From Mycobacterium sherrisii (GTDB lineage Bacteria > Actinomycetota > Actinomycetes > Mycobacteriales > Mycobacteriaceae), in NCBI RefSeq assembly GCF_002102355.1, contig NZ_LQPT01000051.1:52694-116693 (forward strand): a stretch of 64,000 nucleotides of DNA, read 5' to 3'. Made by a program: the position numbers and the translations under genes. Under the pieces are notes generated by a model. It saw only the letters and a program-made list of their open reading frames with translations. It made no database searches and had not been told where the DNA came from. Position 1 is the stretch's first letter, and each line of letters starts with the position of its first letter. Shown here piece by piece: positions 1-64,000 of this stretch.

Positions 1-2
1 TG

Positions 3-2819
3 AGCCCGGATTACGCCGACAACACCAAGTTCGCCGACGAGTGGATGCGCTGCGCTGCCGGCACCGACGGTGCGCTGGCCATGGCGATGGGGCACGTCAT
101 TCTGACCGAATACTATGTGCGCCGGCAGGTTCCGTTCTTCGCCGATTACGCCCGGCGCTACACCGACTTGCCGTTCTTGATCAAGCTCGAGCAGCGCGGC
201 GACACGCTGGTGCCGGGGAAGTTTCTCACCGCGGCCGATATCGGCGAGGAGGTCGACAATGCCGCGTTCAAACCGGCGTTGCTCGACGAGGTCACCGACC
301 GCGTCGTGGTGCCCCACGGATCGCTGGGATTTCGCTACGGCGAGGACGGTGTCGGAAAGTGGAACCTCGCGTTGGGTTCGCTGGTACCCGCGTTGAGCGT
401 CGCCCGTGGCGATGGCGAGTCCGACGCCGTCGTGGTCGATCTGCCGAGCTTCGACACGATCGACGGCCACGGCGAGATCGCGCGGCGGGGGGTGCCGGTG
501 CGGCGGGTCGGCGATCATCTGGTGTGCACCGTGTTCGACGTGCTGCTGGCCCACTACGCGGTTCGCCGCGACGGGCTACCCGGGGAATGGCCCACCGGCT
601 ACGACGACGCCGCCCACCAGAACACCCCGGCCTGGCAGGAACCGATCACCGGGGTGTCGGCCGAGCAAGCGATCCGGGTGGCGAAGGAATTTGCTTGCAA
701 CGCGGCCGAATCCGGCGGTCGATCGATGGTGATCATGGGTGGGGGCATCTGTCACTGGTTCCACGGCGACGTGATCTACCGCTCGGTCCTGGCGCTGCTG
801 ATGCTGACCGGGTCGATGGGACGCAACGGGGGTGGCTGGGCACACTACGTCGGGCAGGAAAAGGTCCGTCCCCTGACCGGATGGCAGACGATGGCCAACG
901 CCAGCGACTGGTCGCGCCCGCCGCGACAGGTCCCGGGCGCCTCCTATTGGTATGCCCACACCGACCAATGGCGATACGACGCCTACGGAGCGGACAAGCT
1001 GGCCAGCCCGCTCGGTACCGGCAAGTTCGAGGGCAAGCACACGATGGACCTGCTGGCGTCGGCGGCGGCGATGGGCTGGAGCCCGTTCTACCCGCAGTTC
1101 GACCGCTCCAGCCTGGACGTCGCGGACGAGGCGGCGGCCTGCGGCCGCGACGCCGGCGACTATGTCGCCGAACAGCTGGCGCGGCGCACGCTGAAACTCT
1201 CGGTGACCGACCCGGACAACCCGGTCAACTGGCCACGCGTGCTGAGCGTCTGGCGGTCCAACCTGATCGGGTCCTCCGGCAAGGGCGGCGAGTACTTCCT
1301 CAAACACCTGCTCGGCACCGACTCCAACGTGCAATGCGAGCCTCCCGCCGAGGGGGTACGTCCACAGGAAGTCAACTGGGACAACGAGATTCCCGAAGGG
1401 AAGCTCGATTTGATGATGTCGATCGACTTCCGCATGACGTCGACGACGCTAGTGTCCGACGTGGTGCTGCCCGCCGCCACCTGGTACGAGAAGTACGACC
1501 TGTCCAGCACCGACATGCACCCCTACGTGCATGCCTTCAGCGCGGCCATCGACCCGCCCTGGGAAACCCGGTCCGATTTCGACGCATTCGCCGCCATCGC
1601 GCGTGCCTTCAGTGCGATGGCCCGCCGGCACCTGGGTACCCGGCGCGACGTCGTGCTGACCGCCCTGCAGCACGACACCCCGGAGGCGATGGCGTATCCC
1701 GACGGCGCGCAGCGCAATTGGTTGAGCAGCGACGAGGTCCCGATCCCCGGCCGGACGATGGGCACGCTGACCGTCGTCGAGCGCGACTACACCGCAATCT
1801 ACGACAAGTGGGTGACGTTGGGTCCGCTGCTGGACAGATTCGGGGCGACCGTCAAGGGCTGTACGGTCCATCCCTTCCGCGAGGTCGGCGAGCTTGCCGC
1901 GAAGTTCGGGGTGATGAATTCCGGTGCGGGAGCAGGCCGTCCGGCGATCACCACGGCCGAGCGGATGGCCGACGTGATCTTGGCCCTGTCCGGAACCTGC
2001 AACGGCCGGCTGGCGGTCGAGGGCTTCCTGGAGCTGGAGAAACGCACCGGGCAGCGACTGGCGCAGCTGGCCGAGGGCAGCGAGGAGAGGCGAATCACCT
2101 TCGCCGACACCCAGGCCCGGCCTGTCCCGGTGATCACCAGCCCGGAGTGGTCGGGCAGCGAAACCGGGGGCCGGCGCTACGCCCCGTTCACCATCAACAT
2201 CGAGCACCTCAAGCCGTTTCACACCCTCACCGGACGCATGCACTTCTATCTCGCCCACGACTGGGTCGAGGAACTCGGCGAACAGCTGCCCGTGTACCGG
2301 CCGCCGCTGGACATGGCCCGGCTGTTCGAACAGCCGGAGCTGGGCCCCACCAAAGACGGGATCGGTCTGACCGTGCGGTATCTGACACCGCATTCGAAGT
2401 GGTCGTTCCACTCCACCTACCAGGACAACCTGTACATGTTGTCGTTGTCCCGCGGCGGTCCGACGATGTGGATGAGCCCGGCCGACGCCGCGAAAATTCA
2501 AGCCCGCGACAACGATTGGGTGGAGGCAGTCAACGCTAACGGCATCTACGTGTGTCGGGCGATCGTTTCGCACCGGATGCCTGAGGGCGTGGTGTTCGTC
2601 TATCACGTGCAGGAACGCACCGTCGACACGCCGCGCACCGAGACCAACAACAAGCGCGGCGGCAACCACAACGCGCTCACCCGAGTGCGGATCAAACCCA
2701 GTCACCTGGCCGGCGGCTATGCCCAGCATTCGTTCGGATTCAACTACCTGGGCCCCACCGGCAACCAGCGCGACGAGGTCACCATTGTCCGCCGGCGCAG
2801 CCAGGAGGTGACCTACTAG
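3..2819 (+). CDS. narG: Respiratory nitrate reductase alpha subunit NarG, 5'-truncated by the window edge
   Basis: This is the C-terminal 938 residues of the catalytic alpha subunit, which reduces nitrate to nitrite at a Mo-bis-MGD centre on the inner face of the membrane. The reading frame is open from base 3 (SPDYADNTKFADEW), so the start and the N-terminal Fe-S/Mo-binding part lie upstream of the window. Segments such as GTDGALAMAMGHVILTEYY and the long molybdopterin-oxidoreductase core fit NarG rather than NapA or NarB. Three subunit genes follow in the same direction, narH starting 35 bases downstream, so this is the usual narGHJI operon. No promoter is visible because the gene starts outside the window. 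Identification is secure; completeness of the N-terminus cannot be judged. Confidence 0.96.
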   Translation, partial: SPDYADNTKFADEWMRCAAGTDGALAMAMGHVILTEYYVRRQVPFFADYARRYTDLPFLIKLEQRGDTLVPGKFLTAADIGEEVDNAAFKPALLDEVTDRVVVPHGSLGFRYGEDGVGKWNLALGSLVPALSVARGDGESDAVVVDLPSFDTIDGHGEIARRGVPVRRVGDHLVCTVFDVLLAHYAVRRDGLPGEWPTGYDDAAHQNTPAWQEPITGVSAEQAIRVAKEFACNAAESGGRSMVIMGGGICHWFHGDVIYRSVLALLMLTGSMGRNGGGWAHYVGQEKVRPLTGWQTMANASDWSRPPRQVPGASYWYAHTDQWRYDAYGADKLASPLGTGKFEGKHTMDLLASAAAMGWSPFYPQFDRSSLDVADEAAACGRDAGDYVAEQLARRTLKLSVTDPDNPVNWPRVLSVWRSNLIGSSGKGGEYFLKHLLGTDSNVQCEPPAEGVRPQEVNWDNEIPEGKLDLMMSIDFRMTSTTLVSDVVLPAATWYEKYDLSSTDMHPYVHAFSAAIDPPWETRSDFDAFAAIARAFSAMARRHLGTRRDVVLTALQHDTPEAMAYPDGAQRNWLSSDEVPIPGRTMGTLTVVERDYTAIYDKWVTLGPLLDRFGATVKGCTVHPFREVGELAAKFGVMNSGAGAGRPAITTAERMADVILALSGTCNGRLAVEGFLELEKRTGQRLAQLAEGSEERRITFADTQARPVPVITSPEWSGSETGGRRYAPFTINIEHLKPFHTLTGRMHFYLAHDWVEELGEQLPVYRPPLDMARLFEQPELGPTKDGIGLTVRYLTPHSKWSFHSTYQDNLYMLSLSRGGPTMWMSPADAAKIQARDNDWVEAVNANGIYVCRAIVSHRMPEGVVFVYHVQERTVDTPRTETNNKRGGNHNALTRVRIKPSHLAGGYAQHSFGFNYLGPTGNQRDEVTIVRRRSQEVTY

Positions 2820-2854
2820 ATGACGGGTCCAAGCGACGCCCGCGGAGCGAGACG

Positions 2855-4519
2855 ATGAAAGTCATGGCGCAGCTGGCGATGGTGATGAACCTCGACAAAT
2901 GCATTGGCTGCCATACCTGTTCGGTGACCTGTAAGCAGGCCTGGACCAACCGTGCGGGAACCGAGTACGTGTGGTTCAACAACGTCGAAACCCGCCCGGG
3001 TGTGGGGTATCCGCGCACCTACGAGGACCAGCAGCGCTGGCGCGGTGGCTGGATCCGCGATAGAAAGGGCCGCCTGCGGCTGCGCGACGGTGGGCGATTC
3101 GCGAAGTTGCTGCGGATCTTCGCCAACCCCCGGCTGCCGACCATCGCCGACTATTACGAGCCGTGGACCTACGACTACGAGAACCTGACCCGCGCGCCGG
3201 CGGGCGACACCTTCCCGACGGCGCCACCACGCAGTCTGATCAGCGGCGCACCGATGAAGGTGTCGTGGGGCTCCAACTGGGACGACAACCTGGCCGGCTC
3301 GCCCGAAATCCTGCCCGACGACCCGGTGTTGCGCAAGGTCAGCGAGGACATCAAGCTCAAGCTCGAAGAGACCTTCATGTTCTACCTGCCGCGGATCTGC
3401 GAGCACTGCCTGAATCCCTCGTGCGTCGCGTCGTGCCCGTCGGGGGCGATGTACAAGCGCACCGAGGACGGCATCGTGCTCGTCGACCAGGACCGCTGCC
3501 GCGGCTGGCGGATGTGTGTGTCCGGATGTCCTTACAAGAAGGTGTATTTCAACCACAAGACGGGCAAGGCCGAAAAGTGCACCATGTGCTACCCGCGCAT
3601 CGAGGTCGGCCTGCCCACGGTGTGCTCGGAAACCTGTGTGGGACGGCTGCGCTACCTGGGATTGGTGTTCTACGATGCCGACCGGGTGCTCGAGGCGGCG
3701 TCGGTGCCACAGGACACCGAGCTGTACGAGGCCCAGCGCCGAATCCTGTTGGACCCCAACGATCCCGAGGTGATCGCCGGTGCGCGGGCGCAGGGCATCG
3801 CCGAGGAGTGGATCGAGGCGGCGCAACGGTCTCCGGTGTACGCCTTGATCAACACCTATCGGGTGGCGCTGCCGCTGCATCCGGAATACCGCACCATGCC
3901 GATGGTTTGGTACATCCCGCCGCTGTCACCGGTCGTCGACGCTGTCAGCCGCGACGGCCACGACGGCGAGGATCTGGGCAATCTGTTCGGCGCGCTGGAG
4001 GCGCTGCGCATCCCGATCCAATACCTGGCCGAACTCTTTACCGCGGGCGACACGGACGCGGTCGCGGGCGTACTCAGGCGGCTGGCCGCGATGCGGTCCT
4101 ACATGCGTGACATCAACCTCGGCCGTGAGACCCAACCGCACATCCCGGAGGCGGTCGGCATGACCGAAGAGCAGATCTACGACATGTACCGGCTCTTGGC
4201 GATCGCGAAATACGAAGAGCGCTATGTCATTCCGACGGCATACCCGGCCGATACGCCGGCCGCCGGGCTGGCCGAGGGGTTGGGTTGCTCGTTGTCCTAC
4301 GACGACGGACCGGGCATGTATGAACACGGCCCGTTCGGCGGTGGCGGCACGACGCCGGTACCGGTGGCCGTGGAAACCTTTCACGCGCAGCGGCGCCGGC
4401 AGGAGGGCCAGGCGGCGGCCGAAACCGACACCCGTCGCTCCCCGGTGAACCTGCTGAACTGGGACGGCCACAGCGCGCAGACGGGCCTGTTCCCGCAACG
4501 AGATCGGCAACACCGATGA
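2855..4519 (+). CDS. narH: Respiratory nitrate reductase beta subunit NarH
   Basis: Electron-transfer subunit (554 aa) that passes electrons from the NarI hemes to NarG through four Fe-S clusters. Four cysteine groups are visible: CIGCHTC near residue 14, CEHCLNPSCVASC near 185, CRGWRMCVSGCP near 215, and CTMCYP with CSETC near 245-260. In the third group a Trp replaces one Cys, as in the family where that group holds a 3Fe-4S cluster. The start follows the narG stop after 35 bases, with GGAGCGAGACG just upstream of the ATG. The 3' end overlaps narJ by four bases (ATGA), which indicates translational coupling. The protein should be cytoplasmic, bound to NarG and anchored through NarI. Confidence 0.97.
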   Translation: MKVMAQLAMVMNLDKCIGCHTCSVTCKQAWTNRAGTEYVWFNNVETRPGVGYPRTYEDQQRWRGGWIRDRKGRLRLRDGGRFAKLLRIFANPRLPTIADYYEPWTYDYENLTRAPAGDTFPTAPPRSLISGAPMKVSWGSNWDDNLAGSPEILPDDPVLRKVSEDIKLKLEETFMFYLPRICEHCLNPSCVASCPSGAMYKRTEDGIVLVDQDRCRGWRMCVSGCPYKKVYFNHKTGKAEKCTMCYPRIEVGLPTVCSETCVGRLRYLGLVFYDADRVLEAASVPQDTELYEAQRRILLDPNDPEVIAGARAQGIAEEWIEAAQRSPVYALINTYRVALPLHPEYRTMPMVWYIPPLSPVVDAVSRDGHDGEDLGNLFGALEALRIPIQYLAELFTAGDTDAVAGVLRRLAAMRSYMRDINLGRETQPHIPEAVGMTEEQIYDMYRLLAIAKYEERYVIPTAYPADTPAAGLAEGLGCSLSYDDGPGMYEHGPFGGGGTTPVPVAVETFHAQRRRQEGQAAAETDTRRSPVNLLNWDGHSAQTGLFPQRDRQHR

Positions 4520-5175
4520 GACTGCCGAGCATTGCCCGGGAACGTCGCGGCACCATGGGAGACCGGCTGGTGTGGCAGGCGGCATCGCTGCTGCTGGCCT
4601 ATCCGGACGACGGCCATGCCGCCCGGTTGGACACCGTCGAGGAGCTGCTCGCGCACCTGAGCGGACCCGCCGCGGAGTTGCTGCGCCGAACGCTTACGGC
4701 GCTGCGTGCGCTGGACCCGATGACCGCGGCGGCCCGCTACGTCGAGACGTTCGACATGCAACGGCGCGCCACGATGTATCTGACCTATTGGACCGCGGGG
4801 GACACCCGCAACCGCGGCAAGGAGATGCTGTCGTTCGCCGACGCCTACCGCGCCGCCGGGGCCCGGCCGCCGTGCGCGGAGGCGCCGGACCATCTGCCGG
4901 TGCTGCTGGAATTCGCCGCTACCGTCAGCCCCGAGATCGGCCGGCGATTGCTGACCGAGCATCGCGTGCCGATCGACGTGGTGGCGCGCGCGCTGTCCGC
5001 TGCCGGCTCGCCCTACGCGCACACCGTCGCGGCGATCGGCACGACATTGCCGGAGCCCAACGACCGGCAGGCGCGCCGGGCCCAGCGGCTTGCCGAGTCC
5101 GGCCCTCCCGTGGAATCCGTTGGGCTGCAGCCGTTTACATTGACCGTGCCGCCCAGGCGTGGCCCGGGAGGTTGA
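4516..5175 (+). CDS. narJ: Nitrate reductase molybdenum cofactor assembly chaperone NarJ
   Basis: Dedicated chaperone (219 aa) needed for insertion of the Mo cofactor into NarG and for assembly of the NarGH complex; it is not part of the mature enzyme. The sequence is the all-helical NarJ/TorD type, with the recognisable stretch RRATMYLTYWTAGDTRNRGK in the middle. It starts inside the narH stop (ATGA overlap). An in-frame ATG at 4555 (MGDRLVWQ) would give a shorter protein, but the overlap favours 4516. The gene ends eight bases before the proposed narI start. Confidence 0.95.
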   Translation: MRLPSIARERRGTMGDRLVWQAASLLLAYPDDGHAARLDTVEELLAHLSGPAAELLRRTLTALRALDPMTAAARYVETFDMQRRATMYLTYWTAGDTRNRGKEMLSFADAYRAAGARPPCAEAPDHLPVLLEFAATVSPEIGRRLLTEHRVPIDVVARALSAAGSPYAHTVAAIGTTLPEPNDRQARRAQRLAESGPPVESVGLQPFTLTVPPRRGPGG

Positions 5176-5180
5176 CGTCC

Positions 5181-5915
5181 GTGCATATGAAATTACTCGA
5201 AATCTTCTGGGACGACGCGCCTTACGTCGTGCTGGCGATCGTCGCCGTCGGCTGCTGGTGGCGGTACCGCTACGACAAATTCGGCTGGACCACCCGTTCG
5301 TCGCAGATCTACGAATCGAAGCTGCTCTCGATCGGCAGCCCGCTGTTCCACTTCGGCAGCCTGATGGTGATCATGGGCCACGTCGTCGGTTTATTCGTCC
5401 CGGAATCCTGGACCGAATGGTTGGGGGTGAGCGATCACCTCTACCACCTGCAGGCGCTGCTGCTCGGGGTGCCGGCCGGCATCGCCGCCATCACCGGAAT
5501 CGGATTGCTGATTTACCGGCGGCGCACCCACCCGCCGGTACTGCGGGCCACCACCCGAAACGACAAACTGATGTACGCCGTGCTGACCTGCGCCCTGGTG
5601 GCGGGCATGTGTTGCACCGTGGCCGGCGCCACGCATTTCGGCGAGCTGCACGACTATCGGCGGAAAGTGTCGGTGTGGTTCCGCTCGATCTGGATCCTCG
5701 ACCCGCGCGGCGATTTGATGGCCCACGCGGCGGTCTACTACCAGATCCACGTCTTCATCGCCCTGGCGTTGTTCGCACTGTGGCCGTTCACCCGCTTGGT
5801 GCACGCGTTCAGCGCTCCGATCGGGTACCTGTTCCGGCCCTACATCGTCTATCGCAGTCGCGACGTGGCCGACCGGCGTCGGCTGGTCGGGTCGGCGTCA
5901 CGGCGCGCCTGGTAG
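5181..5915 (+). CDS. narI: Respiratory nitrate reductase gamma subunit NarI (cytochrome b)
   Basis: Membrane subunit (244 aa) that oxidises quinol and carries two b-type hemes, feeding electrons to NarH. Five hydrophobic segments are visible, with conserved His residues in HFGSLMVIMGHVVG, HLYHLQALLLG and YYQIHVFIALA. The GTG at 5181 is chosen because GGGAGG at 5166-5171 lies nine bases upstream; the ATG at 5187 (MKLLEIFWDD) is the alternative and would lose only two residues. It is the last gene of the nar operon. The next gene, typA, starts 69 bases later with its own likely promoter. Confidence 0.94.
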   Translation: MHMKLLEIFWDDAPYVVLAIVAVGCWWRYRYDKFGWTTRSSQIYESKLLSIGSPLFHFGSLMVIMGHVVGLFVPESWTEWLGVSDHLYHLQALLLGVPAGIAAITGIGLLIYRRRTHPPVLRATTRNDKLMYAVLTCALVAGMCCTVAGATHFGELHDYRRKVSVWFRSIWILDPRGDLMAHAAVYYQIHVFIALALFALWPFTRLVHAFSAPIGYLFRPYIVYRSRDVADRRRLVGSASRRAW

Positions 5916-5971
5916 GCAGTGCCGGCGCCGTCTGGTGAGCTGCCAGTTCGCCAACCAGAGCCCGCCGCTGC

Positions 5972-5977
5972 CACAAT
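5972..5977 (+). promoter_or_regulatory. Candidate -10 element for leaderless typA transcript
   Basis: CACAAT lies exactly seven bases before the GTG start of typA and there is no Shine-Dalgarno sequence, the arrangement seen for mycobacterial leaderless mRNAs. The hexamer deviates from TANNNT at its first base, so this is a moderate call. Confidence 0.4.
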
Positions 5978-5984
5978 CACCGAC

Positions 5985-7871
5985 GTGCCATTCCGCAATG
6001 TCGCCATCGTTGCTCACGTCGACCACGGCAAGACGACCCTCGTCGACGCGATGCTCCGCCAGTCCGGAGCCCTACACGAGCGCGGTGAGCTGCAAGAACG
6101 CGTGATGGACAGCGGCGACCTGGAACGCGAAAAGGGCATCACGATCCTGGCCAAGAACACCGCCGTGCACCGCCACCACCCGGACGGCACGGTGACGGTG
6201 ATCAACGTCATCGACACCCCCGGCCACGCCGACTTCGGCGGCGAGGTGGAGCGCGGGCTGTCGATGGTCGACGGCGTGCTGCTGTTGGTCGACGCCTCGG
6301 AGGGGCCGTTGCCGCAGACCCGGTTCGTGTTGCGCAAGGCGCTGCAGGCACACCTGCCGGTGATCCTCGTCGTCAACAAGACCGATCGGCCGGACGCGCG
6401 CATCGGCGAGGTCGTCGACGCCAGCCACGATCTGCTGCTCGACGTGGCATCCGACCTCGACGACGAAGCCGCCAAGGCGGCCGAGCACGCGCTGGGCCTG
6501 CCGACGCTGTACGCGTCCGGGCGGGCGGGAATCGCCAGCACCGAGCAGCCCGCCGACGGCGAGATCCCCGCCGGCGACAACCTCGACCCGCTGTTCGACG
6601 TGCTGATGGAGCACATCCCCGCACCGTCCGGCGACCCCGGGGCCCCGCTGCAGGCGCTGGTGACCAACCTCGACTCGTCGGCGTTCCTCGGCCGGCTCGC
6701 CCTGATCCGGATCTACAACGGCAAGCTGCGCAAGGGGCAGCAGGTGGCGTGGATGCGTGAGGTGGACGGTGTCCCGGTGATCACCAGCGCCAAGATCACG
6801 GAGCTGCTGGCGACCGAAGGCGTCGACCGCCGCCCCACCGACGTCGCGGTGGCCGGGGACATCGTGGCGGTCGCCGGGATTCCGGAGATCATGATCGGCG
6901 ACACCCTGGCCGATCCGGAACACGCGCACGCGCTGCCGCGCATCACCGTCGACGAGCCCGCGATCTCCGTCACGGTCGGCACCAACACGTCCCCGCTGGC
7001 GGGCAAGGTGTCCGGCCACAAGCTGACCGCGCGCATGGTCCGCAACCGGCTCGACCAGGAACTGGTGGGCAACGTGTCGATCCGGGTGGTCGACATCGGT
7101 CGGCCCGACGCCTGGGAGGTGCAGGGCCGCGGCGAGCTCGCCCTGGCCGTGCTGGTCGAACAGATGCGACGGGAGGGCTTCGAGCTCACCGTCGGCAAGC
7201 CGCAGGTGGTCACCAAGACCATCGACGGCAAGCTGCACGAGCCGTTCGAGGCGATGACCATCGACTGCCCGGAGGAGTTCGTCGGCGCCATCACCCAGTT
7301 GATGGCCGGCCGCAAGGGCCGCATGGAGGAGATGGCCAACCATGCCGCCGGCTGGGTGCGGATGGATTTCATCGTGCCCAGCCGCGGCCTGATCGGCTTC
7401 CGCACCGACTTCCTCACCCTGACCCGCGGCACCGGCATCGCCAACGCCGTGTTCGACGGTTACCGGCCGTGGGCGGGGGAGATCCGGGCCCGCCACACCG
7501 GTTCGCTGGTGTCCGACCGCAGCGGCACCATCACGCCGTTCGCCATGATCCAGCTCGCCGACCGCGGCCAGTTCTTCGTGCAGCCGGGCCAGGACACCTA
7601 CGAAGGGATGGTCGTCGGCATCAACCCGCGCCCGGAGGACCTCGACATCAACGTCACCCGCGAGAAGAAGCTGACCAACATGCGGTCCTCGACCGCCGAC
7701 GTGATCGAGACCCTCGCCAAGCCCCTGGAACTCGACCTGGAGGGCGCCATGGAGTTCTGCGCCGCCGACGAATGCGTCGAGGTGACCCCGGAGATCGTCC
7801 GGGTCCGCAAGGTGGAGCTGGACGCCACGGCCCGGGCCCGCAGCAAAGCGAGAGCCAAGGCCCGGGGCTAA
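5985..7871 (+). CDS. typA: Ribosome-associated GTPase TypA/BipA
   Basis: Translational GTPase (628 aa) of the EF-G-like family, binding the ribosome and involved in stress adaptation and ribosome assembly. G-motifs are present: AHVDHGKTT near residue 10 (G1), [15 protein letters not shown] near 75-90 (G3) and NKTD near 130 (G4). EF-G-like domains II, III and V and the TypA C-terminal domain follow, with [20 protein letters not shown] and [16 protein letters not shown] diagnostic of TypA. The frame is open to a GTG at 5919, but family members begin [16 protein letters not shown], so the GTG at 5985 is used. The C-terminus is a short basic tail of Arg, Ala and Lys. Confidence 0.96.
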
Positions 7872-7932
7872 CTCCTTGTTGCCCATTGCCCGCAGGATCC
7901 ACCGAGCCGCCGGGCAGGCGGTCGATACCCTG

Positions 7933-9834
7933 ATGGTCGTGCTGCACCGGGCCCGCCACCTCGTTCTGGCGGCCGGCGTTTTGCTCACCGTGGCAGGACT
8001 GGCCCTGGCCGCGTGCACCGTCAGCCCGCCGCCGGCGCCGCAGAGCACCGATACCCCGCACAACACGCCGCCGCCGCAGCGGGTCATGCAGATCATCATG
8101 GGCATCGACTCGATCGGCGCCGGCTTCAACCCGCATCTGCTCTCGGATCTGTCGCCAGTCAACGCCGCGATCAGCGCCCTGGTGTTGCCTAGCGCGTTCC
8201 GGCCGGTGCCCGACCCGACCACGCCGACGGGCTCGCGGTGGGAGATGGACCCGACGCTGCTGGTGTCCGCCGAGGTGACCAACCAGAACCCGTTCACGGT
8301 GACCTACAAGATCCGGCCCGAGGCGCAGTGGACCGACAACGCACCGATCGGCGCCGACGACTTCTGGTACCTGTGGCACCAGATGGTCACCCAGCCCGGG
8401 GTGGTGGATCCGGCGGGCTACGACCTGATCACGGGCGTGCAGTCGCTGGAGGGCGGCAAGCAGGCCGTCGTCACCTTCGCTCAGCCGTATCCGGCGTGGA
8501 AGGAGCTGTTCAGCGACCTGCTGCCGGCGCACATCGTCAAGGATGTGCCGGGCGGGTTCGCGGCCGGTCTGGTCCGGTCGCTGACGGTCACCGGCGGGCA
8601 ATTCCGGGTGGAGAACATCGACCCGCAGCGCGACGAGATCCTGATCGCGCGCAACGACCGATATTGGGGACCACCCGCCAAGCCGTCCCTCATCCTGTTC
8701 CGGCGGGCCGGGGCGCCGGCGGCGCTGGCGGACTCGGTACGCAACGGCGACACCCAGGTGGCCCAGGTGCACGGCGGCTCGGCGGCGTTCGCTCAGCTGT
8801 CGGCGATTCCCGAGGTGCGCACGGCCCGCATCATGACACCGCGGGTCATGCAGCTTACGCTGCGCGCCAACCAGCCCAAGCTGAGCGATGCCGGGGTGCG
8901 CAAGGGGATTCTGGGACTGCTCGACGTCGACCTGCTCGCGGCCGTCGGCGCCGGCAGCGACAACACCATCTCGCTGGACCAGGCCCAGATCCGGTCCCCG
9001 AGCGATCCCGGCTACGAACCGACCGCGCCGCCGGCCATGAGCAAACAGGCCGCGCTGGCGTTGTTCTCGGCGGCCGGCTACCAGATCGAAAGCAGCGCGT
9101 CGGCGTCGCCGACACCCGAGCCCGGCACCCCCAACGGCGGGCCACCGGAGGTGACCCGCGGTCGCATCAGCAAGGACGGCAAGCAGTTGACGCTGATCAT
9201 CGGGGTGGCGTCGAACGACCCCACCTCGGTCGCGGTCGCCAACACCGCCGCCGACCAGCTGCGTAACGTCGGCATCGCGGCGTCGGTGTCCGCGCTGGAC
9301 CCCGTCACGCTGTACCGCGACGCGCTGACCAACAACCAGGTCGACGCGATCGTCGGCTGGCATCGGGCCGGCGGCAACCTGGCGACGCTGCTGGCGTCGC
9401 GGTTCGGCTGTCCCGCCCTGCAGGCCACCACCGTCCCAACCACCAGCACGCAGACCACCACCACCGCCGCCGGCTCGACGGCGCCGTCCCCGTCGGCCGC
9501 CACGTCGCTGCCGCCCACGGCCACGCCCACGGCTGCGCCGCCCAGTCGGCCGCCCGACCCCGGCGCGCTGGTGCAGGCGCCGTCGAACCTGACCGGGATC
9601 TGCGATCGCAGCATTCAGTCCAACATCGACGCCGCGCTCAACGGCACAAAAAGCATCAACGAGGTGATCACCGCGGTGGAGCCGCGGTTGTGGAACATGG
9701 CGACCGTGCTGCCGATCCTGCAGGACACCACGATCGTCGGCGCGGGGCCCAGCGTGCAGAACGTCAGCCTGTCCGGTGCGGTGCCGGTCGGCATCGTCGG
9801 CGACGCCGGGCAGTGGGTGAAGACCGGGCCTTAG
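7933..9834 (+). CDS. lpqW: Lipoprotein LpqW, oligopeptide-binding-protein fold
   Basis: Secreted lipoprotein (633 aa) of the SBP family 5 fold. In mycobacteria LpqW acts at the branch point between PIM and LM/LAM synthesis rather than as a peptide importer. The N-terminus has Arg, a hydrophobic stretch and the lipobox LALAAC with the modified Cys near residue 28. Ala/Pro/Thr-rich linkers occur around residues 395-415 and 500-545. The core ([32 protein letters not shown]) is strongly LpqW-like. The frame extends to a TTG at 7876, but the ATG at 7933 gives a proper signal peptide. The gene is convergent with the TetR gene, their stop codons overlapping at 9831-9834. Confidence 0.93.
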
Positions 9835-10457
9835 CTCGCGTCGTCCGGTGTCGCCGGCTGGGGCTGGCGGGGCGGAATGATGGTGTCGACGATCATCGCC
9901 AGCTCGCGGCGGTTCGGCGGTTCACCGGTGAGCAGGAAGTGCTGGTTGATCAGCGCGGGCCCGATGCGCGGGGTCAGCGGGGTCAGCGCGGCCGGATCGA
10001 CGTCGCCGGCCTCGACGGCGGCTTGCAGGATCGAATCGATCAGCTTCAGCCGCGGCCCGACCACCGCGTCGGCGAAGATTGCGCGCATCTCGGGTTCGTG
10101 CAGCAGCTGGTGGATGATGTCCAGCCCGGGGAACGCCGTCTTGCCGGCCAGCACGTCGCGGTGCGCGGTGAACACCGTGAGCAAAGCCTCGCGCGGAGAC
10201 CGGCTGGACCGCGGCTCGGGTACCGACGGCAGCGCGAAAACCAGCGCGGCGTGCACCAGATCGTGTTTGCTGCACCAGCGTCGGTACAGCGCCGCCTTAC
10301 CGGTCTGGGCGCGCGCCGCGATGCCTTCCATCGTCAGCCCGCCGTAGCCAACCTCGGTCAGCTCGGCCAGGGTGGCCTCGTAGAGCGCGCGTTCGAGGAC
10401 CTCGCCTCGCCGGCGGCTCCGCACCGCGCTCGACACTGTCTGGGTGGCTTGCGACAT
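9831..10457 (-). CDS. TetR-family regulator (Rv1167c-like)
   Basis: Transcriptional regulator of 208 aa. The N-terminal HTH region (residues about 20-65, [21 protein letters not shown]) is typical TetR; the C-terminal ligand-binding half is of the TetR_C type common in actinobacteria. The ligand is unknown. It starts at ATG 10457 ([10 protein letters not shown]), divergent from mshB across a 96-base gap holding an inverted repeat that may be its operator. It corresponds by position to Rv1167c, which in H37Rv is separated from mshB by PPE17 and PE11; those two genes are absent here. Confidence 0.88.
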
Positions 10458-10488
10458 TCCTCGATAGTAGCCGTCGCCGTTCCTACTT

Positions 10489-10508
10489 GGTGCGGCAATC
10501 GTCGCACC
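10489..10508. promoter_or_regulatory. Inverted repeat between tetR and mshB, candidate operator
   Basis: GGTGCG, an eight-base spacer and CGCACC form a perfect 6-8-6 inverted repeat in the gap between the divergent TetR and mshB genes. A self-regulatory TetR operator is an inference from position only. Confidence 0.3.
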
Positions 10509-10541
10509 CGGTGACCGAAGGGACGCCGCTTCGGCGCCGGA

Positions 10542-10547
10542 TAGAGT
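10542..10547 (+). promoter_or_regulatory. Candidate -10 element for leaderless mshB transcript
   Basis: TAGAGT matches TANNNT and ends six bases before the mshB ATG, with no Shine-Dalgarno sequence between. Confidence 0.4.
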
Positions 10548-10553
10548 GCGTCC

Positions 10554-11471
10554 ATGCCCGAGACTCCGCGGCTGTTGTTCGTGCATGCGCACCCCGACGA
10601 CGAAAGCCTGAGCAACGGCGCCACGATCGCCTACTACGCCGCCCGCGGGGCGCAGGTCAGCGTGGTCACCTGCACGCTCGGCGAAGAGGGGGAGGTGATC
10701 GGCGACCGCTGGGCCGGGCTTGCGGTCGACCACGCCGACCAGCTGGGCGGCTACCGGGTCGGCGAACTGACCGCGGCCCTGCGGGCGTTGGGCGTCGAGG
10801 GCCCCCATTATCTGGGCGGGGCGGGGCGCTTTCGAGACTCGGGCATGGCCGGCACCGAGCCGCGGCAGCGGTCCGGTGGTCGTCGGCGGTTCATCGACGC
10901 CGACGAGCACGAGGCGGTCGGCGCGCTGGTCGCGATCATCCGGGAGCAACGCCCGCACGTCGTCGTCACCTACGACCCCAACGGCGGATACGGCCACCCC
11001 GACCACATCCACGCCCACACCATCACCACGGCAGCGGTCGCCGCCGCGGCCGAATCCATCGACTACCCCGGGCGGCCGTGGGCCGTGCCGAAGTTCTACT
11101 GGACGGTGCTGGCCACCGATGCTTTCACGGTCGGCTGGCGGGCTCTGGAGCCCGCCGATCTGCTGCCCCAATGGACGATCCCGCCGCCGGAGGAATTCGA
11201 CTTCGGCTATCCCGACGAGAAGATCGATGCCGTCGTAGCAGGGACACCGGAGGCGTTGGCCGCCAAGGTGGCAGCGCTGACCGCGCACGCCACGCAGGTC
11301 GTGGTCGGGCCGACGAGACGGGCCCTCGCCTTGTCCAACGACCTGGCGTTGCCGATTCTGGGCGACGAACACTATGTGCTGGTGGCCGGTTCCGCGGGGG
11401 CCCGCGACGGCCGCGGCTGGGAAACGGACCTGCTCGCGGGACTGGATTTCGACGGGTGGGGTGCGGAGTAG
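10554..11471 (+). CDS. mshB: Mycothiol biosynthesis deacetylase MshB
   Basis: Zinc-dependent deacetylase (305 aa) that removes acetate from GlcNAc-inositol, the second committed step towards mycothiol, the main low-molecular-weight thiol of actinobacteria. It belongs to the PIG-L/LmbE family. The metal ligands are visible as His13 and Asp16 in AHPDDE and His148 in YGHPDH. The length matches the mycobacterial enzyme. A 35-codon ORF with a good ribosome binding site starts 33 bases after the stop, so mshB probably heads a short operon with that ORF and the following membrane protein. Confidence 0.96.
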
Positions 11472-11504
11472 GCTGCCAAACAGGCAGCCACGGAAGGATT
11501 TCTT

Positions 11505-11612
11505 ATGGACCCCGACCTGGACCCGAACCTGCAGCACTGGCAGGACCGGCTGGACAGCCTGCAGTGGGTTATCGGTTCCATTCTGTCCAACGTCGACAGC
11601 GTCCCGACCTGA
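11505..11612 (+). CDS. Small acidic protein of 35 residues downstream of mshB
   Basis: Previously easy to miss because of its size. ATG at 11505 is preceded by GGAAGGA with six bases of spacing, one of the better Shine-Dalgarno sequences in the window. The product begins MDPDLDPNLQHWQDRLDSLQ, continues with a hydrophobic stretch (WVIGSILSNV) and ends DSVPT, so it could form one amphipathic helix. Its stop codon overlaps the proposed start of the next gene as CTGA, like the common ATGA coupling. I do not recognise a family. The ribosome binding site and coupled spacing support a real gene; function is unknown. Confidence 0.6.
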   Translation: MDPDLDPNLQHWQDRLDSLQWVIGSILSNVDSVPT

Positions 11613-12022
11613 CCGAAACCAAGCCGCGTACCGCACCCGTCGAGGACGTCGGCACGACAGACCCAGCCATTCGTGTCGTGGTGTTGGCTCTCTTGGCGGT
11701 CGACGGGGTGTTGTCAGCACTCGCCGGGGCCCTCCTGCTGCCTTCCTATATCGGCACCGTTCCCTTCCCGATCAGCGGCCTGATCAGTGGCCTGGTCAAC
11801 GCCGCCTTGGTCTGGGCCGCCGGGCGGTGGACCAGCACGGCGCGGGGGGCCGCCTTGCCGCTGTGGACGTGGTTGCTGACCGTGGCGGTGCTGAGCATGG
11901 GTGGCCCCGCCGACGACATCATCCTGGGTGGCCGGGGCCTGATGGCTTACGGCGCACTGCTGCTCATCGCGCTCGGCGTGACGCCGCCGGTGCTGGTCTT
12001 GCTGCAGCGCGGCGTTCGCTGA
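11609..12022 (+). CDS. Small integral membrane protein (Rv1171-like)
   Basis: Hydrophobic protein of about 137 aa with four probable membrane helices (roughly residues 20-40, 45-65, 75-95 and 105-130). It corresponds by position and character to Rv1171, between mshB and fbiC. The start is uncertain: CTG at 11609 overlaps the stop of the 35-codon ORF as CTGA and would give LTETKPRTAPVEDV; a GTG at 11564 in the same frame is the main alternative and would overlap the small ORF. No functional motif is visible. In H37Rv a PE gene (PE12) follows; here fbiC follows after 79 bases. Confidence 0.72.
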   Translation: MTETKPRTAPVEDVGTTDPAIRVVVLALLAVDGVLSALAGALLLPSYIGTVPFPISGLISGLVNAALVWAAGRWTSTARGAALPLWTWLLTVAVLSMGGPADDIILGGRGLMAYGALLLIALGVTPPVLVLLQRGVR

Positions 12023-12101
12023 GTCCATGCACAGGTGCAAAGGCACGTCCCATCGGGGGTGAAAGCGACGACCGGCGCTACTGTTTGCGTACAGCATCGC
12101 T

Positions 12102-14774
12102 ATGGTTGCCGAAACGCAGATGTTGGGACATCCGGATGAAATTCGATCGCGGGGAAGTTACACCAAGGTGCCAGTGACACCGAGGCCTCCAGGCGAGGAG
12201 CCCACTGTTCTGCCGAATCCCGTCTTTCCGAAGGCCGGCGACTCTGTGCCCAAGGTCAACGCTTCTGCATTGCGGCGCGTGCTGCGCCGGGCCCGCGACG
12301 GCGTCGCCCTCAACATCGACGAGGCGGCCGTGGCGATGACCGCACGCGGCGACGACCTCGCCGACTTGTGCGCGAGCGCGGCCCGGGTGCGCGACGCCGG
12401 CCTGGAATCGGCAGGCCGGCGCGGGCCGAACGGCCGGTTGCCGATCGCCTACTCACGCAAGGTGTTCATCCCGGTGACCCACCTGTGCCGGGACAACTGC
12501 CATTACTGCACCTTCGTCACCGTCCCGGGCAAGTTGCGCGCCCAGGGGGCGGGCATGTACCTCGAGCCCGACGAGATCCTCGACATCGCCCGTCGGGGCG
12601 GCGAACTGGGTTGCAAGGAAGCGTTGTTCACGCTCGGCGACAGGCCGGAGGACCGCTGGCCGGAGGCGCGCGAATGGCTCAGCCAGCGCGGCTATGACTC
12701 GACCCTGTCCTACGTGCGCGCGATGTCGATCCGGGTGCTGGAGGAGACCGGCTTGTTGCCGCACCTGAATCCGGGTGTGATGAGCTGGTCGGAGATGTCG
12801 CTGCTCAAGCCGGTGGCGCCGTCGATGGGCATGATGCTCGAAACGACGTCGCGACGGCTCTTCGAGACGAAAGGGCTTGCCCACTACGGCAGTCCGGACA
12901 AAGACCCGGCTGTGCGGCTGCGCGCGCTCACCGACGCCGGCCGGTTGTCGATTCCGTTTACCACCGGTCTGTTGGTCGGTATCGGCGAGACGCTGGCCGA
13001 ACGTGCCGACACCCTGCACGCGATCCGCAAGTCGCACAAGGAATTTGGGCACGTCCAAGAAGTCATCGTGCAGAACTTTCGGGCCAAGCAGCACACCGCG
13101 ATGGCCGCCGTTCCCGACGCCGGCATCGAGGACTATCTGGCGACCATCGCCGTTGCCCGGCTGGTGCTCGGTCCGGGCATGCGTATTCAGGCGCCGCCGA
13201 ACCTGGTTTCGCGGGAGGAATGCCTGGCGCTGGTGGCCGCGGGAGTCGATGACTGGGGCGGGGTTTCACCGTTGACGCCCGATCACGTCAACCCGGAACG
13301 GCCGTGGCCGGCTTTGGATGAGTTGGACGCCGTCACCGCCGAAGCCGGTTTCGATCTGGTGCAGCGGTTGACTGCCCATCCCAAATACATTCAGGCCGGC
13401 GCCGCGTGGATCGATCCGCGGGTGCGCGGTCATGTTGTGGCACTGGCCGATCCGGTGACGGGCCTGGCGCGCGACGTCAACCCCACCGGCCTGCCCTGGC
13501 AGGAGCCGGACGACGCGGAGTCGTCGGGTCGGGTGGACCTGAACGCCGCGATCGACACCGAGGGCCGCAACTCCGAGGCGCGCAGCGATCTCGACAGTGC
13601 ATTCGGCAACTGGGAGTCCATTCGCGCCCGGGTGCACGAGCTGGCCGCCAGGGACAGCGCCGCGCCGGAACGCATCGACACTGACGTGCTGGCCGCGCTG
13701 CGCTCGGCCGAACGCGACCCGGCCGGCTGCAGCGACGACGAATACCTGGCGCTGGCCACTGCCGACGGACCCGCACTGGAAGCCGTTGCCGCGCTGGCAG
13801 ATTCGCTGCGCCGGGACGCGGTCGGTGACGATGTGACGTTCGTGGTGAACCGCAACATCAACTTCACCAACATCTGCTACACGGGATGCCGGTTCTGCGC
13901 GTTCGCGCAGCGCAAGGGCGACGCCGACGCGTACTCGTTGTCCGCCCGGGAGGTCGCCGACCGGGCCTGGGAGGCGCACGTGCAGGGCGCGACCGAGGTG
14001 TGCATGCAAGGCGGGATCGACCCCGAGTTGCCGGTCACCGGATACGCGGACTTGGTGCGCGCCGTCAAAACCCGCGTGCCCGCGATGCACGTGCATGCGT
14101 TCTCGCCGATGGAGATCGCCAACGGGGTGACCAAGAGCGGCCTTTCGGTTCGCGAATGGCTGATCAGCCTGCGCGAGGCCGGTCTGGGGACCATCCCGGG
14201 CACCGCGGCCGAAATCCTCGACGACGAAGTCCGCTGGGTGCTGACCAAGGGCAAACTACCCACCTCGATGTGGATCGAGATCGTCACCACCGCGCACGAG
14301 GTGGGCCTGCGGTCGTCGTCGACAATGATGTACGGACACGTCGACAGTCCGCGGCATTGGGTGGGCCACCTGAACGTGCTGCGCGAAATTCAAGATCGCA
14401 CAGGCGGATTCACCGAGTTCGTGCCGCTACCCTTCGTGCATCAGAGCTCGCCGCTGTATCTCGCCGGCGCCGCCCGGCCCGGGCCCACCCACCGCGACAA
14501 CCGGGCCGTGCACGCACTGGCCCGAATCATGTTGCACGGCCGCATTTCTCAGATCCAGACCAGCTGGGTCAAACTCGGTGTCGAACGCACCCAGGTGATG
14601 CTCAACGGCGGCGCCAACGACCTGGGTGGGACGTTGATGGAGGAGACCATCTCACGAATGGCCGGCTCCGAACACGGCTCGGCGAAAACGGTAGCCGAAC
14701 TGGTTGCCATCGCCGAGGCCATCGGCCGCCCCGCGCGGCAGCGGACCACCGATTACAGTCCGCTCGCCGCGTAA
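12102..14774 (+). CDS. fbiC: FO synthase FbiC (CofG-CofH fusion)
   Basis: Bifunctional radical-SAM enzyme (up to 890 aa) making 7,8-didemethyl-8-hydroxy-5-deazariboflavin, the chromophore of coenzyme F420, from tyrosine and a ribityl-pyrimidine. Two radical-SAM CxxxCxxC motifs are visible: CRDNCHYC at residues 129-136 (CofG half) and CYTGCRFC at 592-599 (CofH half). The family protein is about 856 aa. The extra N-terminal residues here come from using ATG 12102; a GTG at 12168 (VPVTPRPP) would give a length closer to relatives. TACTGT at 12079-12084 is a possible -10 element. F420 matters for nitroimidazole activation and redox balance. Confidence 0.95.
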
Positions 14775-14839
14775 CCGTCCGCGCCCCGGGGCGCTGAGCA
14801 CGCCGACGGGCATCCCGCGGGACCGGCGACCGCGACCAC

Positions 14840-14861
14840 CCGGGCCGCCGCGGCGGCCCGG
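14840..14861. terminator. Perfect 22-bp palindrome between convergent fbiC and the TB8.4-like gene
   Basis: CCGGGCCGCCG is followed directly by its exact reverse complement, so the RNA from either strand can form a very stable hairpin. It lies between two convergent genes and has no U-tract on either side, as is common for proposed mycobacterial terminators. A bidirectional terminator is the simplest reading. Confidence 0.5.
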
Positions 14862-14894
14862 AAAATACGGCTAATGGTCAGCGGCTATTGAGGC

Positions 14895-15230
14895 TCAGTA
14901 GTTGTTACAGACGACCGCGACTTGCTGGATCGTGTTGAAGTACTTGGCCGCCGCCGGCATGCCCTGGATCTGGGCGGCCATCTGCTGGCGCTTGGGCGGT
15001 GGTGCCGCCAGGAACTGGCGAATGTAGTTCTGCGCGAACGGTGACTCGTTCAACTGCTGGGCAGTCGCCGGGTCATTCGCGTTCAGCGCCGCGATCACCT
15101 GGCCGTAGTTGCAGGTCGTGTTGATGATCGGATCCAGGGGGTCTGCCGAGGCGACCCCCGCGGCGGCGCTCAGCGCCACTGCCGCGCCGCCGACCGCGGC
15201 TGCCAGTTTGCTCAACGACAGCGTCATCAT
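14895..15230 (-). CDS. Secreted low-molecular-weight antigen TB8.4-like protein
   Basis: Small exported protein of 111 aa. A Sec signal peptide (residues 1 to about 30, ending GVASADP) precedes a mature part containing INTTCNYGQVIAALNANDP and the C-terminal VVCNNY, both characteristic of the TB8.4 (Rv1174c) family of T-cell antigens with a hemophore-like helical fold. The two Cys residues could form the family disulfide. The first of two adjacent ATGs (15230) is used because GGAAGG lies nine bases upstream. TAACTT on the minus strand at 15251-15256 is a possible -10 element. The cellular role of this family is not established. Confidence 0.9.
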   Translation of the reverse strand: MMTLSLSKLAAAVGGAAVALSAAAGVASADPLDPIINTTCNYGQVIAALNANDPATAQQLNESPFAQNYIRQFLAAPPPKRQQMAAQIQGMPAAAKYFNTIQQVAVVCNNY

Positions 15231-15244
15231 GCTTGGACACCTTC

Positions 15245-15541
15245 CCCGGAAAGTTATTGCAACGCCAACGACGGCTACGTGATCTGCACTACCGGCTGCC
15301 GTCTGGGACGAGATTACCAGCCGCCGCGGACGTTCTTCGCTTTCATCGTCATTCGGAAACCCGGCGGAAATCGTGACCGCCGACGACTTGCCGCAGCGGT
15401 GATGTTCGTCACAGCGGCAAACGCGGCGGCGCAACTGCCGCGCGGCGATCGAGTGACGGCTTCGGATAGCGGGTACGACGACGAGCATGGCTGCGAGACT
15501 GCCCGTACCGAAAGTCCGCCGAATCGTGGCGTGCCCGGTGG
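15245..15541. other. Intergenic region where fadH and Rv1176c lie in H37Rv
   Basis: This is the only gap above 300 bases in the window (15231-15668). It holds the upstream region of the TB8.4-like gene and, at its right end, the fdxC promoter. I see no convincing ORF, no conserved remnant of a dienoyl-CoA reductase or PadR gene, and no repeat. Confidence 0.5.
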
Positions 15542-15568
15542 TTGACGTGTATGTGCAACGTCTAGTAT
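15542..15568 (+). promoter_or_regulatory. Candidate fdxC promoter
   Basis: TTGACG (15542-15547) and TAGTAT (15563-15568) resemble -35 and -10 elements of the housekeeping sigma factor, with a short spacer of 15 bases. Transcription would start near 15575, giving a leader of about 95 bases before fdxC. Confidence 0.4.
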
Positions 15569-15668
15569 CAGTAACCGAAAGCTTTGCTTATGGCCGCCCG
15601 AGGCGCCGCGGCGAGGCAACCAGCAGCCCACCTGAGCAGTACATCGACAAAACGTTGAGGAGACGTCC

Positions 15669-15995
15669 GTGACGTACACGATCGCCGAACCCTGCGTCGA
15701 CATCAAGGACAAGGCGTGCATCGAAGAATGCCCGGTCGACTGCATTTATGAGGGCGCACGGATGCTGTACATCCACCCCGACGAATGCGTGGACTGCGGC
15801 GCCTGCGAGCCAGTGTGTCCGGTCGAGGCTATCTATTACGAAGACGATGTGCCCGACCAGTGGAGCCAGTACACCCAGATCAACGCCGACTTCTTCGCCG
15901 AGCTGGGCTCGCCGGGAGGTGCGGCCAAGGTCGGGATGACCGAGAATGACCCGCAAGCGGTCAAGGATCTGCCGCCGCAGGGCGAAGGAGACTAG
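15669..15995 (+). CDS. fdxC: Seven-iron ferredoxin FdxC
   Basis: Soluble electron carrier of 108 aa with one 3Fe-4S and one 4Fe-4S cluster. The ligand set is CIEECPVDC near residue 17 and CVDCGACEPVCPVEA near 40-50. GTG 15669 is preceded by GAGGAGA with a good spacing. The aminotransferase gene follows after ten bases, so the two are likely co-transcribed, the same order as Rv1177-Rv1178. Likely partners are cytochromes P450 or other oxidoreductases, but the sequence does not show which. Confidence 0.95.
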   Translation: MTYTIAEPCVDIKDKACIEECPVDCIYEGARMLYIHPDECVDCGACEPVCPVEAIYYEDDVPDQWSQYTQINADFFAELGSPGGAAKVGMTENDPQAVKDLPPQGEGD

Positions 15996-16005
15996 AGGGG
16001 GACCA

Positions 16006-17139
16006 GTGCAGCAGGAGCCCACGGGGGGCCGGACTGCCGTGTCGGGTGTCCTGCCGGAATTTCCCTGGGACACCTTGGCCGACGCCAAAGCCGCGGCCGC
16101 AAGACATCCTGATGGCGTCGTCGATCTGTCCATCGGCACCCCGGTGGATCCTGTCGCGCCCATCATCCAGGACGCGCTGGCCGCCGCCGCCCACGCCCCC
16201 GGCTATCCCGCCACCGCCGGCACGCCCGAGCTGCGTGAATCGGCGGTCGCGGCGCTGCGTCGCCGCTTCGGCATCACCGGGGTTCTCGAGTCCGCCGTAC
16301 TGCCGGTGATCGGCTCCAAGGAACTGATCGCTTGGCTCCCGACGCTGCTGGGCCTCGGGCCCGCCGACGTGGTCGTCGTGCCGGAGCTGGCGTATCCGAC
16401 CTACGACGTCGGTGCCCTGCTGGCCCGGGCGCAGGTGCTGCGCGCCGACTCGCTCACCCAGCTGGGGCCCCAGTCCCCGGCGCTGGTCTACCTGAACTCG
16501 CCGAGCAACCCGACCGGACGGGTGCTGGGCGTCGATCATCTGCGCAAGGTCGTCGGATGGGCGCGCGAACGTCGCGTGGTGGTGGCGTCCGACGAGTGCT
16601 ACCTCGGGCTGGGGTGGGAGGCCGAGCCGTTGTCGGTGTTGCATCCCGACGTCTGCGATGGTGACCACACCGGATTGCTCGCCATTCATTCGTTGTCGAA
16701 AAGCTCGTCGCTGGCGGGATATCGGGCCGCCTTTGTGTGCGGCGATCCCGCCCTGGTCGCCGAGCTGCTGGCCGTGCGCAAACACGCCGGCATGATCGTG
16801 CCGACGCCGGTGCAGGCCGCCATGGTCGCGGCGCTAGACGACGACGACCACGAAAAGGTGCAGCGCGAATGCTATGCGCGACGGCGGGCGGTGCTGGCAC
16901 CGGCGCTGCGCGCGGCGGGCTTGTCCATCGACCATTCCGAGGCGGGACTGTACCTGTGGGCCACCCGCGGCGAGCCGTCCCGCGACACCGTCGGGTGGCT
17001 GGCGGACCGGGGCATCTTGGTGGCACCGGGCGAGTTCTACGGCCCGCGCGGCGCCCAGCACGTACGGGTGGCGTTGACCGCTACCGACGAACGCATCGAT
17101 GCCGCGGCGCAGCGGCTCACCGCCTCGCCGGCATCCTGA
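16006..17139 (+). CDS. PLP-dependent aminotransferase, DapC-like (Rv1178-like)
   Basis: Class I/II fold-type I aminotransferase of up to 377 aa. The closest named role is N-succinyl-diaminopimelate aminotransferase in the lysine/DAP branch. The PLP lysine is in HSLSKSSSLAGYRAAF near residue 230, the Asp-containing motif is SDECYLGLGW, and a substrate Arg is in the C-terminal part. Start choice: GTG 16006 has AGAGGGGGA five bases upstream; GTG 16039 (MSGVLPEFPWD) gives the length seen in relatives. dapD and dapE lie 25 kb away, which agrees with but does not prove a DAP role, because mycobacteria carry another DapC candidate. Confidence 0.85.
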   Translation: MQQEPTGGRTAVSGVLPEFPWDTLADAKAAAARHPDGVVDLSIGTPVDPVAPIIQDALAAAAHAPGYPATAGTPELRESAVAALRRRFGITGVLESAVLPVIGSKELIAWLPTLLGLGPADVVVVPELAYPTYDVGALLARAQVLRADSLTQLGPQSPALVYLNSPSNPTGRVLGVDHLRKVVGWARERRVVVASDECYLGLGWEAEPLSVLHPDVCDGDHTGLLAIHSLSKSSSLAGYRAAFVCGDPALVAELLAVRKHAGMIVPTPVQAAMVAALDDDDHEKVQRECYARRRAVLAPALRAAGLSIDHSEAGLYLWATRGEPSRDTVGWLADRGILVAPGEFYGPRGAQHVRVALTATDERIDAAAQRLTASPAS

Positions 17140-17229
17140 CCGAGAAATCGACATCGATCCGCCGCCGCCCCGCGCACGCGGCAGAATGCATCGAAGCATC
17201 ACAAACCGCTCGGGGCAAGGAACGATGTC

Positions 17230-19590
17230 GTGACAACTTCGGCCAGCAAGCTGCGCCTTCCACTGTCCATCGAGGACGTCGTCAAGCGCATCTTCCTGGG
17301 CAAGCCGCTGATCACCGAGAACTTGCGGGCCGAGAGGCTGTCGAATCCCGTTGCGCTGGGCGCCCTTTCACCCGACGCGATTTCGTCGACCGCCTACGGC
17401 CCCGAGCAGATCCTGATCGAACTGCTGCCCGCGGCGGGCCTGGCGGCCTTTGCGCTGCTGCTGCCGATCACCGGCGTGATCCTGCTGATCCTGGTGCTGG
17501 TCGCCGCCTCGTACCGGCAGGTCGTGATGACCTACACCCGGGCCGGCGGGTCCTACATCGTGGCCCGGGAGAATTTCGGGCCGCGCATCGCCCAGGTCGC
17601 CGCCGCGGCGCTGTTGATCGACTACGTGGTCACGGTCGCCGTGCAGTCGGCGGCCGGCACGGTGGCCGTGGTGTCAGCGATCCCGTCGCTGGGGCCGCAC
17701 AGTCTGCAGATCACGGTCGGCGTGGTGCTGGTCATCTGCTTTCTGAATCTGCGCGGCCTCAAGGAAGCGGGCCTGCCGTTCGCGTTGGCCACCTATTTCT
17801 TCATCGTCATGGTCGGTCTGACGATCATCGTCGGCGTCGTGCGCGCCCTCTCCGGTGAGCTGCCCGTCTACGACCCGGCGCACATGCCCGGCACGGTGCC
17901 GGTGCACAAGGCCGACGGTCTGGTGATGGGCGCGACGGTCTTGACGCTGCTGCGCTCGTTCGCCAACGGGGGGTCGTCGCTGACCGGGGTCGAGGCGATC
18001 TCCAACACCGTCGACGTATTCCGGAAACCGCAGGGCCGCAACGCTCGACGCGTCCTGACCGCAATGGCGACCGTCCTCGGACTGTTGCTGGCCGGGGTTG
18101 CCTACCTGGCGTATGAGACCCATGCGATGCCGTACAAGAGCGAATATCCCTCGGTGCTGTCGCAGATAGCGCGAGCGGTGTTCGGCGGCGGGGCCGTCGG
18201 CAACATCTTCTACATCCTGGTGCAGACGGCGACGGCGGCGATCCTGTTCACCGGCGCGAACACCAGTTTCAACGGATTCCCGGCGCTGGCGAGCTTCGTC
18301 GCCGAAGACCGGTTTCTGCCCAGGCAGTTGATGAAACGCGGTCACCGCCTGGTGTTTTCGAACGGGATCATCACGCTCACCGCGTTGTCGGTGATCCTGC
18401 TGCTGGCCACCGGAGGCTCGGTCAACGCGCTGGTTCCGTTCTACGCGATCGGGGTGTTCACCGGCTTCTCCATGGCCGGTTACGGCATGACCAAACACCA
18501 TGTGACGCATCGCGAGGCCGGCTGGCGGGGCCGACTGGTGATCAACCTGTCGGCGGGAATCCTGTCCACCATCGTGGTCGGCATCTTCGCGGTCGCCAAG
18601 TTCACCGAGGGTGCGTGGCTGGTCGTGGTGGTCTTCCCGATTCTGGTCTTCCTGCTGATCCGGCTGAACCGCGAATATCGGGCCGAGGCAGCGATTCTGG
18701 AGATGTTCCGCACCGACCGCCCCGATTTGGTGAAGTATGCGCGGCACAAGGTTTTTGTGTTCGTCAACTCGGTCGATCTCGCCGTCATCGAAGCGCTGCG
18801 CTACGGCAAGGGATTGCGGGCCGACGAGATGATCGCGGTGCATTTCATGGTCGACGCGGCGCTGGCCGCGCAGATCCGCAAGCGGTGGGATCACTTCGAA
18901 CTCGACACCCGGCTGCGCGTGGTGGACTGTCCGGACCGGCGCATCATCCGGGCCGCGCAGCTGTTCATCGCCAAAGCGCGTGACGAGCATCGCGACGCCA
19001 ATGTGACCGCGCTGCTGCCCCGGCGCACCTATAACCCGTTGGTGGGCCGGCTGCTGCACGACCGCACCGCGGACAAGATCGCCCGGGCGGTCAGCATGAT
19101 TCCCGATGCGGCGGCCACGATCGTCCCCTACGACGTTCAAACCCGTATCGAAGAGGCCTACCCGGAGCGGTTCGAACAGCGCATCATTCGCGAGCTCGAG
19201 CGGTTCGGCGAATGGGTGACCCGCGGCGAGGACCGGGACGTCCACGCCTACGAGCATCCCGACCCGTCGCGGTCGGTGCTCACCGTGGCGGGCCTGCTGC
19301 CGGGACGGCGCGCCACATTCGAAGGACGCGTCAACGAAGTGGAGGACACCACCCAGGGCCGGCGCACCCTGCGCACCGTCCTCGTCGGCGACCACAGCGG
19401 CGAGATCAACCTGATCTTCCGGGCCGGCCACGGCGGGGCCGACATCCAGCCCGGTCAGCTGTTGCGCATCACCGGCAAACCCAAGCAGGGCGGCAACCGG
19501 CCGATGACGATGGTCGACCCGATGTACCACATCGTCGAAGACCCGGCCCGGGCCGGCAGACCCGGCCCGGCAGAGGGCAGCAAAAGGTGA
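17230..19590 (+). CDS. KimA-like APC-family potassium transporter with C-terminal OB-fold domain
   Basis: Membrane transporter of 786 aa. Residues 1-470 hold about 12 membrane helices of the APC superfamily, with signature stretches SSTAYGPEQILI, SYRQVVMTYTRAGGSYIV and GGSSLTGVEAISN close to those of KimA/KupA-type potassium importers. Residues about 480-640 form a cytosolic USP-like domain, as in KimA. An additional segment at about 690-775 (VEDTTQGRRTLRTVLVGDHSG and following) reads as an OB-fold of the small mycobacterial Rv2694c type, which is not part of KimA itself. GTG 17230 has AAGGA eight bases upstream. An amino acid substrate cannot be excluded. Confidence 0.82.
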   Translation: MTTSASKLRLPLSIEDVVKRIFLGKPLITENLRAERLSNPVALGALSPDAISSTAYGPEQILIELLPAAGLAAFALLLPITGVILLILVLVAASYRQVVMTYTRAGGSYIVARENFGPRIAQVAAAALLIDYVVTVAVQSAAGTVAVVSAIPSLGPHSLQITVGVVLVICFLNLRGLKEAGLPFALATYFFIVMVGLTIIVGVVRALSGELPVYDPAHMPGTVPVHKADGLVMGATVLTLLRSFANGGSSLTGVEAISNTVDVFRKPQGRNARRVLTAMATVLGLLLAGVAYLAYETHAMPYKSEYPSVLSQIARAVFGGGAVGNIFYILVQTATAAILFTGANTSFNGFPALASFVAEDRFLPRQLMKRGHRLVFSNGIITLTALSVILLLATGGSVNALVPFYAIGVFTGFSMAGYGMTKHHVTHREAGWRGRLVINLSAGILSTIVVGIFAVAKFTEGAWLVVVVFPILVFLLIRLNREYRAEAAILEMFRTDRPDLVKYARHKVFVFVNSVDLAVIEALRYGKGLRADEMIAVHFMVDAALAAQIRKRWDHFELDTRLRVVDCPDRRIIRAAQLFIAKARDEHRDANVTALLPRRTYNPLVGRLLHDRTADKIARAVSMIPDAAATIVPYDVQTRIEEAYPERFEQRIIRELERFGEWVTRGEDRDVHAYEHPDPSRSVLTVAGLLPGRRATFEGRVNEVEDTTQGRRTLRTVLVGDHSGEINLIFRAGHGGADIQPGQLLRITGKPKQGGNRPMTMVDPMYHIVEDPARAGRPGPAEGSKR

Positions 19591-19639
19591 CCGTTAACGT
19601 GGAGACCGGTTGTACCGGCATGCCATGGGGAGGACAGCA

Positions 19640-20923
19640 GTGAAGCGACTGGGAGCCGTGCTGGCGTCCATGGTGGGTCTGGCCTTCACCGCAAACGGGT
19701 ATCGGCCGTTGGGCAAAGGCGGATACGGCACGGCTTTTTCGTTCGCCTACGGTGTGGTCGCCTCGGAGTTACCGATGCAGTCGCTCGCCGTCCAATTCTC
19801 CACGCTGGCCGCGCTGTCGCGCCGGTTGCCCGCGCGGACCCTGAAATTCACCTGGCTGCTGTCGGCGCTGTCCTGGCTGGGCCTGCTGGGTCTGCGGCAT
19901 TTCGGGCGCCGGGCCAACGAGCCGCTGACGGCGGCGCTGGACGCCGGCTTGGGCGCCGAGCGGCGGCGCGAATCGGGTGATTTGTGGAAGCGCCCGGCGC
20001 CCGGCGGGGCGACGGCGAAAAAGCCCGGCGTGGCGCGCATGTTGCGCGTCTACCGCGACTACGCCCACGACGGCGACATCAGTTACGGGGAGTGCGGTTC
20101 GCGCAACCATCTCGACATCTGGCGCCGGCCCGACCTCGACCGCAACGGCCGGGCGCCGGTGCTGCTCCAGGTCCCCGGCGGCGCCTGGATGGTGGGAAAC
20201 AAACGCGGACAAGCACATCCGCTAATGAGCCACCTGGCCGAACTGGGCTGGATCTGTGTCGCGATCAACTACCGGCTCAGCCCCCGTTCCACCTGGCCGG
20301 ACCAGATCGTCGACGTCAAACGTGCGATCGCGTGGACGAAGGAGCACATCGCCGAGTACGGCGGTGACCCGGATTGGCTTGCGATCACCGGAGGTTCGGC
20401 CGGCGGGCACCTGACCGCGCTGGCCGCGCTGACCCCCAACGATCCGCGGTTCCAGCCGGGCTTCGAAGACGCCGATACCCGGGTGGACGTCGCGGTGCCG
20501 TTCTACGGCGTGTACGACTTCAACGCCACCGGCTCCGCGGTACACCCGTTGATGGCGGCCATGGTCGCCAAGAACGTGTTCAAGGTCAGCCGCACCGACA
20601 TCGCCGAACCGTTTCGTGCGGCGTCGCCGATCACCTACGTCCGCCCGGACGCCCCGCCGTTTTTCCTGCTGCACGGAACCAACGACACGCTGGTTCCGGT
20701 CGCGCAGGCCCGTAGTTTCGTCGCGCGGCTGCGCGAGGTCAGCCAACAGCCGGTCGTGTATGCCGAATTGCCCTGGGCGCAGCATGCATTCGACATCTTC
20801 GGGTCCGCCCGCGCGGCGCATGCCGCGGTCGCGGTCGAACAGTTCCTGGCCGAAATGTATGTGCGCCGCGGGCCGCTGCAACAGACGGCGACGACGGCCG
20901 CGGCGACCGGGACCGGCCGATGA
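19640..20923 (+). CDS. Membrane-anchored carboxylesterase/lipase (LipO/LipM-like)
   Basis: Alpha/beta-hydrolase of 427 aa in the hormone-sensitive-lipase group. The first 100 residues contain two or three hydrophobic segments likely to anchor it in the membrane. The catalytic half contains VPGGAW (oxyanion-hole variant of HGGG), the nucleophile elbow GGSAGG, the acid in HGTNDTLVP and the His in WAQHAFD. GTG 19640 is chosen because GGGGAGGA lies six bases upstream. The gene is convergent with the Sap-like gene, 12 bases away. Its substrate is unknown; a short-chain ester or lipid is typical for the family. Confidence 0.85.
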   Translation: MKRLGAVLASMVGLAFTANGYRPLGKGGYGTAFSFAYGVVASELPMQSLAVQFSTLAALSRRLPARTLKFTWLLSALSWLGLLGLRHFGRRANEPLTAALDAGLGAERRRESGDLWKRPAPGGATAKKPGVARMLRVYRDYAHDGDISYGECGSRNHLDIWRRPDLDRNGRAPVLLQVPGGAWMVGNKRGQAHPLMSHLAELGWICVAINYRLSPRSTWPDQIVDVKRAIAWTKEHIAEYGGDPDWLAITGGSAGGHLTALAALTPNDPRFQPGFEDADTRVDVAVPFYGVYDFNATGSAVHPLMAAMVAKNVFKVSRTDIAEPFRAASPITYVRPDAPPFFLLHGTNDTLVPVAQARSFVARLREVSQQPVVYAELPWAQHAFDIFGSARAAHAAVAVEQFLAEMYVRRGPLQQTATTAAATGTGR

Positions 20924-20935
20924 CGCGGCAACGCG

Positions 20936-21634
20936 TCACAGGCCGCGCGTTCCGATAACGACCAGCAGACACCCGGCCGCGGCCAGCGCTGCGGCCACCT
21001 CGACGCGCCGGCGCGACCGGATCCAGACCTGCAGTGTGACCATGCCGGCGCGGGTTCTGCGGGGCGCCAGCAGATAGGCCAGTAGCGGGAGTTCCACCAG
21101 CGCGAACGCCACCACATGGAACATCAGTAACGCGCCGAGCCGCGTCATGGCCGCAGTCCCCGACGCGACGATCGCGGCCAGCGCGGCCAGGTAATCGACG
21201 GACGGCAGCGCGATCCCGAGACCGGCCGCGCCCGCCACCCACAGCGACCGCCCGTGCAGCAGCCGCCGGGAAAAGCGGCCCAAACCGTGGTGCTCGCGCG
21301 GGTCGGGGCAATCCGCCGCCCGGCGCGCCTCGGCCCCGCCGCCGAGTCGGGACCGCCACCAGACCTGCGCGCTCAGCAGGATCGCGACCAGTAGCGCCAT
21401 CGCACCGATGAGGATCTGCAGCCTGGGCACGGTGAGCTGCGACGAATCGAGCAGCCGACGCTGCAGGCCGAACACCACGGCCAGTCCCACGGTCATACCC
21501 ATCGCGAATCCGCCGCACAGGAATGCCGACAGCTGCAGCACCGGCCTGGGACGGTGGAGCATCAACACCGTCATGCCGATCCGGAACGGCTCGACGCTCA
21601 TGGCAACGGCCATGAGCAGCAGGGTGATCCACAT
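20936..21634 (-). CDS. Sap/Gap-family membrane protein (sulfolipid/GPL-addressing type)
   Basis: Integral membrane protein of 232 aa with about six helices. It resembles the Sap (sulfolipid-1-addressing) and Gap (glycopeptidolipid-addressing) proteins, which are needed for transport of glycolipids to the mycobacterial surface; MSVEPFRIGMTVLML near the N-terminus is characteristic. A charged cytoplasmic loop lies around residues 105-135. It lies 55 bases downstream of the YeiH-family gene in the same direction and so is probably the last gene of the Stf0-CysD-CysNC operon. That placement suggests export of a sulfated (glyco)lipid, which is an inference. Family assignment is from recognition, not from a search. 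Confidence 0.72.
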   Translation of the reverse strand: MWITLLLMAVAMSVEPFRIGMTVLMLHRPRPVLQLSAFLCGGFAMGMTVGLAVVFGLQRRLLDSSQLTVPRLQILIGAMALLVAILLSAQVWWRSRLGGGAEARRAADCPDPREHHGLGRFSRRLLHGRSLWVAGAAGLGIALPSVDYLAALAAIVASGTAAMTRLGALLMFHVVAFALVELPLLAYLLAPRRTRAGMVTLQVWIRSRRRVEVAAALAAAGCLLVVIGTRGL

Positions 21635-21689
21635 ACCGGGCGTCCACGTTACCGGCCGGCCTGCCGGCGGCCGCCCCCGCCCTAGGTGG

Positions 21690-22808
21690 CTAGGAGGTTA
21701 CGCCCCAATGGAATACGCGCGATGTCAGCAACACGATGCCCAGGGAGACCGTCGCGACCACGGCCAGGCCGATGACGGCAACGACGAGCGGACGCCATCC
21801 GGTGCGCGCGATTTGGCGGAAGTCGGTGTTGAGGCCGACGCCAGCGAAGGTGAGCAGGAACGCCCATTTGGACACGTTCGCCAGATTGGCGGTTTGGCCC
21901 TTGGTCAGCCAGCCCGCCGTCGCGATGGCCGACACCGCAAGAAAGCCCAGCACGAACTTGGGAAACTTTTGCCAGATGAAGGCGGCCTTGGCGGTTGCGC
22001 CGGCGGCGATCTCGTCAGCCTGCCCGCGCGCGGCCCAGTACAGCGCGAAGCCGAGCACGACGAACCCGATCAGCGCGTTGCGGGTCGACTTCACCAGGAC
22101 CGCAATCTTGCCGGCCTGATCGGAATACAGGTAACCGGTGGCGGTCGTCTCGGCGGTGTTGTCCACCGACAGGCCCGCCCACAGACCGAATTCGTGATCG
22201 GTGAGCCCGATGACGTGTCCCAACGGCGGCAACACGAACAACGACACGGCGCCCAGCGCCAGGATGGCCGCGATCGCGTAACTGACGTCGGAGTTGCGCG
22301 CCCGGATCGCGCCCTTGGCGGCCACGATCGCCGACACCCCGCAGATCGAGGTGCCGATGGCCAGCAGCGAACCCAGTTTCCCGGACAGCCCAAATGCCCG
22401 CGCCACGACGATGATCACGGTCCCCGCGATGGTCATATCCACCAGGATCTGAACCAGGCTGATGGCGCCGAGTTTGGCGATGTCGCCCAGCACGAACCGC
22501 GCGCCCAGGACCACGATGCCGACCTTGAGCCAGAACTCGTAGGTCTGCACACCCGGACGGAAAATTCGGTGCAGTCCGACGGTGTTGGTGATGAGCAGCC
22601 CAATCACGATGGCCCACAACACGTATTCGATGTCGGGCAGCCGCCAGTGTTCATGCTTGGCCAGCGCGTTCCACCAGATCTGGGCGTATTTGCCGAGCAG
22701 CCCGACGGCGATCAGCAGCACGATGCCGGGCAGGTAATCCAGCGGCCGCCGGCTGGAGAATGCCGGTTCGTCCAGCGACTCGTCGGGTTCGGCTTCGGTG
22801 GTGCTCAC
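21690..22808 (-). CDS. YeiH-family (UPF0324) putative sulfate/sulfite exporter
   Basis: Polytopic membrane protein of 372 aa with about ten helices. [31 protein letters not shown] and [11 protein letters not shown] are hallmark segments of the PF03601/YeiH family, proposed to export sulfate or sulfite. The GTG at 22808 ([11 protein letters not shown]) starts four bases after the stop of a 38-codon ORF and lacks its own strong Shine-Dalgarno, so translation is probably coupled. It lies downstream of cysD and cysNC, consistent with disposal of excess oxyanion when sulfate activation runs. The direction and substrate of transport are family-level inference. Confidence 0.86.
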
Positions 22809-22812
22809 GCCG

Positions 22813-22929
22813 TCACCACGGAATCTTCGGCAGCGCGTCGGCCACCGCCAGCGCCGTGATCGCCCCGGCAACCAACGTCGCCCACCAGTCCACCGATACC
22901 GAGCCGACTCGCTCGCGCCAATCACTCAC
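22813..22929 (-). CDS. Single-helix 38-residue membrane peptide upstream of the YeiH gene
   Basis: Small ORF starting at GTG 22929. The product opens [20 protein letters not shown], continues with an Ala/Val/Leu-rich helix ([13 protein letters not shown]) and ends PKIPW. It reads as one transmembrane helix with a short charged N-terminus and aromatic belt residues (WW and a terminal W). It lies 55 bases after cysNC and its TGA is four bases before the YeiH-family GTG, so it is in the operon and probably coupled. It may be a small subunit or stabiliser of the exporter. I recognise no family; spacing and composition are the evidence. Confidence 0.6.
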
Positions 22930-22984
22930 GCACGCATGGTTGCCCGCACGGGGCCGGCCGCCAAGTGATTGGATCGTGATGAGT

Positions 22985-24901
22985 CTAGCTGGGCCGCGGG
23001 CTGCGTTGATTGAGCAGCTCGATGACCTGCGCGACGAGGTCGTCGATGTCGGCCTCGGTGGTGTCGATCACCAGGTCGGCGTTGTCGGGAGGCTCGTAGG
23101 GCGCGTCGACGCCGGTGAGTCCCTTGAGCTCGCCGCTGCGGGCCCGGGCGTAGAGGCCCTTCGGGTCGCGCCGTTCGCACTCTGCCAACGACGTCGCCAC
23201 ATGCACCTCGATGAAGGGCAGCTTGGCGGCGTCGTTGAGTTCGCGGGCGATCTCGCGGTCCGACTTCAGCGGCGAGACCAGCGACGCCAACGCGACCACG
23301 CCGGCATCGGCCAGCAGACGAGTCAAATGGCCGACGCGCCTGATGTTTTCGGTGCGGTCACCGGGGGAGAAGCCCAAATCGTCGGACAGGCCGTGGCGCA
23401 AGTTGTCGCCGTCGAGCAGGTAGGCCACCCGGCCGGACTCGACGAGTGCGCGCTCGACGGCGACCGCGACCGTCGACTTGCCCGATGCGGGCAGACCGGT
23501 GAACCAGATCGTGGCGCCCGGCTGCCCGGTGGCCTGCCAGCGGTGCGCCCGGTCCAGTGCCGACGGATGCCAGCGAATGTCGGTGCGGGCGTGGCTGCCC
23601 GGCTTGACCTCGCGGGCCTCGATGATGGTTCCGGCGCCGACGGTGTCGTTGGTCGTCTCGTCGATCAAAATGAAGGCGCCGCTGTCGCGATTGTCGGTGT
23701 AGCTGTCGGCGATGACGACGCTGCTGGTGCGCAGGGTGAGGGTGCCGATGTCGTTGAGCGCCAGTTCAACCGGCTGATCCAATTCTTCGAGCGTTTCGGG
23801 GTCCAGCCGGGTGTGCAGCTCCTGCACGGTGGCCCGCACGGTATTGGTGGTTTGTTTGAGCGCCAGTCGATCGCCGGCCCGCAGTGGGGCGTCGACGAAC
23901 CAGCACGCCGTCGCGTCGAGTTCGCGGGCCAGCACCGGCAGGACGGCGTCGTCGGTTCCGCTGACCAGCACGTCGCCCCGGCCGACGTCGATGTCGTCGG
24001 CCAGTTCGATCGAAACCGACAGTGGCGCAACAGCGGTGGTGCGTTCGTCGTCGAGGGTGTCCAGCGCCGTCACCGTCGAGCGGGTGCCCGAGGGCAGCGA
24101 GATCACCGGATCCCCGACGGACAGCGTGCCCGCGGCCAGCCGCCCGGTGTAGCGGCGGCGTGCGTCGGCGGTGGGCCGAGACACCCATTGCACCGGCAGT
24201 CGCAGCCGCGCCGGCTCGGCCTGCGGGGCGGCCAGCTCGACACCTTCGAGGTAGTCCAGCAGCGTGGGTCCGTCGTACCACGGCGTGCGCTCGGAGCGAT
24301 GCACGACGTTGTCGCCCAGCTTGGCCGCCAGCGGAATCACCGTGATGTCGACCTCGCCCAGCCGGGCCGCCAACGTCTGCAGCTGCTGTTGCACCTCGGC
24401 GAATTTCGTCTCGTCGAAGTCGATCAGATCGATCTTGTTGACCGCCGCGACAAAGTGCTTGATACCCAACAGCTTTGCGATGCGGGCGTGGCGGCGGGTC
24501 TGCCGCAACACCCCGGCGCGGGCGTCCACCAGCAGGATGGCCACGTGCGCGTTGGAGGCGCCGGTGAACATGTTGCGGGTGTAGCGCTCGTGGCCGGGGG
24601 TGTCGGCCAGGATGTAGCTTCGGGTTTGCGTGGAGAAGAACCGGTACGCGACGTCGATGGTGATGCCCTGCTCACGTTCGGCGCGCAGCCCGTCGGACAA
24701 CGCGGCCAGGTCGGCGACGCCCTCTTCGTCGGTGACCGCCTCCAGGTGGTCCAACGGCAGGCTGTCGGTGTCGTGCAGCAACCTCCCGATCAGGGTGCTC
24801 TTCCCGTCGTCGACGGAGCCGGCGGTGGCGATGCGCAACAGCTGGCGGGTCAAACCCTTGGGCGGCAACGTGTTTTGGTCGGCCTGCTCGGTGCTGGTCA
24901 T
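22985..24901 (-). CDS. cysNC: Bifunctional sulfate adenylyltransferase large subunit / APS kinase CysNC
   Basis: Fusion protein of 638 aa. The N-terminal CysN GTPase drives ATP sulfurylase (with CysD) to make APS; the C-terminal CysC domain phosphorylates APS to PAPS. GTPase motifs: TAGSVDDGKST near residue 27, DTPGHERY near 105, NKID near 160. The kinase P-loop GLPASGKST lies near residue 467. The ATG overlaps the cysD stop by one base (TGATG on the minus strand), so the pair is translationally coupled. Having APS kinase fused in an operon with a sulfotransferase means the operon delivers PAPS as sulfate donor, not only reduced sulfur. Confidence 0.97.
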   Translation of the reverse strand: MTSTEQADQNTLPPKGLTRQLLRIATAGSVDDGKSTLIGRLLHDTDSLPLDHLEAVTDEEGVADLAALSDGLRAEREQGITIDVAYRFFSTQTRSYILADTPGHERYTRNMFTGASNAHVAILLVDARAGVLRQTRRHARIAKLLGIKHFVAAVNKIDLIDFDETKFAEVQQQLQTLAARLGEVDITVIPLAAKLGDNVVHRSERTPWYDGPTLLDYLEGVELAAPQAEPARLRLPVQWVSRPTADARRRYTGRLAAGTLSVGDPVISLPSGTRSTVTALDTLDDERTTAVAPLSVSIELADDIDVGRGDVLVSGTDDAVLPVLARELDATACWFVDAPLRAGDRLALKQTTNTVRATVQELHTRLDPETLEELDQPVELALNDIGTLTLRTSSVVIADSYTDNRDSGAFILIDETTNDTVGAGTIIEAREVKPGSHARTDIRWHPSALDRAHRWQATGQPGATIWFTGLPASGKSTVAVAVERALVESGRVAYLLDGDNLRHGLSDDLGFSPGDRTENIRRVGHLTRLLADAGVVALASLVSPLKSDREIARELNDAAKLPFIEVHVATSLAECERRDPKGLYARARSGELKGLTGVDAPYEPPDNADLVIDTTEADIDDLVAQVIELLNQRSPRPS

Positions 24902-25815
24902 CAGAAGTACCCCTCTCGCTTGCGGTCCTCCATCGCCGCTGCCGAGGTCCGGTCGTCCGCTCGGGTTTCGCCGCGCTCGGACACCGTGGCCGCCGAGATC
25001 TCGCGGATCACGCCCGCGATGTCGGTGGCGCGGGACCGCACCGCCCCGGTGATGGTGAGGTCGCCGACGGTGCGGTAGCGCACCCACTGCGTCGCCGACG
25101 TTTCACCGTCCTGCGGGCCGGCGTACTGCGAGACGGCCAGCAGGATGCCGTCGCGCTCGAACACCTCGCGCTCGTGTGCGTAGTAAATCGACGGTATTTC
25201 AAGGTCTTCCAGCTCGATGTAACGCCACACGTCCAGCTCGGTCCAGTTGCTCAGCGGGAACACCCGGACCTGTTCGCCCTTCTTGATGCGGCCGTTGTAC
25301 AGCGACCAAGGCTCGGGGCGCTGTGCGCGGGGATCCCACTGGCCGAACTCGTCGCGGAAGCTCAGGATGCGTTCCTTGGCGCGGGCCCGTTCCTCGTCGC
25401 GGCGCGCACCGCCGAACGCGGCGTCGAAGCCGCCGGCCTCGAGCGCGTCGAGCAGGGTGCGGGTCTGGGCCCGGTTGCGTGAGGCATTGGGGCCGGGGTC
25501 GGGAACCCGGCCGTTGTCGATCGACTCCTGTACCGACGCGACGATCAACTTGTGCCCCGCACCGGTGACTCGGCGGTCGCGGAACTCGATGACCTCGTCG
25601 AAGTTGTGGCCGGTGTCCACGTGCATCACCGGGAACGGCAGGGGCAGCGGGCGAAATGCCTTCTCGGCCAAGCGAAGCAGCACGATCGAGTCCTTGCCCG
25701 CGGAAAACAGCAGGACGGGTCGTTCCAGCTCGGCAACGACCTCGCGGATGATGTGCACCGCTTCGGCTTCCAGCAGCCGCAATTCGTCGACGCGGCGCGC
25801 CTCAGTCGGGGTCAT
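24901..25815 (-). CDS. cysD: Sulfate adenylyltransferase small subunit CysD
   Basis: ATP sulfurylase catalytic subunit, 304 aa, forming APS from sulfate and ATP together with the CysN GTPase. The PP-loop SAGKDSIVLLRLA is near residue 38, followed by HVDTGHNFDEVIEFRD and the C-terminal RYRTVGDLTITGAV, all typical of CysD. The gene starts 48 bases after the stf0 stop and overlaps cysNC by one base. In H37Rv cysDN lie elsewhere (Rv1285-1286), so this location next to stf0 is a different arrangement from the tuberculosis complex. Confidence 0.97.
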   Translation of the reverse strand: MTPTEARRVDELRLLEAEAVHIIREVVAELERPVLLFSAGKDSIVLLRLAEKAFRPLPLPFPVMHVDTGHNFDEVIEFRDRRVTGAGHKLIVASVQESIDNGRVPDPGPNASRNRAQTRTLLDALEAGGFDAAFGGARRDEERARAKERILSFRDEFGQWDPRAQRPEPWSLYNGRIKKGEQVRVFPLSNWTELDVWRYIELEDLEIPSIYYAHEREVFERDGILLAVSQYAGPQDGETSATQWVRYRTVGDLTITGAVRSRATDIAGVIREISAATVSERGETRADDRTSAAAMEDRKREGYF

Positions 25816-25863
25816 TGCCGCCGTTCCTCCTCATCGCTGCGCTCTGCATCGTCACCGGCGGGG

Positions 25864-26667
25864 TCATGTCGGTAATCCCTGTTTCTCGGCGTCCGCCCGG
25901 TACCGGTCCACCCATTCGTCGGAGCGCTTGTCGGCTTGACGCTCCAACATCGGCTGCGGTGCGAGCCGTGGATCGAGTCCCAGCGTCTCCAGGATGGTGC
26001 CGACCACCTCGGTCAGGTTGCGCCACAGCACCGGATACGGGACTTCCATCGGCTTGACGTCTTCCTCGGCGAACCAGGTCTGCCAGCCCTTCTCCTGCTC
26101 GCGCAGCATCGTGACCACGTGCGCAATGGCGCCGGCGTGGTAGGTGGCGCGCGCGTCGCGGGCCGGGTCGGGCCTGCCCCGCCAGACCCGGGTCTGCACC
26201 GCACGCCAGAACGACACCGCCTGCGAGACGACATCGGGCCGGTGGATGTGGACGAACAACGGCTCCTCGCCGACGACGTCGCGGATGGCGGCCAGCAGTC
26301 CCGCGCCCGAACGGTTCGGCAGTTCGCTGGCGCGATGCAACAGCAGCGGCGTCTGATTCCACATCAATTTGCCGCCCCAGACGCCGTTCGGCGTCCGGCC
26401 GACGGTGCGGATGTAGTCGCGCCAGATTTCGGCGGGCGCCAGGTCGGGCTTTCCCGCGTCCAGGGGGTCGAGCAGCCGCAGGATCGACTCGTCCTCGACC
26501 CCGGCGAACCACTCCCGGGGCTGCGGGGCCTGGCTGGTGCTGGGCAGGTATTGGAAGAACTCCTGCGGCTCGCCGGCGACGCCGGTTGCCCGCAGCGATT
26601 CGACGAGCAGCGTGCTGCCGCTGCGCTGGGACGCCAGCACCAGATACGACGAGGGATGGTGTGTCAC
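25864..26667 (-). CDS. stf0: Stf0-family PAPS-dependent sulfotransferase (trehalose 2-sulfotransferase type)
   Basis: Cytosolic sulfotransferase of 267 aa that in mycobacteria transfers sulfate from PAPS to the 2-position of trehalose, the first step of sulfolipid-type glycolipids. The 5'-phosphosulfate-binding loop SQRSGSTLL lies at residues 14-22, the Glu of [10 protein letters not shown] near 35 corresponds to the family's catalytic-base region, and [15 protein letters not shown] near 140 is the 3'-phosphate-binding region. GTG 26667 is the start. It is the first gene of a five- or six-gene minus-strand operon with cysD and cysNC. The acceptor could be another sugar; trehalose is the family precedent. 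Confidence 0.9.
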
Positions 26668-26728
26668 TACCGCAGACTAACCGGCCGGAAATGTGCTGCA
26701 ACACGAGCAATTACGTTCACGTTGATTC

Positions 26729-26739
26729 CAAAGGAGGTT
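26729..26739 (-). promoter_or_regulatory. Anti-Shine-Dalgarno-like element in the stf0 leader
   Basis: The minus-strand leader RNA contains ACCTCCTTTGG, identical over nine bases to the 3' end of 16S rRNA. CTCCT can pair with AGGAG before the upstream leader ORF or with downstream SD-like sequence. It lies between the leader-ORF stop and stf0, so translation of the leader could govern its pairing. This is inferred from sequence only. Confidence 0.4.
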
Positions 26740-26747
26740 TGCTGCGC

Positions 26748-26798
26748 TCAGCGACCCGGCGCCGCCGCGCGGACACCGATGCCAATCCTGCAAAACAT
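26748..26798 (-). CDS. Cysteine-containing 16-residue leader peptide upstream of stf0-cysD-cysNC
   Basis: ATG 26798 is preceded by GAGGAG with six bases of spacing. The product is MFCRIGIGVRAAAPGR: 16 residues, one Cys at position 3 and three Arg. Short upstream ORFs with Cys and Arg residues are known as putative leader peptides before actinobacterial sulfur-metabolism operons, and cysteine-responsive uORF attenuation has been described in mycobacteria. It lies 80 bases upstream of the stf0 start. A role as a cysteine sensor is inference; the ORF and its ribosome binding site are directly visible. Confidence 0.6.
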   Translation of the reverse strand: MFCRIGIGVRAAAPGR

Positions 26799-26905
26799 AG
26801 GTCGCTCCTCATCCGGTATTTGCTCGCGCAGGTCGCCACCCTGCGTACCGCCGGGTGCCCCTTTGCCATTGCGGTCAAACCCCGGGATGCCGAGGGAACT
26901 GACGC

Positions 26906-28510
26906 CTAGACGTCGTCGGGCACCCGTAATCCCAGCGAGAACAGCAGCCGCACTTCGGGATCGGCCAGCGAAACGGACAGCAATTTCTCGATCCGGCGCA
27001 CCCGGTAGCGAACCGTGTTGGGATGCACGTGCAACCATGCGGCAGCCAGGCCCGCGTCGCCGAAGCTGTCCAGGTATGCCCGCAGTGTCTCGGCCAGCAC
27101 CGGATCCCGCGCCCGCAGCTCGCGTATCCGCGGATCGACCAACCGTTCGTCCGAGCCGATCAGGCCGACGATTTCGTCGAGCAGGACGGTGGTTCGCGCC
27201 TCGGCCAGCGAGGTCACCCGGCCGATCGAAACCGGATGGCGCGCAGCGCTGTCCAGCACACGATCGACCTCGGCGCGCGCGGCCGCGACACCCGTCAGGC
27301 CAGCGACCGGCGCGGCGATCACCGCCCGCAGCTCGACACCGAGCTCGGTGCGCAGCGCGCCGATCGTGCCGCGCACCCATGACGCGACCGATCGGGTCGT
27401 CGAGGTCTGCGGCAGCAACACATAGACGCGTGAGGCTTGCGCGGCCACCTGTGCATCCGGGCGAAAAGCGCTGGCGCTCAATGCCATCACATCGGCGAGT
27501 CGGGCATGCCCGGGCTCGGCACCGGTGGTGTCGAAGCCGATCAGCGTGGCGGTGCGGTCGGCGGGCAGACCCAGTTCGCGGGCGATCGCGACCACCTCGG
27601 CGGGATCGCCGTCGACCAACCCGAGGAGTTGTTGAATCCGCCGCGCATGTGTGGACGGCCGGGCCGCGAGCCGGGACATGATGCGGGCGGCCAGGACCGC
27701 TGCGCCGCGCAGGATCTCGTCGGCGTCGTCGGCCAACGGCTGCGATCCCTGCTGCACCCAGATGGTGCCGGCGAACTCCGGCGCTGGGCGCGCGCCGGCT
27801 GGCGGGCGGTGGACCCCGATCGCCAGGCGCGGGCGCAACCCGAGTTCCGGGCGCTCGTCGATGCGTACCACCTCGCCACCGGCCCGCAACGCGTCAAAGA
27901 TGCCCCATTGGTTGATCCACTTCAGATGCTCCGGCGGTCCGGCCCGGCCCAGGATGGACAGCCGGCGCAGCTCGTCGGCCTCGTCGTTGGAGGCCGAGTA
28001 GGCAAGCACGTGCGACTGCGCGTTCTCGATGCTGACCATGCCGTGAATGCGGTCGGCCAGCGACTGCGCCAGGCCGAACAAGTCGGTGCCGGAATCCTCC
28101 GTCGGGTCGGAGCGGTCGCCGTGGTGGTCCAGGACGTGATTGACCAACTGGTAGAGCCGCTCCCACCGGGCCTGCGGCTCCACCGCCACCACCGCCGTCC
28201 CGACAGCGGCCGCCCGGGCCACCAACGCCTCGGCCGGCTTCTTGACGAAGATGGCCACCGGTACCCGGTCCCGCGCCTGCTTGTCGATCCACCGCAGCGC
28301 CTCGCCGTCGCCGACGCCCAGCAAGAAAAAGACGTCGGCCGAGCCCGCCGCCGCGGCCAGGCCGAGCCGAACGTCGTCGGAATCGATCAACGCCGCGGAG
28401 CGCACCGGCAGGTCCAGGCCGCGCGGGGCGCGACCGTCGGGGACCAGGCTGACCAGCGTCGCATCCAACGCCAGCAACAATTGGCCCAGCCCGACCCCAG
28501 GCACCCGCAT
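26906..28510 (-). CDS. pruC: PucR-family transcriptional regulator of proline catabolism PruC (Rv1186c-like)
   Basis: Regulator of 534 aa. The N-terminal two thirds is a ligand-sensing region (VFFLLGVGDGEALRWIDKQ and a GGDEF-like/CdaR-type middle). The C-terminal 60 residues contain the PucR HTH: AYLDSFGDAGLAAAWLHVHPNTVRYRVRRIEKLL. The gene is divergent from pruAB, and in mycobacteria PruC activates pruAB in response to proline. ATG 28510 has TAGAAT eight bases upstream and no Shine-Dalgarno sequence, suggesting a leaderless mRNA. The frame stays open far upstream, but that extension is antisense to pruA and is discarded. Confidence 0.88.
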   Translation of the reverse strand: MRVPGVGLGQLLLALDATLVSLVPDGRAPRGLDLPVRSAALIDSDDVRLGLAAAAGSADVFFLLGVGDGEALRWIDKQARDRVPVAIFVKKPAEALVARAAAVGTAVVAVEPQARWERLYQLVNHVLDHHGDRSDPTEDSGTDLFGLAQSLADRIHGMVSIENAQSHVLAYSASNDEADELRRLSILGRAGPPEHLKWINQWGIFDALRAGGEVVRIDERPELGLRPRLAIGVHRPPAGARPAPEFAGTIWVQQGSQPLADDADEILRGAAVLAARIMSRLAARPSTHARRIQQLLGLVDGDPAEVVAIARELGLPADRTATLIGFDTTGAEPGHARLADVMALSASAFRPDAQVAAQASRVYVLLPQTSTTRSVASWVRGTIGALRTELGVELRAVIAAPVAGLTGVAAARAEVDRVLDSAARHPVSIGRVTSLAEARTTVLLDEIVGLIGSDERLVDPRIRELRARDPVLAETLRAYLDSFGDAGLAAAWLHVHPNTVRYRVRRIEKLLSVSLADPEVRLLFSLGLRVPDDV

Positions 28511-28518
28511 GTTGTCCG

Positions 28519-28524
28519 ATTCTA
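28519..28524 (-). promoter_or_regulatory. Candidate -10 element for pruC
   Basis: On the minus strand TAGAAT (TANNNT) ends eight bases before the pruC ATG. It overlaps the edge of the palindrome TACTAGTA (28523-28530). Confidence 0.45.
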
Positions 28525-28543
28525 CTAGTAAAGCGTCGACAGT

Positions 28544-28559
28544 TTGGCCGATAGGCCAA
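28544..28559. promoter_or_regulatory. Palindrome TTGGCC-GATA-GGCCAA, candidate PruC operator
   Basis: A perfect 6-4-6 inverted repeat in the 84-base gap between divergent pruC and pruA. It lies 51 bases upstream of the pruA ATG and 34 bases from the pruC ATG, so a bound regulator could act on both promoters. Assignment to PruC is by position. Confidence 0.45.
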
Positions 28560-28594
28560 CGGACGGGGTGGTCGGCGCGAGGATCCTGAACACC

Positions 28595-30226
28595 ATGGAC
28601 GCGATCAGCCAGCCCCCCATCCCGGCCAACGAGCCGGTCCACGACTACGCCCCCCACTCTCCGGAACGGTCCCGGCTGCGCACCGAGCTCGCCGCGCTGG
28701 CCGACCATCCGATCGACCTGCCGCACGTGATCGGCGGTCGACACCGCATGGGCGACGGCGCGCGCATCGACGTTGTCCAGCCGCACCGGCATGCCGCGAC
28801 GCTGGGCACCCTGACCAACGCCGGGCACGCCGACGCGGCCGCGGCGGTCGAGGCGGCGATGGCCGCCAAACACGACTGGGCGGCGCTGCCGTTCGACGAG
28901 CGCGCCGCGGTGTTCCTGCGCGCCGCCGACCTGTTGGCCGGCCCGTGGCGGGAGCGGATCGCGGCCGCGACGATGCTGGGCCAGTCCAAATCCGTCTACC
29001 AGGCCGAGATCGACTCGCCCTGCGAGCAGGTCGACTTCTGGCGCTTCAACGTGGCATTCGCCCGCCAGATCTTGGCCCAGCAGCCGATCAGCGCCCCGGG
29101 GGAGTGGAACCGCAGCGAGTACCGCCCGCTGGACGGCTTCGTGTACGCGGTCACGCCGTTCAACTTCACCTCGATCGCCGGAAATCTGCCGACGGCGCCG
29201 GCGCTGATGGGCAACACCGTGGTGTGGAAGCCGTCGATCACCCAGACGCTGTCGGCGTATCTGACCATGCAGCTGCTCGAGGCCGCCGGCCTGCCGCCCG
29301 GCGTGATCAACCTGGTCACCGGCGACGGGTTCGCGGTGTCCGAGGTGGTGCTGGCCGACCCGCGACTGGCCGGCATCCACTTCACCGGATCGACGGCCAC
29401 CTTCGGTCACCTCTGGCAGCAGGTGGGCGCCAATATCGCCCGTTACCACAGCTATCCGCGCCTGGTCGGTGAGACCGGCGGCAAAGACTTCGTGGTCGCC
29501 CACGCCTCGGCACGCCCGGATGTGTTGTGCACCGCGCTGATTCGCGGCGCCTTCGACTACCAGGGCCAGAAATGCTCGGCCGCATCCCGGGCGTTCATCC
29601 CGCATTCGGTGTGGCAACAGATGGGTGACGACTTCCTGGGCGCGGCGGCTCAACTGCGCTACGGTGACGTCGCCGACCTGACCAACTACGGGGGCGCGCT
29701 GATCGACCGCCGGGCATTCACCAAGAACGTCAACGCCATCGAGCGGGCCAAGGGCGCGGCCGGGATCACGATCGCGGTCGGCGGTGAATACGACGACAGC
29801 GTCGGCTATTTCGTTCGGCCGACCGTGCTGCTGTCCGACGATCCGACCGACGAGGCATTCTCGACCGAGTACTTCGGGCCGCTGTTGTCGGTGCACATCT
29901 ATCCCGACGACCACTACGAACGCATCCTCGACGTGATCGACACGGGGTCGCCCTACGCGCTGACCGGTGCGGTGATCGCCGACGACCGTCGGGCCGTGCT
30001 CACCGCGCAGGAGCGGTTGCGGTTCGCGGCCGGAAACTTCTACATCAACGACAAGCCGACCGGGGCCGTCGTCGGCCGCCAGCCGTTCGGGGGCGCGCGC
30101 CGGTCGGGCACCAACGACAAGGCCGGGTCGATGCTGAATCTGTTGCGCTGGACGTCGGCCCGGACCATCAAGGAGACGTTCGTCCCGGCCACCCACTACA
30201 CCTACCCGCACATGGGGTCGGACTGA
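28595..30226 (+). CDS. pruA: 1-pyrroline-5-carboxylate dehydrogenase PruA (RocA)
   Basis: NAD-dependent aldehyde dehydrogenase (543 aa) that oxidises glutamate semialdehyde/P5C to glutamate, the second step of proline breakdown. Visible motifs are the cofactor/substrate region VTPFNFTSIAGNLPTAPALMGN, the general-base Glu in GETGGKDFVVAH and the catalytic Cys in FDYQGQKCSAASR. ATG 28595 matches family N-termini (MDAISQPPIPANEPVHDYAP); the frame is open to 28544 but that overlaps the palindrome. pruB follows with a one-base TGATG overlap. Expression is probably controlled by PruC from the shared intergenic region. Confidence 0.96.
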   Translation: MDAISQPPIPANEPVHDYAPHSPERSRLRTELAALADHPIDLPHVIGGRHRMGDGARIDVVQPHRHAATLGTLTNAGHADAAAAVEAAMAAKHDWAALPFDERAAVFLRAADLLAGPWRERIAAATMLGQSKSVYQAEIDSPCEQVDFWRFNVAFARQILAQQPISAPGEWNRSEYRPLDGFVYAVTPFNFTSIAGNLPTAPALMGNTVVWKPSITQTLSAYLTMQLLEAAGLPPGVINLVTGDGFAVSEVVLADPRLAGIHFTGSTATFGHLWQQVGANIARYHSYPRLVGETGGKDFVVAHASARPDVLCTALIRGAFDYQGQKCSAASRAFIPHSVWQQMGDDFLGAAAQLRYGDVADLTNYGGALIDRRAFTKNVNAIERAKGAAGITIAVGGEYDDSVGYFVRPTVLLSDDPTDEAFSTEYFGPLLSVHIYPDDHYERILDVIDTGSPYALTGAVIADDRRAVLTAQERLRFAAGNFYINDKPTGAVVGRQPFGGARRSGTNDKAGSMLNLLRWTSARTIKETFVPATHYTYPHMGSD

Positions 30227-31194
30227 TGGCCGGCGTCTTCGCCCACACGCTGCGGCCGGCCATCATCGCCGCGAGTCGGCGCGACGGGTTGCGCCGCGCC
30301 GCCGAGGGACTGTCGCTCACCCGGCAGGTAGTGCACCGGTTCGTCCCCGGCGAGACCATCGACTCTGCTCTGGAAACTGTTGCTGCCCTTCGTGGTTCGG
30401 GCCGATACGTCAGCGTCGACTATCTCGGCGAGGATGTCGAGAGCGCCGACGACGCCGCGGCGGCCGTGCGGACGTATCTGGAGTTGATCGATCGATTGGC
30501 CGGCACGGATGGGCCCGGCGGCGGGGCGGTCCGCCCGCTGGAGGTCTCGGTGAAGTTGTCGGCCATCGGGCAGTCGCTGCCCCGCGACGGCGACAAGATC
30601 GCGCGGGACAACGCGTGGACGATCTGCGCTGCGGCCGGGCGGGTCGGGATGTGGGTGACGGTGGACGCCGAGAACCACACCACGACCGATTCGACCCTGT
30701 CCATCGTGCGCGACTTGCGCGCCGACTTCCCTTGGCTGGGCACGGTTTTGCAGGCCTACCTGCGGCGCACCCTGGGCGACTGCCGGGAATTCGCGGCGTC
30801 GGGGGCCCGGATCCGGCTTTGCAAGGGCGCTTACGACGAGCCGGCGTCGGTGGCCTACCGTGGGGCGCACGAGGTCACCGAGTCCTACCTGGCTTGCCTG
30901 CGGGAGCTGATGGCCGGGTCCGGATACCCGATGGTGGCCTCCCACGACCCCGTAATCATCGGCGCCGTGCCCGCGGTAGCGCGCGAATCAGGGTGCAGCA
31001 CAGCAGATTTCGAATATCAGATGCTGTATGGCATCCGTGACGACGAGCAGCGCCGGTTGGCCGGGCTCGGCAACCAGATGCGGGTCTACCTGCCGTTCGG
31101 CACGCAATGGTACGGGTACTTCATGCGCCGGCTCGCCGAACGGCCCGCCAACCTCACCTTCTTCTTGCGGGCACTCGCCCAGCGCGGCCACTGA
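30226..31194 (+). CDS. pruB: Proline dehydrogenase PruB
   Basis: Monofunctional FAD-dependent proline dehydrogenase (322 aa) with a TIM-barrel fold, oxidising proline to P5C and passing electrons to the quinone pool. Family segments are EVSVKLSAIGQSLP, FAASGARIRLCKGAYDEP, VASHDP, FEYQMLYGIR and RVYLPFGTQWYGYFMRRLAERPAN, which carry the FAD and substrate contacts. It overlaps pruA by one base, so the two enzymes are made together and can channel P5C. A repeat-bearing region follows 8 bases after the stop. Confidence 0.96.
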   Translation: MAGVFAHTLRPAIIAASRRDGLRRAAEGLSLTRQVVHRFVPGETIDSALETVAALRGSGRYVSVDYLGEDVESADDAAAAVRTYLELIDRLAGTDGPGGGAVRPLEVSVKLSAIGQSLPRDGDKIARDNAWTICAAAGRVGMWVTVDAENHTTTDSTLSIVRDLRADFPWLGTVLQAYLRRTLGDCREFAASGARIRLCKGAYDEPASVAYRGAHEVTESYLACLRELMAGSGYPMVASHDPVIIGAVPAVARESGCSTADFEYQMLYGIRDDEQRRLAGLGNQMRVYLPFGTQWYGYFMRRLAERPANLTFFLRALAQRGH

Positions 31195-31201
31195 TCCACA
31201 G

Positions 31202-31298
31202 CGAGTGTGCATCCCCGGCTTTCGATGCGACCGCTGGGCGCCGACACGCCGAACGTACCCGCCGAGGATTCACACTCGGCGCCGTGGATTCACACTCG
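31202..31298. repeat. 13-bp repeat: two direct copies and one inverted copy after pruB
   Basis: GGATTCACACTCG occurs at 31266-31278 and 31286-31298, and its reverse complement with one mismatch at 31202-31214. The first copy spans the stop codon of the convergent TetR gene and the second lies within its coding end. The inverted pair can form a hairpin between convergent pruB and tetR, so it may also serve as terminator. Confidence 0.6.
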
Positions 31299-31881
31299 AG
31301 GCGGCGAAGCCGCGCACCGCGTGCGCGCGGACAAACTCCGCGACGACGTCCGGATCGTCCATATCCAGGTTCGATGACGGCGTGCTGAACAGCGAGAACA
31401 AGATTCGCGCGAACCACTCACCGGCCGCGCCGACGTCGAGATCCTTACGGACCTCCCCGGTCAGCTTGGCGGCCGACAGGTACGGCGACAGAAAGTCCAC
31501 ACATTCGCGCAGCAACACCGCGGCGTCCTTGGTCAGCAGCAGGCTGATCGCGTCTTCGTCGAAATACTTCTCCGAGGAGATGACCCGACGCGCCTGCGTC
31601 ACGAATACCGCTGCCGAGCACAGCTTTTCCTCGAGACTACCGCCGCGGTCCATCGCCTTGGTCATCTCGCGATAGAACCGTTGCGAGGCATACTCGGCGC
31701 AGGCCTCGATGATGGCGGCCTTGTCGCTGAAGTACTCGTAGATGGTGCTGCGCGACACCCCGGCCCGCTTGGCGATGTCGACGATCGTGGCCTTGTGCAA
31801 ACCATGCCTGCCGAAACACGCGAACGCGGATTCGACGATCAGCTCGCGGGTGTCGGTCAGCGCGGCGGCCTGAGCGGTCAT
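31270..31881 (-). CDS. TetR-family regulator next to the Ltp2-like operon
   Basis: Regulator of 203 aa. The N-terminal HTH is clear at about residues 25-60 (ATIVDIAKRAGVSRSTIYEYFSDKAAII), and the C-terminal domain is helical with an unknown ligand. It is transcribed in the same direction as the CYP-MaoC-DUF35-MaoC-Ltp2 operon and lies about 175 bases downstream of it, so it is a candidate regulator of that operon. The last nine residues (SSVNPRRRV) are encoded by the 13-bp repeat unit, which suggests that the original C-terminus was replaced when the repeat arrived. Confidence 0.85.
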   Translation of the reverse strand: MTAQAAALTDTRELIVESAFACFGRHGLHKATIVDIAKRAGVSRSTIYEYFSDKAAIIEACAEYASQRFYREMTKAMDRGGSLEEKLCSAAVFVTQARRVISSEKYFDEDAISLLLTKDAAVLLRECVDFLSPYLSAAKLTGEVRKDLDVGAAGEWFARILFSLFSTPSSNLDMDDPDVVAEFVRAHAVRGFAASSVNPRRRV

Positions 31882-31969
31882 GGCAGCAATGTTCCCCGGG
31901 CCACCAGCCGGGCGCCCGCGCAGGCAACTGCCTCGACGATGTCGATACGGCGAAACGGTGTGGGCGGCA

Positions 31970-32035
31970 TCAAGGGCCGAACCCCAAACCGGTCGCCGGC
32001 GTGCCGGGGTCGGCCAGCAGTGCGAGTTTCGGCAT
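31970..32035 (-). CDS. 21-residue ORF downstream of the Ltp2-like gene, possibly a truncated gene start
   Basis: ATG 32035 follows GAGGGG at eight bases spacing, 20 bases after the Ltp2-like stop. The product MPKLALLADPGTPATGLGFG plus a terminal P is too short to assign. It could be a small protein or the 5' stub of a deleted gene, as seen twice elsewhere in this operon. Confidence 0.3.
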   Translation of the reverse strand: MPKLALLADPGTPATGLGFGP

Positions 32036-32055
32036 GACGGTTCCCCTCGGCTCGT

Positions 32056-33222
32056 CTAGTCCGCCGGCGCGAGGATCAGCCCGCTGGTCGGCACGCCGGT
32101 GCCCGAGGTGACCAGGACGTGCTCGACGTTGTCGACCTGGTTGTACGACGTGCCGCGGATCTGGCGCACGCCCTCGGTGATGCCGTTCATGCCGTGGATG
32201 TACGCCTCGCCCAGCAACCCGCCGTTGGTGTTGATCGGGAACTCCCCGCCCAGCGACAGCCGCTCGACGGTGGCGAAGTCCTTCGCCTCGCCCCGCCCGC
32301 AGAACCCGAGCTCTTCGAGCTGGGTGAACACGAACGGCGTGAAATGGTCGTAGATGAACGCGGTTTGAATGTCCTGCGGCTTGAGGCCCGAGTCGCGCCA
32401 CAGCCGAGCGGCAACCACGCCCATCTCCGGCAGCCCGGTGATGTCGTCGCGGTAGTAACTGGTCATCATCTCGCCGTTGGCCGCGGCGCCCTGCGCCGCC
32501 GCGGTGATGATCGCCGGCGGCTGCCGCAGATCGCGGGCACGCCGGGCGCTGGTCACCACCAGCGCCACCCCGCCGTCGCTCTCCTGGCAGCAATCCAGCA
32601 GTCGCAGAACGGGTTCGACGATCCACCGCGAGTTCTGGTGGTCCTGTAGGGTGATCGGCCGCTGATAGAACCACGCGTCGGGGTTGGTGGCGGCGTGTTT
32701 GCGGTCGACCACGGCGATGCGACCGAAATCGGAGTTGCTGACGCCGTAGGTCGACATGTACCGCTGGGCGTGCATCGCGACCCACGCTGCGGGAGTGAGC
32801 AATCCGAACGGCGCATAGTGCGCCATGAACACCGGCGTCTCGGTCATGCTGCGTCCGCTGCCGCCGAACCGGAACCCGGAACGCTCGTTGAAGGCCCGCC
32901 AGCACACCACCACGTCGGCGACACCGGTCGCGACGGCCATGGCCGCGTGCACCACGGTGCCGGCCGCAGCACCGCCGCCGTGATGCACGCGGGAAAAGAA
33001 GCTCAGGTCGCCGATGCCCACGTTGCGGGCGATGTCGATCTCGTCGCTGGAGTCCATCGTGAAGGTGACCATGCCGTCGACGTCGCCAGGCGCCAAGCCC
33101 GCGTCATCGAGCGCGGCGCTGACCGCCTCGCATGCCAATTGCAGTTCGCTGCGCCCGGACTCCTTGGAGAACTCGGTCTGGCCGATGCCGACGATGGCGC
33201 AGCTGCCAGACAGGCGGCTCAC
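32056..33222 (-). CDS. Ltp2-like non-decarboxylating thiolase (steroid side-chain retro-aldolase type)
   Basis: Thiolase-fold protein of 388 aa in the SCP-x/lipid-transfer group. Family-wide segments are AIVGIGQTEFSK, FFSRVHHGGGAAAGTVVHAAMAVATG and the C-terminal INTNGGLLGEAYIHGMNGI. Instead of a thiolase Cys the central region reads HHGGG, as in the Ltp2 group, which cleaves a beta-hydroxyacyl-CoA by retro-aldol reaction and needs a DUF35 partner. A DUF35 protein and two MaoC proteins are encoded immediately upstream, the same gene types as in the igr operon. It overlaps the MaoC gene by four bases (GTGA). The exact steroid or polyketide-like substrate is unknown. Confidence 0.85.
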   Translation of the reverse strand: MSRLSGSCAIVGIGQTEFSKESGRSELQLACEAVSAALDDAGLAPGDVDGMVTFTMDSSDEIDIARNVGIGDLSFFSRVHHGGGAAAGTVVHAAMAVATGVADVVVCWRAFNERSGFRFGGSGRSMTETPVFMAHYAPFGLLTPAAWVAMHAQRYMSTYGVSNSDFGRIAVVDRKHAATNPDAWFYQRPITLQDHQNSRWIVEPVLRLLDCCQESDGGVALVVTSARRARDLRQPPAIITAAAQGAAANGEMMTSYYRDDITGLPEMGVVAARLWRDSGLKPQDIQTAFIYDHFTPFVFTQLEELGFCGRGEAKDFATVERLSLGGEFPINTNGGLLGEAYIHGMNGITEGVRQIRGTSYNQVDNVEHVLVTSGTGVPTSGLILAPAD

Positions 33223-33671
33223 GAGGCGGCCCTGTCGAGCAGGCTGAGCACCGCGGTGCCCGAGACGTGATCGCCGAGACTGTTGGAACCCCGGAACGTC
33301 ACCTCGACGAAGTTCTCACCGCCGGTGCCCTCGCTCTTGCCGGTCACGTTGCCGGTGAAGCGTAGCGGATCGTCGGGAAAGCAGGGCACGCCGAGCCGGA
33401 TCGACAGCTTCTTGACCATTGCCTCGGGCCCGGCCCAGTCGGTGAGGAACCGAACGCAGTACCCGTTGGTGGTCAAGATGTTCATGAACAAGTTGGGTGA
33501 GCCCTGCTTGTTGGCGTAGTCGCGGTCGTGATGGACCGGCATGAAGTCGCGCGAGGCGATCGCCCCGGCCACGATCAACGTTGTGGTGATTGGAATTTCG
33601 AGCGCGGTGACCTCGTCGCCGACGTTGACCTCGGCCCAGCTCAGTGTGGTGATGCGATGTGCCGTCGTCAT
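33219..33671 (-). CDS. MaoC-like hydratase subunit, ChsH1-like
   Basis: Single hot-dog-fold protein of 150 aa (MaoC dehydratase family). The hydratase motif is seen in AGAIASRDFMPVHHDRDYANKQG, where Asp and His form the expected catalytic pair, and FRGSNSLGDHVSGTAVLSL closes the fold. In the igr operon ChsH1 pairs with ChsH2 to hydrate a steroid enoyl-CoA with a shortened side chain. ATG 33671 is preceded by GGAGGACCC. It overlaps the Ltp2-like gene, and an acyl-CoA-dehydrogenase remnant lies just upstream. Confidence 0.83.
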   Translation of the reverse strand: MTTAHRITTLSWAEVNVGDEVTALEIPITTTLIVAGAIASRDFMPVHHDRDYANKQGSPNLFMNILTTNGYCVRFLTDWAGPEAMVKKLSIRLGVPCFPDDPLRFTGNVTGKSEGTGGENFVEVTFRGSNSLGDHVSGTAVLSLLDRAAS

Positions 33672-33684
33672 GGGTCCTCCTTCT

Positions 33685-33771
33685 TCAGCGGTAGGTGCTG
33701 CCGATACCCGCCAGCTGCCCACAGGAAATGGCGGTGCAGGGGAGTTGTGCTTCGGTGACGGTGAAGTCCAC
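33685..33771 (-). pseudogene. Remnant of an acyl-CoA dehydrogenase (ChsE2/FadE28-like position)
   Basis: A 28-codon ORF from GTG 33771 begins MDFTVTEAQ, the canonical N-terminus of FadE-type acyl-CoA dehydrogenases, then runs without homology into LPCTAISCGQLAGIGSTYR and stops. A full gene would have about 340-390 codons. It lies nine bases after the DUF35 stop and 13 bases before the ChsH1-like ATG, a slot consistent with one dehydrogenase gene of an igr-type operon. The simplest reading is an internal deletion that kept the two ends. The similarity is only nine residues long, so the call is tentative. Confidence 0.45.
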
Positions 33772-33780
33772 GACGAGTAC

Positions 33781-34191
33781 CTATGAGCCCGACCGGAATT
33801 GGTGCAGCACGAGAGCGTCGCCGCCGGCACCGTCGAAGGTCTGGAAGAAGACCTCGACCGGCATCCCGACGGTGACGTCCGCGGGGTCGATCTCACACAG
33901 GTTCGACACGAGCCGCACGCCCTCGTCGAGCTCGACGAGCACCACGATATAGGGGTACTCGAAAAACGGGAACTTGGGCTCGTGGGGTATCACGTAGCTG
34001 TAAACTGTTCCGCGGCCGCAGGATTCGATGGCCTCCCAGTTCAGCGAGCGGCAGTGCGGGCACATGGGTCGCGGCGGGTTACGCAGCACCCCGCAGCCCT
34101 GGCACCGCTGAATCAGCAGCTTGTGGTCGCGCAACCCGCTCCAGAACAATTCGGTGTCCGGGGTGACCGCCGGGGCCAGTCGGATCGCCAT
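33781..34191 (-). CDS. DUF35 OB-fold zinc-ribbon protein, ChsH2 C-terminal-domain-like
   Basis: Small protein of 136 aa with the rubredoxin-like zinc knuckle CQGCG(N)12CPHC at about residues 30-48 followed by the acyl-CoA-associated OB fold (GRGTVYSYVIPHEP, YIVVLVELDEG). In the steroid igr operon this domain is fused to the C-terminus of ChsH2 and binds Ltp2 to form the active aldolase. Here it is a stand-alone protein overlapping the MaoC gene by one base, so the two halves of ChsH2 are separately encoded. It probably bridges hydratase and aldolase. Confidence 0.86.
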   Translation of the reverse strand: MAIRLAPAVTPDTELFWSGLRDHKLLIQRCQGCGVLRNPPRPMCPHCRSLNWEAIESCGRGTVYSYVIPHEPKFPFFEYPYIVVLVELDEGVRLVSNLCEIDPADVTVGMPVEVFFQTFDGAGGDALVLHQFRSGS

Positions 34192-34739
34192 CAGTTCGCC
34201 GGCCTGAAGCGCAGTACCCGGAATCGCTGGCGCCCGAGCACCGCACCGTGCTGATCGGTGTAGGTGATGAGCCAGGTCAAGAAGAACCCGGTGCCCAGCG
34301 CCGTCTTCTTCTCCTCGGAAACCTCCTCGAACACCGACGTCGCGCTGATCACGTCATCGAGCCGCGGATACCGTTCGATCTCGAACTCCGAGTTGGTCGC
34401 CACCGTGCTGGTGTAGCCGGCGTCGTCGAGGAATGCCGTCGGGTTGTTGGTGATCTCCATCGGCGCGCCGCCGCGCTCTGCGATGCCCTCTAGCTTCGGG
34501 GCCGGCATCGTCCAGGTCTGCAGCATCACCGGGGGTGACACGATGCCACCGAACCGGGACGCGGCCGCGAACTCCGGATCCAGGTAGACGGGGTTCATGT
34601 CGTCGAGTGCGTGGGCCCAATGCCGGATCATCGGCTGATTCACCGGATCCGGTGCAATGCTTGGCTTTTCGCTGCCCCCGGTCGGCTGGCCGACGAGCCC
34701 GCGCAGCTTCGCGTGAAACTCGGTATCTGGGTCGGTCAC
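34191..34739 (-). CDS. MaoC-like hydratase subunit, ChsH2 N-terminal-domain-like
   Basis: Protein of 182 aa with the N-terminal MaoC (FAS1-type dehydratase) fold: NQPMIRHWAHALDDMNPVYLDP and FGGIVSPPVMLQTWTM. The catalytic Asp/His pair typical of active MaoC subunits is not obvious, which fits the partner role that ChsH2's MaoC domain plays next to ChsH1. GTG 34739 has AGGAGGATCC eight bases upstream. Its start overlaps the end of a dehydrogenase remnant (GTGA) and its stop overlaps the DUF35 gene, keeping the order hydratase-DUF35 seen in ChsH2. Confidence 0.83.
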   Translation of the reverse strand: MTDPDTEFHAKLRGLVGQPTGGSEKPSIAPDPVNQPMIRHWAHALDDMNPVYLDPEFAAASRFGGIVSPPVMLQTWTMPAPKLEGIAERGGAPMEITNNPTAFLDDAGYTSTVATNSEFEIERYPRLDDVISATSVFEEVSEEKKTALGTGFFLTWLITYTDQHGAVLGRQRFRVLRFRPAN

Positions 34740-34870
34740 TGGCTGGATCCTCCTGCCTTGTCGTGGTCTTGTCGGGGCGCCCTGGCATCAACGTCGGGCC
34801 GACCGTGTCGAGGGTCACCGGCGGAATCGGCGCGCGTCCGCTGCTGCTCTTCGGTGTACTCGAGATGCAC
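34736..34870 (-). pseudogene. Remnant of an acyl-CoA dehydrogenase (ChsE1/FadE29-like)
   Basis: GTG 34870 lies three bases after the CYP stop and opens MHLEYTEEQQRTR, a typical FadE N-terminus. About 30 bases on, a second frame encodes APIPPVTLDTVGPTLM, which closely resembles the FadE29 segment found about residue 85-100 (VPLPAVTLQTVGPTLQ). The two pieces are out of frame and everything between and after is missing, so a gene of some 380 codons has been reduced by at least two deletions. The residual frame runs 44 codons and still overlaps the MaoC start as GTGA. This is good evidence for a decayed ChsE1-type dehydrogenase. Confidence 0.62.
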
Positions 34871-34873
34871 CCC

Positions 34874-36076
34874 TTAGTCACCCGTCCCGAGTCGCACCGG
34901 CATGCGTTTGACGCCCGGCACCATCGTCGCGCGCATGCGGTCCACCTCGCCCGCCAGCTCCAGGTGCGCAAAGCGGTGCAGCAGTTCGTCGAACATCACC
35001 GCCGCCTCCAGTCGCGCCAATTGGGCACCGATGCACGAATGCTCGCCGCACCCGAACGCGATGTGCGGGTTGGGGTGCCGCGTGACCTTGAATTCCTCTG
35101 CATCCGAACCGAATATGTCCTCGTCGCGGTTGGCCGACCCGTACAGCATCACCACCACATCGCCGGCCGCGATGCGCCGGCCCCGGATCTCGACATCGGC
35201 TGTGGCGGTGCGAGCCATGTGCACCACCGGGCTGCTCCACCGCAGCATCTCTTCCACCGCGGCCGGAATCCGCGCCGGGTCCTCGACCAGCAGGCGGCAC
35301 TGGTCGGGATGGGTGATCAGCGCCAGGGTGCCCAGCGTGATCAGGTTCCGAGTGGTTTCATTACCGGCGACCAGTAGCAGGAACGCGAAGTTGAGCAAAT
35401 CTTCGTCGGTCAGACGTTGTTGCTCGATCTCCGCCCCCGCCAACACCGACAGCAGATCGTCGCGCGCCTCGGCGCGCCGCGCGGCGATCAGCTGCTGGAA
35501 ATAGTCGTAGAGCTGTCCCGCCGCGACCACCGGGTCGAGTTCGATCTCCGGATCGGCCGTTCCGGTCGCGGCGTCCGACCAGGCCCGAAATTGCTCCCAA
35601 TCGTCGGGCGGTGCACCGATCAGTTCGGCGATCAACCGGGTGGGCAAGGGAGCGGCGATTTGTTCGGCGAACTCGTGCACGGAGCCGGGCTCGATGCCGT
35701 CGAGTATCCCGCGCACGATGTGGCGAATCTTCGGCTCTAGCACCAAAACTCGGCGCCGGGTGAACCCGGAATTGATCAGCTTGCGCAGCTGCCGGTGCCG
35801 GGGCGGGTCGGTGAAGATGAGGCTGCCCTGCTGCACCGGATTCGGCATCTGCGGATCGGGGATGGTGATGCCGCGGGTCGAGGTGAACAGGGCGGGGTTG
35901 CTCGACACGAAGCGGATGTCCTCGTATTTCAGCAATGCCCAGAAGTTGGTGACGTCGTTCCAGCACACCGGTGCGGTGGCGCGCAGCTCTCGGTACGCCG
36001 GGTAGGGATCGCCGGCATAGAAGTCGGGGGAGTGCAGCGGGTAACTCGGCGAACGCAGCGGTGGATGGGTCAGCAC
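34874..36076 (-). CDS. Cytochrome P450
   Basis: Heme mono-oxygenase of 400 aa. Key motifs are AGNETT in helix I (O2 activation), EEMLRW (ExxR) and FGCGEHSCIG with the heme-thiolate Cys348. LIFTDPPRHRQLRKLINSGFT is the usual actinobacterial HxxxR region. It is the first gene of the minus-strand operon, in the position that cyp125 holds in the igr operon, so terminal oxidation of a sterol or isoprenoid chain is a reasonable guess. The sequence is not close enough to CYP125 or CYP142 for me to assign a subfamily. An inverted repeat 49 bases upstream may be its operator. Confidence 0.9.
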   Translation of the reverse strand: MLTHPPLRSPSYPLHSPDFYAGDPYPAYRELRATAPVCWNDVTNFWALLKYEDIRFVSSNPALFTSTRGITIPDPQMPNPVQQGSLIFTDPPRHRQLRKLINSGFTRRRVLVLEPKIRHIVRGILDGIEPGSVHEFAEQIAAPLPTRLIAELIGAPPDDWEQFRAWSDAATGTADPEIELDPVVAAGQLYDYFQQLIAARRAEARDDLLSVLAGAEIEQQRLTDEDLLNFAFLLLVAGNETTRNLITLGTLALITHPDQCRLLVEDPARIPAAVEEMLRWSSPVVHMARTATADVEIRGRRIAAGDVVVMLYGSANRDEDIFGSDAEEFKVTRHPNPHIAFGCGEHSCIGAQLARLEAAVMFDELLHRFAHLELAGEVDRMRATMVPGVKRMPVRLGTGD

Positions 36077-36124
36077 GGCAACGCCTCCCTAGCGATCGGC
36101 AAGACCATCATCCGCCCCGAATCG

Positions 36125-36145
36125 GACATATAGCCGCGATATGTC
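36125..36145. promoter_or_regulatory. Inverted repeat GACATAT-N7-ATATGTC, candidate operator
   Basis: Perfect seven-base arms around AGCCGCG in the 221-base gap between the divergent CYP and aldehyde dehydrogenase genes. It is AT-rich in a GC-rich region and has the size of a TetR-type operator. The TetR gene at 31270-31881 is the nearest candidate regulator. Confidence 0.5.
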
Positions 36146-36227
36146 TTGCGACGTTGTGTCTACCCCGCGGTCGGCTGCCGTGTCAATACGCGTGGATCGG
36201 CCCATTTACGGCCGCATTCGCGGCATT

Positions 36228-36243
36228 AGTGATTGACGTCACA
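36228..36243. promoter_or_regulatory. Candidate CRP (cAMP receptor protein) site
   Basis: AGTGATTGACGTCACA fits the mycobacterial CRP consensus (T/C)GTGANNNNNNTCAC(A/G) except for its first base. It lies 55 bases upstream of the aldehyde dehydrogenase start. The centre is also the palindrome TGACGTCA. Confidence 0.45.
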
Positions 36244-36297
36244 GGGTGGCGCGGTGAACACTGGGTGGGCAGATGACCGACGTCGGTGAGGAAGCAG

Positions 36298-37767
36298 ATG
36301 ACCGGGCTACAAACTCCGAGGACTCTCGTCGACACCTACCAGCTCTACATCGACGGCAGTTGGGTGCAACCGCGGGACGGTCGCTACGACGACATCTCCC
36401 CGGCCACCGAGCACGCGTTCGCGACCGCGCCCGACGCGAGCGTCGCGCAGGTTGGCGAGGCGATCGTGGCGGCGCGGCGCGCCTTCGATGCCGGCCCGTG
36501 GGCGTCGATGAGCCCGCAGGAACGCGCGGGCTGCCTCGATCAGCTCGGTGAGGCACTGCTGCAGCACGCCGACGAGTTCTTCGCACTCTCCCAGCTGGAA
36601 TGGGGCTGCACCGCCAACGAACGCGTCATGCAAATCGACGGCGCCGCCTACATGTCCATGCGTGCGGCCCAACTGAGCACGCAGCTCACCGATCAACCGG
36701 TCACCGGCATCGGGGCCGGCACTACGCTGCTGCGCCACGAGCCGCTGGGGGTGGTGTCGATCCTGACGCCGTGGAATTTCCCGCACTGCCTCAACGTGAT
36801 GAAGCTGAACAACGCGCTGGCCGCGGGCAATACCGTCGTCCTGAAACCCTCCCCGCTGACGCCGCTGGCCGGGTTGGCCCTGGCGCGGATCATCGACGAA
36901 TTCACCGATATACCACCGGGTGTCGTCAACGTGGTCACGCCCTCGGCAGTAGCGGCGGCCAAGCTGCTCACCACCGATTCGCGCGTCGACATGGTGAGCT
37001 TCACCGGCAGTTCGGCGGTCGGCTGCCAGGTCATGTCCGCCGCGGGCGCCACGATGAAGCGCATCCTGCTGGAGTGTGGCGGCAAGTCGGCCAGCATCAT
37101 CCTCGACGACGCCGAAATCACCGACGAGATGTTGGTGAAGCTGCTCTTCGACTGCTGCTCGCTGCATGCCGGGCAGGCGTGCATCCTGCAGAGCCGGCTG
37201 CTGCTGCCGGCGTCCAAGCACGACGACGTCGTCGACCGACTGGTGGCGCTGGCCCGCGAGATCAAGGTCGGCGACCCCACCGATCCGGACGTGCAGATGG
37301 GCCCCCTGATCAGTGCCGAGCAACGCGATCGCGTCGAAGCTCACGTGTCCCGGGCGCTCGAGGACGGCGCGGCACTGGCTACCGGCGGCCGGCGGCCCGC
37401 CGGTCGCGACGTCGGCTTCTATTTCGAGCCGACGATTCTGACTGAGGTACAACCGGATTCGGCGATCGCGCAGGAGGAAGTGTTCGGACCGGTGCTGACC
37501 GTGTTGCGCTACCGCGACGACGACGATGCGGTCGCGATCGCGAACAATTCCCAATACGGCCTGTCCGGCGCGGTGTGGGGCGGCGACGTGAACCGCGCCC
37601 TCGGCGTGGCCCGCCGAATCCGGACCGGCCAGATCGCGGTCAACGGCATCGGGCCCGGCGACGCGCCGTTCGGCGGCTTCAAACTCAGCGGGTTCGGCCG
37701 CGAGGGCGGCGGCATCGGTGGGCTGCACCAGTACATGGAGCCAAAGGCCATCGGGATGCCCGCGTGA
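36298..37767 (+). CDS. NAD(P)-dependent aldehyde dehydrogenase
   Basis: Aldehyde dehydrogenase superfamily protein of 489 aa oxidising an aldehyde to an acid. Cofactor region SILTPWNFPHCLNVMKLNNALAAGN, catalytic Glu in LLECGGKSAS and nucleophilic Cys in LHAGQACILQSR are all present. ATG 36298 is chosen because GAGGAAG lies just upstream; the GTG at 36286 would add four residues. It is divergent from the CYP operon and shares a gap with an inverted repeat and a CRP-like site. It may oxidise an aldehyde made by the P450, but no direct evidence links them. Confidence 0.9.
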   Translation: MTGLQTPRTLVDTYQLYIDGSWVQPRDGRYDDISPATEHAFATAPDASVAQVGEAIVAARRAFDAGPWASMSPQERAGCLDQLGEALLQHADEFFALSQLEWGCTANERVMQIDGAAYMSMRAAQLSTQLTDQPVTGIGAGTTLLRHEPLGVVSILTPWNFPHCLNVMKLNNALAAGNTVVLKPSPLTPLAGLALARIIDEFTDIPPGVVNVVTPSAVAAAKLLTTDSRVDMVSFTGSSAVGCQVMSAAGATMKRILLECGGKSASIILDDAEITDEMLVKLLFDCCSLHAGQACILQSRLLLPASKHDDVVDRLVALAREIKVGDPTDPDVQMGPLISAEQRDRVEAHVSRALEDGAALATGGRRPAGRDVGFYFEPTILTEVQPDSAIAQEEVFGPVLTVLRYRDDDDAVAIANNSQYGLSGAVWGGDVNRALGVARRIRTGQIAVNGIGPGDAPFGGFKLSGFGREGGGIGGLHQYMEPKAIGMPA

Positions 37768-37977
37768 CGGGACCCCTCGCCGGGCTCCACCCAGTACCTG
37801 CAGCCGAAATCGCCAGCCAGCGCACAGACCCCGCCACCCGCCCTCGGGCCGCACACCGACGCGGTCGTGCGCTGCGGGGCCTGGGCATCGGCGCCGACGA
37901 ACGGGTGCCTGCGAACCGAATGACGTCGAGGTTTGTGCGCATTTCGTCATCGGCACGTCACATGCCAAGCTGCTGAG

Positions 37978-38886
37978 ATGGTCTTCGAGATCGCCCGTCC
38001 CAAGCTAGAAGGAAACGTCGCGGTCGGCGAAGACCGCCAGATCGGGTTCGCCGAATTCGGCGACCCGCAGGGGCGGGCGGTGTTCTGGCTGCACGGCACG
38101 CCGGGTGCCCGACGGCAGATTCCCACCGAGGCCCGCGTCTACGCCGAGGAACGTGCCATCCGGCTGATCGGCCTGGACCGGCCCGGGATCGGCTCGTCGA
38201 CCCCGCACCGCTACGAGAACATCCGGGCTTTCGCCGATGACCTGCGCACCATCGCCGACACGCTCGGCATCGACCGGATGGCCGTCATCGGCCTGTCCGG
38301 CGGCGGTCCGTACGCGCTCGCCGCCGCGGCGGTACTCTCCGACCGCGTCGTGGCCGCCGGGGTGCTCGGCGGCGTCGCGCCCTTCGTCGGCGACGAAGGC
38401 ATCACCAGCGGGCTGATGAACCTGGGCAGGCGGGTGGCGCCGCTGCTGCAACTCGGCGGTGACCCGCTGCGCATCGGAGCGAGCCTGGTGGTCCGGGCCA
38501 TCCGTCCGGTCGCGAGTCCCGCGCTGTACCTCTACGCCGCCATCTCGCCCGAAGCCGATCGGCGCCTGCTGACCCGGCCCGAGTTCGGCGCCATGTTTCT
38601 CGACGACCTGCTCAACGGCAGCCGCAAACAGCTCGCGGCCCCGTTCAACGACGTGGTCTTGTTCACCCGGAACTGGGGATTCGGGCTCGACGAGGTCAAG
38701 GTCCCGGTCCGCTGGTGGCACGGCGACAAGGACCACATCGTCCCATTCGCCCACGGCCAGCACGTGGTAGCGCGCCTACCCGACGCCGAATTATTCGTTC
38801 TACCTGGGGAAAGTCATCTGGCGGGGCTGGGCCGCGGCGAAGAAATCCTGGCCGCGCTGATGAAGATCTGGGACGAACGGGGCTGA
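37978..38886 (+). CDS. Alpha/beta-hydrolase (Rv1191-like)
   Basis: Soluble hydrolase of 302 aa. The oxyanion region is FWLHGTPGARRQ, the nucleophile elbow GLSGGGPYA, the acid in HGDKDHIVP and the catalytic His in GESHLAG, so the triad is intact. ATG 37978 is used; no clear Shine-Dalgarno is visible. The 210 bases upstream contain nothing I can assign. It lies 37 bases before fadD36, the same order as Rv1191-Rv1193, so the two may be co-transcribed, although fadD36 also has its own likely -10 element. Substrate unknown. Confidence 0.85.
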   Translation: MVFEIARPKLEGNVAVGEDRQIGFAEFGDPQGRAVFWLHGTPGARRQIPTEARVYAEERAIRLIGLDRPGIGSSTPHRYENIRAFADDLRTIADTLGIDRMAVIGLSGGGPYALAAAAVLSDRVVAAGVLGGVAPFVGDEGITSGLMNLGRRVAPLLQLGGDPLRIGASLVVRAIRPVASPALYLYAAISPEADRRLLTRPEFGAMFLDDLLNGSRKQLAAPFNDVVLFTRNWGFGLDEVKVPVRWWHGDKDHIVPFAHGQHVVARLPDAELFVLPGESHLAGLGRGEEILAALMKIWDERG

Positions 38887-38910
38887 CAGCCGCTGTTCGA
38901 CGCGAGTCGG

Positions 38911-38916
38911 TAACGT
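38911..38916 (+). promoter_or_regulatory. Candidate -10 element for leaderless fadD36 transcript
   Basis: TAACGT matches TANNNT and ends exactly seven bases before GTG 38924, with no Shine-Dalgarno sequence. The position also supports 38924 rather than 38915 as the start. Confidence 0.5.
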
Positions 38917-38923
38917 GCTCACC

Positions 38924-40354
38924 GTGCTGCTGGAATCCCTCAACCCCACCGCTGTCAACGCCACCGACATCCCGGACGCGATCAAGATCGACGGCACCAC
39001 CTTGAGCCGCAGTGATCTGCTCGGTGGTGCGACCTCGGTAGCCGAGCGGGTCGCGGGTGCCGAACGTGTCGCAATCCTGGCCACACCCTCGGTCGCGACC
39101 GTGCTCGCGGTCACCGGCTGCCTGCTCGCCGGGGTTCCGTTCGTGCCGGTGCCCTCCGACGTGGGCGCGGCCGAACGCCGGCACATGCTCACCGATTCCG
39201 GGGCGAAGGTGTGGCTCGGACCCGAGCCGCCGCAAGACTCGGCCGACGAAGGCCTGCCCCACATCCCGGTGCGCCTGCACGCCCGCTCCTGGCACCGCTA
39301 CCCCGAGCCGGCGCCCGAGTCCACCGCGATGATCATCTACACGTCCGGCACCACGGGCCTGCCCAAGGGCGTCCTGGTGAGCCGCCGGGCGATCGCCGCC
39401 GACCTGGATGCGCTGGCCGAAGCCTGGCAGTGGACCCGCGACGACGTGTTGGTGCACGGGTTGCCGCTGTTCCACATCCACGGTCTGGTGCTCGGCCTGC
39501 TCGGGTCGTTGCGGATCGGCAACCGCTTCGTGCACACCGGCCGGCCGACCCCGGCCGGCTACGCCCAGGCCCGCACGGAGTCCGGTGGCACGTTGTTCTT
39601 CGCGGTGCCGACGGTGTGGTCGCGGGTGGTGGGCGATCAGGCCGCCGCCGAGGCATTGCGGCCGGCCCGGTTGCTGGTGTCCGGAAGCGCGGCGTTGCCG
39701 GTACCGGTTTTCGACCGGCTCGAAGCGCTGACCGGGCACCGGCCCATCGAACGCTACGGCGCGTCGGAATCGTTGATCACGGTGTCCACCCGCGCCGATG
39801 GTGAACGCCGGCCGGGCTGGGTCGGCTTCCCGCTGTCCGGGGTGCAGACCCGGTTGCTCGACGACGCCGGCGACCCGGTTCCCCACGACGGCGAAACCGT
39901 TGGGAAGCTTCAGGTTCGCGGTGCGACACTGTTCGACGGGTACCTCAACCGGCCCGACGCCACCGCCGAGGTCTTGGACGCCGACGGCTGGTACCGCACC
40001 GGCGACGTCGCGGTCATCGACGACGGCGGCATGCATCGCATCGTGGGCCGCGAGTCGGTCGACCTGATCAAGTCCGGCGGATACCGCATCGGCGCCGGCG
40101 AGATCGAGACCTCGTTGCTCGGGCACCCGGGCGTGCAGGAGGCCGCCGTCGTCGGCGTTCCCGACGACGACCTGGGCCAGCGCATCGTCGCTTATATCGT
40201 CGGCTCGTCCGACCTCGACACCGACGAGCTGATCAACTATGTCGCCCAAGACCTTTCGATACACAAACGGCCGCGCGAGGTGCGGCTGGTGGATTCGTTG
40301 CCGCGCAACGCGATGGGCAAGGTCGTCAAGAAGCAGCTGCTGACCGAAGGCTGA
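38924..40354 (+). CDS. fadD36: Acyl-CoA synthetase FadD36
   Basis: ANL-superfamily adenylating enzyme of 476 aa, short for a FadD and closest in type to malonyl-CoA-synthetase-like proteins. The AMP-binding P-loop is MIIYTSGTTGLPKG near residue 135, followed by YGASE near 285, YRTGDVAVID near 355 and the C-terminal Lys motif PRNAMGKVVKKQL. The sequence is strongly FadD36-like (MLLESLNPTAV, HARSWHRYPEP, LVHGLPLFHIHGLVLGLLG). GTG 38924 fits relatives; GTG 38915 is in frame and would add three residues. A short GC hairpin (40371-40386) follows the gene and may terminate it. Confidence 0.93.
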   Translation: MLLESLNPTAVNATDIPDAIKIDGTTLSRSDLLGGATSVAERVAGAERVAILATPSVATVLAVTGCLLAGVPFVPVPSDVGAAERRHMLTDSGAKVWLGPEPPQDSADEGLPHIPVRLHARSWHRYPEPAPESTAMIIYTSGTTGLPKGVLVSRRAIAADLDALAEAWQWTRDDVLVHGLPLFHIHGLVLGLLGSLRIGNRFVHTGRPTPAGYAQARTESGGTLFFAVPTVWSRVVGDQAAAEALRPARLLVSGSAALPVPVFDRLEALTGHRPIERYGASESLITVSTRADGERRPGWVGFPLSGVQTRLLDDAGDPVPHDGETVGKLQVRGATLFDGYLNRPDATAEVLDADGWYRTGDVAVIDDGGMHRIVGRESVDLIKSGGYRIGAGEIETSLLGHPGVQEAAVVGVPDDDLGQRIVAYIVGSSDLDTDELINYVAQDLSIHKRPREVRLVDSLPRNAMGKVVKKQLLTEG

Positions 40355-40508
40355 GCGGCTTGCCGGTAGCCGGGGCGCAAACCCCGTGTACCGATTCGGT
40401 GTCCAACACGTCACAACTCGGTCGGTGATCTGGCACTTCAACCGGCGTGCAGGACATTGCCAGGATTTAGCGCAAGCGAGGGTCCGCGGCGTCGCTTAGT
40501 TTCGTGTG

Positions 40509-41837
40509 ATGGACACCTACGAGTCGAATCGCACCGCGACTGCTGCGGCTACCCTCGCCGAGGAGCCGCGCGGCGCACCCATGGCGCGGGTGGCGGTCTC
40601 GTGTCTGGTGGGCTCGGCGATCGAGTTCTACGACTTCTTGATCTACGGCACCGCGGCTGCGCTGGTGTTTCCCGCCGTGTTCTTCCCGACCCTGACCCCG
40701 GGCGTGGCCATGATCGCCTCGCTGGGAACATTCGCCACCGCGTTCCTGTCCCGCCCGGTGGGCGCGGCCGTCTTCGGGTATTTCGGCGACCGGCTGGGCC
40801 GCAAGAAGACGCTGATCTTCACGCTGCTGCTGATGGCCGCGGCGACCGTGGGCGTGGGTCTGGTGCCCAGCACCGCGTCCATCGGCATGGCCGCGCCGCT
40901 GATCTTGATGGCGCTGCGGCTGCTGCAGGGGTTCGCGGTCGGCGGCGAATGGGCCGGATCGGCCCTGCTGAGCGCCGAGTACGCGCCGGGCGGCCGACGG
41001 GGCCGGTACGGCATGTTCACCCTGCTCGGCGGCGGGGTGGCCGGCGTCATGAGCAGCCTGACCTTTCTGGGCGTCAGCGTCACGATCGGCGAATACAGTC
41101 CCGCGTTCTTGCAGTGGGGTTGGCGGGTGCCGTTTTTGATCAGCGGCGTGTTGATCGCGTTGGCGTTGTATGTGCGGCTCAACATCGACGAGACGCCGGT
41201 GTTCGCCGCGGAGCGGGCCCGCGACCTGGTGCCCAAGGCCCCGCTCACTGAGGTGCTGCGGCTGCAACGTCGGGAAATCTTCCTGGCCGCGGGCAGCGTG
41301 CTGGGCGGGATGGCGTTCTGCTACCTGGGCAACACGTATCTGGCCATGTACGCCCACTCGCACCTGGGCTATAGCCGCAGCTTCATCTGGTCGATCGGTG
41401 TCCTGAGCGGCCTGGTGAGTCTGACGTCGGTGATCGTGTCGGCCAGCCTGTGCGACCGCTTCGGGCGCCGCCGGATCATGTTGATCGGCTGGTCGGCCTG
41501 CGTGCCCTGGTCGTTCGTGGTGATTCCGCTGATCGACACCGGAAGTCCCGTGCTGTATGCGGTCGCCATCACCGGCATCTTCGCCGTCGCCGGCATTGGC
41601 AGCGGGCCCACCGGGGCGTTCATCCCCGAGCTCTTCGCGACCCGGTACCGCTACAGCGGCTCGGCGTTGGCCATCAACCTGGCCGGGGTGCTCGGTGGGG
41701 CGTTGCCGCCGCTGATCGCGGGGACGCTGCTGGCGACCTACGGCAGCTGGTCGATCGGCGTCATGCTCGCGGCGCTGACGCTGACCGGGGTGGTCTGCAC
41801 GTACCTACTGCCCGAGACGCACGGAACCAAGCTGTAG
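40509..41837 (+). CDS. MFS transporter, metabolite:H+ symporter type (Rv1200-like)
   Basis: Twelve-helix major-facilitator protein of 442 aa in the MHS (sugar/organic-acid) group. SAIEFYDFLIYGTAAAL in helix 1, GYFGDRLGRKKTL between helices 2 and 3, LLQGFAVGGEWAGS in helix 4 and CDRFGRRRIML between helices 8 and 9 are classic. Likely substrates are dicarboxylates or related compounds, not shown by sequence. GTG 40506 and ATG 40509 are adjacent start options; TAGTTT at 40497-40502 precedes them. In H37Rv the preceding loci hold esxKL, PE13/PPE18 and IS1081, all absent here. The gene is convergent with dapD, one base apart. Confidence 0.88.
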   Translation: MDTYESNRTATAAATLAEEPRGAPMARVAVSCLVGSAIEFYDFLIYGTAAALVFPAVFFPTLTPGVAMIASLGTFATAFLSRPVGAAVFGYFGDRLGRKKTLIFTLLLMAAATVGVGLVPSTASIGMAAPLILMALRLLQGFAVGGEWAGSALLSAEYAPGGRRGRYGMFTLLGGGVAGVMSSLTFLGVSVTIGEYSPAFLQWGWRVPFLISGVLIALALYVRLNIDETPVFAAERARDLVPKAPLTEVLRLQRREIFLAAGSVLGGMAFCYLGNTYLAMYAHSHLGYSRSFIWSIGVLSGLVSLTSVIVSASLCDRFGRRRIMLIGWSACVPWSFVVIPLIDTGSPVLYAVAITGIFAVAGIGSGPTGAFIPELFATRYRYSGSALAINLAGVLGGALPPLIAGTLLATYGSWSIGVMLAALTLTGVVCTYLLPETHGTKL

Positions 41838-41838
41838 A

Positions 41839-42783
41839 TCAGTTGGCGTGCAGGTCCTCGTTGAGGGCGATGCCCTGACCGCCGCGCGCGACCACTTCCA
41901 CCGCCCCGCTGACCGAGTTGCGGCGGAACAACAGGTTGTTGCCCCCGGAGAACTCAACCGCCTTCATCGTCTTGCCTTCGGGGGTGCGGACCTTGGTGCC
42001 CGCCGTGACGTAGAGGCCGGCTTCGACGACGCAGTCGTCGCCCAGCGAGATGCCCAGGCCCGCGTTGGCCCCGAGTAGGCACCGCTTGCCGATCGATATC
42101 ACCTCGGTGCCACCGCCGGACAGGGTGCCCATGATCGAGGCGCCGCCGCCGATGTCGGAGCCGTCGCCGACCACCACACCGGCGGAGATCCGGCCCTCCA
42201 CCATCGACGCGCCCAGGGTGCCGGCGTTGTAGTTGACGAATCCTTCGTGCATCACGGTGGTGCCCGCCGCCAGGTGAGCGCCCAGCCGCACCCGGTCGGC
42301 GTCGGCGATGCGGACCCCGCTGGGCAGCACGTAGTCGACCATCCGCGGGAACTTGTCGACGCCGTAGACGGTCACCGGAGCGGTGCGCCGCAGCCGGGCG
42401 CGCACCGCCTCGAACCCGTCGATGGCGCACGGTCCGCGATTGGTCCACACCACGTTGGTCAATACCCCGAACAACCCGCCGGCGTTGAGCCCGTGCGGCG
42501 CGACCAGGCGGTGCGACAGCAAATGCAGCCGCAGGTAGGCATCGTGGGCGTCGGTGGCGGCATCGTCCAGGGAGCCGATGACGGTGCGCACGGCCACCGT
42601 CTCGATGTTGCGGTCGTCGTCCCGCCCGACCAGTGCGGCCAGCTCCGGCGGAACGTCGGACAACGCCAGTCGCGAGGTGCCGCTGGTGTCCGACTCGGTG
42701 AGTTCCGGTGCGGGGAACCAGGTGTCGAGGATCGATCCGTCGGAGGCGAGCGTCGCCAGTCCGATGCCTGCAGCTCCAGTCAC
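41839..42783 (-). CDS. dapD: Tetrahydrodipicolinate N-succinyltransferase DapD
   Basis: Enzyme of 314 aa that succinylates tetrahydrodipicolinate with succinyl-CoA, a step towards meso-DAP and lysine needed for peptidoglycan. The C-terminal half is a left-handed beta-helix of hexapeptide repeats ([14 protein letters not shown]-like turns, [39 protein letters not shown]). The N-terminal half matches the actinobacterial DapD type rather than the E. coli one. The gene is divergent from dapE with only 47 bases between them, so promoters of the two pathway genes share this gap. Confidence 0.95.
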
Positions 42784-42818
42784 GGCGGTCAGGTTACGGC
42801 ATTGGACGTACCGGCGAT

Positions 42819-42824
42819 TAGGCT
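42819..42824 (+). promoter_or_regulatory. Candidate -10 element for leaderless dapE transcript
   Basis: TAGGCT (TANNNT) ends six bases before GTG 42831 in the 47-base dapD/dapE gap; no ribosome binding site is present. Confidence 0.4.
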
Positions 42825-42830
42825 GGCTGC

Positions 42831-43907
42831 GTGCTGGACTTGCATGGGGATCCGATCGAGTTGACCGCCGCGCTGGTCGACATCCCCAGCGAGTCGAGAC
42901 ACGAAAAGCGCATCGCCGACGAGGTCGAGGCCGCGCTTCGGGCGCAGACCTCCGGGTTCGAGATCATCCGCAACGGCGACGCCGTGTTGGCCCGTACCCG
43001 GCGCAATTTGCCGACCCGGGTGCTGCTGGCCGGGCATCTGGACACCGTCCCGGCAGCCGACAACCTGCCCAGCCGTCGCTCGACCGACACCGACGGCGAC
43101 GTGTTGTACGGCTGCGGCGCCGCCGACATGAAATCCGGCGACGCGGTGTTTTTGCATTTGGCCGCCACGGTGACCGACCCGGCATACGACCTGACGTTGG
43201 TGCTCTACGACTGCGAGGAAATCGAAGCGGCCGCAAACGGTCTGGGCCGTATCGAGCGCGAACTGCCGCAGTGGTTGTCCGCCGACGTCGCGATCCTGGG
43301 CGAACCCACCGCGGGCCACATCGAAGCTGGCTGCCAGGGAACGTTGCGAGTAGTGGTCAGCGCCAATGGGATTCGTGCTCACTCGGCACGGTCCTGGTTG
43401 GGGGACAACGCAATTCACAAACTTGGCGAGGTGCTGGCCCGGCTGGCCGAGTATCGGGCACGCACCGTCGACATCGACGGTTGCGAGTACCGCGAAGGAT
43501 TGTCGGCCGTGCGTGTCGACGGCGGGGTGGCCGGCAACGTGATCCCCGACGCCGCCTCGGTCACCGTCAACTACCGCTTCGCCCCGGACCGGTCGCCGGC
43601 CGAGGCGCTGCAACATGTGCGCGACGTCTTCGCCGGCATCGACGTGCTCATCGAACAGACCGACTGCGCCGCGGGCGCGTTGCCCGGTCTGTCGCAGCCG
43701 GCGGCCAAGGCCCTGGTCGACGCCGCCGGTGGCAACGTGCGGGCCAAATACGGCTGGACGGACGTGGCCCGGTTCGCGGCGTTGGGCGTCCCGGCGGTCA
43801 ACTTCGGCCCCGGCGACCCCAATCTGGCGCACCGGCGTGACGAGCGGGTGCCGGCGGCGGCGATCACCGCCGCCGTGGCGATGCTGCGGCCCTACTTGAG
43901 CGGCTGA
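42831..43907 (+). CDS. dapE: Succinyl-diaminopimelate desuccinylase DapE
   Basis: M20-family metallohydrolase of 358 aa that removes succinate from N-succinyl-LL-DAP. Metal-ligand motifs are [10 protein letters not shown] (His and Asp), [14 protein letters not shown] (bridging Asp) and YDCEEIE with the catalytic Glu. A dimerisation lid domain lies at about 175-290. The start is GTG 42831, probably leaderless. The 3' end overlaps the convergent ATPase gene by 16 bases, so both transcripts share antisense sequence. Confidence 0.95.
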
Positions 43908-46033
43908 GCGCGCCGCTGGGCCTGCGCGGCGGCATCGGCGGCCGCCGGGTGCATACCGGCCGCGGTCAGCTCGTCAGCCACCCGGCGCAGTGCCGCCTCG
44001 TCGCCGGCGGCCAGAGCTTGCGCGTGAGCGAGGGCGAGTTGCCCTGTCGGGCAGTCGATTTCACTGCACAGGCGAGCCAGCGGATCGGCCGCGCGAATGT
44101 CGCCGAGCCGGACCGCCTCGTGCCAGACCCGCAGTGCCACGGCGGACTGCCCGCGGCGTTCGGCCATCCGGGCCGCCTCGCGGGCCGCCGCCACCGCGCC
44201 GTGCGTGTCCCGTACGGCGGCCAGCCGCCAGGCCCGGGCCACACCCAACTCCGGGCCGAACAACGCCGACTTGGTCCCGTGGCGAGATTCCGCCCTGCTC
44301 AACGCTTTTGCCGAGCCCGCGATGTCGCCCTGCTGGGCCAGCGCGGTGGCCAGCAGCATCAGCGAGAGCGGGCCCCAGGAATAGCCGGTGCGCTCCAAGG
44401 CGGCCGCCGCCGGCCCGAGTAGCGCGGCGGCGTCGCTGAACCGGCCCGCCGCGAGCAACATGTTCGCCAGTAGCACTTCGCCGATCGCCCGCCCTGGTTG
44501 CTGCAGCTCGGCGAAATCGGTGAACTGCTGGGCCAATTCGATCGCGGTGTCGAGACGACCGGTCATCAACAAGGTGGTGGTCTGGCCCAGGCCGACGGTG
44601 AACCGCAGCAACCCCGGATGCTCGGCGCCCTGGGCCCGCCGGGCCAGCGACTCGACGTCGGCGAACCGGCCCTGCCGCGCCGAACACAACGTGGCCGCAC
44701 TGGCCGCCCAGGCCACCGCCTGATCGTCGGCGGCGGGTGCGGCCAGCACCGTGTGCGCGATCTCGACGGCCCGCTCGATATTGCCCGCGTTCATCGCGAA
44801 GGTGGCGCTGAGCGCGTCGAGGGTGAGCCGCGGCCCGACATCGGGCACCCGGTTGCGGATGGTCTGCAAAAACGCGGTGGCCCGCTCCGGTTCGCTGAGC
44901 ATGAAGAACTGGTTGGCGGCCCGCAGCAGTGTCCAGGCCATCAGGTCGGTCTCGGACAGCACCGCGGGGTCGACCGCCGCGAGCAGCGCCTCGGCCTCGA
45001 GGCCACGGCCCTGGAACGCCAGGGAATTCGCCAGCGGCAGCCGGGCCCCCAATGCCTGCGAGGAACGATCCAGCGCGGAGCGGGCGAGTCGCTCGCCCAG
45101 GGTCAGATCGCCCAGCCGCAGGGCCTGCTGCGCCGCGTCGATGACCTCGGCCACCGGTTGCGGGGCATCGCTGTCCAGCGCCAGGGATGCCAGCCGGAGC
45201 CGGTCGCTGAGATGCTGCGGCGGATGTTGGGACCGCAGCCGGACCACTTCGGTGCGTCGCTGCCGGGCACCGTCGGCGCCCAGCGCCGCCCGGGTGCGCT
45301 CGGAGAACAACGGATGAGCGGTGTAGACCACCGGTTCGTCGGAGTGTTCGTCGCGCACCCGGGTTTCGGCCGCGCCCCAGTCCTGCGCCTCGGCGACGGC
45401 GCCGTCTCCGGCCAGCGCGGTGAGATCGGCCAGCGACAGCGGCTCCTCGACGGCCAGGAAGTCGAGCACTGCTCGCGCCGCGGCCGGCAACTCGGCGATG
45501 AACGTGTCGACCTCGACGATGCTGGTGGCCGCGCCGGGCGCGTCGACGTCGATGCGGTCCAGCAGGCCGTCGGTCCACAGCGCCGCGATGGCCTCGGGTG
45601 CGGCCTCCGCGCGGGCGGTGACGATCATCCGGGCGGTGCCGGCCAACGCCAACTGATAGACGAGCGTGGCCGACAGGACGTCCAAATCGTGGGCATCGTC
45701 GACGATCAGCAGCAGATCGCCTTGGCGGTCACGGCTCAACGACGCGCGGGCCGCGCGCAACAACGCGGCCGGTTTGCCGATATCGGCGATCTCCACCAGA
45801 TGGCTGAACGCGCCGAACGGAACCACCCGCTCGGTCGGCGTGCCGGTGACCCAGCGGATGAACGTCGACGGGTTGGTGTCGGAACAATGCTCGGCGGCCA
45901 GGCGTGCCAACGTCGACTTGCCGACCCCGTCGGGCCCCAGCACCACCGCGCCGCCGCGCGCCCCGACGGCCACGGCGGCCTGCAGCTGTTCCAACGTGGA
46001 CGCGTGCTGGGGGACGTTCCATCGAATCGGCAT
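43892..46033 (-). CDS. STAND/AAA-type ATPase without HTH (Rv1204c-like)
   Basis: Protein of 713 aa. The N-terminal NTPase has Walker [10 protein letters not shown] near residue 33 and Walker [12 protein letters not shown] near 108, as in LuxR-family STAND regulators. The C-terminal 450 residues are helical repeats of TPR character (many Ala/Leu-rich helix pairs). A C-terminal LuxR HTH, expected in the MalT/LuxR group, is missing: the protein ends [11 protein letters not shown]. It may therefore sense or scaffold rather than bind DNA. It is longer than I recall for Rv1204c. Ends overlap those of dapE. Confidence 0.78.
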
Positions 46034-46119
46034 CGCCGAATTTTATGGCGGGATGCCGTCCGGCCGACCAGGAGCCAGCATGTCCGGCTCGTCGGTGCAC
46101 GGCCGGGCCGGGTTTGGTC

Positions 46120-46125
46120 TACCTT
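46120..46125 (+). promoter_or_regulatory. Candidate -10 element for leaderless LOG transcript
   Basis: TACCTT (TANNNT) ends seven bases before ATG 46133; no ribosome binding site is present. Confidence 0.5.
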
Positions 46126-46132
46126 GGCGGTT

Positions 46133-46696
46133 ATGCGCCCCGAAGGCGATGCACCAGGCGAATGGTCGGTATGTGTGTACTGCGCCTCCGGGCCGACGCA
46201 TCCCGAATTGCTTGACGTGGCTGGCGAACTCGGCGAGGCGATCGCCGAGCGCGGCTGGACGCTGGTGTGGGGGGGTGGCCACGTTTCGGCGATGGGAGCG
46301 GTGGCGAGCGCGGCGCGGGCCCGCGGCGGCCGGACCGTCGGCGTCATCCCCGAACAGCTGGTGCGCCGCGAGCTGGCCGACAGGATGGCCGACGAGTTGA
46401 TCGTCACCGACACCATGCGCGACCGCAAACAGATCATGGAAGACCGCAGCGATGCGTTCATCGTGTTGCCCGGCGGCATCGGCACCCTCGACGAGCTGTT
46501 CGACGCGTGGACGACGGGCTATCTGGGCATGCACGACAAACCCGTGGTGCTGCTCGACCCGTGGGGGCATTACGAGGGGCTGTGGCTGTGGCTGGGCGGG
46601 CTGCTCGACAGCGGCTACATCTCGCAGGCAGCAATGGACCGGCTGGTGCTGGTCGATAAGGTAAGTGCCGCAATCGAGGCGTGCGCCCCCCTCTGA
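46133..46696 (+). CDS. LOG-family cytokinin riboside 5'-monophosphate phosphoribohydrolase (Rv1205-like)
   Basis: Rossmann-fold enzyme of 187 aa that releases adenine-type cytokinins from their riboside monophosphates. The diagnostic LOG motif PGGIGTLDELFDAW is near residue 115 and GGGHVSAMGAVASAA near 45-60. The length equals that of the mycobacterial protein, where accumulation of cytokinins links to aldehyde stress and nitric oxide sensitivity. It lies 33 bases upstream of fadD6 in the same direction. The long frame reaching far upstream is antisense to the ATPase and is not used. Confidence 0.93.
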   Translation: MRPEGDAPGEWSVCVYCASGPTHPELLDVAGELGEAIAERGWTLVWGGGHVSAMGAVASAARARGGRTVGVIPEQLVRRELADRMADELIVTDTMRDRKQIMEDRSDAFIVLPGGIGTLDELFDAWTTGYLGMHDKPVVLLDPWGHYEGLWLWLGGLLDSGYISQAAMDRLVLVDKVSAAIEACAPL

Positions 46697-46729
46697 GGTC
46701 GGCATGCGTCGAGGGGAATCGAGGAAGCA

Positions 46730-48514
46730 ATGTCCGATCACGGTGGGGGAACACGCCAACCCGTCGGCCTGACCGATCTTGCGTCCGGGCTACCCGGCGT
46801 GCTGGCCGACCTGCCGGTCATCGTGCGCGGCGCGGTAACCGGGTTGCTCGCCCAGCCCAACTCCCGCAAGTCGATCGGCAGCGTGTTCCAGGACCGCGCG
46901 GCCCGCTTCGGTGACCGGGTGTTCCTGCGGCTGGGTGACCAGCAGTTGACCTATCGCGACGCCAACGCCGCCGCCAACCGGTACGCCGCGGTCCTGGCCG
47001 CCCGCGGCGTCGGCCACGGCGACGTCGTCGCGATCATGCTGCGCAATTCGCCCAACACCGTGCTGGCGATGCTGGCCGCGGTCAAATGCGGCGCGGTGGC
47101 CGGCATGCTCAACTACCACCAGCGCGGCGAGGTGCTGGCGCACAGCCTGGGTCTGCTCGACGCCAAGGTGTTGATCGCCGAGACCGACTTGGTCAGCGCC
47201 GTCACCGAGTCCGGCTCCACGGCCACCGCCGCGACGCTGACCATCGAAGACCTGGAGCGCTTCGCGGTCGGCGCGCCCGCCACCAACCCGGATTCGGTGG
47301 CCGCCGTCCAGGCCCGCGACACCGCCTTCTACATCTTCACGTCGGGCACCACCGGCTTCCCGAAGGCCAGCGTGATGACGCACCAGCGCTGGCTCAAGGC
47401 ACTGGGCGCGTTCGGCGGGCTGGGGCTGCGCCTGAAGAGCGCCGATACCCTGTACAGCTGCCTGCCGCTGTATCACAACAACGCGCTGACGGTCGCGCTG
47501 TCGTCGGTGATCAACTCCGGGGCGACCCTGGCGCTGGGCAAGTCGTTTTCGGCGTCCCGGTTTTGGGACGAGGTGATTCAAAGCCGCGCCACCGCGTTCA
47601 TCTACATCGGCGAGGTCTGCCGGTATCTGCTCAACCAGCCGCCCAAGGACACCGACCGCCAACACCAGGTGCGGGTGATCGCCGGCAACGGCCTGCGCCC
47701 GGAGATCTGGCGGGACTTCACCGAGCGGTTTGGCATCGCACGGGTGTGTGAGTTCTATGCGTCCAGCGAGGGCAACACGGCGTTCATCAACATCTTCAAC
47801 GTGCCCGGGTCGACGGGCATCGCGCCGATGCCGCTGGTGTACGTGGAGTACGACCCCGACACCGGAGATCCGGTGCGCGACGACAACGGCCGCGTGCGGC
47901 GGGTGCCGCCCGGCAAGCCCGGTTTGCTGCTTAGCCCGGTCAACCGGCTGCAGCCGTTCGACGGCTACACCGACAAGTCGGCGAGCGAAAAGAAATTGGT
48001 GCGCAACGCTTTTCGTGAGGGCGACTGCTACTTCAACTCCGGCGACGTGATGAGCCCGCAGGGCATGCGGCACGCCGCGTTCGTCGACCGGCTCGGCGAC
48101 ACCTTCCGCTGGAAGGGCGAGAACGTCGCCACCACCCAGGTTGAGGCGGCGGTGGCGTCCGACAAGTCGGTGGAGGAATGCACAGTGTTCGGGGTCGAGG
48201 TGCCCCACACGGGCGGTCGTGCCGGCATGGCGGCGGTGCAGTTGCGCGAGGGCGCGCAGTTCGACGGCAAGTCGCTGGCCCGCGCGGTCTATGACCAGCT
48301 GCCCGGCTACGCACTGCCGCTGTTCGTGCGGGTGGTCAAGACGTTGGAGCACACCACCACCTTCAAGAGCCGAAAGGTGGAATTGCGTGAGCAGGCCTAC
48401 GGCCCCGACGTGAAAGACCCGTTGTACGTGCTGGCCGGCCGCGACGAGGGCTACGTGCCGTACTACGACGACTATCCCAGCGAGGTCGCGGCGGGTAAGC
48501 GGCCGCGAGGCTGA
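46730..48514 (+). CDS. fadD6: Long-chain acyl-CoA synthetase / fatty-acid transport protein FadD6
   Basis: ANL-family very-long-chain acyl-CoA synthetase of 594 aa resembling eukaryotic FATP proteins. P-loop FYIFTSGTTGFPKASVMTH is near residue 200, the FATP motif FRWKGENVATTQVE near 463 and the VCEFYASSEGN motif near 340. It activates long-chain fatty acids, often at the membrane, and has been linked to uptake for triacylglycerol storage. ATG 46730 follows GAGGAAGC. A 20-bp tandem repeat starts four bases after the stop. Confidence 0.94.
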   Translation: MSDHGGGTRQPVGLTDLASGLPGVLADLPVIVRGAVTGLLAQPNSRKSIGSVFQDRAARFGDRVFLRLGDQQLTYRDANAAANRYAAVLAARGVGHGDVVAIMLRNSPNTVLAMLAAVKCGAVAGMLNYHQRGEVLAHSLGLLDAKVLIAETDLVSAVTESGSTATAATLTIEDLERFAVGAPATNPDSVAAVQARDTAFYIFTSGTTGFPKASVMTHQRWLKALGAFGGLGLRLKSADTLYSCLPLYHNNALTVALSSVINSGATLALGKSFSASRFWDEVIQSRATAFIYIGEVCRYLLNQPPKDTDRQHQVRVIAGNGLRPEIWRDFTERFGIARVCEFYASSEGNTAFINIFNVPGSTGIAPMPLVYVEYDPDTGDPVRDDNGRVRRVPPGKPGLLLSPVNRLQPFDGYTDKSASEKKLVRNAFREGDCYFNSGDVMSPQGMRHAAFVDRLGDTFRWKGENVATTQVEAAVASDKSVEECTVFGVEVPHTGGRAGMAAVQLREGAQFDGKSLARAVYDQLPGYALPLFVRVVKTLEHTTTFKSRKVELREQAYGPDVKDPLYVLAGRDEGYVPYYDDYPSEVAAGKRPRG

Positions 48515-48517
48515 GTC

Positions 48518-48557
48518 GGCGGCGTTGGGTGCGCGCTGGCGGCGTTGGGTGTGCGCC
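48518..48557. repeat. Two tandem copies of a 20-bp unit upstream of folP2
   Basis: GGCGGCGTTGGGTGCGCGCT is followed directly by a copy with two differences, and a third partial copy (GGCGGCG) begins next. The 134-base gap between fadD6 and folP2 holds nothing else. From memory, M. tuberculosis FolP2 has a repetitive N-terminal extension, so repeats seem to be recurrent at this position. Confidence 0.7.
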
Positions 48558-48648
48558 GGCGGCGACACGCCGCTGCGACCCGCCCGGGCGTGACACTCGT
48601 CGACGTCCCCGGGCCGCGGCCGCCGCGGTGACCCGGCACTATGGACGG

Positions 48649-49524
48649 GTGCAGACAACTCTGTGCGGCCGGCCGGTCGCGGCGGATCGCGCACTGGTCA
48701 TGGCGATCATCAATCGCACGCCCGACTCGTTCTACGACAAGGGCGCGACGTTCGGCGACGAGGCGGCTCGGGCCGCCGCCCACCGCGCCGTGCAGGACGG
48801 CGCCGACATCATCGACGTCGGAGGCGTCAAGGCCGGCCCGGGCCAAAACGTCGACGCCGACACGGAGATCGCCCGGCTGGTGCCGTTCATCGAATGGCTG
48901 CGCGGCACCTACCCCGACCAGCTGATCAGCGTCGATACCTGGCGCTCCGAGGTTGCCAGGCTGGCCTGCGCGGCCGGAGCGGACCTGATCAACGACACCT
49001 GGGCCGGTATCGACCCGGCTTTGCCGCAGGTGGCGGCCGAGCTGGGCGCGGGGCTGGTGTGTTCGCACACCGGCGGCGCCCAGCCGCGCACGCGGCCGTT
49101 CCGGGTGAGCTACGGTACGACCACCCGCGGTGTGGTCGACGACGCGATCCGTGCGCTCACCGGTGCCGCCGAACGCGCCGTAGCGGCCGGGGTGGCCCCC
49201 GATCGGGTGCTGATCGACCCGGCGCACGATTTCGGCAAGAACACCTTCCACGGGCTGACGTTGTTGCGGCACGTGGACGAGCTTGTCGATACCGGGTGGC
49301 CCGTGCTGATGGCTTTGAGCAACAAGGACTTCGTCGGGGAGACTCTGGGTGTGGAACTGACCGAACGGCTCGAGGGGACGCTGGCCGCCACCGCGCTGGC
49401 GGCCGCCGCCGGGGTGCGCGTATTCCGGGTGCACGAAGTCGCCGCGACCCGGCGCGTGCTGGAAATGGTCGCCTCGATTCAGGGGTCCCGTCCGCCGGCC
49501 CGGACGGTGAGGGGGCTGGCATGA
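48649..49524 (+). CDS. folP2: Dihydropteroate synthase homologue FolP2
   Basis: TIM-barrel protein of 291 aa with the DHPS signatures MAIINRTPDSFYDKG near residue 20 and VGGVKAGPG near 58, plus LINDTWAG and DPAHDFGKN. The mycobacterial FolP2 paralogue is reported to lack dihydropteroate synthase activity, and the gene always accompanies gpgS, so a different role is likely. GTG 48649 (MQTTLCGRPVAADRALVMAI) is chosen, with CACTAT six bases upstream as a possible leaderless -10. The frame continues to 48529 but runs into the 20-bp repeats. Its stop overlaps gpgS (ATGA). Confidence 0.9.
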   Translation: MQTTLCGRPVAADRALVMAIINRTPDSFYDKGATFGDEAARAAAHRAVQDGADIIDVGGVKAGPGQNVDADTEIARLVPFIEWLRGTYPDQLISVDTWRSEVARLACAAGADLINDTWAGIDPALPQVAAELGAGLVCSHTGGAQPRTRPFRVSYGTTTRGVVDDAIRALTGAAERAVAAGVAPDRVLIDPAHDFGKNTFHGLTLLRHVDELVDTGWPVLMALSNKDFVGETLGVELTERLEGTLAATALAAAAGVRVFRVHEVAATRRVLEMVASIQGSRPPARTVRGLA

Positions 49525-50516
49525 CCGCATCGGACCTGTTCGCCGGCGAGCTGACCGGCACCGAGGTCGCCGCCGCCCGGCAATGGCTGAGCAGCCGCAG
49601 TTGGATCCGGCCCACGTGGACCGTGCCCGAGCTGGAGGCCGCGAAGGGCGGCCGGACGGTCTCGGTGGTGCTGCCCGCCCTCAACGAGGAAGACACCATC
49701 GCCTCGGTGGTCGCCAGCATTTCGCCGCTGCTCGAAGGCCTGGTCGACGAGCTGATCGTGCTGGACTCCGGGTCGACGGACGAGACCGAGATCCGCGCGG
49801 TGGCGGCCGGTGCCCGGGTCGTCAGCCGCGAGCGGGCGCTACCCGAGGTGCCGCCCCGCCCCGGCAAGGGCGAGGCGCTGTGGCGCTCGTTGGCCGCCAC
49901 CAGCGGCGACATCGTCGTCTTCGTCGACTCCGACCTGATCAACCCGCATCCGATGTTCGTGCCGTGGCTGCTCGGTCCGCTGCTCACCGGAGACGGCATT
50001 CACCTGGTCAAAAGCTTCTATCGGCGGCCCCTGAACGCCGGCGCGACGGGCGGCGCCGGCGGCGAGGCGGCCAGCGGCGGCGGCCGGGTCACCGAGCTGG
50101 TGGCCCGGCCGTTGCTGGCCGCGCTGCGCCCGGAGCTCGGCTGCGTGCTGCAGCCGTTGGGCGGGGAATACGCTGCCAGCCGGGAGCTGCTGAGCGCACT
50201 GCCGTTCGCGCCCGGCTACGGGGTGGAGATCGGTCTGCTGATCGACACCTTCGACCGGTTGGGCCTGGACGCGATCGCCCAGGTCAACCTCGGTGTGCGA
50301 GCGCATCGCAATCGGCCGCTGGTCGAGCTGGGCGCGATGAGCCGCCAGGTCATCGCGACGCTGCTCTCCCGGTGTGGCATCGCGGACTCCGGGGTGGGGC
50401 TGACGCAGTTCTTCGCCGCGGGGCCCGACGGCTCCGACGGCCCGAGCTACACGCAGCGGACCTCGCCGGTGTCGCTCGCGGACCGACCACCGATGAAAGT
50501 GCTCAGACCCCGTTAG
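49521..50516 (+). CDS. gpgS: Glucosyl-3-phosphoglycerate synthase GpgS
   Basis: GT-A retaining glycosyltransferase of 331 aa (GT81) that makes glucosyl-3-phosphoglycerate from NDP-glucose and 3-phosphoglycerate, the first step towards methylglucose lipopolysaccharide. Visible are VSVVLPALNEEDTIASVV, the metal-binding DSD motif in VVFVDSDLINPHP, and the catalytic region GYGVEIGLLIDTFDRLG. A Gly-rich loop at about residues 173-190 sits where the family has a flexible acceptor loop. The ATG overlaps the folP2 stop by four bases. Confidence 0.95.
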   Translation: MTASDLFAGELTGTEVAAARQWLSSRSWIRPTWTVPELEAAKGGRTVSVVLPALNEEDTIASVVASISPLLEGLVDELIVLDSGSTDETEIRAVAAGARVVSRERALPEVPPRPGKGEALWRSLAATSGDIVVFVDSDLINPHPMFVPWLLGPLLTGDGIHLVKSFYRRPLNAGATGGAGGEAASGGGRVTELVARPLLAALRPELGCVLQPLGGEYAASRELLSALPFAPGYGVEIGLLIDTFDRLGLDAIAQVNLGVRAHRNRPLVELGAMSRQVIATLLSRCGIADSGVGLTQFFAAGPDGSDGPSYTQRTSPVSLADRPPMKVLRPR

Positions 50517-50553
50517 CGACCCCTCTAGAGACCCATCTGTCGGTGGTATAGGG

Positions 50554-50559
50554 CACTAT
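50554..50559 (+). promoter_or_regulatory. Candidate -10 element for leaderless Rv1209-like transcript
   Basis: CACTAT ends seven bases before GTG 50567. The same hexamer precedes folP2, six bases before its GTG. Confidence 0.35.
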
Positions 50560-50566
50560 CGATGCC

Positions 50567-50920
50567 GTGGCGTTTGTCTTGCTCTACCTCGTGGTGTTGG
50601 TGCTGGTCGCGGTCGTGCTGTTCGGCGCGGCGAGCCTGCTGTTCGGACGCGGCGAACAGTTACCGCCGCTGCCCCGCGGCACCACGGCGACCGTGCTGCC
50701 GGCCTACGGCGTGACCGGCAGCGACGTCGACGCGGTCAAGTTCACCCAGGTGCTGCGCGGCTACAAGACCAGCGAGGTGGACTGGGTGCTGGACCGCCTG
50801 GCCCGCGAGCTAGAGGCGCTGCGCGGCCAGCTCGCCGCCGTCAGTGCCGCCTCTGGGGAGGCGCACGACGCCGGCGGCCAAGCACCAGACGAGGACGCCG
50901 GGAGTGAGGCTCCGGCGTGA
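50567..50920 (+). CDS. Membrane-anchored DivIVA-like domain protein (Rv1209-like)
   Basis: Small protein of 117 aa. One membrane helix (residues 3-27) is followed by a short linker and a DivIVA N-terminal-like motif, VDAVKFTQVLRGYKTSEVDWVLDRLARELEALRGQL at about 54-90, which in DivIVA/Wag31 mediates membrane curvature sensing and coiled-coil formation. The C-terminus is acidic and low-complexity. It could act in polar growth or division. It overlaps tagA by four bases (GTGA). Confidence 0.85.
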   Translation: MAFVLLYLVVLVLVAVVLFGAASLLFGRGEQLPPLPRGTTATVLPAYGVTGSDVDAVKFTQVLRGYKTSEVDWVLDRLARELEALRGQLAAVSAASGEAHDAGGQAPDEDAGSEAPA

Positions 50921-51495
50921 GTGAGGACGGGCTGATTCGCTGCGGCTGGGCGGTGGGACGGCCCGGACCCGATTTCGAGCTGTACCGCGACTACCACGAC
51001 CAGGAGTGGGGCCGGCCCTTGCGGGGCGGGGTGGCGCTGTTCGAGCGGATGAGCCTGGAGGCCTTCCAGAGCGGCCTGTCCTGGCTGACGATCCTGCGCA
51101 AACGGGAAAACTTCCGCCGCGCGTTCTGCGGTTTCGAGATCGACAAGGTGGCCCGGTTCAGCGAGACAGACGCGCAGCGGCTGCTGGCCGACCCGGGCAT
51201 CGTGCGCAATCGGGCCAAGATCGACGCGACCATCGCCAATGCGCGCGCGGCCGAGCAGCTGGGCTCGCCCGACGACCTGTCTGAGCTGCTGTGGTCGTTT
51301 GCGCCCCCGCCGCGGTCCCGCCCGGTCGACGGTTCGGAAATCCCCTCGGCCACTGCCGAATCCAAGGCCATGGCCAAGGAACTCAAGCGGCGCGGATTCC
51401 GCTTCGTCGGCCCCACCACCGCCTACGCGCTGATGCAGGCGACCGGGATGGTGGACGACCATGTCCGCGATTGCTGGGTCCCCGCACCACGGTAA
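50917..51495 (+). CDS. tagA: DNA-3-methyladenine glycosylase I TagA
   Basis: Base-excision repair glycosylase of 192 aa that removes 3-methyladenine. Family features: N-terminal RCGWAVGRPGPDFELYRDYHDQEWG, the substrate-binding and structural region RMSLEAFQSGLSWLTILRKRENFRRAF, and a C-terminal VDDHVRDCW with zinc-ligand His and Cys. GTG 50917 overlaps the upstream gene. Identification is secure; catalytic Glu in the SLEAFQSGLSW region is present. Confidence 0.94.
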   Translation: MSEDGLIRCGWAVGRPGPDFELYRDYHDQEWGRPLRGGVALFERMSLEAFQSGLSWLTILRKRENFRRAFCGFEIDKVARFSETDAQRLLADPGIVRNRAKIDATIANARAAEQLGSPDDLSELLWSFAPPPRSRPVDGSEIPSATAESKAMAKELKRRGFRFVGPTTAYALMQATGMVDDHVRDCWVPAPR

Positions 51496-51567
51496 GGGCC
51501 TGCGTCAGCGCGCCTCGCCGGCCGCGCCCGCGACCCGTGGCGGGCCGTAGGGACGGGTCTTGTGCAT

Positions 51568-51580
51568 TTAGTGACACTAA
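51568..51580. promoter_or_regulatory. Palindrome TTAGTG-A-CACTAA upstream of the DUF3117 gene
   Basis: A perfect 6-1-6 palindrome in the 212-base gap between tagA and the DUF3117 gene, about 128 bases before its ATG. It is AT-rich and has operator-like symmetry. No regulator is identified. The rest of the gap has no gene I can support. Confidence 0.4.
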
Positions 51581-51707
51581 TAGGGAACAATGGGGGGGTG
51601 ATTTGGCAGTTCAATGTCGGGTATGGCTGGAAATCCGCTGGCGGGGCTAGCTCGCCGCCGACCAAGCTCGCGAGGACGGGTCATCTCGAATCTGGAGGGA
51701 GCACTCG

Positions 51708-51875
51708 ATGGCGGCGATGAAGCCCCGGACCGGAGACGGTCCTCTGGAAGCGACTAAGGAGGGGCGCGGCATCGTAATGCGGGTACCACTTGAAGGTGGT
51801 GGTCGTCTCGTCGTCGAGCTGACACCCGACGAAGCCGCCGCCCTGGGCGACGAACTCAAGGGTGTCACCAGCTAA
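51708..51875 (+). CDS. DUF3117 protein (Rv1211-like), 55 residues
   Basis: Small, highly conserved actinobacterial protein. The product starts MAAMKPRTGDGPLEATKEGR, and continues GIVMRVPLEGGGRLVVELTPDEAAALGDELKGVTS, which matches the DUF3117 family almost throughout. ATG 51708 is preceded by GGAGGGA at seven bases. The M. tuberculosis homologue has been described as a calmodulin-like protein, which I cannot confirm from the sequence because no EF-hand loop is visible. It ends 24 bases before the convergent glgM stop. Confidence 0.9.
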   Translation: MAAMKPRTGDGPLEATKEGRGIVMRVPLEGGGRLVVELTPDEAAALGDELKGVTS

Positions 51876-51899
51876 GTCCCAGCACCCGCGGGTGCGAAG

Positions 51900-53063
51900 C
51901 TACGCCGACACTTTCCGGTAGGTCTCCAGCGTCTGTTCGGCGACCTGTGCCCAGGAGAATTCCTCGATGCACCGCTGGCGTCCGGCGCGCCCGTAGCGGT
52001 CGGCCTTCGCAGGGTCCGCGACGAGTTCATTGACCGCTCGGGCCAATCCCGCCCGGTACCCGGCCGGGTCGTCGGCGTCGTAATGCACCAGCGAGCCGGT
52101 GCTGCCCGCCACGACGACCTCCGGTATCCCGCCGACGTCGGAAGCCACCACCGCGGTTCCGCATGCCATCGCCTCTAAATTCACGATTCCCAACGGCTCG
52201 TAGACCGACGAACACACGAAAACCGTTGCGGCCGAGAGTATTTCGCGCAGCTCCGCGATCGGGAGCATCTCCCGGATCCAGAACGCGCCGGTGCGCACGC
52301 TGGCCAGCTCGGCCACGGCGGAGCGGACCTCCTCGGCGATCTCCGGGGTATCGGGAGCGCCCGCGCACAACACGAGTTGCACCTCCGGGCTGAACTGATG
52401 CGCGGCGGCCACCAGGTGGCCGACCCCCTTCTGCCGAGTGATTCGCCCGACGAACGCCACCACCGGCCGATTGGGGTCGACGCCGAGCTCGGCCAGCACC
52501 GACCCGGTGTCGGCGGGCCCGGCCGGATACCACACGTCGGTGTCCACCCCGTTGCGGATGACGTGCACCAGGCTGGGATCGAGGGTGGGGTAGACGCGCA
52601 GCACGTCCTCGCGCATGCCGGCGCTCACCGCGATGACGGCGTCGGCGGCCAGCACCGCGGTGCGCTCCACCCACGTCGACACCCGGTAGCCGCCGCCGAG
52701 CTGCTCGGCCTTCCAGGGCCGCAGCGGTTCCAGCGAGTGCGCGGTCAGCACGTGCGGGATGTCGTAGAGCTGCGCGGTCAGATGTCCGGCCATCCCGGTG
52801 TACCAGGTATGCGAATGCACCACCGTTGCTTGAGATGCGGCGTCGGCCATCACCAGATCCGCCGACAGCGTTGCCAACGCGGCGTTGGCATTGCGCAGGC
52901 GCGGGTCGGGCTGATGCGCGATCGCGCCCGGCCGGGGCTCACCCATGCAGTGCACGTCGACCGTGCACAACCGGCGCAGTTGGGCGACCAGCTCCGTCAC
53001 GTGTACGCCGGCTCCGCCGTAGACGTCCGGTGGGTACTCCCGCGTCATCATCGCCACCCGCAT
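51900..53063 (-). CDS. glgM: Alpha-maltose-1-phosphate synthase GlgM (GlgA family, GT4)
   Basis: Glycosyltransferase of 387 aa (GT4, GT-B fold) that makes maltose-1-phosphate from ADP-glucose and glucose-1-phosphate for the GlgE alpha-glucan route. Hallmarks are DVYGGAGVHVTELVAQLRR near the N-terminus, VHSHTWYTGMAGHL, FVGRITRQKGV near 215 and CSSVYEPLGIVNLEAMACGTAVV (E-x7-E) near 295-320. ATG 53063 is used; the frame runs to 53162 but ACCGTA at 53071-53076 (TACGGT on the minus strand) is a -10 candidate at seven bases. It is divergent from glgC, which supplies its ADP-glucose. Confidence 0.95.
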   Translation of the reverse strand: MRVAMMTREYPPDVYGGAGVHVTELVAQLRRLCTVDVHCMGEPRPGAIAHQPDPRLRNANAALATLSADLVMADAASQATVVHSHTWYTGMAGHLTAQLYDIPHVLTAHSLEPLRPWKAEQLGGGYRVSTWVERTAVLAADAVIAVSAGMREDVLRVYPTLDPSLVHVIRNGVDTDVWYPAGPADTGSVLAELGVDPNRPVVAFVGRITRQKGVGHLVAAAHQFSPEVQLVLCAGAPDTPEIAEEVRSAVAELASVRTGAFWIREMLPIAELREILSAATVFVCSSVYEPLGIVNLEAMACGTAVVASDVGGIPEVVVAGSTGSLVHYDADDPAGYRAGLARAVNELVADPAKADRYGRAGRQRCIEEFSWAQVAEQTLETYRKVSA

Positions 53064-53070
53064 ACTCCGC

Positions 53071-53076
53071 ACCGTA
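53071..53076 (-). promoter_or_regulatory. Candidate -10 element for leaderless glgM transcript
   Basis: On the minus strand TACGGT (TANNNT) ends exactly seven bases before ATG 53063, without a Shine-Dalgarno sequence. Confidence 0.5.
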
Positions 53077-53269
53077 GTTCGCAGACGCCGCCGACCGCGA
53101 ATCGGATGGAGAAAGCGGCCGGACAACTCGCGTGCCGCTAACCGCGCGTCTGCCACCATCACCGATTACGGTGAGAGGCGGCGCGCCGAGTTTGCCAAAT
53201 ACGTTGACGGACAGCCCGTCAGAACGGCCGCCGGGCGGATTGCCCCTGGCAGCGGTTCGCGACGGCCGA

Positions 53270-53275
53270 TAGGTT
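53270..53275 (+). promoter_or_regulatory. Candidate -10 element for leaderless glgC transcript
   Basis: TAGGTT (TANNNT) ends exactly seven bases before ATG 53283. The intergenic gap 53064-53282 thus holds two face-away leaderless promoters for the glgM/glgC pair and no other feature I can support. Confidence 0.5.
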
Positions 53276-53282
53276 TGGAGCC

Positions 53283-54497
53283 ATGAGGGAAGCACCACAC
53301 GTGCTGGGGATCGTCCTGGCCGGCGGTGAGGGTAAGCGGCTATATCCGCTGACCGCGGACCGGGCCAAGCCCGCAGTTCCCTTCGGCGGTGCTTACCGCC
53401 TGATCGACTTCGTGTTGTCCAATCTCGTCAACGCCCGGTACTTGCGGATCTGCGTTCTCACGCAATACAAGTCGCATTCGCTGGACCGTCATATTTCGCA
53501 GAACTGGCGGCTGTCCGGTCTGGCCGGCGAGTACATCACCCCGGTGCCGGCCCAGCAACGGCTCGGCCCGCGCTGGTACACCGGCTCCGCGGACGCGATC
53601 TACCAGTCGCTGAACCTGATCTACGACGAAGACCCGGACTACATAGTGGTTTTCGGTGCCGACCACGTGTACCGGATGGATCCCGAGCAGATGGTCCAGT
53701 TCCACATCGACAGCGGCGCCGGGGCGACGGTGGCCGGGATCCGGGTGCCACGCGCCGACGCCACCGCATTCGGCTGCATCGATTCCGACGAGTCCGGCCG
53801 GATCCGCAACTTCGTCGAGAAGCCGCTGGAGCCGCCGGGCACCCCGGACGACCCGGAGACGACTTTCGTTTCGATGGGCAACTACATCTTCACCACCAAG
53901 GTGCTCATCGACGCCATTCGCGCCGACGCCGACGACGATCACTCCGATCACGACATGGGCGGCGATATCATCCCGCGGTTGGTGGCTGACGGGATGGCCG
54001 CGGTCTACGACTTCAGTGACAACGAGGTGCCCGGTGCCACCGACCGGGACCGCGCCTATTGGCGTGACGTCGGGACCCTGGACGCCTTTTACGACGCGCA
54101 CATGGATCTGGTGTCGGTGCACCCGGTGTTCAATCTGTACAACCGGCGTTGGCCGATTCGCGGGGCGACGGAGAACCTGGCGCCGGCGAAGTTCGTCAAC
54201 GGCGGCTCCGCCCAGGAGTCCGTGGTCGGTGCCGGCAGCATCATCTCGGCGGCCTCGGTGCGCAATTCGGTGCTCTCGTCGAACGTGGTGGTCGACGACG
54301 GCGCGATCGTGGAGGGCAGCGTGATCATGCCCGGCGCCCGGGTGGGCCGGGGCGCGGTGGTGCGCCACGCGATCCTGGACAAGAACGTCGTCATCGGGCC
54401 CGGCGAGATGGTCGGGGTGGACCTGGAGAAGGACCGGGAGCGTTTCGCGATCAGCGCCGGCGGCGTGGTCGCGGTGGGCAAGGGTGTCTGGGTCTAG
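53283..54497 (+). CDS. glgC: Glucose-1-phosphate adenylyltransferase GlgC
   Basis: ADP-glucose pyrophosphorylase of 404 aa, making ADP-glucose for alpha-glucan and capsular glucan synthesis. The nucleotidyltransferase signature [25 protein letters not shown] is near residues 12-36, the sugar-binding region [12 protein letters not shown] near 123, FVEKP near 176, and a C-terminal left-handed beta-helix from about 310. ATG 53283 is preceded by GGAG only two bases away, too close for a ribosome binding site, consistent with leaderless translation. Confidence 0.96.
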
Positions 54498-54503
54498 CCG
54501 CGG

Positions 54504-55178
54504 CTACCAGACGTAGGGCAGTAGCCGGTAGCGCACCCGCTGCATGTATTCGCGGTAGCCGGGCAGTTGCTCGGTCAGCAGCGTCTCTTCGTCGAGGATG
54601 CGGATGACGATCACCGCCTGGGCGGGGATCACGAACAGCAGCCCCCAGTAGGAGCCCAGCGCCAGCGGGATGCCGACCATCATGACGAAGTTGCCGACGT
54701 ACATCGGGTGCCGCACATGCTTATAGAGGCCGCTGGATACCAGCGTCTGGCCCGCTTCCACCGTGACCGTCGCTGCGGCGTAGGCGTTCTGGGCGATCAC
54801 CACCATCGCGATACCGAACCCGATCGCGACCAACCCGTCGCCGAGCAGCGAGACCCACCCCGGCACCCGCGACCAGCCCCTGCGTTGGTCGTAGGCGCTG
54901 AACACCAGCAAGGCGGTGAAGGCCGCGAACGCGCCGGTGATCAGGATCTTCTGCACTGTTCGCCCTTCCGCCCCGGGGCCGGCGTGCATCCGGCGCTCCA
55001 GCGCGGCCGGATTGATGCGATACAGGTAGATCGTCGGCGGGATCGTCGTCACGGCGGCGGTGGCGATGAAAACCCATGCCTGCCAATAGTCCAGCGTCCC
55101 GGCCGGCAGGAACAGCAGCAGCCCCAGGATGGCCAGGCCAAACACCGACGACGACGCGGCCCGGATAGCGGTGTTCAT
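54504..55178 (-). CDS. Isoprenylcysteine carboxyl methyltransferase-like membrane protein (Rv1216c-like)
   Basis: Integral membrane protein of 224 aa with five or six helices. The C-terminal third carries the ICMT/PEMT signature SSGLYKHVRHPMYVGNFVMMVG followed by DEETLLTEQLPGYREYMQRV, the S-adenosylmethionine and membrane active-site region of this family. Prenyl-cysteine substrates are not established in mycobacteria, so the acceptor is unknown. Its ATG overlaps the ABC permease stop by four bases, so it is the last gene of the tetR-ABC operon. H37Rv PE14 and Rv1215c, which I recall next to it, are not here. Confidence 0.85.
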   Translation of the reverse strand: MNTAIRAASSSVFGLAILGLLLFLPAGTLDYWQAWVFIATAAVTTIPPTIYLYRINPAALERRMHAGPGAEGRTVQKILITGAFAAFTALLVFSAYDQRRGWSRVPGWVSLLGDGLVAIGFGIAMVVIAQNAYAAATVTVEAGQTLVSSGLYKHVRHPMYVGNFVMMVGIPLALGSYWGLLFVIPAQAVIVIRILDEETLLTEQLPGYREYMQRVRYRLLPYVW

Positions 55179-56809
55179 GATCGCAGGTCCCGTCGCCGGA
55201 ATGCGATGGCGCCCATCGTGATCAGGGCGGCGTCGACGGCCGTGAGCCACAGCAGCGGCACGGCGGTGAAGCTCGCGCCGACGCGGGGCACGTGCGCGAA
55301 CGGATCGAGATCGAGGATCCATTGCGAAAAGCCCGCCAGCGAACCGATCAGGTACAGCGCGATGAACCCGATCAGCACACCCCACGCCACGGGCGCGAAG
55401 CGTGGCGCCAGTCCCCACAACGCGGCGGTGAGCGCCGCGCCCACCCAGACGGCCGGCAGCTGGACCGCGGCGGTGCCGACCACCACCGCCACCTTGGCTC
55501 CGACGGCACCGGCGGCCATGCCGTAAACCAGACCTCCCACCGCCCCGGCGATCAACATCGCCACCGCGGAGCCGAGCAGGGCGGCAACCAGATGGCTTGC
55601 GACCCAACGGATCCGAGAGACGGCGCCGGCCAGGGTGGTCTCGGCGCGCAGGCTGGACTCCTCTTGGTGCAGGCGCAGGGTCAGCGAGACGGCGAACGCG
55701 GCGGCCACCATGCCCATCATCGCGAACGCCACCGCCAGAAACGCTTCCTCCAGCGCGGCGGTGCCGCCCATCCGCGCGACGATGTCGCGGGCCATTCCGC
55801 TGCCGATCTCGTCGCCGATACCGTGCGCCACGCTGCCCATCACCAGGCCGTACAGGCACAACCCCACCGTCCACAGCAGCAGCGCGCCGCGGTCCAGGCG
55901 CCACGCCAGCCCGAACACGTTGCGCAACCCGGGGGCGGCGGTGGCCGGGCCGGTCCGCTCGGCGATGAGGCCGGCGCCGACGTCGCGGCCCGCGAGCAGT
56001 CGGTACGCCACCAGGGTCAGGACCGTCGCGGTGACCAGGTGCAGCAACAACACCCACCAGTGATCTCCCGCGTAGGGCCGCACCTGCAGTGACCATCCCA
56101 GCGGTGAGAGCCACGACAGCGTGCCAGAGCCGGCGTCGCCCATGGCGCGCAGCGTGAACGCGGCACCCAGCACGGTGAAGGCGGCGCCGCGGGCGAAGCG
56201 GGCGCTGGCCGACAGCTGCGCGGTCACCGCGGCCACTGCGGTGAACACCAGGCCCGAACAGGCCAGCGCCGCACCGAAGGCCAGCGATCCGCCGGCCGGC
56301 ACGTCGGTGCTCAGCAGACCGGCCGCGCCCAGCGCCCCGGTGGCCAGGCACGCGCCGAACGTCAGGATCAGCGCCGCGGTCAGGCTCGCGTAGCGACCGA
56401 CGCCGGTCGAGTCCACCAGCTCGGTCCGGCCGCTCTCCTCGTCGGCGCGGGTGTGCCGAATCACGGTCAAAATGACGGCCACCGCGATCAGCACGTGAAA
56501 CATGCCGGCCTTCCACACACCCACCGCGCCCAGGCTGTCGTTGTAGATCTGCCCGTACAGCGCGCGCTGGGCGGGGCTGGCCATGATCGATGCCGCGAAT
56601 CCGGCGCGGGCGGCCTGGGTGGGATAGACCTTCTCGATGCTGCCGACGTACACCGTCGCCAACGGCAGCGAAAGCAGCAGAATCCATAACGGCAGCGAGA
56701 CGCGGTCGCGGCGCAGATACAGCCGCAGCATGCCAGCAGTGCCTGAGAAGTTCGAAAACCCTTGTGGTGATTGGTATTTCGGGTGTTCAAGAGTGGTGGT
56801 GGTCATCAT
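55175..56809 (-). CDS. ABC exporter permease (Rv1217c-like)
   Basis: Large permease of 544 aa with about twelve helices in two related halves, typical of tetronasin-type (TnrB) exporters. In M. tuberculosis the Rv1217c-Rv1218c pair is reported as a multidrug efflux system. The N-terminal helix pair is followed by [14 protein letters not shown], a conserved cytoplasmic loop, repeated as [18 protein letters not shown] in the second half. The start at 56809 overlaps the ATPase stop (ATGA). The leading [14 protein letters not shown] segment is hydrophilic and cytoplasmic. Confidence 0.88.
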
Positions 56810-57726
56810 GCCGAAACCTTATTGCCGCTGCGCCCGGTGTCGTAGTGACGCAAGAAGAGTTCTTCGAGTGTGGGGGGCTGGCTGACCAGGCTGCGCACCC
56901 CGGCATCGCCGAGCACCCGGATGAGTTCGCCCAGGCTCTCGCTGTCGACCTGCGCGCGCAGCGTGTTGCCGTCGAAGCTGATATCTTCGACACCCTTGAT
57001 TCGCGTGAGATCACCCGGGTCGCCGGTCATTTCGGCTATGATGAAAGTACGGCTGAGGTGTCGCATCGAGTCCAGCGTCCCGGATTCTATGGTCTTGCCG
57101 GCACGGATGATGGTCACCCGCTGGCACAACGCTTCGGTTTCGGCCAGGATGTGGCTGGACAACAGCACCGTCACGCCGCGGTCGCGCGCTTCGGCTACGC
57201 ATTGCTGAAACACGTTCTCCATCAACGGGTCCAACCCGCTGCTGGGCTCGTCCAGCAGCAGCAGGCGGGCGTTCGAGGAGAAGGCAGAAATCAGCGACAC
57301 CTTTTGCCGGTTGCCCTTGGAGTAGGTGCGGGCCTTCTTGGTCGGGTCCAGGTCGAAACGCTCGATGAGCTCCCGTCGGCGTGCGCCGTCGATGCCGCCG
57401 CGCATGCGGGCCAGCAGCTCGATGGTCTCGCCGCCGGTCAGCGACGGCCATAGCGTGACATCGCCTGGTACGTAAGCGATCTGACGGTGCAGCGCCACCG
57501 CGTCGGTCCACGGGTCGCCGCCCAGCAGCGCAACGGTGCCCCGGTCGGCGCGCACCAGGCCCAGTAGGATGCGGATGGTGGTGGACTTACCGGCACCGTT
57601 GGGGCCGAGGAAGCCGTGCACCTCACCTTGGCGCACGGTCAGGTCGAGGCCGTCCAGTGCGCGCACCGCCCCGAAGCTCTTGGTGAGGCCGCGGATCTCG
57701 ATGGGCGCGGCATTGTCAGCTCTCAT
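56806..57726 (-). CDS. ABC exporter ATP-binding protein (Rv1218c-like)
   Basis: ATPase of 306 aa. Walker [10 protein letters not shown] near residue 44, the signature [15 protein letters not shown] (in place of LSGGQ) near 140 and Walker [14 protein letters not shown] near 158, with SSHILAE for the switch His. The C-terminal 80 residues form the accessory domain of drug/polyketide exporters. ATG 57726 has AAGGAG seven bases upstream and overlaps the regulator gene by 11 bases; an in-frame ATG at 57744 is less likely. Together with the permease it forms the exporter controlled by the preceding TetR. Confidence 0.93.
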
Positions 57727-58354
57727 GCGAATCTCCTTGAACATCGGCGGTCAGGAATGCCTCGTACATGGTGCGGTCCGTCATCAGGCCCTCGGTGTAG
57801 ATCTCGAGGGCGGGCAGCACCATCTCTTGGGCGTAGTCGCGCAGGACGGCACGCAGCTCCGTTGGCGTTGGGTGCATTTGGATGTAGAGCAGCAAGCTTC
57901 CACCACCGGTGATGCCCAAGTATTTTGCCCGGGCGTGCGGATCGCGGCTGGGCTTGATCGTCCCGGCGCGCACACCCTCTTCCAGATATTCGTAGACGTT
58001 GTCGATCATCCTGCGCCACAGCATGTTTGCCAGCTCGCCACCGGTCTGCATGCTGCGGACCAGGTACGCCATCAGCGGTGCGTAGTCCTCGATTTCGGCC
58101 ATCTGCGCGAACCAGGTGGCCGGGTCGTTGGAGCGCATCGCCTGCGCCTTGGCGCTGTAGATCTCTTCGGCGATGTAGTCCTCGCAGGCCTTGCGCAGGC
58201 CCGCTTTGGAGCCGAAGTGATGAATGACCAACGCCGCGCTGACGCCGGCCGCCTCGGCGATGGTCCGCAGGCCGACGCCGAAGCCGTGCTGGCCGAACTG
58301 CTCGATGGCCGCGTCGCGGATCCGGGCGGCGGTGGTCAGATCGGCTGAACGCAT
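57716..58354 (-). CDS. TetR-family repressor of the ABC exporter (Rv1219c-like)
   Basis: Regulator of 212 aa. HTH at about residues 27-50 ([28 protein letters not shown]) and a large C-terminal ligand pocket domain. Rv1219c is known to repress the Rv1217c-Rv1218c exporter, and the same gene order here supports that role. Two related inverted repeats cover its start codon and upstream region and are probable operators, giving autoregulation of the whole tetR-ABC-ICMT operon. The start ATG at 58354 lies inside the first repeat. Confidence 0.9.
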
Positions 58355-58381
58355 GTTCAGGACACTAAACGTGCGTTCAGT
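58345..58381. promoter_or_regulatory. Tandem inverted repeats, probable operators of the exporter operon
   Basis: CTGAAC-GCAT-GTTCAG at 58345-58360 is a perfect palindrome over the tetR start codon. Three bases on, ACTAAACGTGCGTTCAGT at 58364-58381 repeats the half-site with one arm mismatch. Both share the half-site GTTCAG/CTGAAC, as expected for two repressor dimers. Confidence 0.6.
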
Positions 58382-58447
58382 CGTCGGTCAAGGGGAATCG
58401 CCGCAAAGAATCCGTAAAGAATGCGGGCGCGTCCCGCTGGCTGGCGG

Positions 58448-59116
58448 TTAGTCGCGGACGGCGGCCAGCACGCCTTCGCCCAGGGGGACCAGCGCGGGCG
58501 TCAACCGCTCGTCCTCGGCGATCAGGCGCGCGGCCTCGCGCACCGCGAGCACCTCGGCGTCGCGGGCCGTCGGGTCACCCGCACGCCCGCCGAGGGCGCA
58601 GCCGTGCACCACGATCACCCCGCCGGAGCGCAGCAGGCGTACGCCCTCGACGACGTAATCGGGCTGGTCGAGCGGGTCGGCGTCGATGAACACCAGGTCA
58701 TAGGACTCGTCGGCCAGACGGGTGAGCACCTCCTGGGCGCGGCCGCTGATCAACCGGGTGCGCGACGGGCCGATGCCGGCCTCGGAGAAGGCCTGCTTGG
58801 CCAGCCGCAGATATTCCGGCTCGAGGTCGATCGTGGTCAGCACGCCGTCGCCGCTCATCCCGGACAACAACCACAGGCCGCTGACCCCGGCGCCGGTGCC
58901 CACCTCGGCGACCGCCTTGCCGCCGGACAGCTTGGTCAGCATGCTCAGCAGCGCGCCGACCGCGGGCGTCACCGCCCCGGCGCCGATGTCGACGGAGCGT
59001 TCGCGGGCGGCGGCCAGGATCGCGTCCTCGGAGATCGAGCCCTCCGCATGCGCAAAGAGCAATTCGGCTCGACTGGGGGCCGTCTGGCCGGGAGTTTCTT
59101 CGTCGCTGCCGTCCAT
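58448..59116 (-). CDS. SAM-dependent O-methyltransferase (Rv1220c-like)
   Basis: Soluble class I methyltransferase of 222 aa in the caffeoyl-CoA/catechol O-methyltransferase group (family 3). SAM-binding [17 protein letters not shown] near residue 60, acidic loop [13 protein letters not shown] near 85 and metal-binding [12 protein letters not shown] near 133. ATG 59116 fits relatives ([10 protein letters not shown]); the frame continues to 59254 but TACGCT on the minus strand (59123-59128) lies six bases upstream as a leaderless -10. The acceptor is unknown. It is divergent from sigE. Confidence 0.9.
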
Positions 59117-59122
59117 GCCCGC

Positions 59123-59128
59123 AGCGTA
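59123..59128 (-). promoter_or_regulatory. Candidate -10 element for the Rv1220c-like gene
   Basis: On the minus strand TACGCT (TANNNT) ends six bases before ATG 59116, with no ribosome binding site. Confidence 0.4.
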
Positions 59129-59244
59129 TGCCATGGCCGAGGCGTGCCCGACCCAGACGGTTCCCGACACGCCCGGCGCGCTGGACGCGGCGTAAGTCAC
59201 GTCCCGATGGGTATCCGCTGCTGACAGGACGTAACGAAAAGGTT

Positions 59245-59275
59245 TCTCAGTCAAACCTCAGATTGCTCCTATATC
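59245..59275 (+). promoter_or_regulatory. Candidate MprA box and -10 element upstream of sigE
   Basis: TCTCAGTC and CCTCAGAT (59245-59252 and 59256-59263) are eight-base direct repeats separated by three bases, the layout reported for MprA boxes; MprAB activates sigE in M. tuberculosis. TATATC at 59270-59275 follows as a possible -10 hexamer, about 30 bases before the sigE start. Confidence 0.5.
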
Positions 59276-59305
59276 GCGCATACGCCGGTAGGCGACGGTA
59301 TCGGT

Positions 59306-60073
59306 ATGGAACGTGGAGGGCGTTGGGTGGGGAATACAGACGGGCAGCCACGTGTTGCCGCAAACGACGAATTGTCGATGGCCGACTCGATGGCTGACAA
59401 CTCAATTTGTTCGGAGGATTCGATCAACACCACTTTGCTGAGCCCCAGCACCATGTCACATCCGCAGGAGTTCGCTGCTGACGAATGGGTGGAGCCCGTC
59501 GGCGGATTGCAGGGCACCGCGGTGTTCGACGCGACCGGCGACAAGACGACGATGCCGTCCTGGGACGAGTTGGTGCGCCAGCACGCCGACCGGGTGTACC
59601 GGCTGGCCTACCGACTCTCGGGCAACCAGCAGGACGCCGAGGATTTGACGCAGGAGACGTTTATCCGGGTGTTCCGGTCGGTCCAGAACTACCAGCCCGG
59701 CACCTTCGAGGGCTGGCTGCACCGCATCACCACCAACCTGTTCCTCGACATGGTGCGCCGCCGGGCCCGGATCCGGATGGAGGCGCTGCCGGAGGACTAC
59801 GACCGGGTGCCGGCCGACGAGCCGAATCCCGAGGAGATCTACCACGACGCCCGGCTCGGACCGGATCTGCAGGCCGCCCTGGACTCGCTGCCGCCGGAGT
59901 TCCGTGCCGCGGTGGTGCTGTGCGACATCGAGGGCCTGTCCTACGAGGAAATCGGTGCCACCCTGGGTGTCAAGCTGGGCACCGTGCGCAGCCGCATCCA
60001 CCGCGGCCGCCAAGCCCTGCGCGACTATCTGGCCGCGCACTCGGCGCCGGAGACTCACGCGAAATCGGCGTGA
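59306..60073 (+). CDS. sigE: ECF sigma factor SigE
   Basis: Envelope-stress sigma factor of up to 255 aa. Region 2 is at about 84-150 ([35 protein letters not shown]) and region 4 at about 195-240 ([41 protein letters not shown]). The first 60 residues vary between species; internal ATGs at 59378 and 59453 (MSHPQEF) match the shorter start sites known for SigE, so several isoforms are possible. rseA, htrA and tatB follow in the same direction. A probable MprA box lies upstream. Confidence 0.96.
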
Positions 60074-60191
60074 GCCGGTTCTCGGTGCGCCTGTCGACCC
60101 CATGATCATGCGATTTCGCCGCACGCACGCAGGTGCGCAGCACCTTCTCGCGCTACATTCGAGGGGTACGTGGCAGCGAGAGGAGCTGGTG

Positions 60192-60590
60192 ATGGCCGAC
60201 CGGGGACATGTGTTCCGCCGTGCGTTCTCCTGGCTTCCCGCTCAGTTCGCCTCCCAGAGCGACGCGCCGGTGGGCGCTCCCCGGCAATTCGGCTCGACCG
60301 AACACCTTTCGATCGAGGCGATCGCGGCGTTTGTCGACGGCGAACTGCGCATGAGCGCACACCTGCGGGCCGCCCATCATCTCTCGCTGTGCCCGCAGTG
60401 CGCGGCCGAGGTCGAGGACCAAAGCCGGGCCCGCGCCGCGCTGCGCGAAGACTCCCACCCCATCCGCATCCCGAGCACGCTGCTGGGCATGCTCTCGCAG
60501 ATCCCGCACTACCCGCCCGACGACACGCCCTCGCAGACCCCTGAGCGTTTCTTCGACCGCGACGCGCGCGACCAGCGTAAGCGCCGATAG
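60192..60590 (+). CDS. rseA: Anti-sigma factor RseA
   Basis: Cytoplasmic zinc-associated anti-sigma factor (132 aa) that binds and inhibits SigE. The HxxxCxxC motif is complete: His63, Cys67 and Cys70 in HHLSLCPQC. The N-terminal VFRRAFSWLPAQFASQSDAP is shared with relatives. The C-terminal tail is shorter than in M. tuberculosis RseA and lacks its Gly-rich extension. ATG 60192 has GAGGAG eight bases upstream; GTG 60189 is adjacent. Redox release of zinc and PknB/ClpC-dependent degradation are the known control routes. Confidence 0.93.
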   Translation: MADRGHVFRRAFSWLPAQFASQSDAPVGAPRQFGSTEHLSIEAIAAFVDGELRMSAHLRAAHHLSLCPQCAAEVEDQSRARAALREDSHPIRIPSTLLGMLSQIPHYPPDDTPSQTPERFFDRDARDQRKRR

Positions 60591-60717
60591 CGGCCCGGCC
60601 ATCCCGGCTCGTGGCTGCAAGGCGACCGATCGGCAACCGTGGATACTAGGGTGGACACGAACAGCGCCGTGCCTGTTGCTGGCCCCGGAAACGGACCGTG
60701 CGCGCGGCCTGTCTTGA

Positions 60718-62274
<1,557 letters not shown>

Positions 62275-62667
62275 ATGTTCGGAAACCTCAGCTGGGAGCA
62301 CATCCTCGTCCTCGTGGTGGTCGGGCTGGTGATCCTGGGGCCCGAACGCCTGCCGGGCGCGATCCGATGGACGTCGACGTCGCTGCGGCAGGCCCGCGAC
62401 TACCTCAGCGGGGTGACCACCCAGCTACGCCAGGACCTCGGCCCCGAGTTCGACGACCTGCGCGGTCCGTTGAGCGAACTGCAGACGCTGCGGGGGATGA
62501 CGCCGCGCGCCGCGCTGACTAAGCACCTGTTCGACGGCGACGACTCGTTCCTCACCGGCAATTTCGAGCGGCCGGTCAACGGGACGGCGACGCCGCCGCC
62601 GCCGCAACAGCCGCAGCCGCCGGTGCAGCAGCACGGGCCGGCGCCGTTCGACACCGACGCGACTTGA
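62275..62667 (+). CDS. tatB: Twin-arginine translocase subunit TatB
   Basis: Sec-independent translocase component of 130 aa. One N-terminal membrane helix ([25 protein letters not shown], with the Gly-Pro hinge after the helix) is followed by an amphipathic helix (RQARDYLSG) and a Pro/Gln-rich tail with a [10 protein letters not shown] run. The short hinge and Glu-rich helix fit TatB rather than TatA. ATG 62275 is immediately after the htrA stop. The mrp gene, convergent, ends 22 bases away; H37Rv Rv1225c-Rv1228 are not between them. Confidence 0.93.
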
Positions 62668-62689
62668 CGGCCCCCAAGCCTCGGCGGTA

Positions 62690-63847
62690 TCAGCGCCGAC
62701 TTGGGTCAAGCCCCAGCGACACCCCCGCCAGGCCACGCTTGCGCGCCGACAGCTTGTCGGCCACGTCGCGTAACTCCTTGCCCACCGCCGAATCCGGCGC
62801 GCTGAGCACGATCGGGACACCCGAATCGCCGGCCGCCACCAGGGCGGGGTCCAGCGGGATCTGACCGAGCAACGGCACGTCGGCGCCCACGGCGCGGGAC
62901 AGTCGCTCGGCGACCTGCGCGCCCCCACCCTCGCCGAACACGTGCAGGGTCGAGCCGTCCGGCAAGGTCAGCCCGGACATGTTCTCCACGACGCCGACGA
63001 CGCGCTGACGGGTTTGCAGCGCGATGCTGCCGGCTCGCTCGGCGACCTCGGCGGCGGCAAGCTGCGGCGTGGTGACGACCAGGATCTCCGCGTTGGGCAG
63101 CAACTGCGCCAGCGAGATGGCGATGTCGCCGGTGCCCGGGGGCAGATCGAGCAGCAGCACGTCCAGGTCGCCCCAGAAGACGTCGGCCAGGAACTGTTGC
63201 AGCGCCCGGTGCAGCATCGGCCCACGCCACACCACCGGCGTGTTGCCCTGGGTGAATTGCGCGATCGAGATGACCTTCACCTCGTGCGCGATCGGCGGCA
63301 GGATCATCGATTCGACCTGGGTGGGCCGGTCGGTGGTGCCCATCATGCGCGGGACGGAGTGGCCGTGGATGTCGGCGTCGAGCACGCCGACCGACAGGCC
63401 GCGGGCGGCCATCGCGGCGGCCAGGTTGACCGTGACGCTGGATTTGCCGACCCCGCCCTTACCCGAGGCGACGGCGTAGACCCGGGTCAGCGAGTTGGGT
63501 TGGGCGAACGGGATGACCGGCTCGGCGGCGTCCCCGCGCAGCTTCTTGCGCAGTTCGGTGCGCTGCTCGTCGCTCATCACGTCCAGGCTGACTCTCACCG
63601 CCGCGGTGCCCGGAACGTCGGCGACCGCTTGGCCGACGCGGTCGCTGATCTCGGTTTTCTTGGGGCAGCTGGCGGTGGTCAGGTAAATCCCGACGTGCAC
63701 GCTGCCGTCGGCATCGGTGTCGATGCTCTTGACCATGCCGAGGTCGGTGATCGGGCGCCGCAATTCGGGGTCGATCACTTTGCCCAGCGCGGTGCGGATG
63801 GCGGCGTTCAGATCGGCTTGCGAACCGGGGGGGTCATGGCGAGACAT
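62690..63847 (-). CDS. mrp: Mrp/NBP35-type Fe-S cluster carrier ATPase
   Basis: P-loop NTPase of 385 aa thought to carry or insert iron-sulfur clusters. An N-terminal MIP18-like (DUF59) domain at about 5-95 precedes the ATPase, whose deviant Walker A is ASGKGGVGKSS near 126. DVLLLDLPPGTGD near 230 and ENMSGL near 305 follow. The CXXC cluster ligands of eukaryotic NBP35 are not obvious. ATG 63847 is used; GTG 63850 adds one residue. TACACT eight bases upstream on the minus strand may be the promoter. Confidence 0.93.
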   Translation of the reverse strand: MSRHDPPGSQADLNAAIRTALGKVIDPELRRPITDLGMVKSIDTDADGSVHVGIYLTTASCPKKTEISDRVGQAVADVPGTAAVRVSLDVMSDEQRTELRKKLRGDAAEPVIPFAQPNSLTRVYAVASGKGGVGKSSVTVNLAAAMAARGLSVGVLDADIHGHSVPRMMGTTDRPTQVESMILPPIAHEVKVISIAQFTQGNTPVVWRGPMLHRALQQFLADVFWGDLDVLLLDLPPGTGDIAISLAQLLPNAEILVVTTPQLAAAEVAERAGSIALQTRQRVVGVVENMSGLTLPDGSTLHVFGEGGGAQVAERLSRAVGADVPLLGQIPLDPALVAAGDSGVPIVLSAPDSAVGKELRDVADKLSARKRGLAGVSLGLDPSRR

Positions 63848-63892
63848 CACCGCCGAGTGTAGGCGGCGCGGCGTGCGACCGGCTGGCAGGCG

Positions 63893-64000
63893 TCAGCGGG
63901 GTGCGGCGGCTGCCGGGGGACTACCCGCGGGAGCGGCGGGCTTGGGCGGGCCGGCCGCCGGATCCGGCGCGGCGGCTGGGTTCGCCGGCGCGGCCGGGAA
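63893..64000 (-). CDS. C-terminal tail of an Rv1230c-like protein, truncated by the window edge
   Basis: The last 35 codons of a minus-strand gene that continues beyond the window. The segment is almost entirely Pro, Ala and Gly (for example AAPDPAAGPPKPAAPAG), typical of the proline-rich tail of cell-wall proteins. Its position next to mrp corresponds to Rv1230c, a membrane protein with a lytic-transglycosylase-like domain. Only position and composition support this, because no diagnostic domain lies inside the window. Confidence 0.5.
   Translation of the reverse strand, partial: FPAAPANPAAAPDPAAGPPKPAAPAGSPPAAAAPR

Follow-up and report, generated by a model that had tools for sequence, protein, structure and literature searches.

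Organization of the stf0 locus

The 64,000-nucleotide stretch of Mycobacterium sherrisii DNA analyzed here (the window) carries on its minus strand, from position 26667 down to 20936, a genuine operon composed of stf0, cysD, cysNC, a 38-codon open reading frame (ORF), yeiH and a gene for a Sap-like protein. A gap of 48 nt separates stf0 from cysD, and 55 nt each lie between cysNC and the small ORF and between yeiH and the Sap-like gene. When re-read on the minus strand, the spacing is as given in a preliminary description, which had counted seven same-strand ORFs including a leader peptide and had proposed coupled starts at two junctions. Six of these ORFs stand while the leader peptide does not (see below), and coupling is borne out for cysD and cysNC, which overlap by 1 nt, but not as an overlap for the small ORF, whose stop codon is separated from the yeiH start by 4 nt. 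The operon is flanked by pucR, pruA and pruB on one side and by fbiC and an aminotransferase gene on the other. These flanks fit the earlier remark that pks3/4-papA3-mmpL10 occupy the corresponding site in M. tuberculosis H37Rv.

The co-location search that the preliminary description had suggested revealed cysD near stf0 on the same strand in 34, yeiH in 45 and both in 17 of 80 named loci. The gene order is thus not due to chance, since cysD and yeiH recur near stf0 across these loci. An E. coli-type scan of positions 20850-27000 detected no promoter-like site, and terminator-like sites only at chance level (three observed, 2.9 expected), none of them between stf0 and cysD. Neither type of element, either of which had been named earlier as an argument against joint transcription, was therefore seen in that interval; this is weak evidence, however, because the promoter proposed below for stf0 also escaped the scan. 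Searches of the whole window against Rfam at gathering thresholds and for tRNAs yielded no matches.

The first gene (positions 25864-26667, minus strand) encodes a protein of 267 amino acids that matches PF09037 with 355 bits and, over its whole length, passes the cut-off of the NCBIfam equivalog for trehalose 2-sulfotransferase (NF047724, 456 versus 400 bits). Residues 2-266 align with PDB 1tex (506 bits), which places the protein, over 265 residues, in the same family as this mycobacterial Stf0. In M. tuberculosis, stf0 feeds sulfolipid-1 biosynthesis and is located apart from cysD-cysNC, whereas the genes are adjacent in the window. At the distal end (positions 20936-21634, minus strand), a predicted membrane protein of 232 amino acids matches PF11139 (SfLAP; 188.9 bits, cut-off 35), a family named after the sulfolipid-addressing protein.

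Upstream of stf0, an alignment revealed a conserved promoter-like block with a -10 element TANNNT six nucleotides ahead of the GTG start codon. In the window (positions 26674-26701, minus strand) it reads TTGCAG, 16 nt, TAGTCT, 6 nt, GTG. The pattern TTG-N15-19-TANNNT-N4-9-start occurs in 41 of 107 stf0 rows (105 distinct loci) as compared to 9 of 2140 shuffles, and the stf0 promoter thus looks leaderless. The block stands between stf0 and the 16-codon ORF MFCRIGIGVRAAAPGR (positions 26748-26798, minus strand) put forward earlier as a leader peptide, which is consequently located upstream of the predicted promoter. When the Cys-containing short ORFs in the 250 nt preceding stf0 were inspected by eye in 80 named relatives, no equivalent was seen, and the supposed leader looks like a chance ORF. 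Likewise, attenuation at stf0 via a poly-Cys leader was discarded, as no Cys-rich ORF with a leaderless start separates stf0 from its predicted promoter.

A second sulfate-activating enzyme set linked to stf0

The window's cysD (positions 24901-25815) and cysNC (positions 22985-24901, both on the minus strand) encode subunit 2 of sulfate adenylyltransferase and a fusion of subunit 1 with APS kinase. Both products score above their family cut-offs (778 versus 715 bits for the fusion). The same genome holds a second cysD and a second cysNC, with 67% and 51% identity to the window copies, respectively. A single branch (100/98) of the CysD tree parts 37 linked from 16 housekeeping rows; since one outlier row (L133_HK_60, branch length 4.8) was kept in this tree, a CysNC tree obtained by a quick method served as a check and likewise split 35 linked from 15 housekeeping rows (100). 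The window copy is a second sulfate-activation set, distinct from the housekeeping pair, and we refer to it as cysD2-cysN2C.

Among 198 genomes of the genus, linked cysD is confined to those with stf0 (81 of 81); it adjoins stf0 in 76 of them and is not adjacent in the other five. All but one of the 81 (G112) contain at least one further CysD match. The P values of such co-occurrences are inflated, because related genomes are not independent. Of 20 stf0 loci selected in other genera of the family, 17 show the order stf0-cysD-cysNC as well. Given the second cysD/cysNC pair in the genome and the restriction of linked cysD to genomes with stf0, CysD2N2C is apparently dedicated to sulfation. The earlier proposal that the operon makes its own sulfate donor gains from the same observations and from the complete PAPS-forming set beside Stf0, so that a coupling of PAPS formation to Stf0 is well supported at the level of sequence.

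The earlier comparison with H37Rv, in which the window cysD-cysNC pair was set against Rv1285-1286, proved misleading. The kinase-domain structures 4bzp and 4rfv (CysN/CysC), which we take to be M. tuberculosis entries, score 322 and 348 bits with the housekeeping copy, as compared to 186 and 183 bits with the window copy. Rv1285-1286 hence looks like the housekeeping paralogue and not like the counterpart of cysD2-cysN2C.

A small conserved ORF precedes yeiH

The yeiH product (372 amino acids, positions 21690-22808, minus strand) is a predicted membrane transporter. It shares the full PF03601 domain with the YeiH/putative sulfate exporter family (307 bits, cut-off 24.5) and stays below the cut-off of the narrower TIGR00698 YeiH model (118.5 versus 232.6 bits). 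It is preceded by the 38-codon ORF (positions 22813-22929, minus strand), which starts with GTG and specifies one hydrophobic helix and a VDWWAT motif. This ORF is present in all 45 named loci in which yeiH lies close to stf0. ORFs of this kind, with a DW(W/L)A helix, precede two YeiH classes that are only 32-35% alike (52 type-A rows representing 50 distinct loci, and 20 type-B loci). Among 23 distant YeiH loci, the small ORF accompanies all 20 with E values up to about 5e-40, these being 20 of the 32 rows at that threshold, while a pattern search found none at the three weaker loci (L183-L185). By eye, none precedes the second yeiH copy of the window's own genome.

In three long proteins, from Caballeronia, Sphingobium and one actinobacterial genome, a similar helix and YeiH are fused in the same order, with agreement in motif and position. 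Because the ORF precedes yeiH in 45 of 45 loci and resembles the N-terminal helix fused elsewhere, the YeiH of the window is probably a two-piece protein whose N-terminal helix, other than in the family at large, is supplied by a separate gene. The proposed homology draws on pairwise scores as well as on the position of the helix and its EDWWA motif. In comparisons with fused N-termini, 13, 19, 192 and 58 of 1000 shuffles scored equally or better for the window peptide, as opposed to 0, 0, 3 and 0 for the type-B peptide; in the Sphingobium protein, another part scored 30 with the window peptide versus 29 for the N-terminus. A YeiH from a plasmid of the halophile Halomarina was considered as a further split case and dismissed, as the preceding 48-amino-acid ORF lacks the DWWA motif.

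That the 38-codon ORF encodes an unrelated small protein or is a mere translational coupler for yeiH would agree with the failure of small-ORF HMMs to match the fused YeiH N-termini among 42,824 six-frame stretches, and with a stretch between helix and core in the fused forms that mycobacterial YeiH lacks. We nevertheless consider this improbable in view of a pN/pS ratio of 0.285 over 50 distinct type-A core sequences, which indicates constraint at the protein level, the occurrence of the helix ORF before two such dissimilar YeiH classes, and the fused order in the three long proteins.

A dyad upstream of stf0 recurs at other sulfur genes

A candidate operator, TTGGAATCAACGTGAACGTAA, is located at positions 26711-26731, begins 64 nt ahead of the GTG of stf0 and matches the dyad consensus TTN4TCAN3TGAN4AA at 10 of 10 positions. 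With at least 9 of 10 positions matching, the dyad is present in each of the 49 rows in which yeiH lies close to stf0 (these represent 47 distinct loci, as L161 and L162 repeat L059 and L062) and in 31 of 58 other stf0 rows (12 of 23 with stf0 alone, 19 of 35 with cysD2 only), as compared to 9 of 5350 shuffles. It also stands at position -69/-70 relative to the Cys-rich, leaderless leader that precedes a gene of the sulfite/nitrite reductase type (NIR_SIR), in the window's own genome too, with 9 of 10 positions matching. Thirty NIR_SIR loci were fetched irrespective of the motif, and 13 bear the dyad at this threshold: nine of the ten with a leader recognized by pattern (L237 being the exception) and four of the remaining 20. 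Furthermore, 15 of the 20 small ORF/yeiH pairs of type B have it upstream, a figure that stands without a shuffle control. The dyad is missing at this threshold from all 15 housekeeping cysD loci and from type-A yeiH loci unlinked to stf0 (best match 6-8 of 10 positions in the 7 scannable of 10 loci). Three of the four exact dyads in the window's genome lie away from stf0, one within a coding ORF and two without a recognized sulfur gene.

Leaderless mycobacterial small ORFs encoding poly-Cys peptides respond to cysteine (Canestrari et al. 2020, as cited in a passage of PMC9094748), and the dyad-bearing leader before the NIR_SIR gene looks to be of the same kind. Unlike that gene, stf0 lacks such a leader, and the upstream dyad is the only feature in common. 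Taken together, these findings make it probable that the operon is part of a sulfur regulon. The existence of a CysB-like master regulator in mycobacteria was left open in the pertinent section of a 2011 review (PMC3141025).

Proposed function of the operon

As we picture it, a putative regulator would bind the dyad and control a leaderless promoter starting at the stf0 GTG. Judged from family membership, CysD2 and the CysN2 domain would convert sulfate and ATP to APS, the fused kinase would phosphorylate APS to PAPS, and Stf0 would use PAPS to form trehalose 2-sulfate. As a separate paralogue travelling with stf0, CysD2N2C would feed this branch separately from the housekeeping enzymes. YeiH may assemble with the 38-codon protein into a membrane transporter of two pieces. 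Its cargo would most likely be an inorganic anion, either sulfate or sulfite, which accumulates when the branch runs, and the Sap-like protein may be an accessory membrane protein. As a whole, we regard this reading of a sulfur-regulated sulfation operon with a dedicated PAPS supply and a two-piece YeiH as reasonably probable.

The preliminary description had allowed for export of the product as well as of excess anion. In the former case, trehalose 2-sulfate would be carried by YeiH (with the small protein) while the Sap-like protein helps to place a lipid form at the surface. The naming of PF11139 speaks for this, as does the finding that yeiH stays with stf0 where cysD2 is absent, in 13 of 27 linked genomes and 28 of 45 named loci. 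Nine of these 28 lie at the pucR site, and the other 19 show no gene of that site in the fetched stretch. However, 33 of 60 genomes with the window's yeiH class lack a same-strand stf0 on that contig within 6.5 kb of yeiH, seven of these have no stf0 match at all, the Sap-like gene is present in just 18 of the 45 named loci, and two further PF11139 genes above the cut-off reside elsewhere in the window's own genome. In Salmonella, moreover, YeiH is needed for sulfite resistance, a phenotype reported without demonstrated transport in the part of the study concerned (PMC12880088). An inorganic sulfur anion thus appears the likelier cargo and export of the sulfated sugar unlikely. The Salmonella phenotype would equally suit a route in which excess sulfite drives APS reductase in reverse, the product is drawn off by APS kinase and Stf0 to yield trehalose 2-sulfate, and sulfite leaves the cell through YeiH. 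The first part of this route was put forward for Rhodococcus qingshengii IGTS8 by authors who, in the relevant passages, argue for sulfite oxidation and detoxification and detected CysD2 and Stf0 in dibenzothiophene cultures only (PMC8557817). The dyad shared with the NIR_SIR operon points in the same direction. On the other hand, the operon contains no APS reductase gene and the direction of the ATP sulfurylase reaction cannot be read from sequence, so we see in this route a minor possibility beside the biosynthetic reading favored here.

The stf0-cysD2-cysN2C linkage itself is not new, as it is already known from the R. qingshengii IGTS8 cluster, where, as in the window, a second ATP sulfurylase with fused APS kinase is encoded beside stf0 and apart from the housekeeping copy (PMC8557817). 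The passages on that cluster name no yeiH, small ORF or Sap-like gene, unlike the situation in the window, and mention YeiH elsewhere in the genome; furthermore, CysN1D1 is described there without kinase fusion (PMC8557817), whereas both copies are fused in the window's genome. In the open-licence literature searched, we recognized no description of the 38-codon ORF, the dyad or the stf0-yeiH linkage, and as far as these searches show, the dyad as well as the small ORF and the split YeiH appear to be new.

Most work on sulfated trehalose has concerned its role as starting point of the M. tuberculosis sulfolipid. Since many other mycobacteria and other genera pair stf0 with its own sulfate activation, this arrangement suggests an older function in the handling of sulfur. 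We tentatively suggest, while considering it more doubtful than likely, that the dyad marks an undescribed sulfur regulon of mycobacteria to which the operon contributes the sulfation arm. One signal would then govern sulfation via PAPS, the reduction of sulfite and a YeiH exporter encoded by two genes. The dyad provides a concrete DNA handle on mycobacterial sulfur regulation, and the two-piece YeiH would offer a test case for transporters in which a tiny helix subunit is encoded by its own gene, one that gene finders readily overlook. Should the regulon reading hold true, activated sulfur would have an overflow or protection route in trehalose sulfation, which would then not be solely the first step towards a surface lipid.

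Organization and transcription start of the stf0 operon

The preliminary description proposed a seven-part operon running from a leader peptide to a Sap-like protein. Six of these genes are indeed consecutive on the minus strand between positions 26667 and 20936, i.e. stf0, cysD, cysNC, a 38-codon ORF, yeiH and the Sap-like gene, with intergenic distances of 48, -1, 55, 4 and 55 nt in this order. Coupled starts had been put forward for cysD/cysNC and for the small ORF/yeiH; the former pair overlaps (-1 nt), while the latter is separated by a 4-nt gap. The protein families are borne out by Pfam and NCBIfam profile matches, with YeiH scoring above the cut-off of PF03601 and below that of the narrower TIGR00698. 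Two further PF11139 genes above cut-off reside elsewhere in the genome besides the Sap-like gene. The closest named stf0 relatives stem from the host genus itself (M. triplex, M. genavense and kin, 89-90% identical).

As judged by eye, the seventh part, a 16-codon ORF (26798-26748), has no counterpart among the short, Cys-containing ORFs that lie 5' of stf0 in the 80 relatives compared. An alignment of 15 upstream regions reveals a conserved block immediately 5' of stf0, with a -10-like TANNNT 6 nt ahead of the GTG start and often a TTG 16 nt further upstream. The pattern TTG-N15-19-TANNNT-N4-9-start occurs in 41 of 107 stf0 rows (105 distinct loci) versus 9 of 2140 shuffles. As the sequence suggests, the stf0 transcript is probably leaderless with the promoter block directly before the GTG, and the 16-codon ORF would therefore lie outside of it. 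A scan with an E. coli-type consensus found no promoter in the operon region.

An apparently dedicated copy of the sulfate-activating enzymes

A second cysD (67% identical) and a second cysNC (51%), the housekeeping copies, are present on another contig of the same genome. Among the matches listed for 198 genomes of the genus, the stf0-linked CysD class (CysD2) is 86-100% identical to the window protein and the housekeeping class about 62-68%. Linked-class cysD is confined to genomes with a listed stf0 (81/81; stf0 positions were listed for 143 of the 147 genus genomes with any stf0 match), and lies at most 1.2 kb from stf0 on the same strand in 76 of the 81; as counted from the genus-wide matches, 80 of these genomes hold two or more CysD matches in total. 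Single branches separate linked from housekeeping rows in the trees of CysD (37 versus 16 rows, one outlier included; support 100/98) and CysNC (35 versus 15 rows; support 100). Against the CysN/CysC kinase structures 4bzp and 4rfv of the PDB, which we take to be M. tuberculosis proteins, the housekeeping copy scores 322 and 348 bits and the window copy 186 and 183 bits. The earlier comparison of cysD-cysNC with those of H37Rv was therefore probably one between paralogues. At four loci, linked-class cysD-cysNC does not adjoin stf0 (L094-L097); scanned neighbours include genes that are BrkB-like (L095), short-chain dehydrogenases (L095, L096) and acyl-CoA dehydrogenase-like (L097), and in L094 pucR follows.

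The co-location search suggested in the preliminary description returned, for 80 named Mycobacterium stf0 loci, cysD nearby in 34, yeiH in 45 and both in 17. All 17 carry window-type flanks on at least one side, that is esterase, amino-acid permease and aminotransferase genes on one side and pucR-pruA on the other. The 28 loci with yeiH and without cysD comprise 9 at the window site and 19 without any gene of that site in the stretch read. Next to pucR, stf0 occurs without cysD2 or yeiH in M. gastri, M. innocens, M. ostraviense, M. persicum and M. attenuatum (loci L064, L065, L068, L072 and L073; an LPMO-like gene lies 3' of stf0 in L064). In one 4.5-Mb genome, only a short cysD2 remnant (residues 18-57, 85% identity) follows stf0 (L163).

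Outside the genus, stf0 matches occur in 81 of 251 genomes of other genera of the family, and cysD-cysNC directly follows stf0 in 17 of 20 such loci, hand-picked for spread across genera. The same cluster is described as a second sulfate-activation complex in Rhodococcus qingshengii IGTS8 (PMC8557817). Several of the 20 loci have a sulfatase gene immediately 5' of stf0, an arrangement found in several other genera as well as in M. wolinskyi (L069, L126-L129, L141, L144), so that an older module pairing sulfation with desulfation may exist.

The small ORF and a probable two-piece YeiH

The 38-codon ORF stands before yeiH at every one of the 45 named loci where yeiH is close to stf0 and at 10/10 loci examined with yeiH elsewhere, and is under protein-level constraint (pN/pS 0.285, 50 distinct core sequences). 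A second YeiH class (type B, 32-35% identical) possesses its own version, MNEDWLAVIVGL..., which overlaps yeiH by 4 nt in 20/20 loci read out of 32 equally strong rows. A similar ORF accompanies a distant actinobacterial YeiH (L120). By pattern or eye, none was found at three weaker YeiH loci, before the E. coli-like YeiH loci examined, or at the genome's own second PF03601 gene (L090, G000:C76:104300-115300; about 32-35% identical).

An EDWWA-type helix lies at the N-terminus of a single polypeptide in the long YeiH forms known from Caballeronia, from Sphingobium and from one actinobacterial genome, and in Hymenobacter a similar helix is encoded by a separate ORF ending before yeiH. The small ORF is thus probably a split-off N-terminal helix of YeiH, although HMMs built from it did not detect the fused forms; pairwise scores were convincing with the type-B peptide and weaker with the window's own. 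In Sphingobium (L187:177-2520) the fused gene comes after a serine O-acetyltransferase gene, a further connection with cysteine synthesis. Signs of yeiH decay are in-frame stops in two genomes (G031:C1:5276016, G076:C1:598933) and a merely partial alignment in M. gordonae (L063).

A recurrent dyad at sulfur genes

The conserved block 5' of stf0 contains a dyad, TTN4TCAN3TGAN4AA, a putative operator that starts at -64 in the window. At 9/10 positions or better it is present in 49/49 stf0 rows with yeiH nearby (47 distinct loci), in 19/35 with cysD2 only and in 12/23 with stf0 alone, versus 9 of 5350 dinucleotide shuffles; at the five pucR-adjoining loci lacking cysD2 and yeiH it was not found (best 6-7 of 10). 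Four exact matches to the dyad are present in the genome, and the reversed control motif has no match. Besides the site at stf0, these are L188 (C33:11603), inside a coding ORF, and L190 (C84:502) and L191 (C90:15957), without a recognised adjoining sulfur gene.

Of ten related genomes, nine contain an exact site. Across the ten, the dyad is seen again at stf0, ahead of the type-B small ORF/yeiH pair, and in the interval separating a hemN-like gene from a NIR_SIR gene of the sulfite/nitrite reductase type (both scanned in L205 and L208, hemN-like alone in L203). The latter, presumably sirA, was sampled at 30 loci independently of the motif, and the dyad scores at least 9/10 at 13 of them (shuffles 0/390 and 3/630). 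Nine of these belong to the ten loci with a Cys-rich leader recognised by pattern (L209-L217; absent in L237), and four lie outside that set. At leader-bearing loci the dyad sits at -69 or -70 of the leaderless start, as in the genome's own NIR_SIR gene (L209, G000:C101:75429-76697 plus flank), where a leaderless Cys-rich leader (VTAAQPSSRIALVARRHIDLKRVCSCSCPA) is preceded by a 9/10 dyad at -69. Such leaders resemble the attenuators attributed to Canestrari et al. (2020) in PMC9094748. Before type-B small ORFs, the dyad scores at least 9/10 in 15/20 cases and 8/10 in five, mostly at -66/-67, as counted without a shuffle control. No dyad reached 9/10 at 15/15 housekeeping cysD loci or at the seven scannable type-A (window-class) yeiH loci unlinked to stf0. 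Three genomes (L193, L195, L201) also have an exact dyad-like site 5' of an ORF roughly 330 codons long; the one scanned, in L193, is NMT1-like and may encode an ABC solute-binding protein. Another exact site lies near a class-V aminotransferase gene of the cysteine desulfurase type (L200).

Function of the operon

In Salmonella, sulfite resistance requires YeiH, although transport itself was not demonstrated (PMC12880088). The distribution of the window's YeiH class speaks against a dedicated exporter of trehalose sulfate: among 60 genomes with this class, 33 do not carry it near stf0, and seven of these 33 lack a stf0 match. Most likely, CysD2N2C would activate sulfate, Stf0 would transfer it to trehalose, a putative sulfur-responsive regulator would control the operon, and the two-piece YeiH would move an inorganic sulfur anion. 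The M. sherrisii operon belongs to a type already described, in which stf0 is paired with its own sulfate-activating genes; here this type is probably extended by a split YeiH and apparently by a shared sulfur operator.
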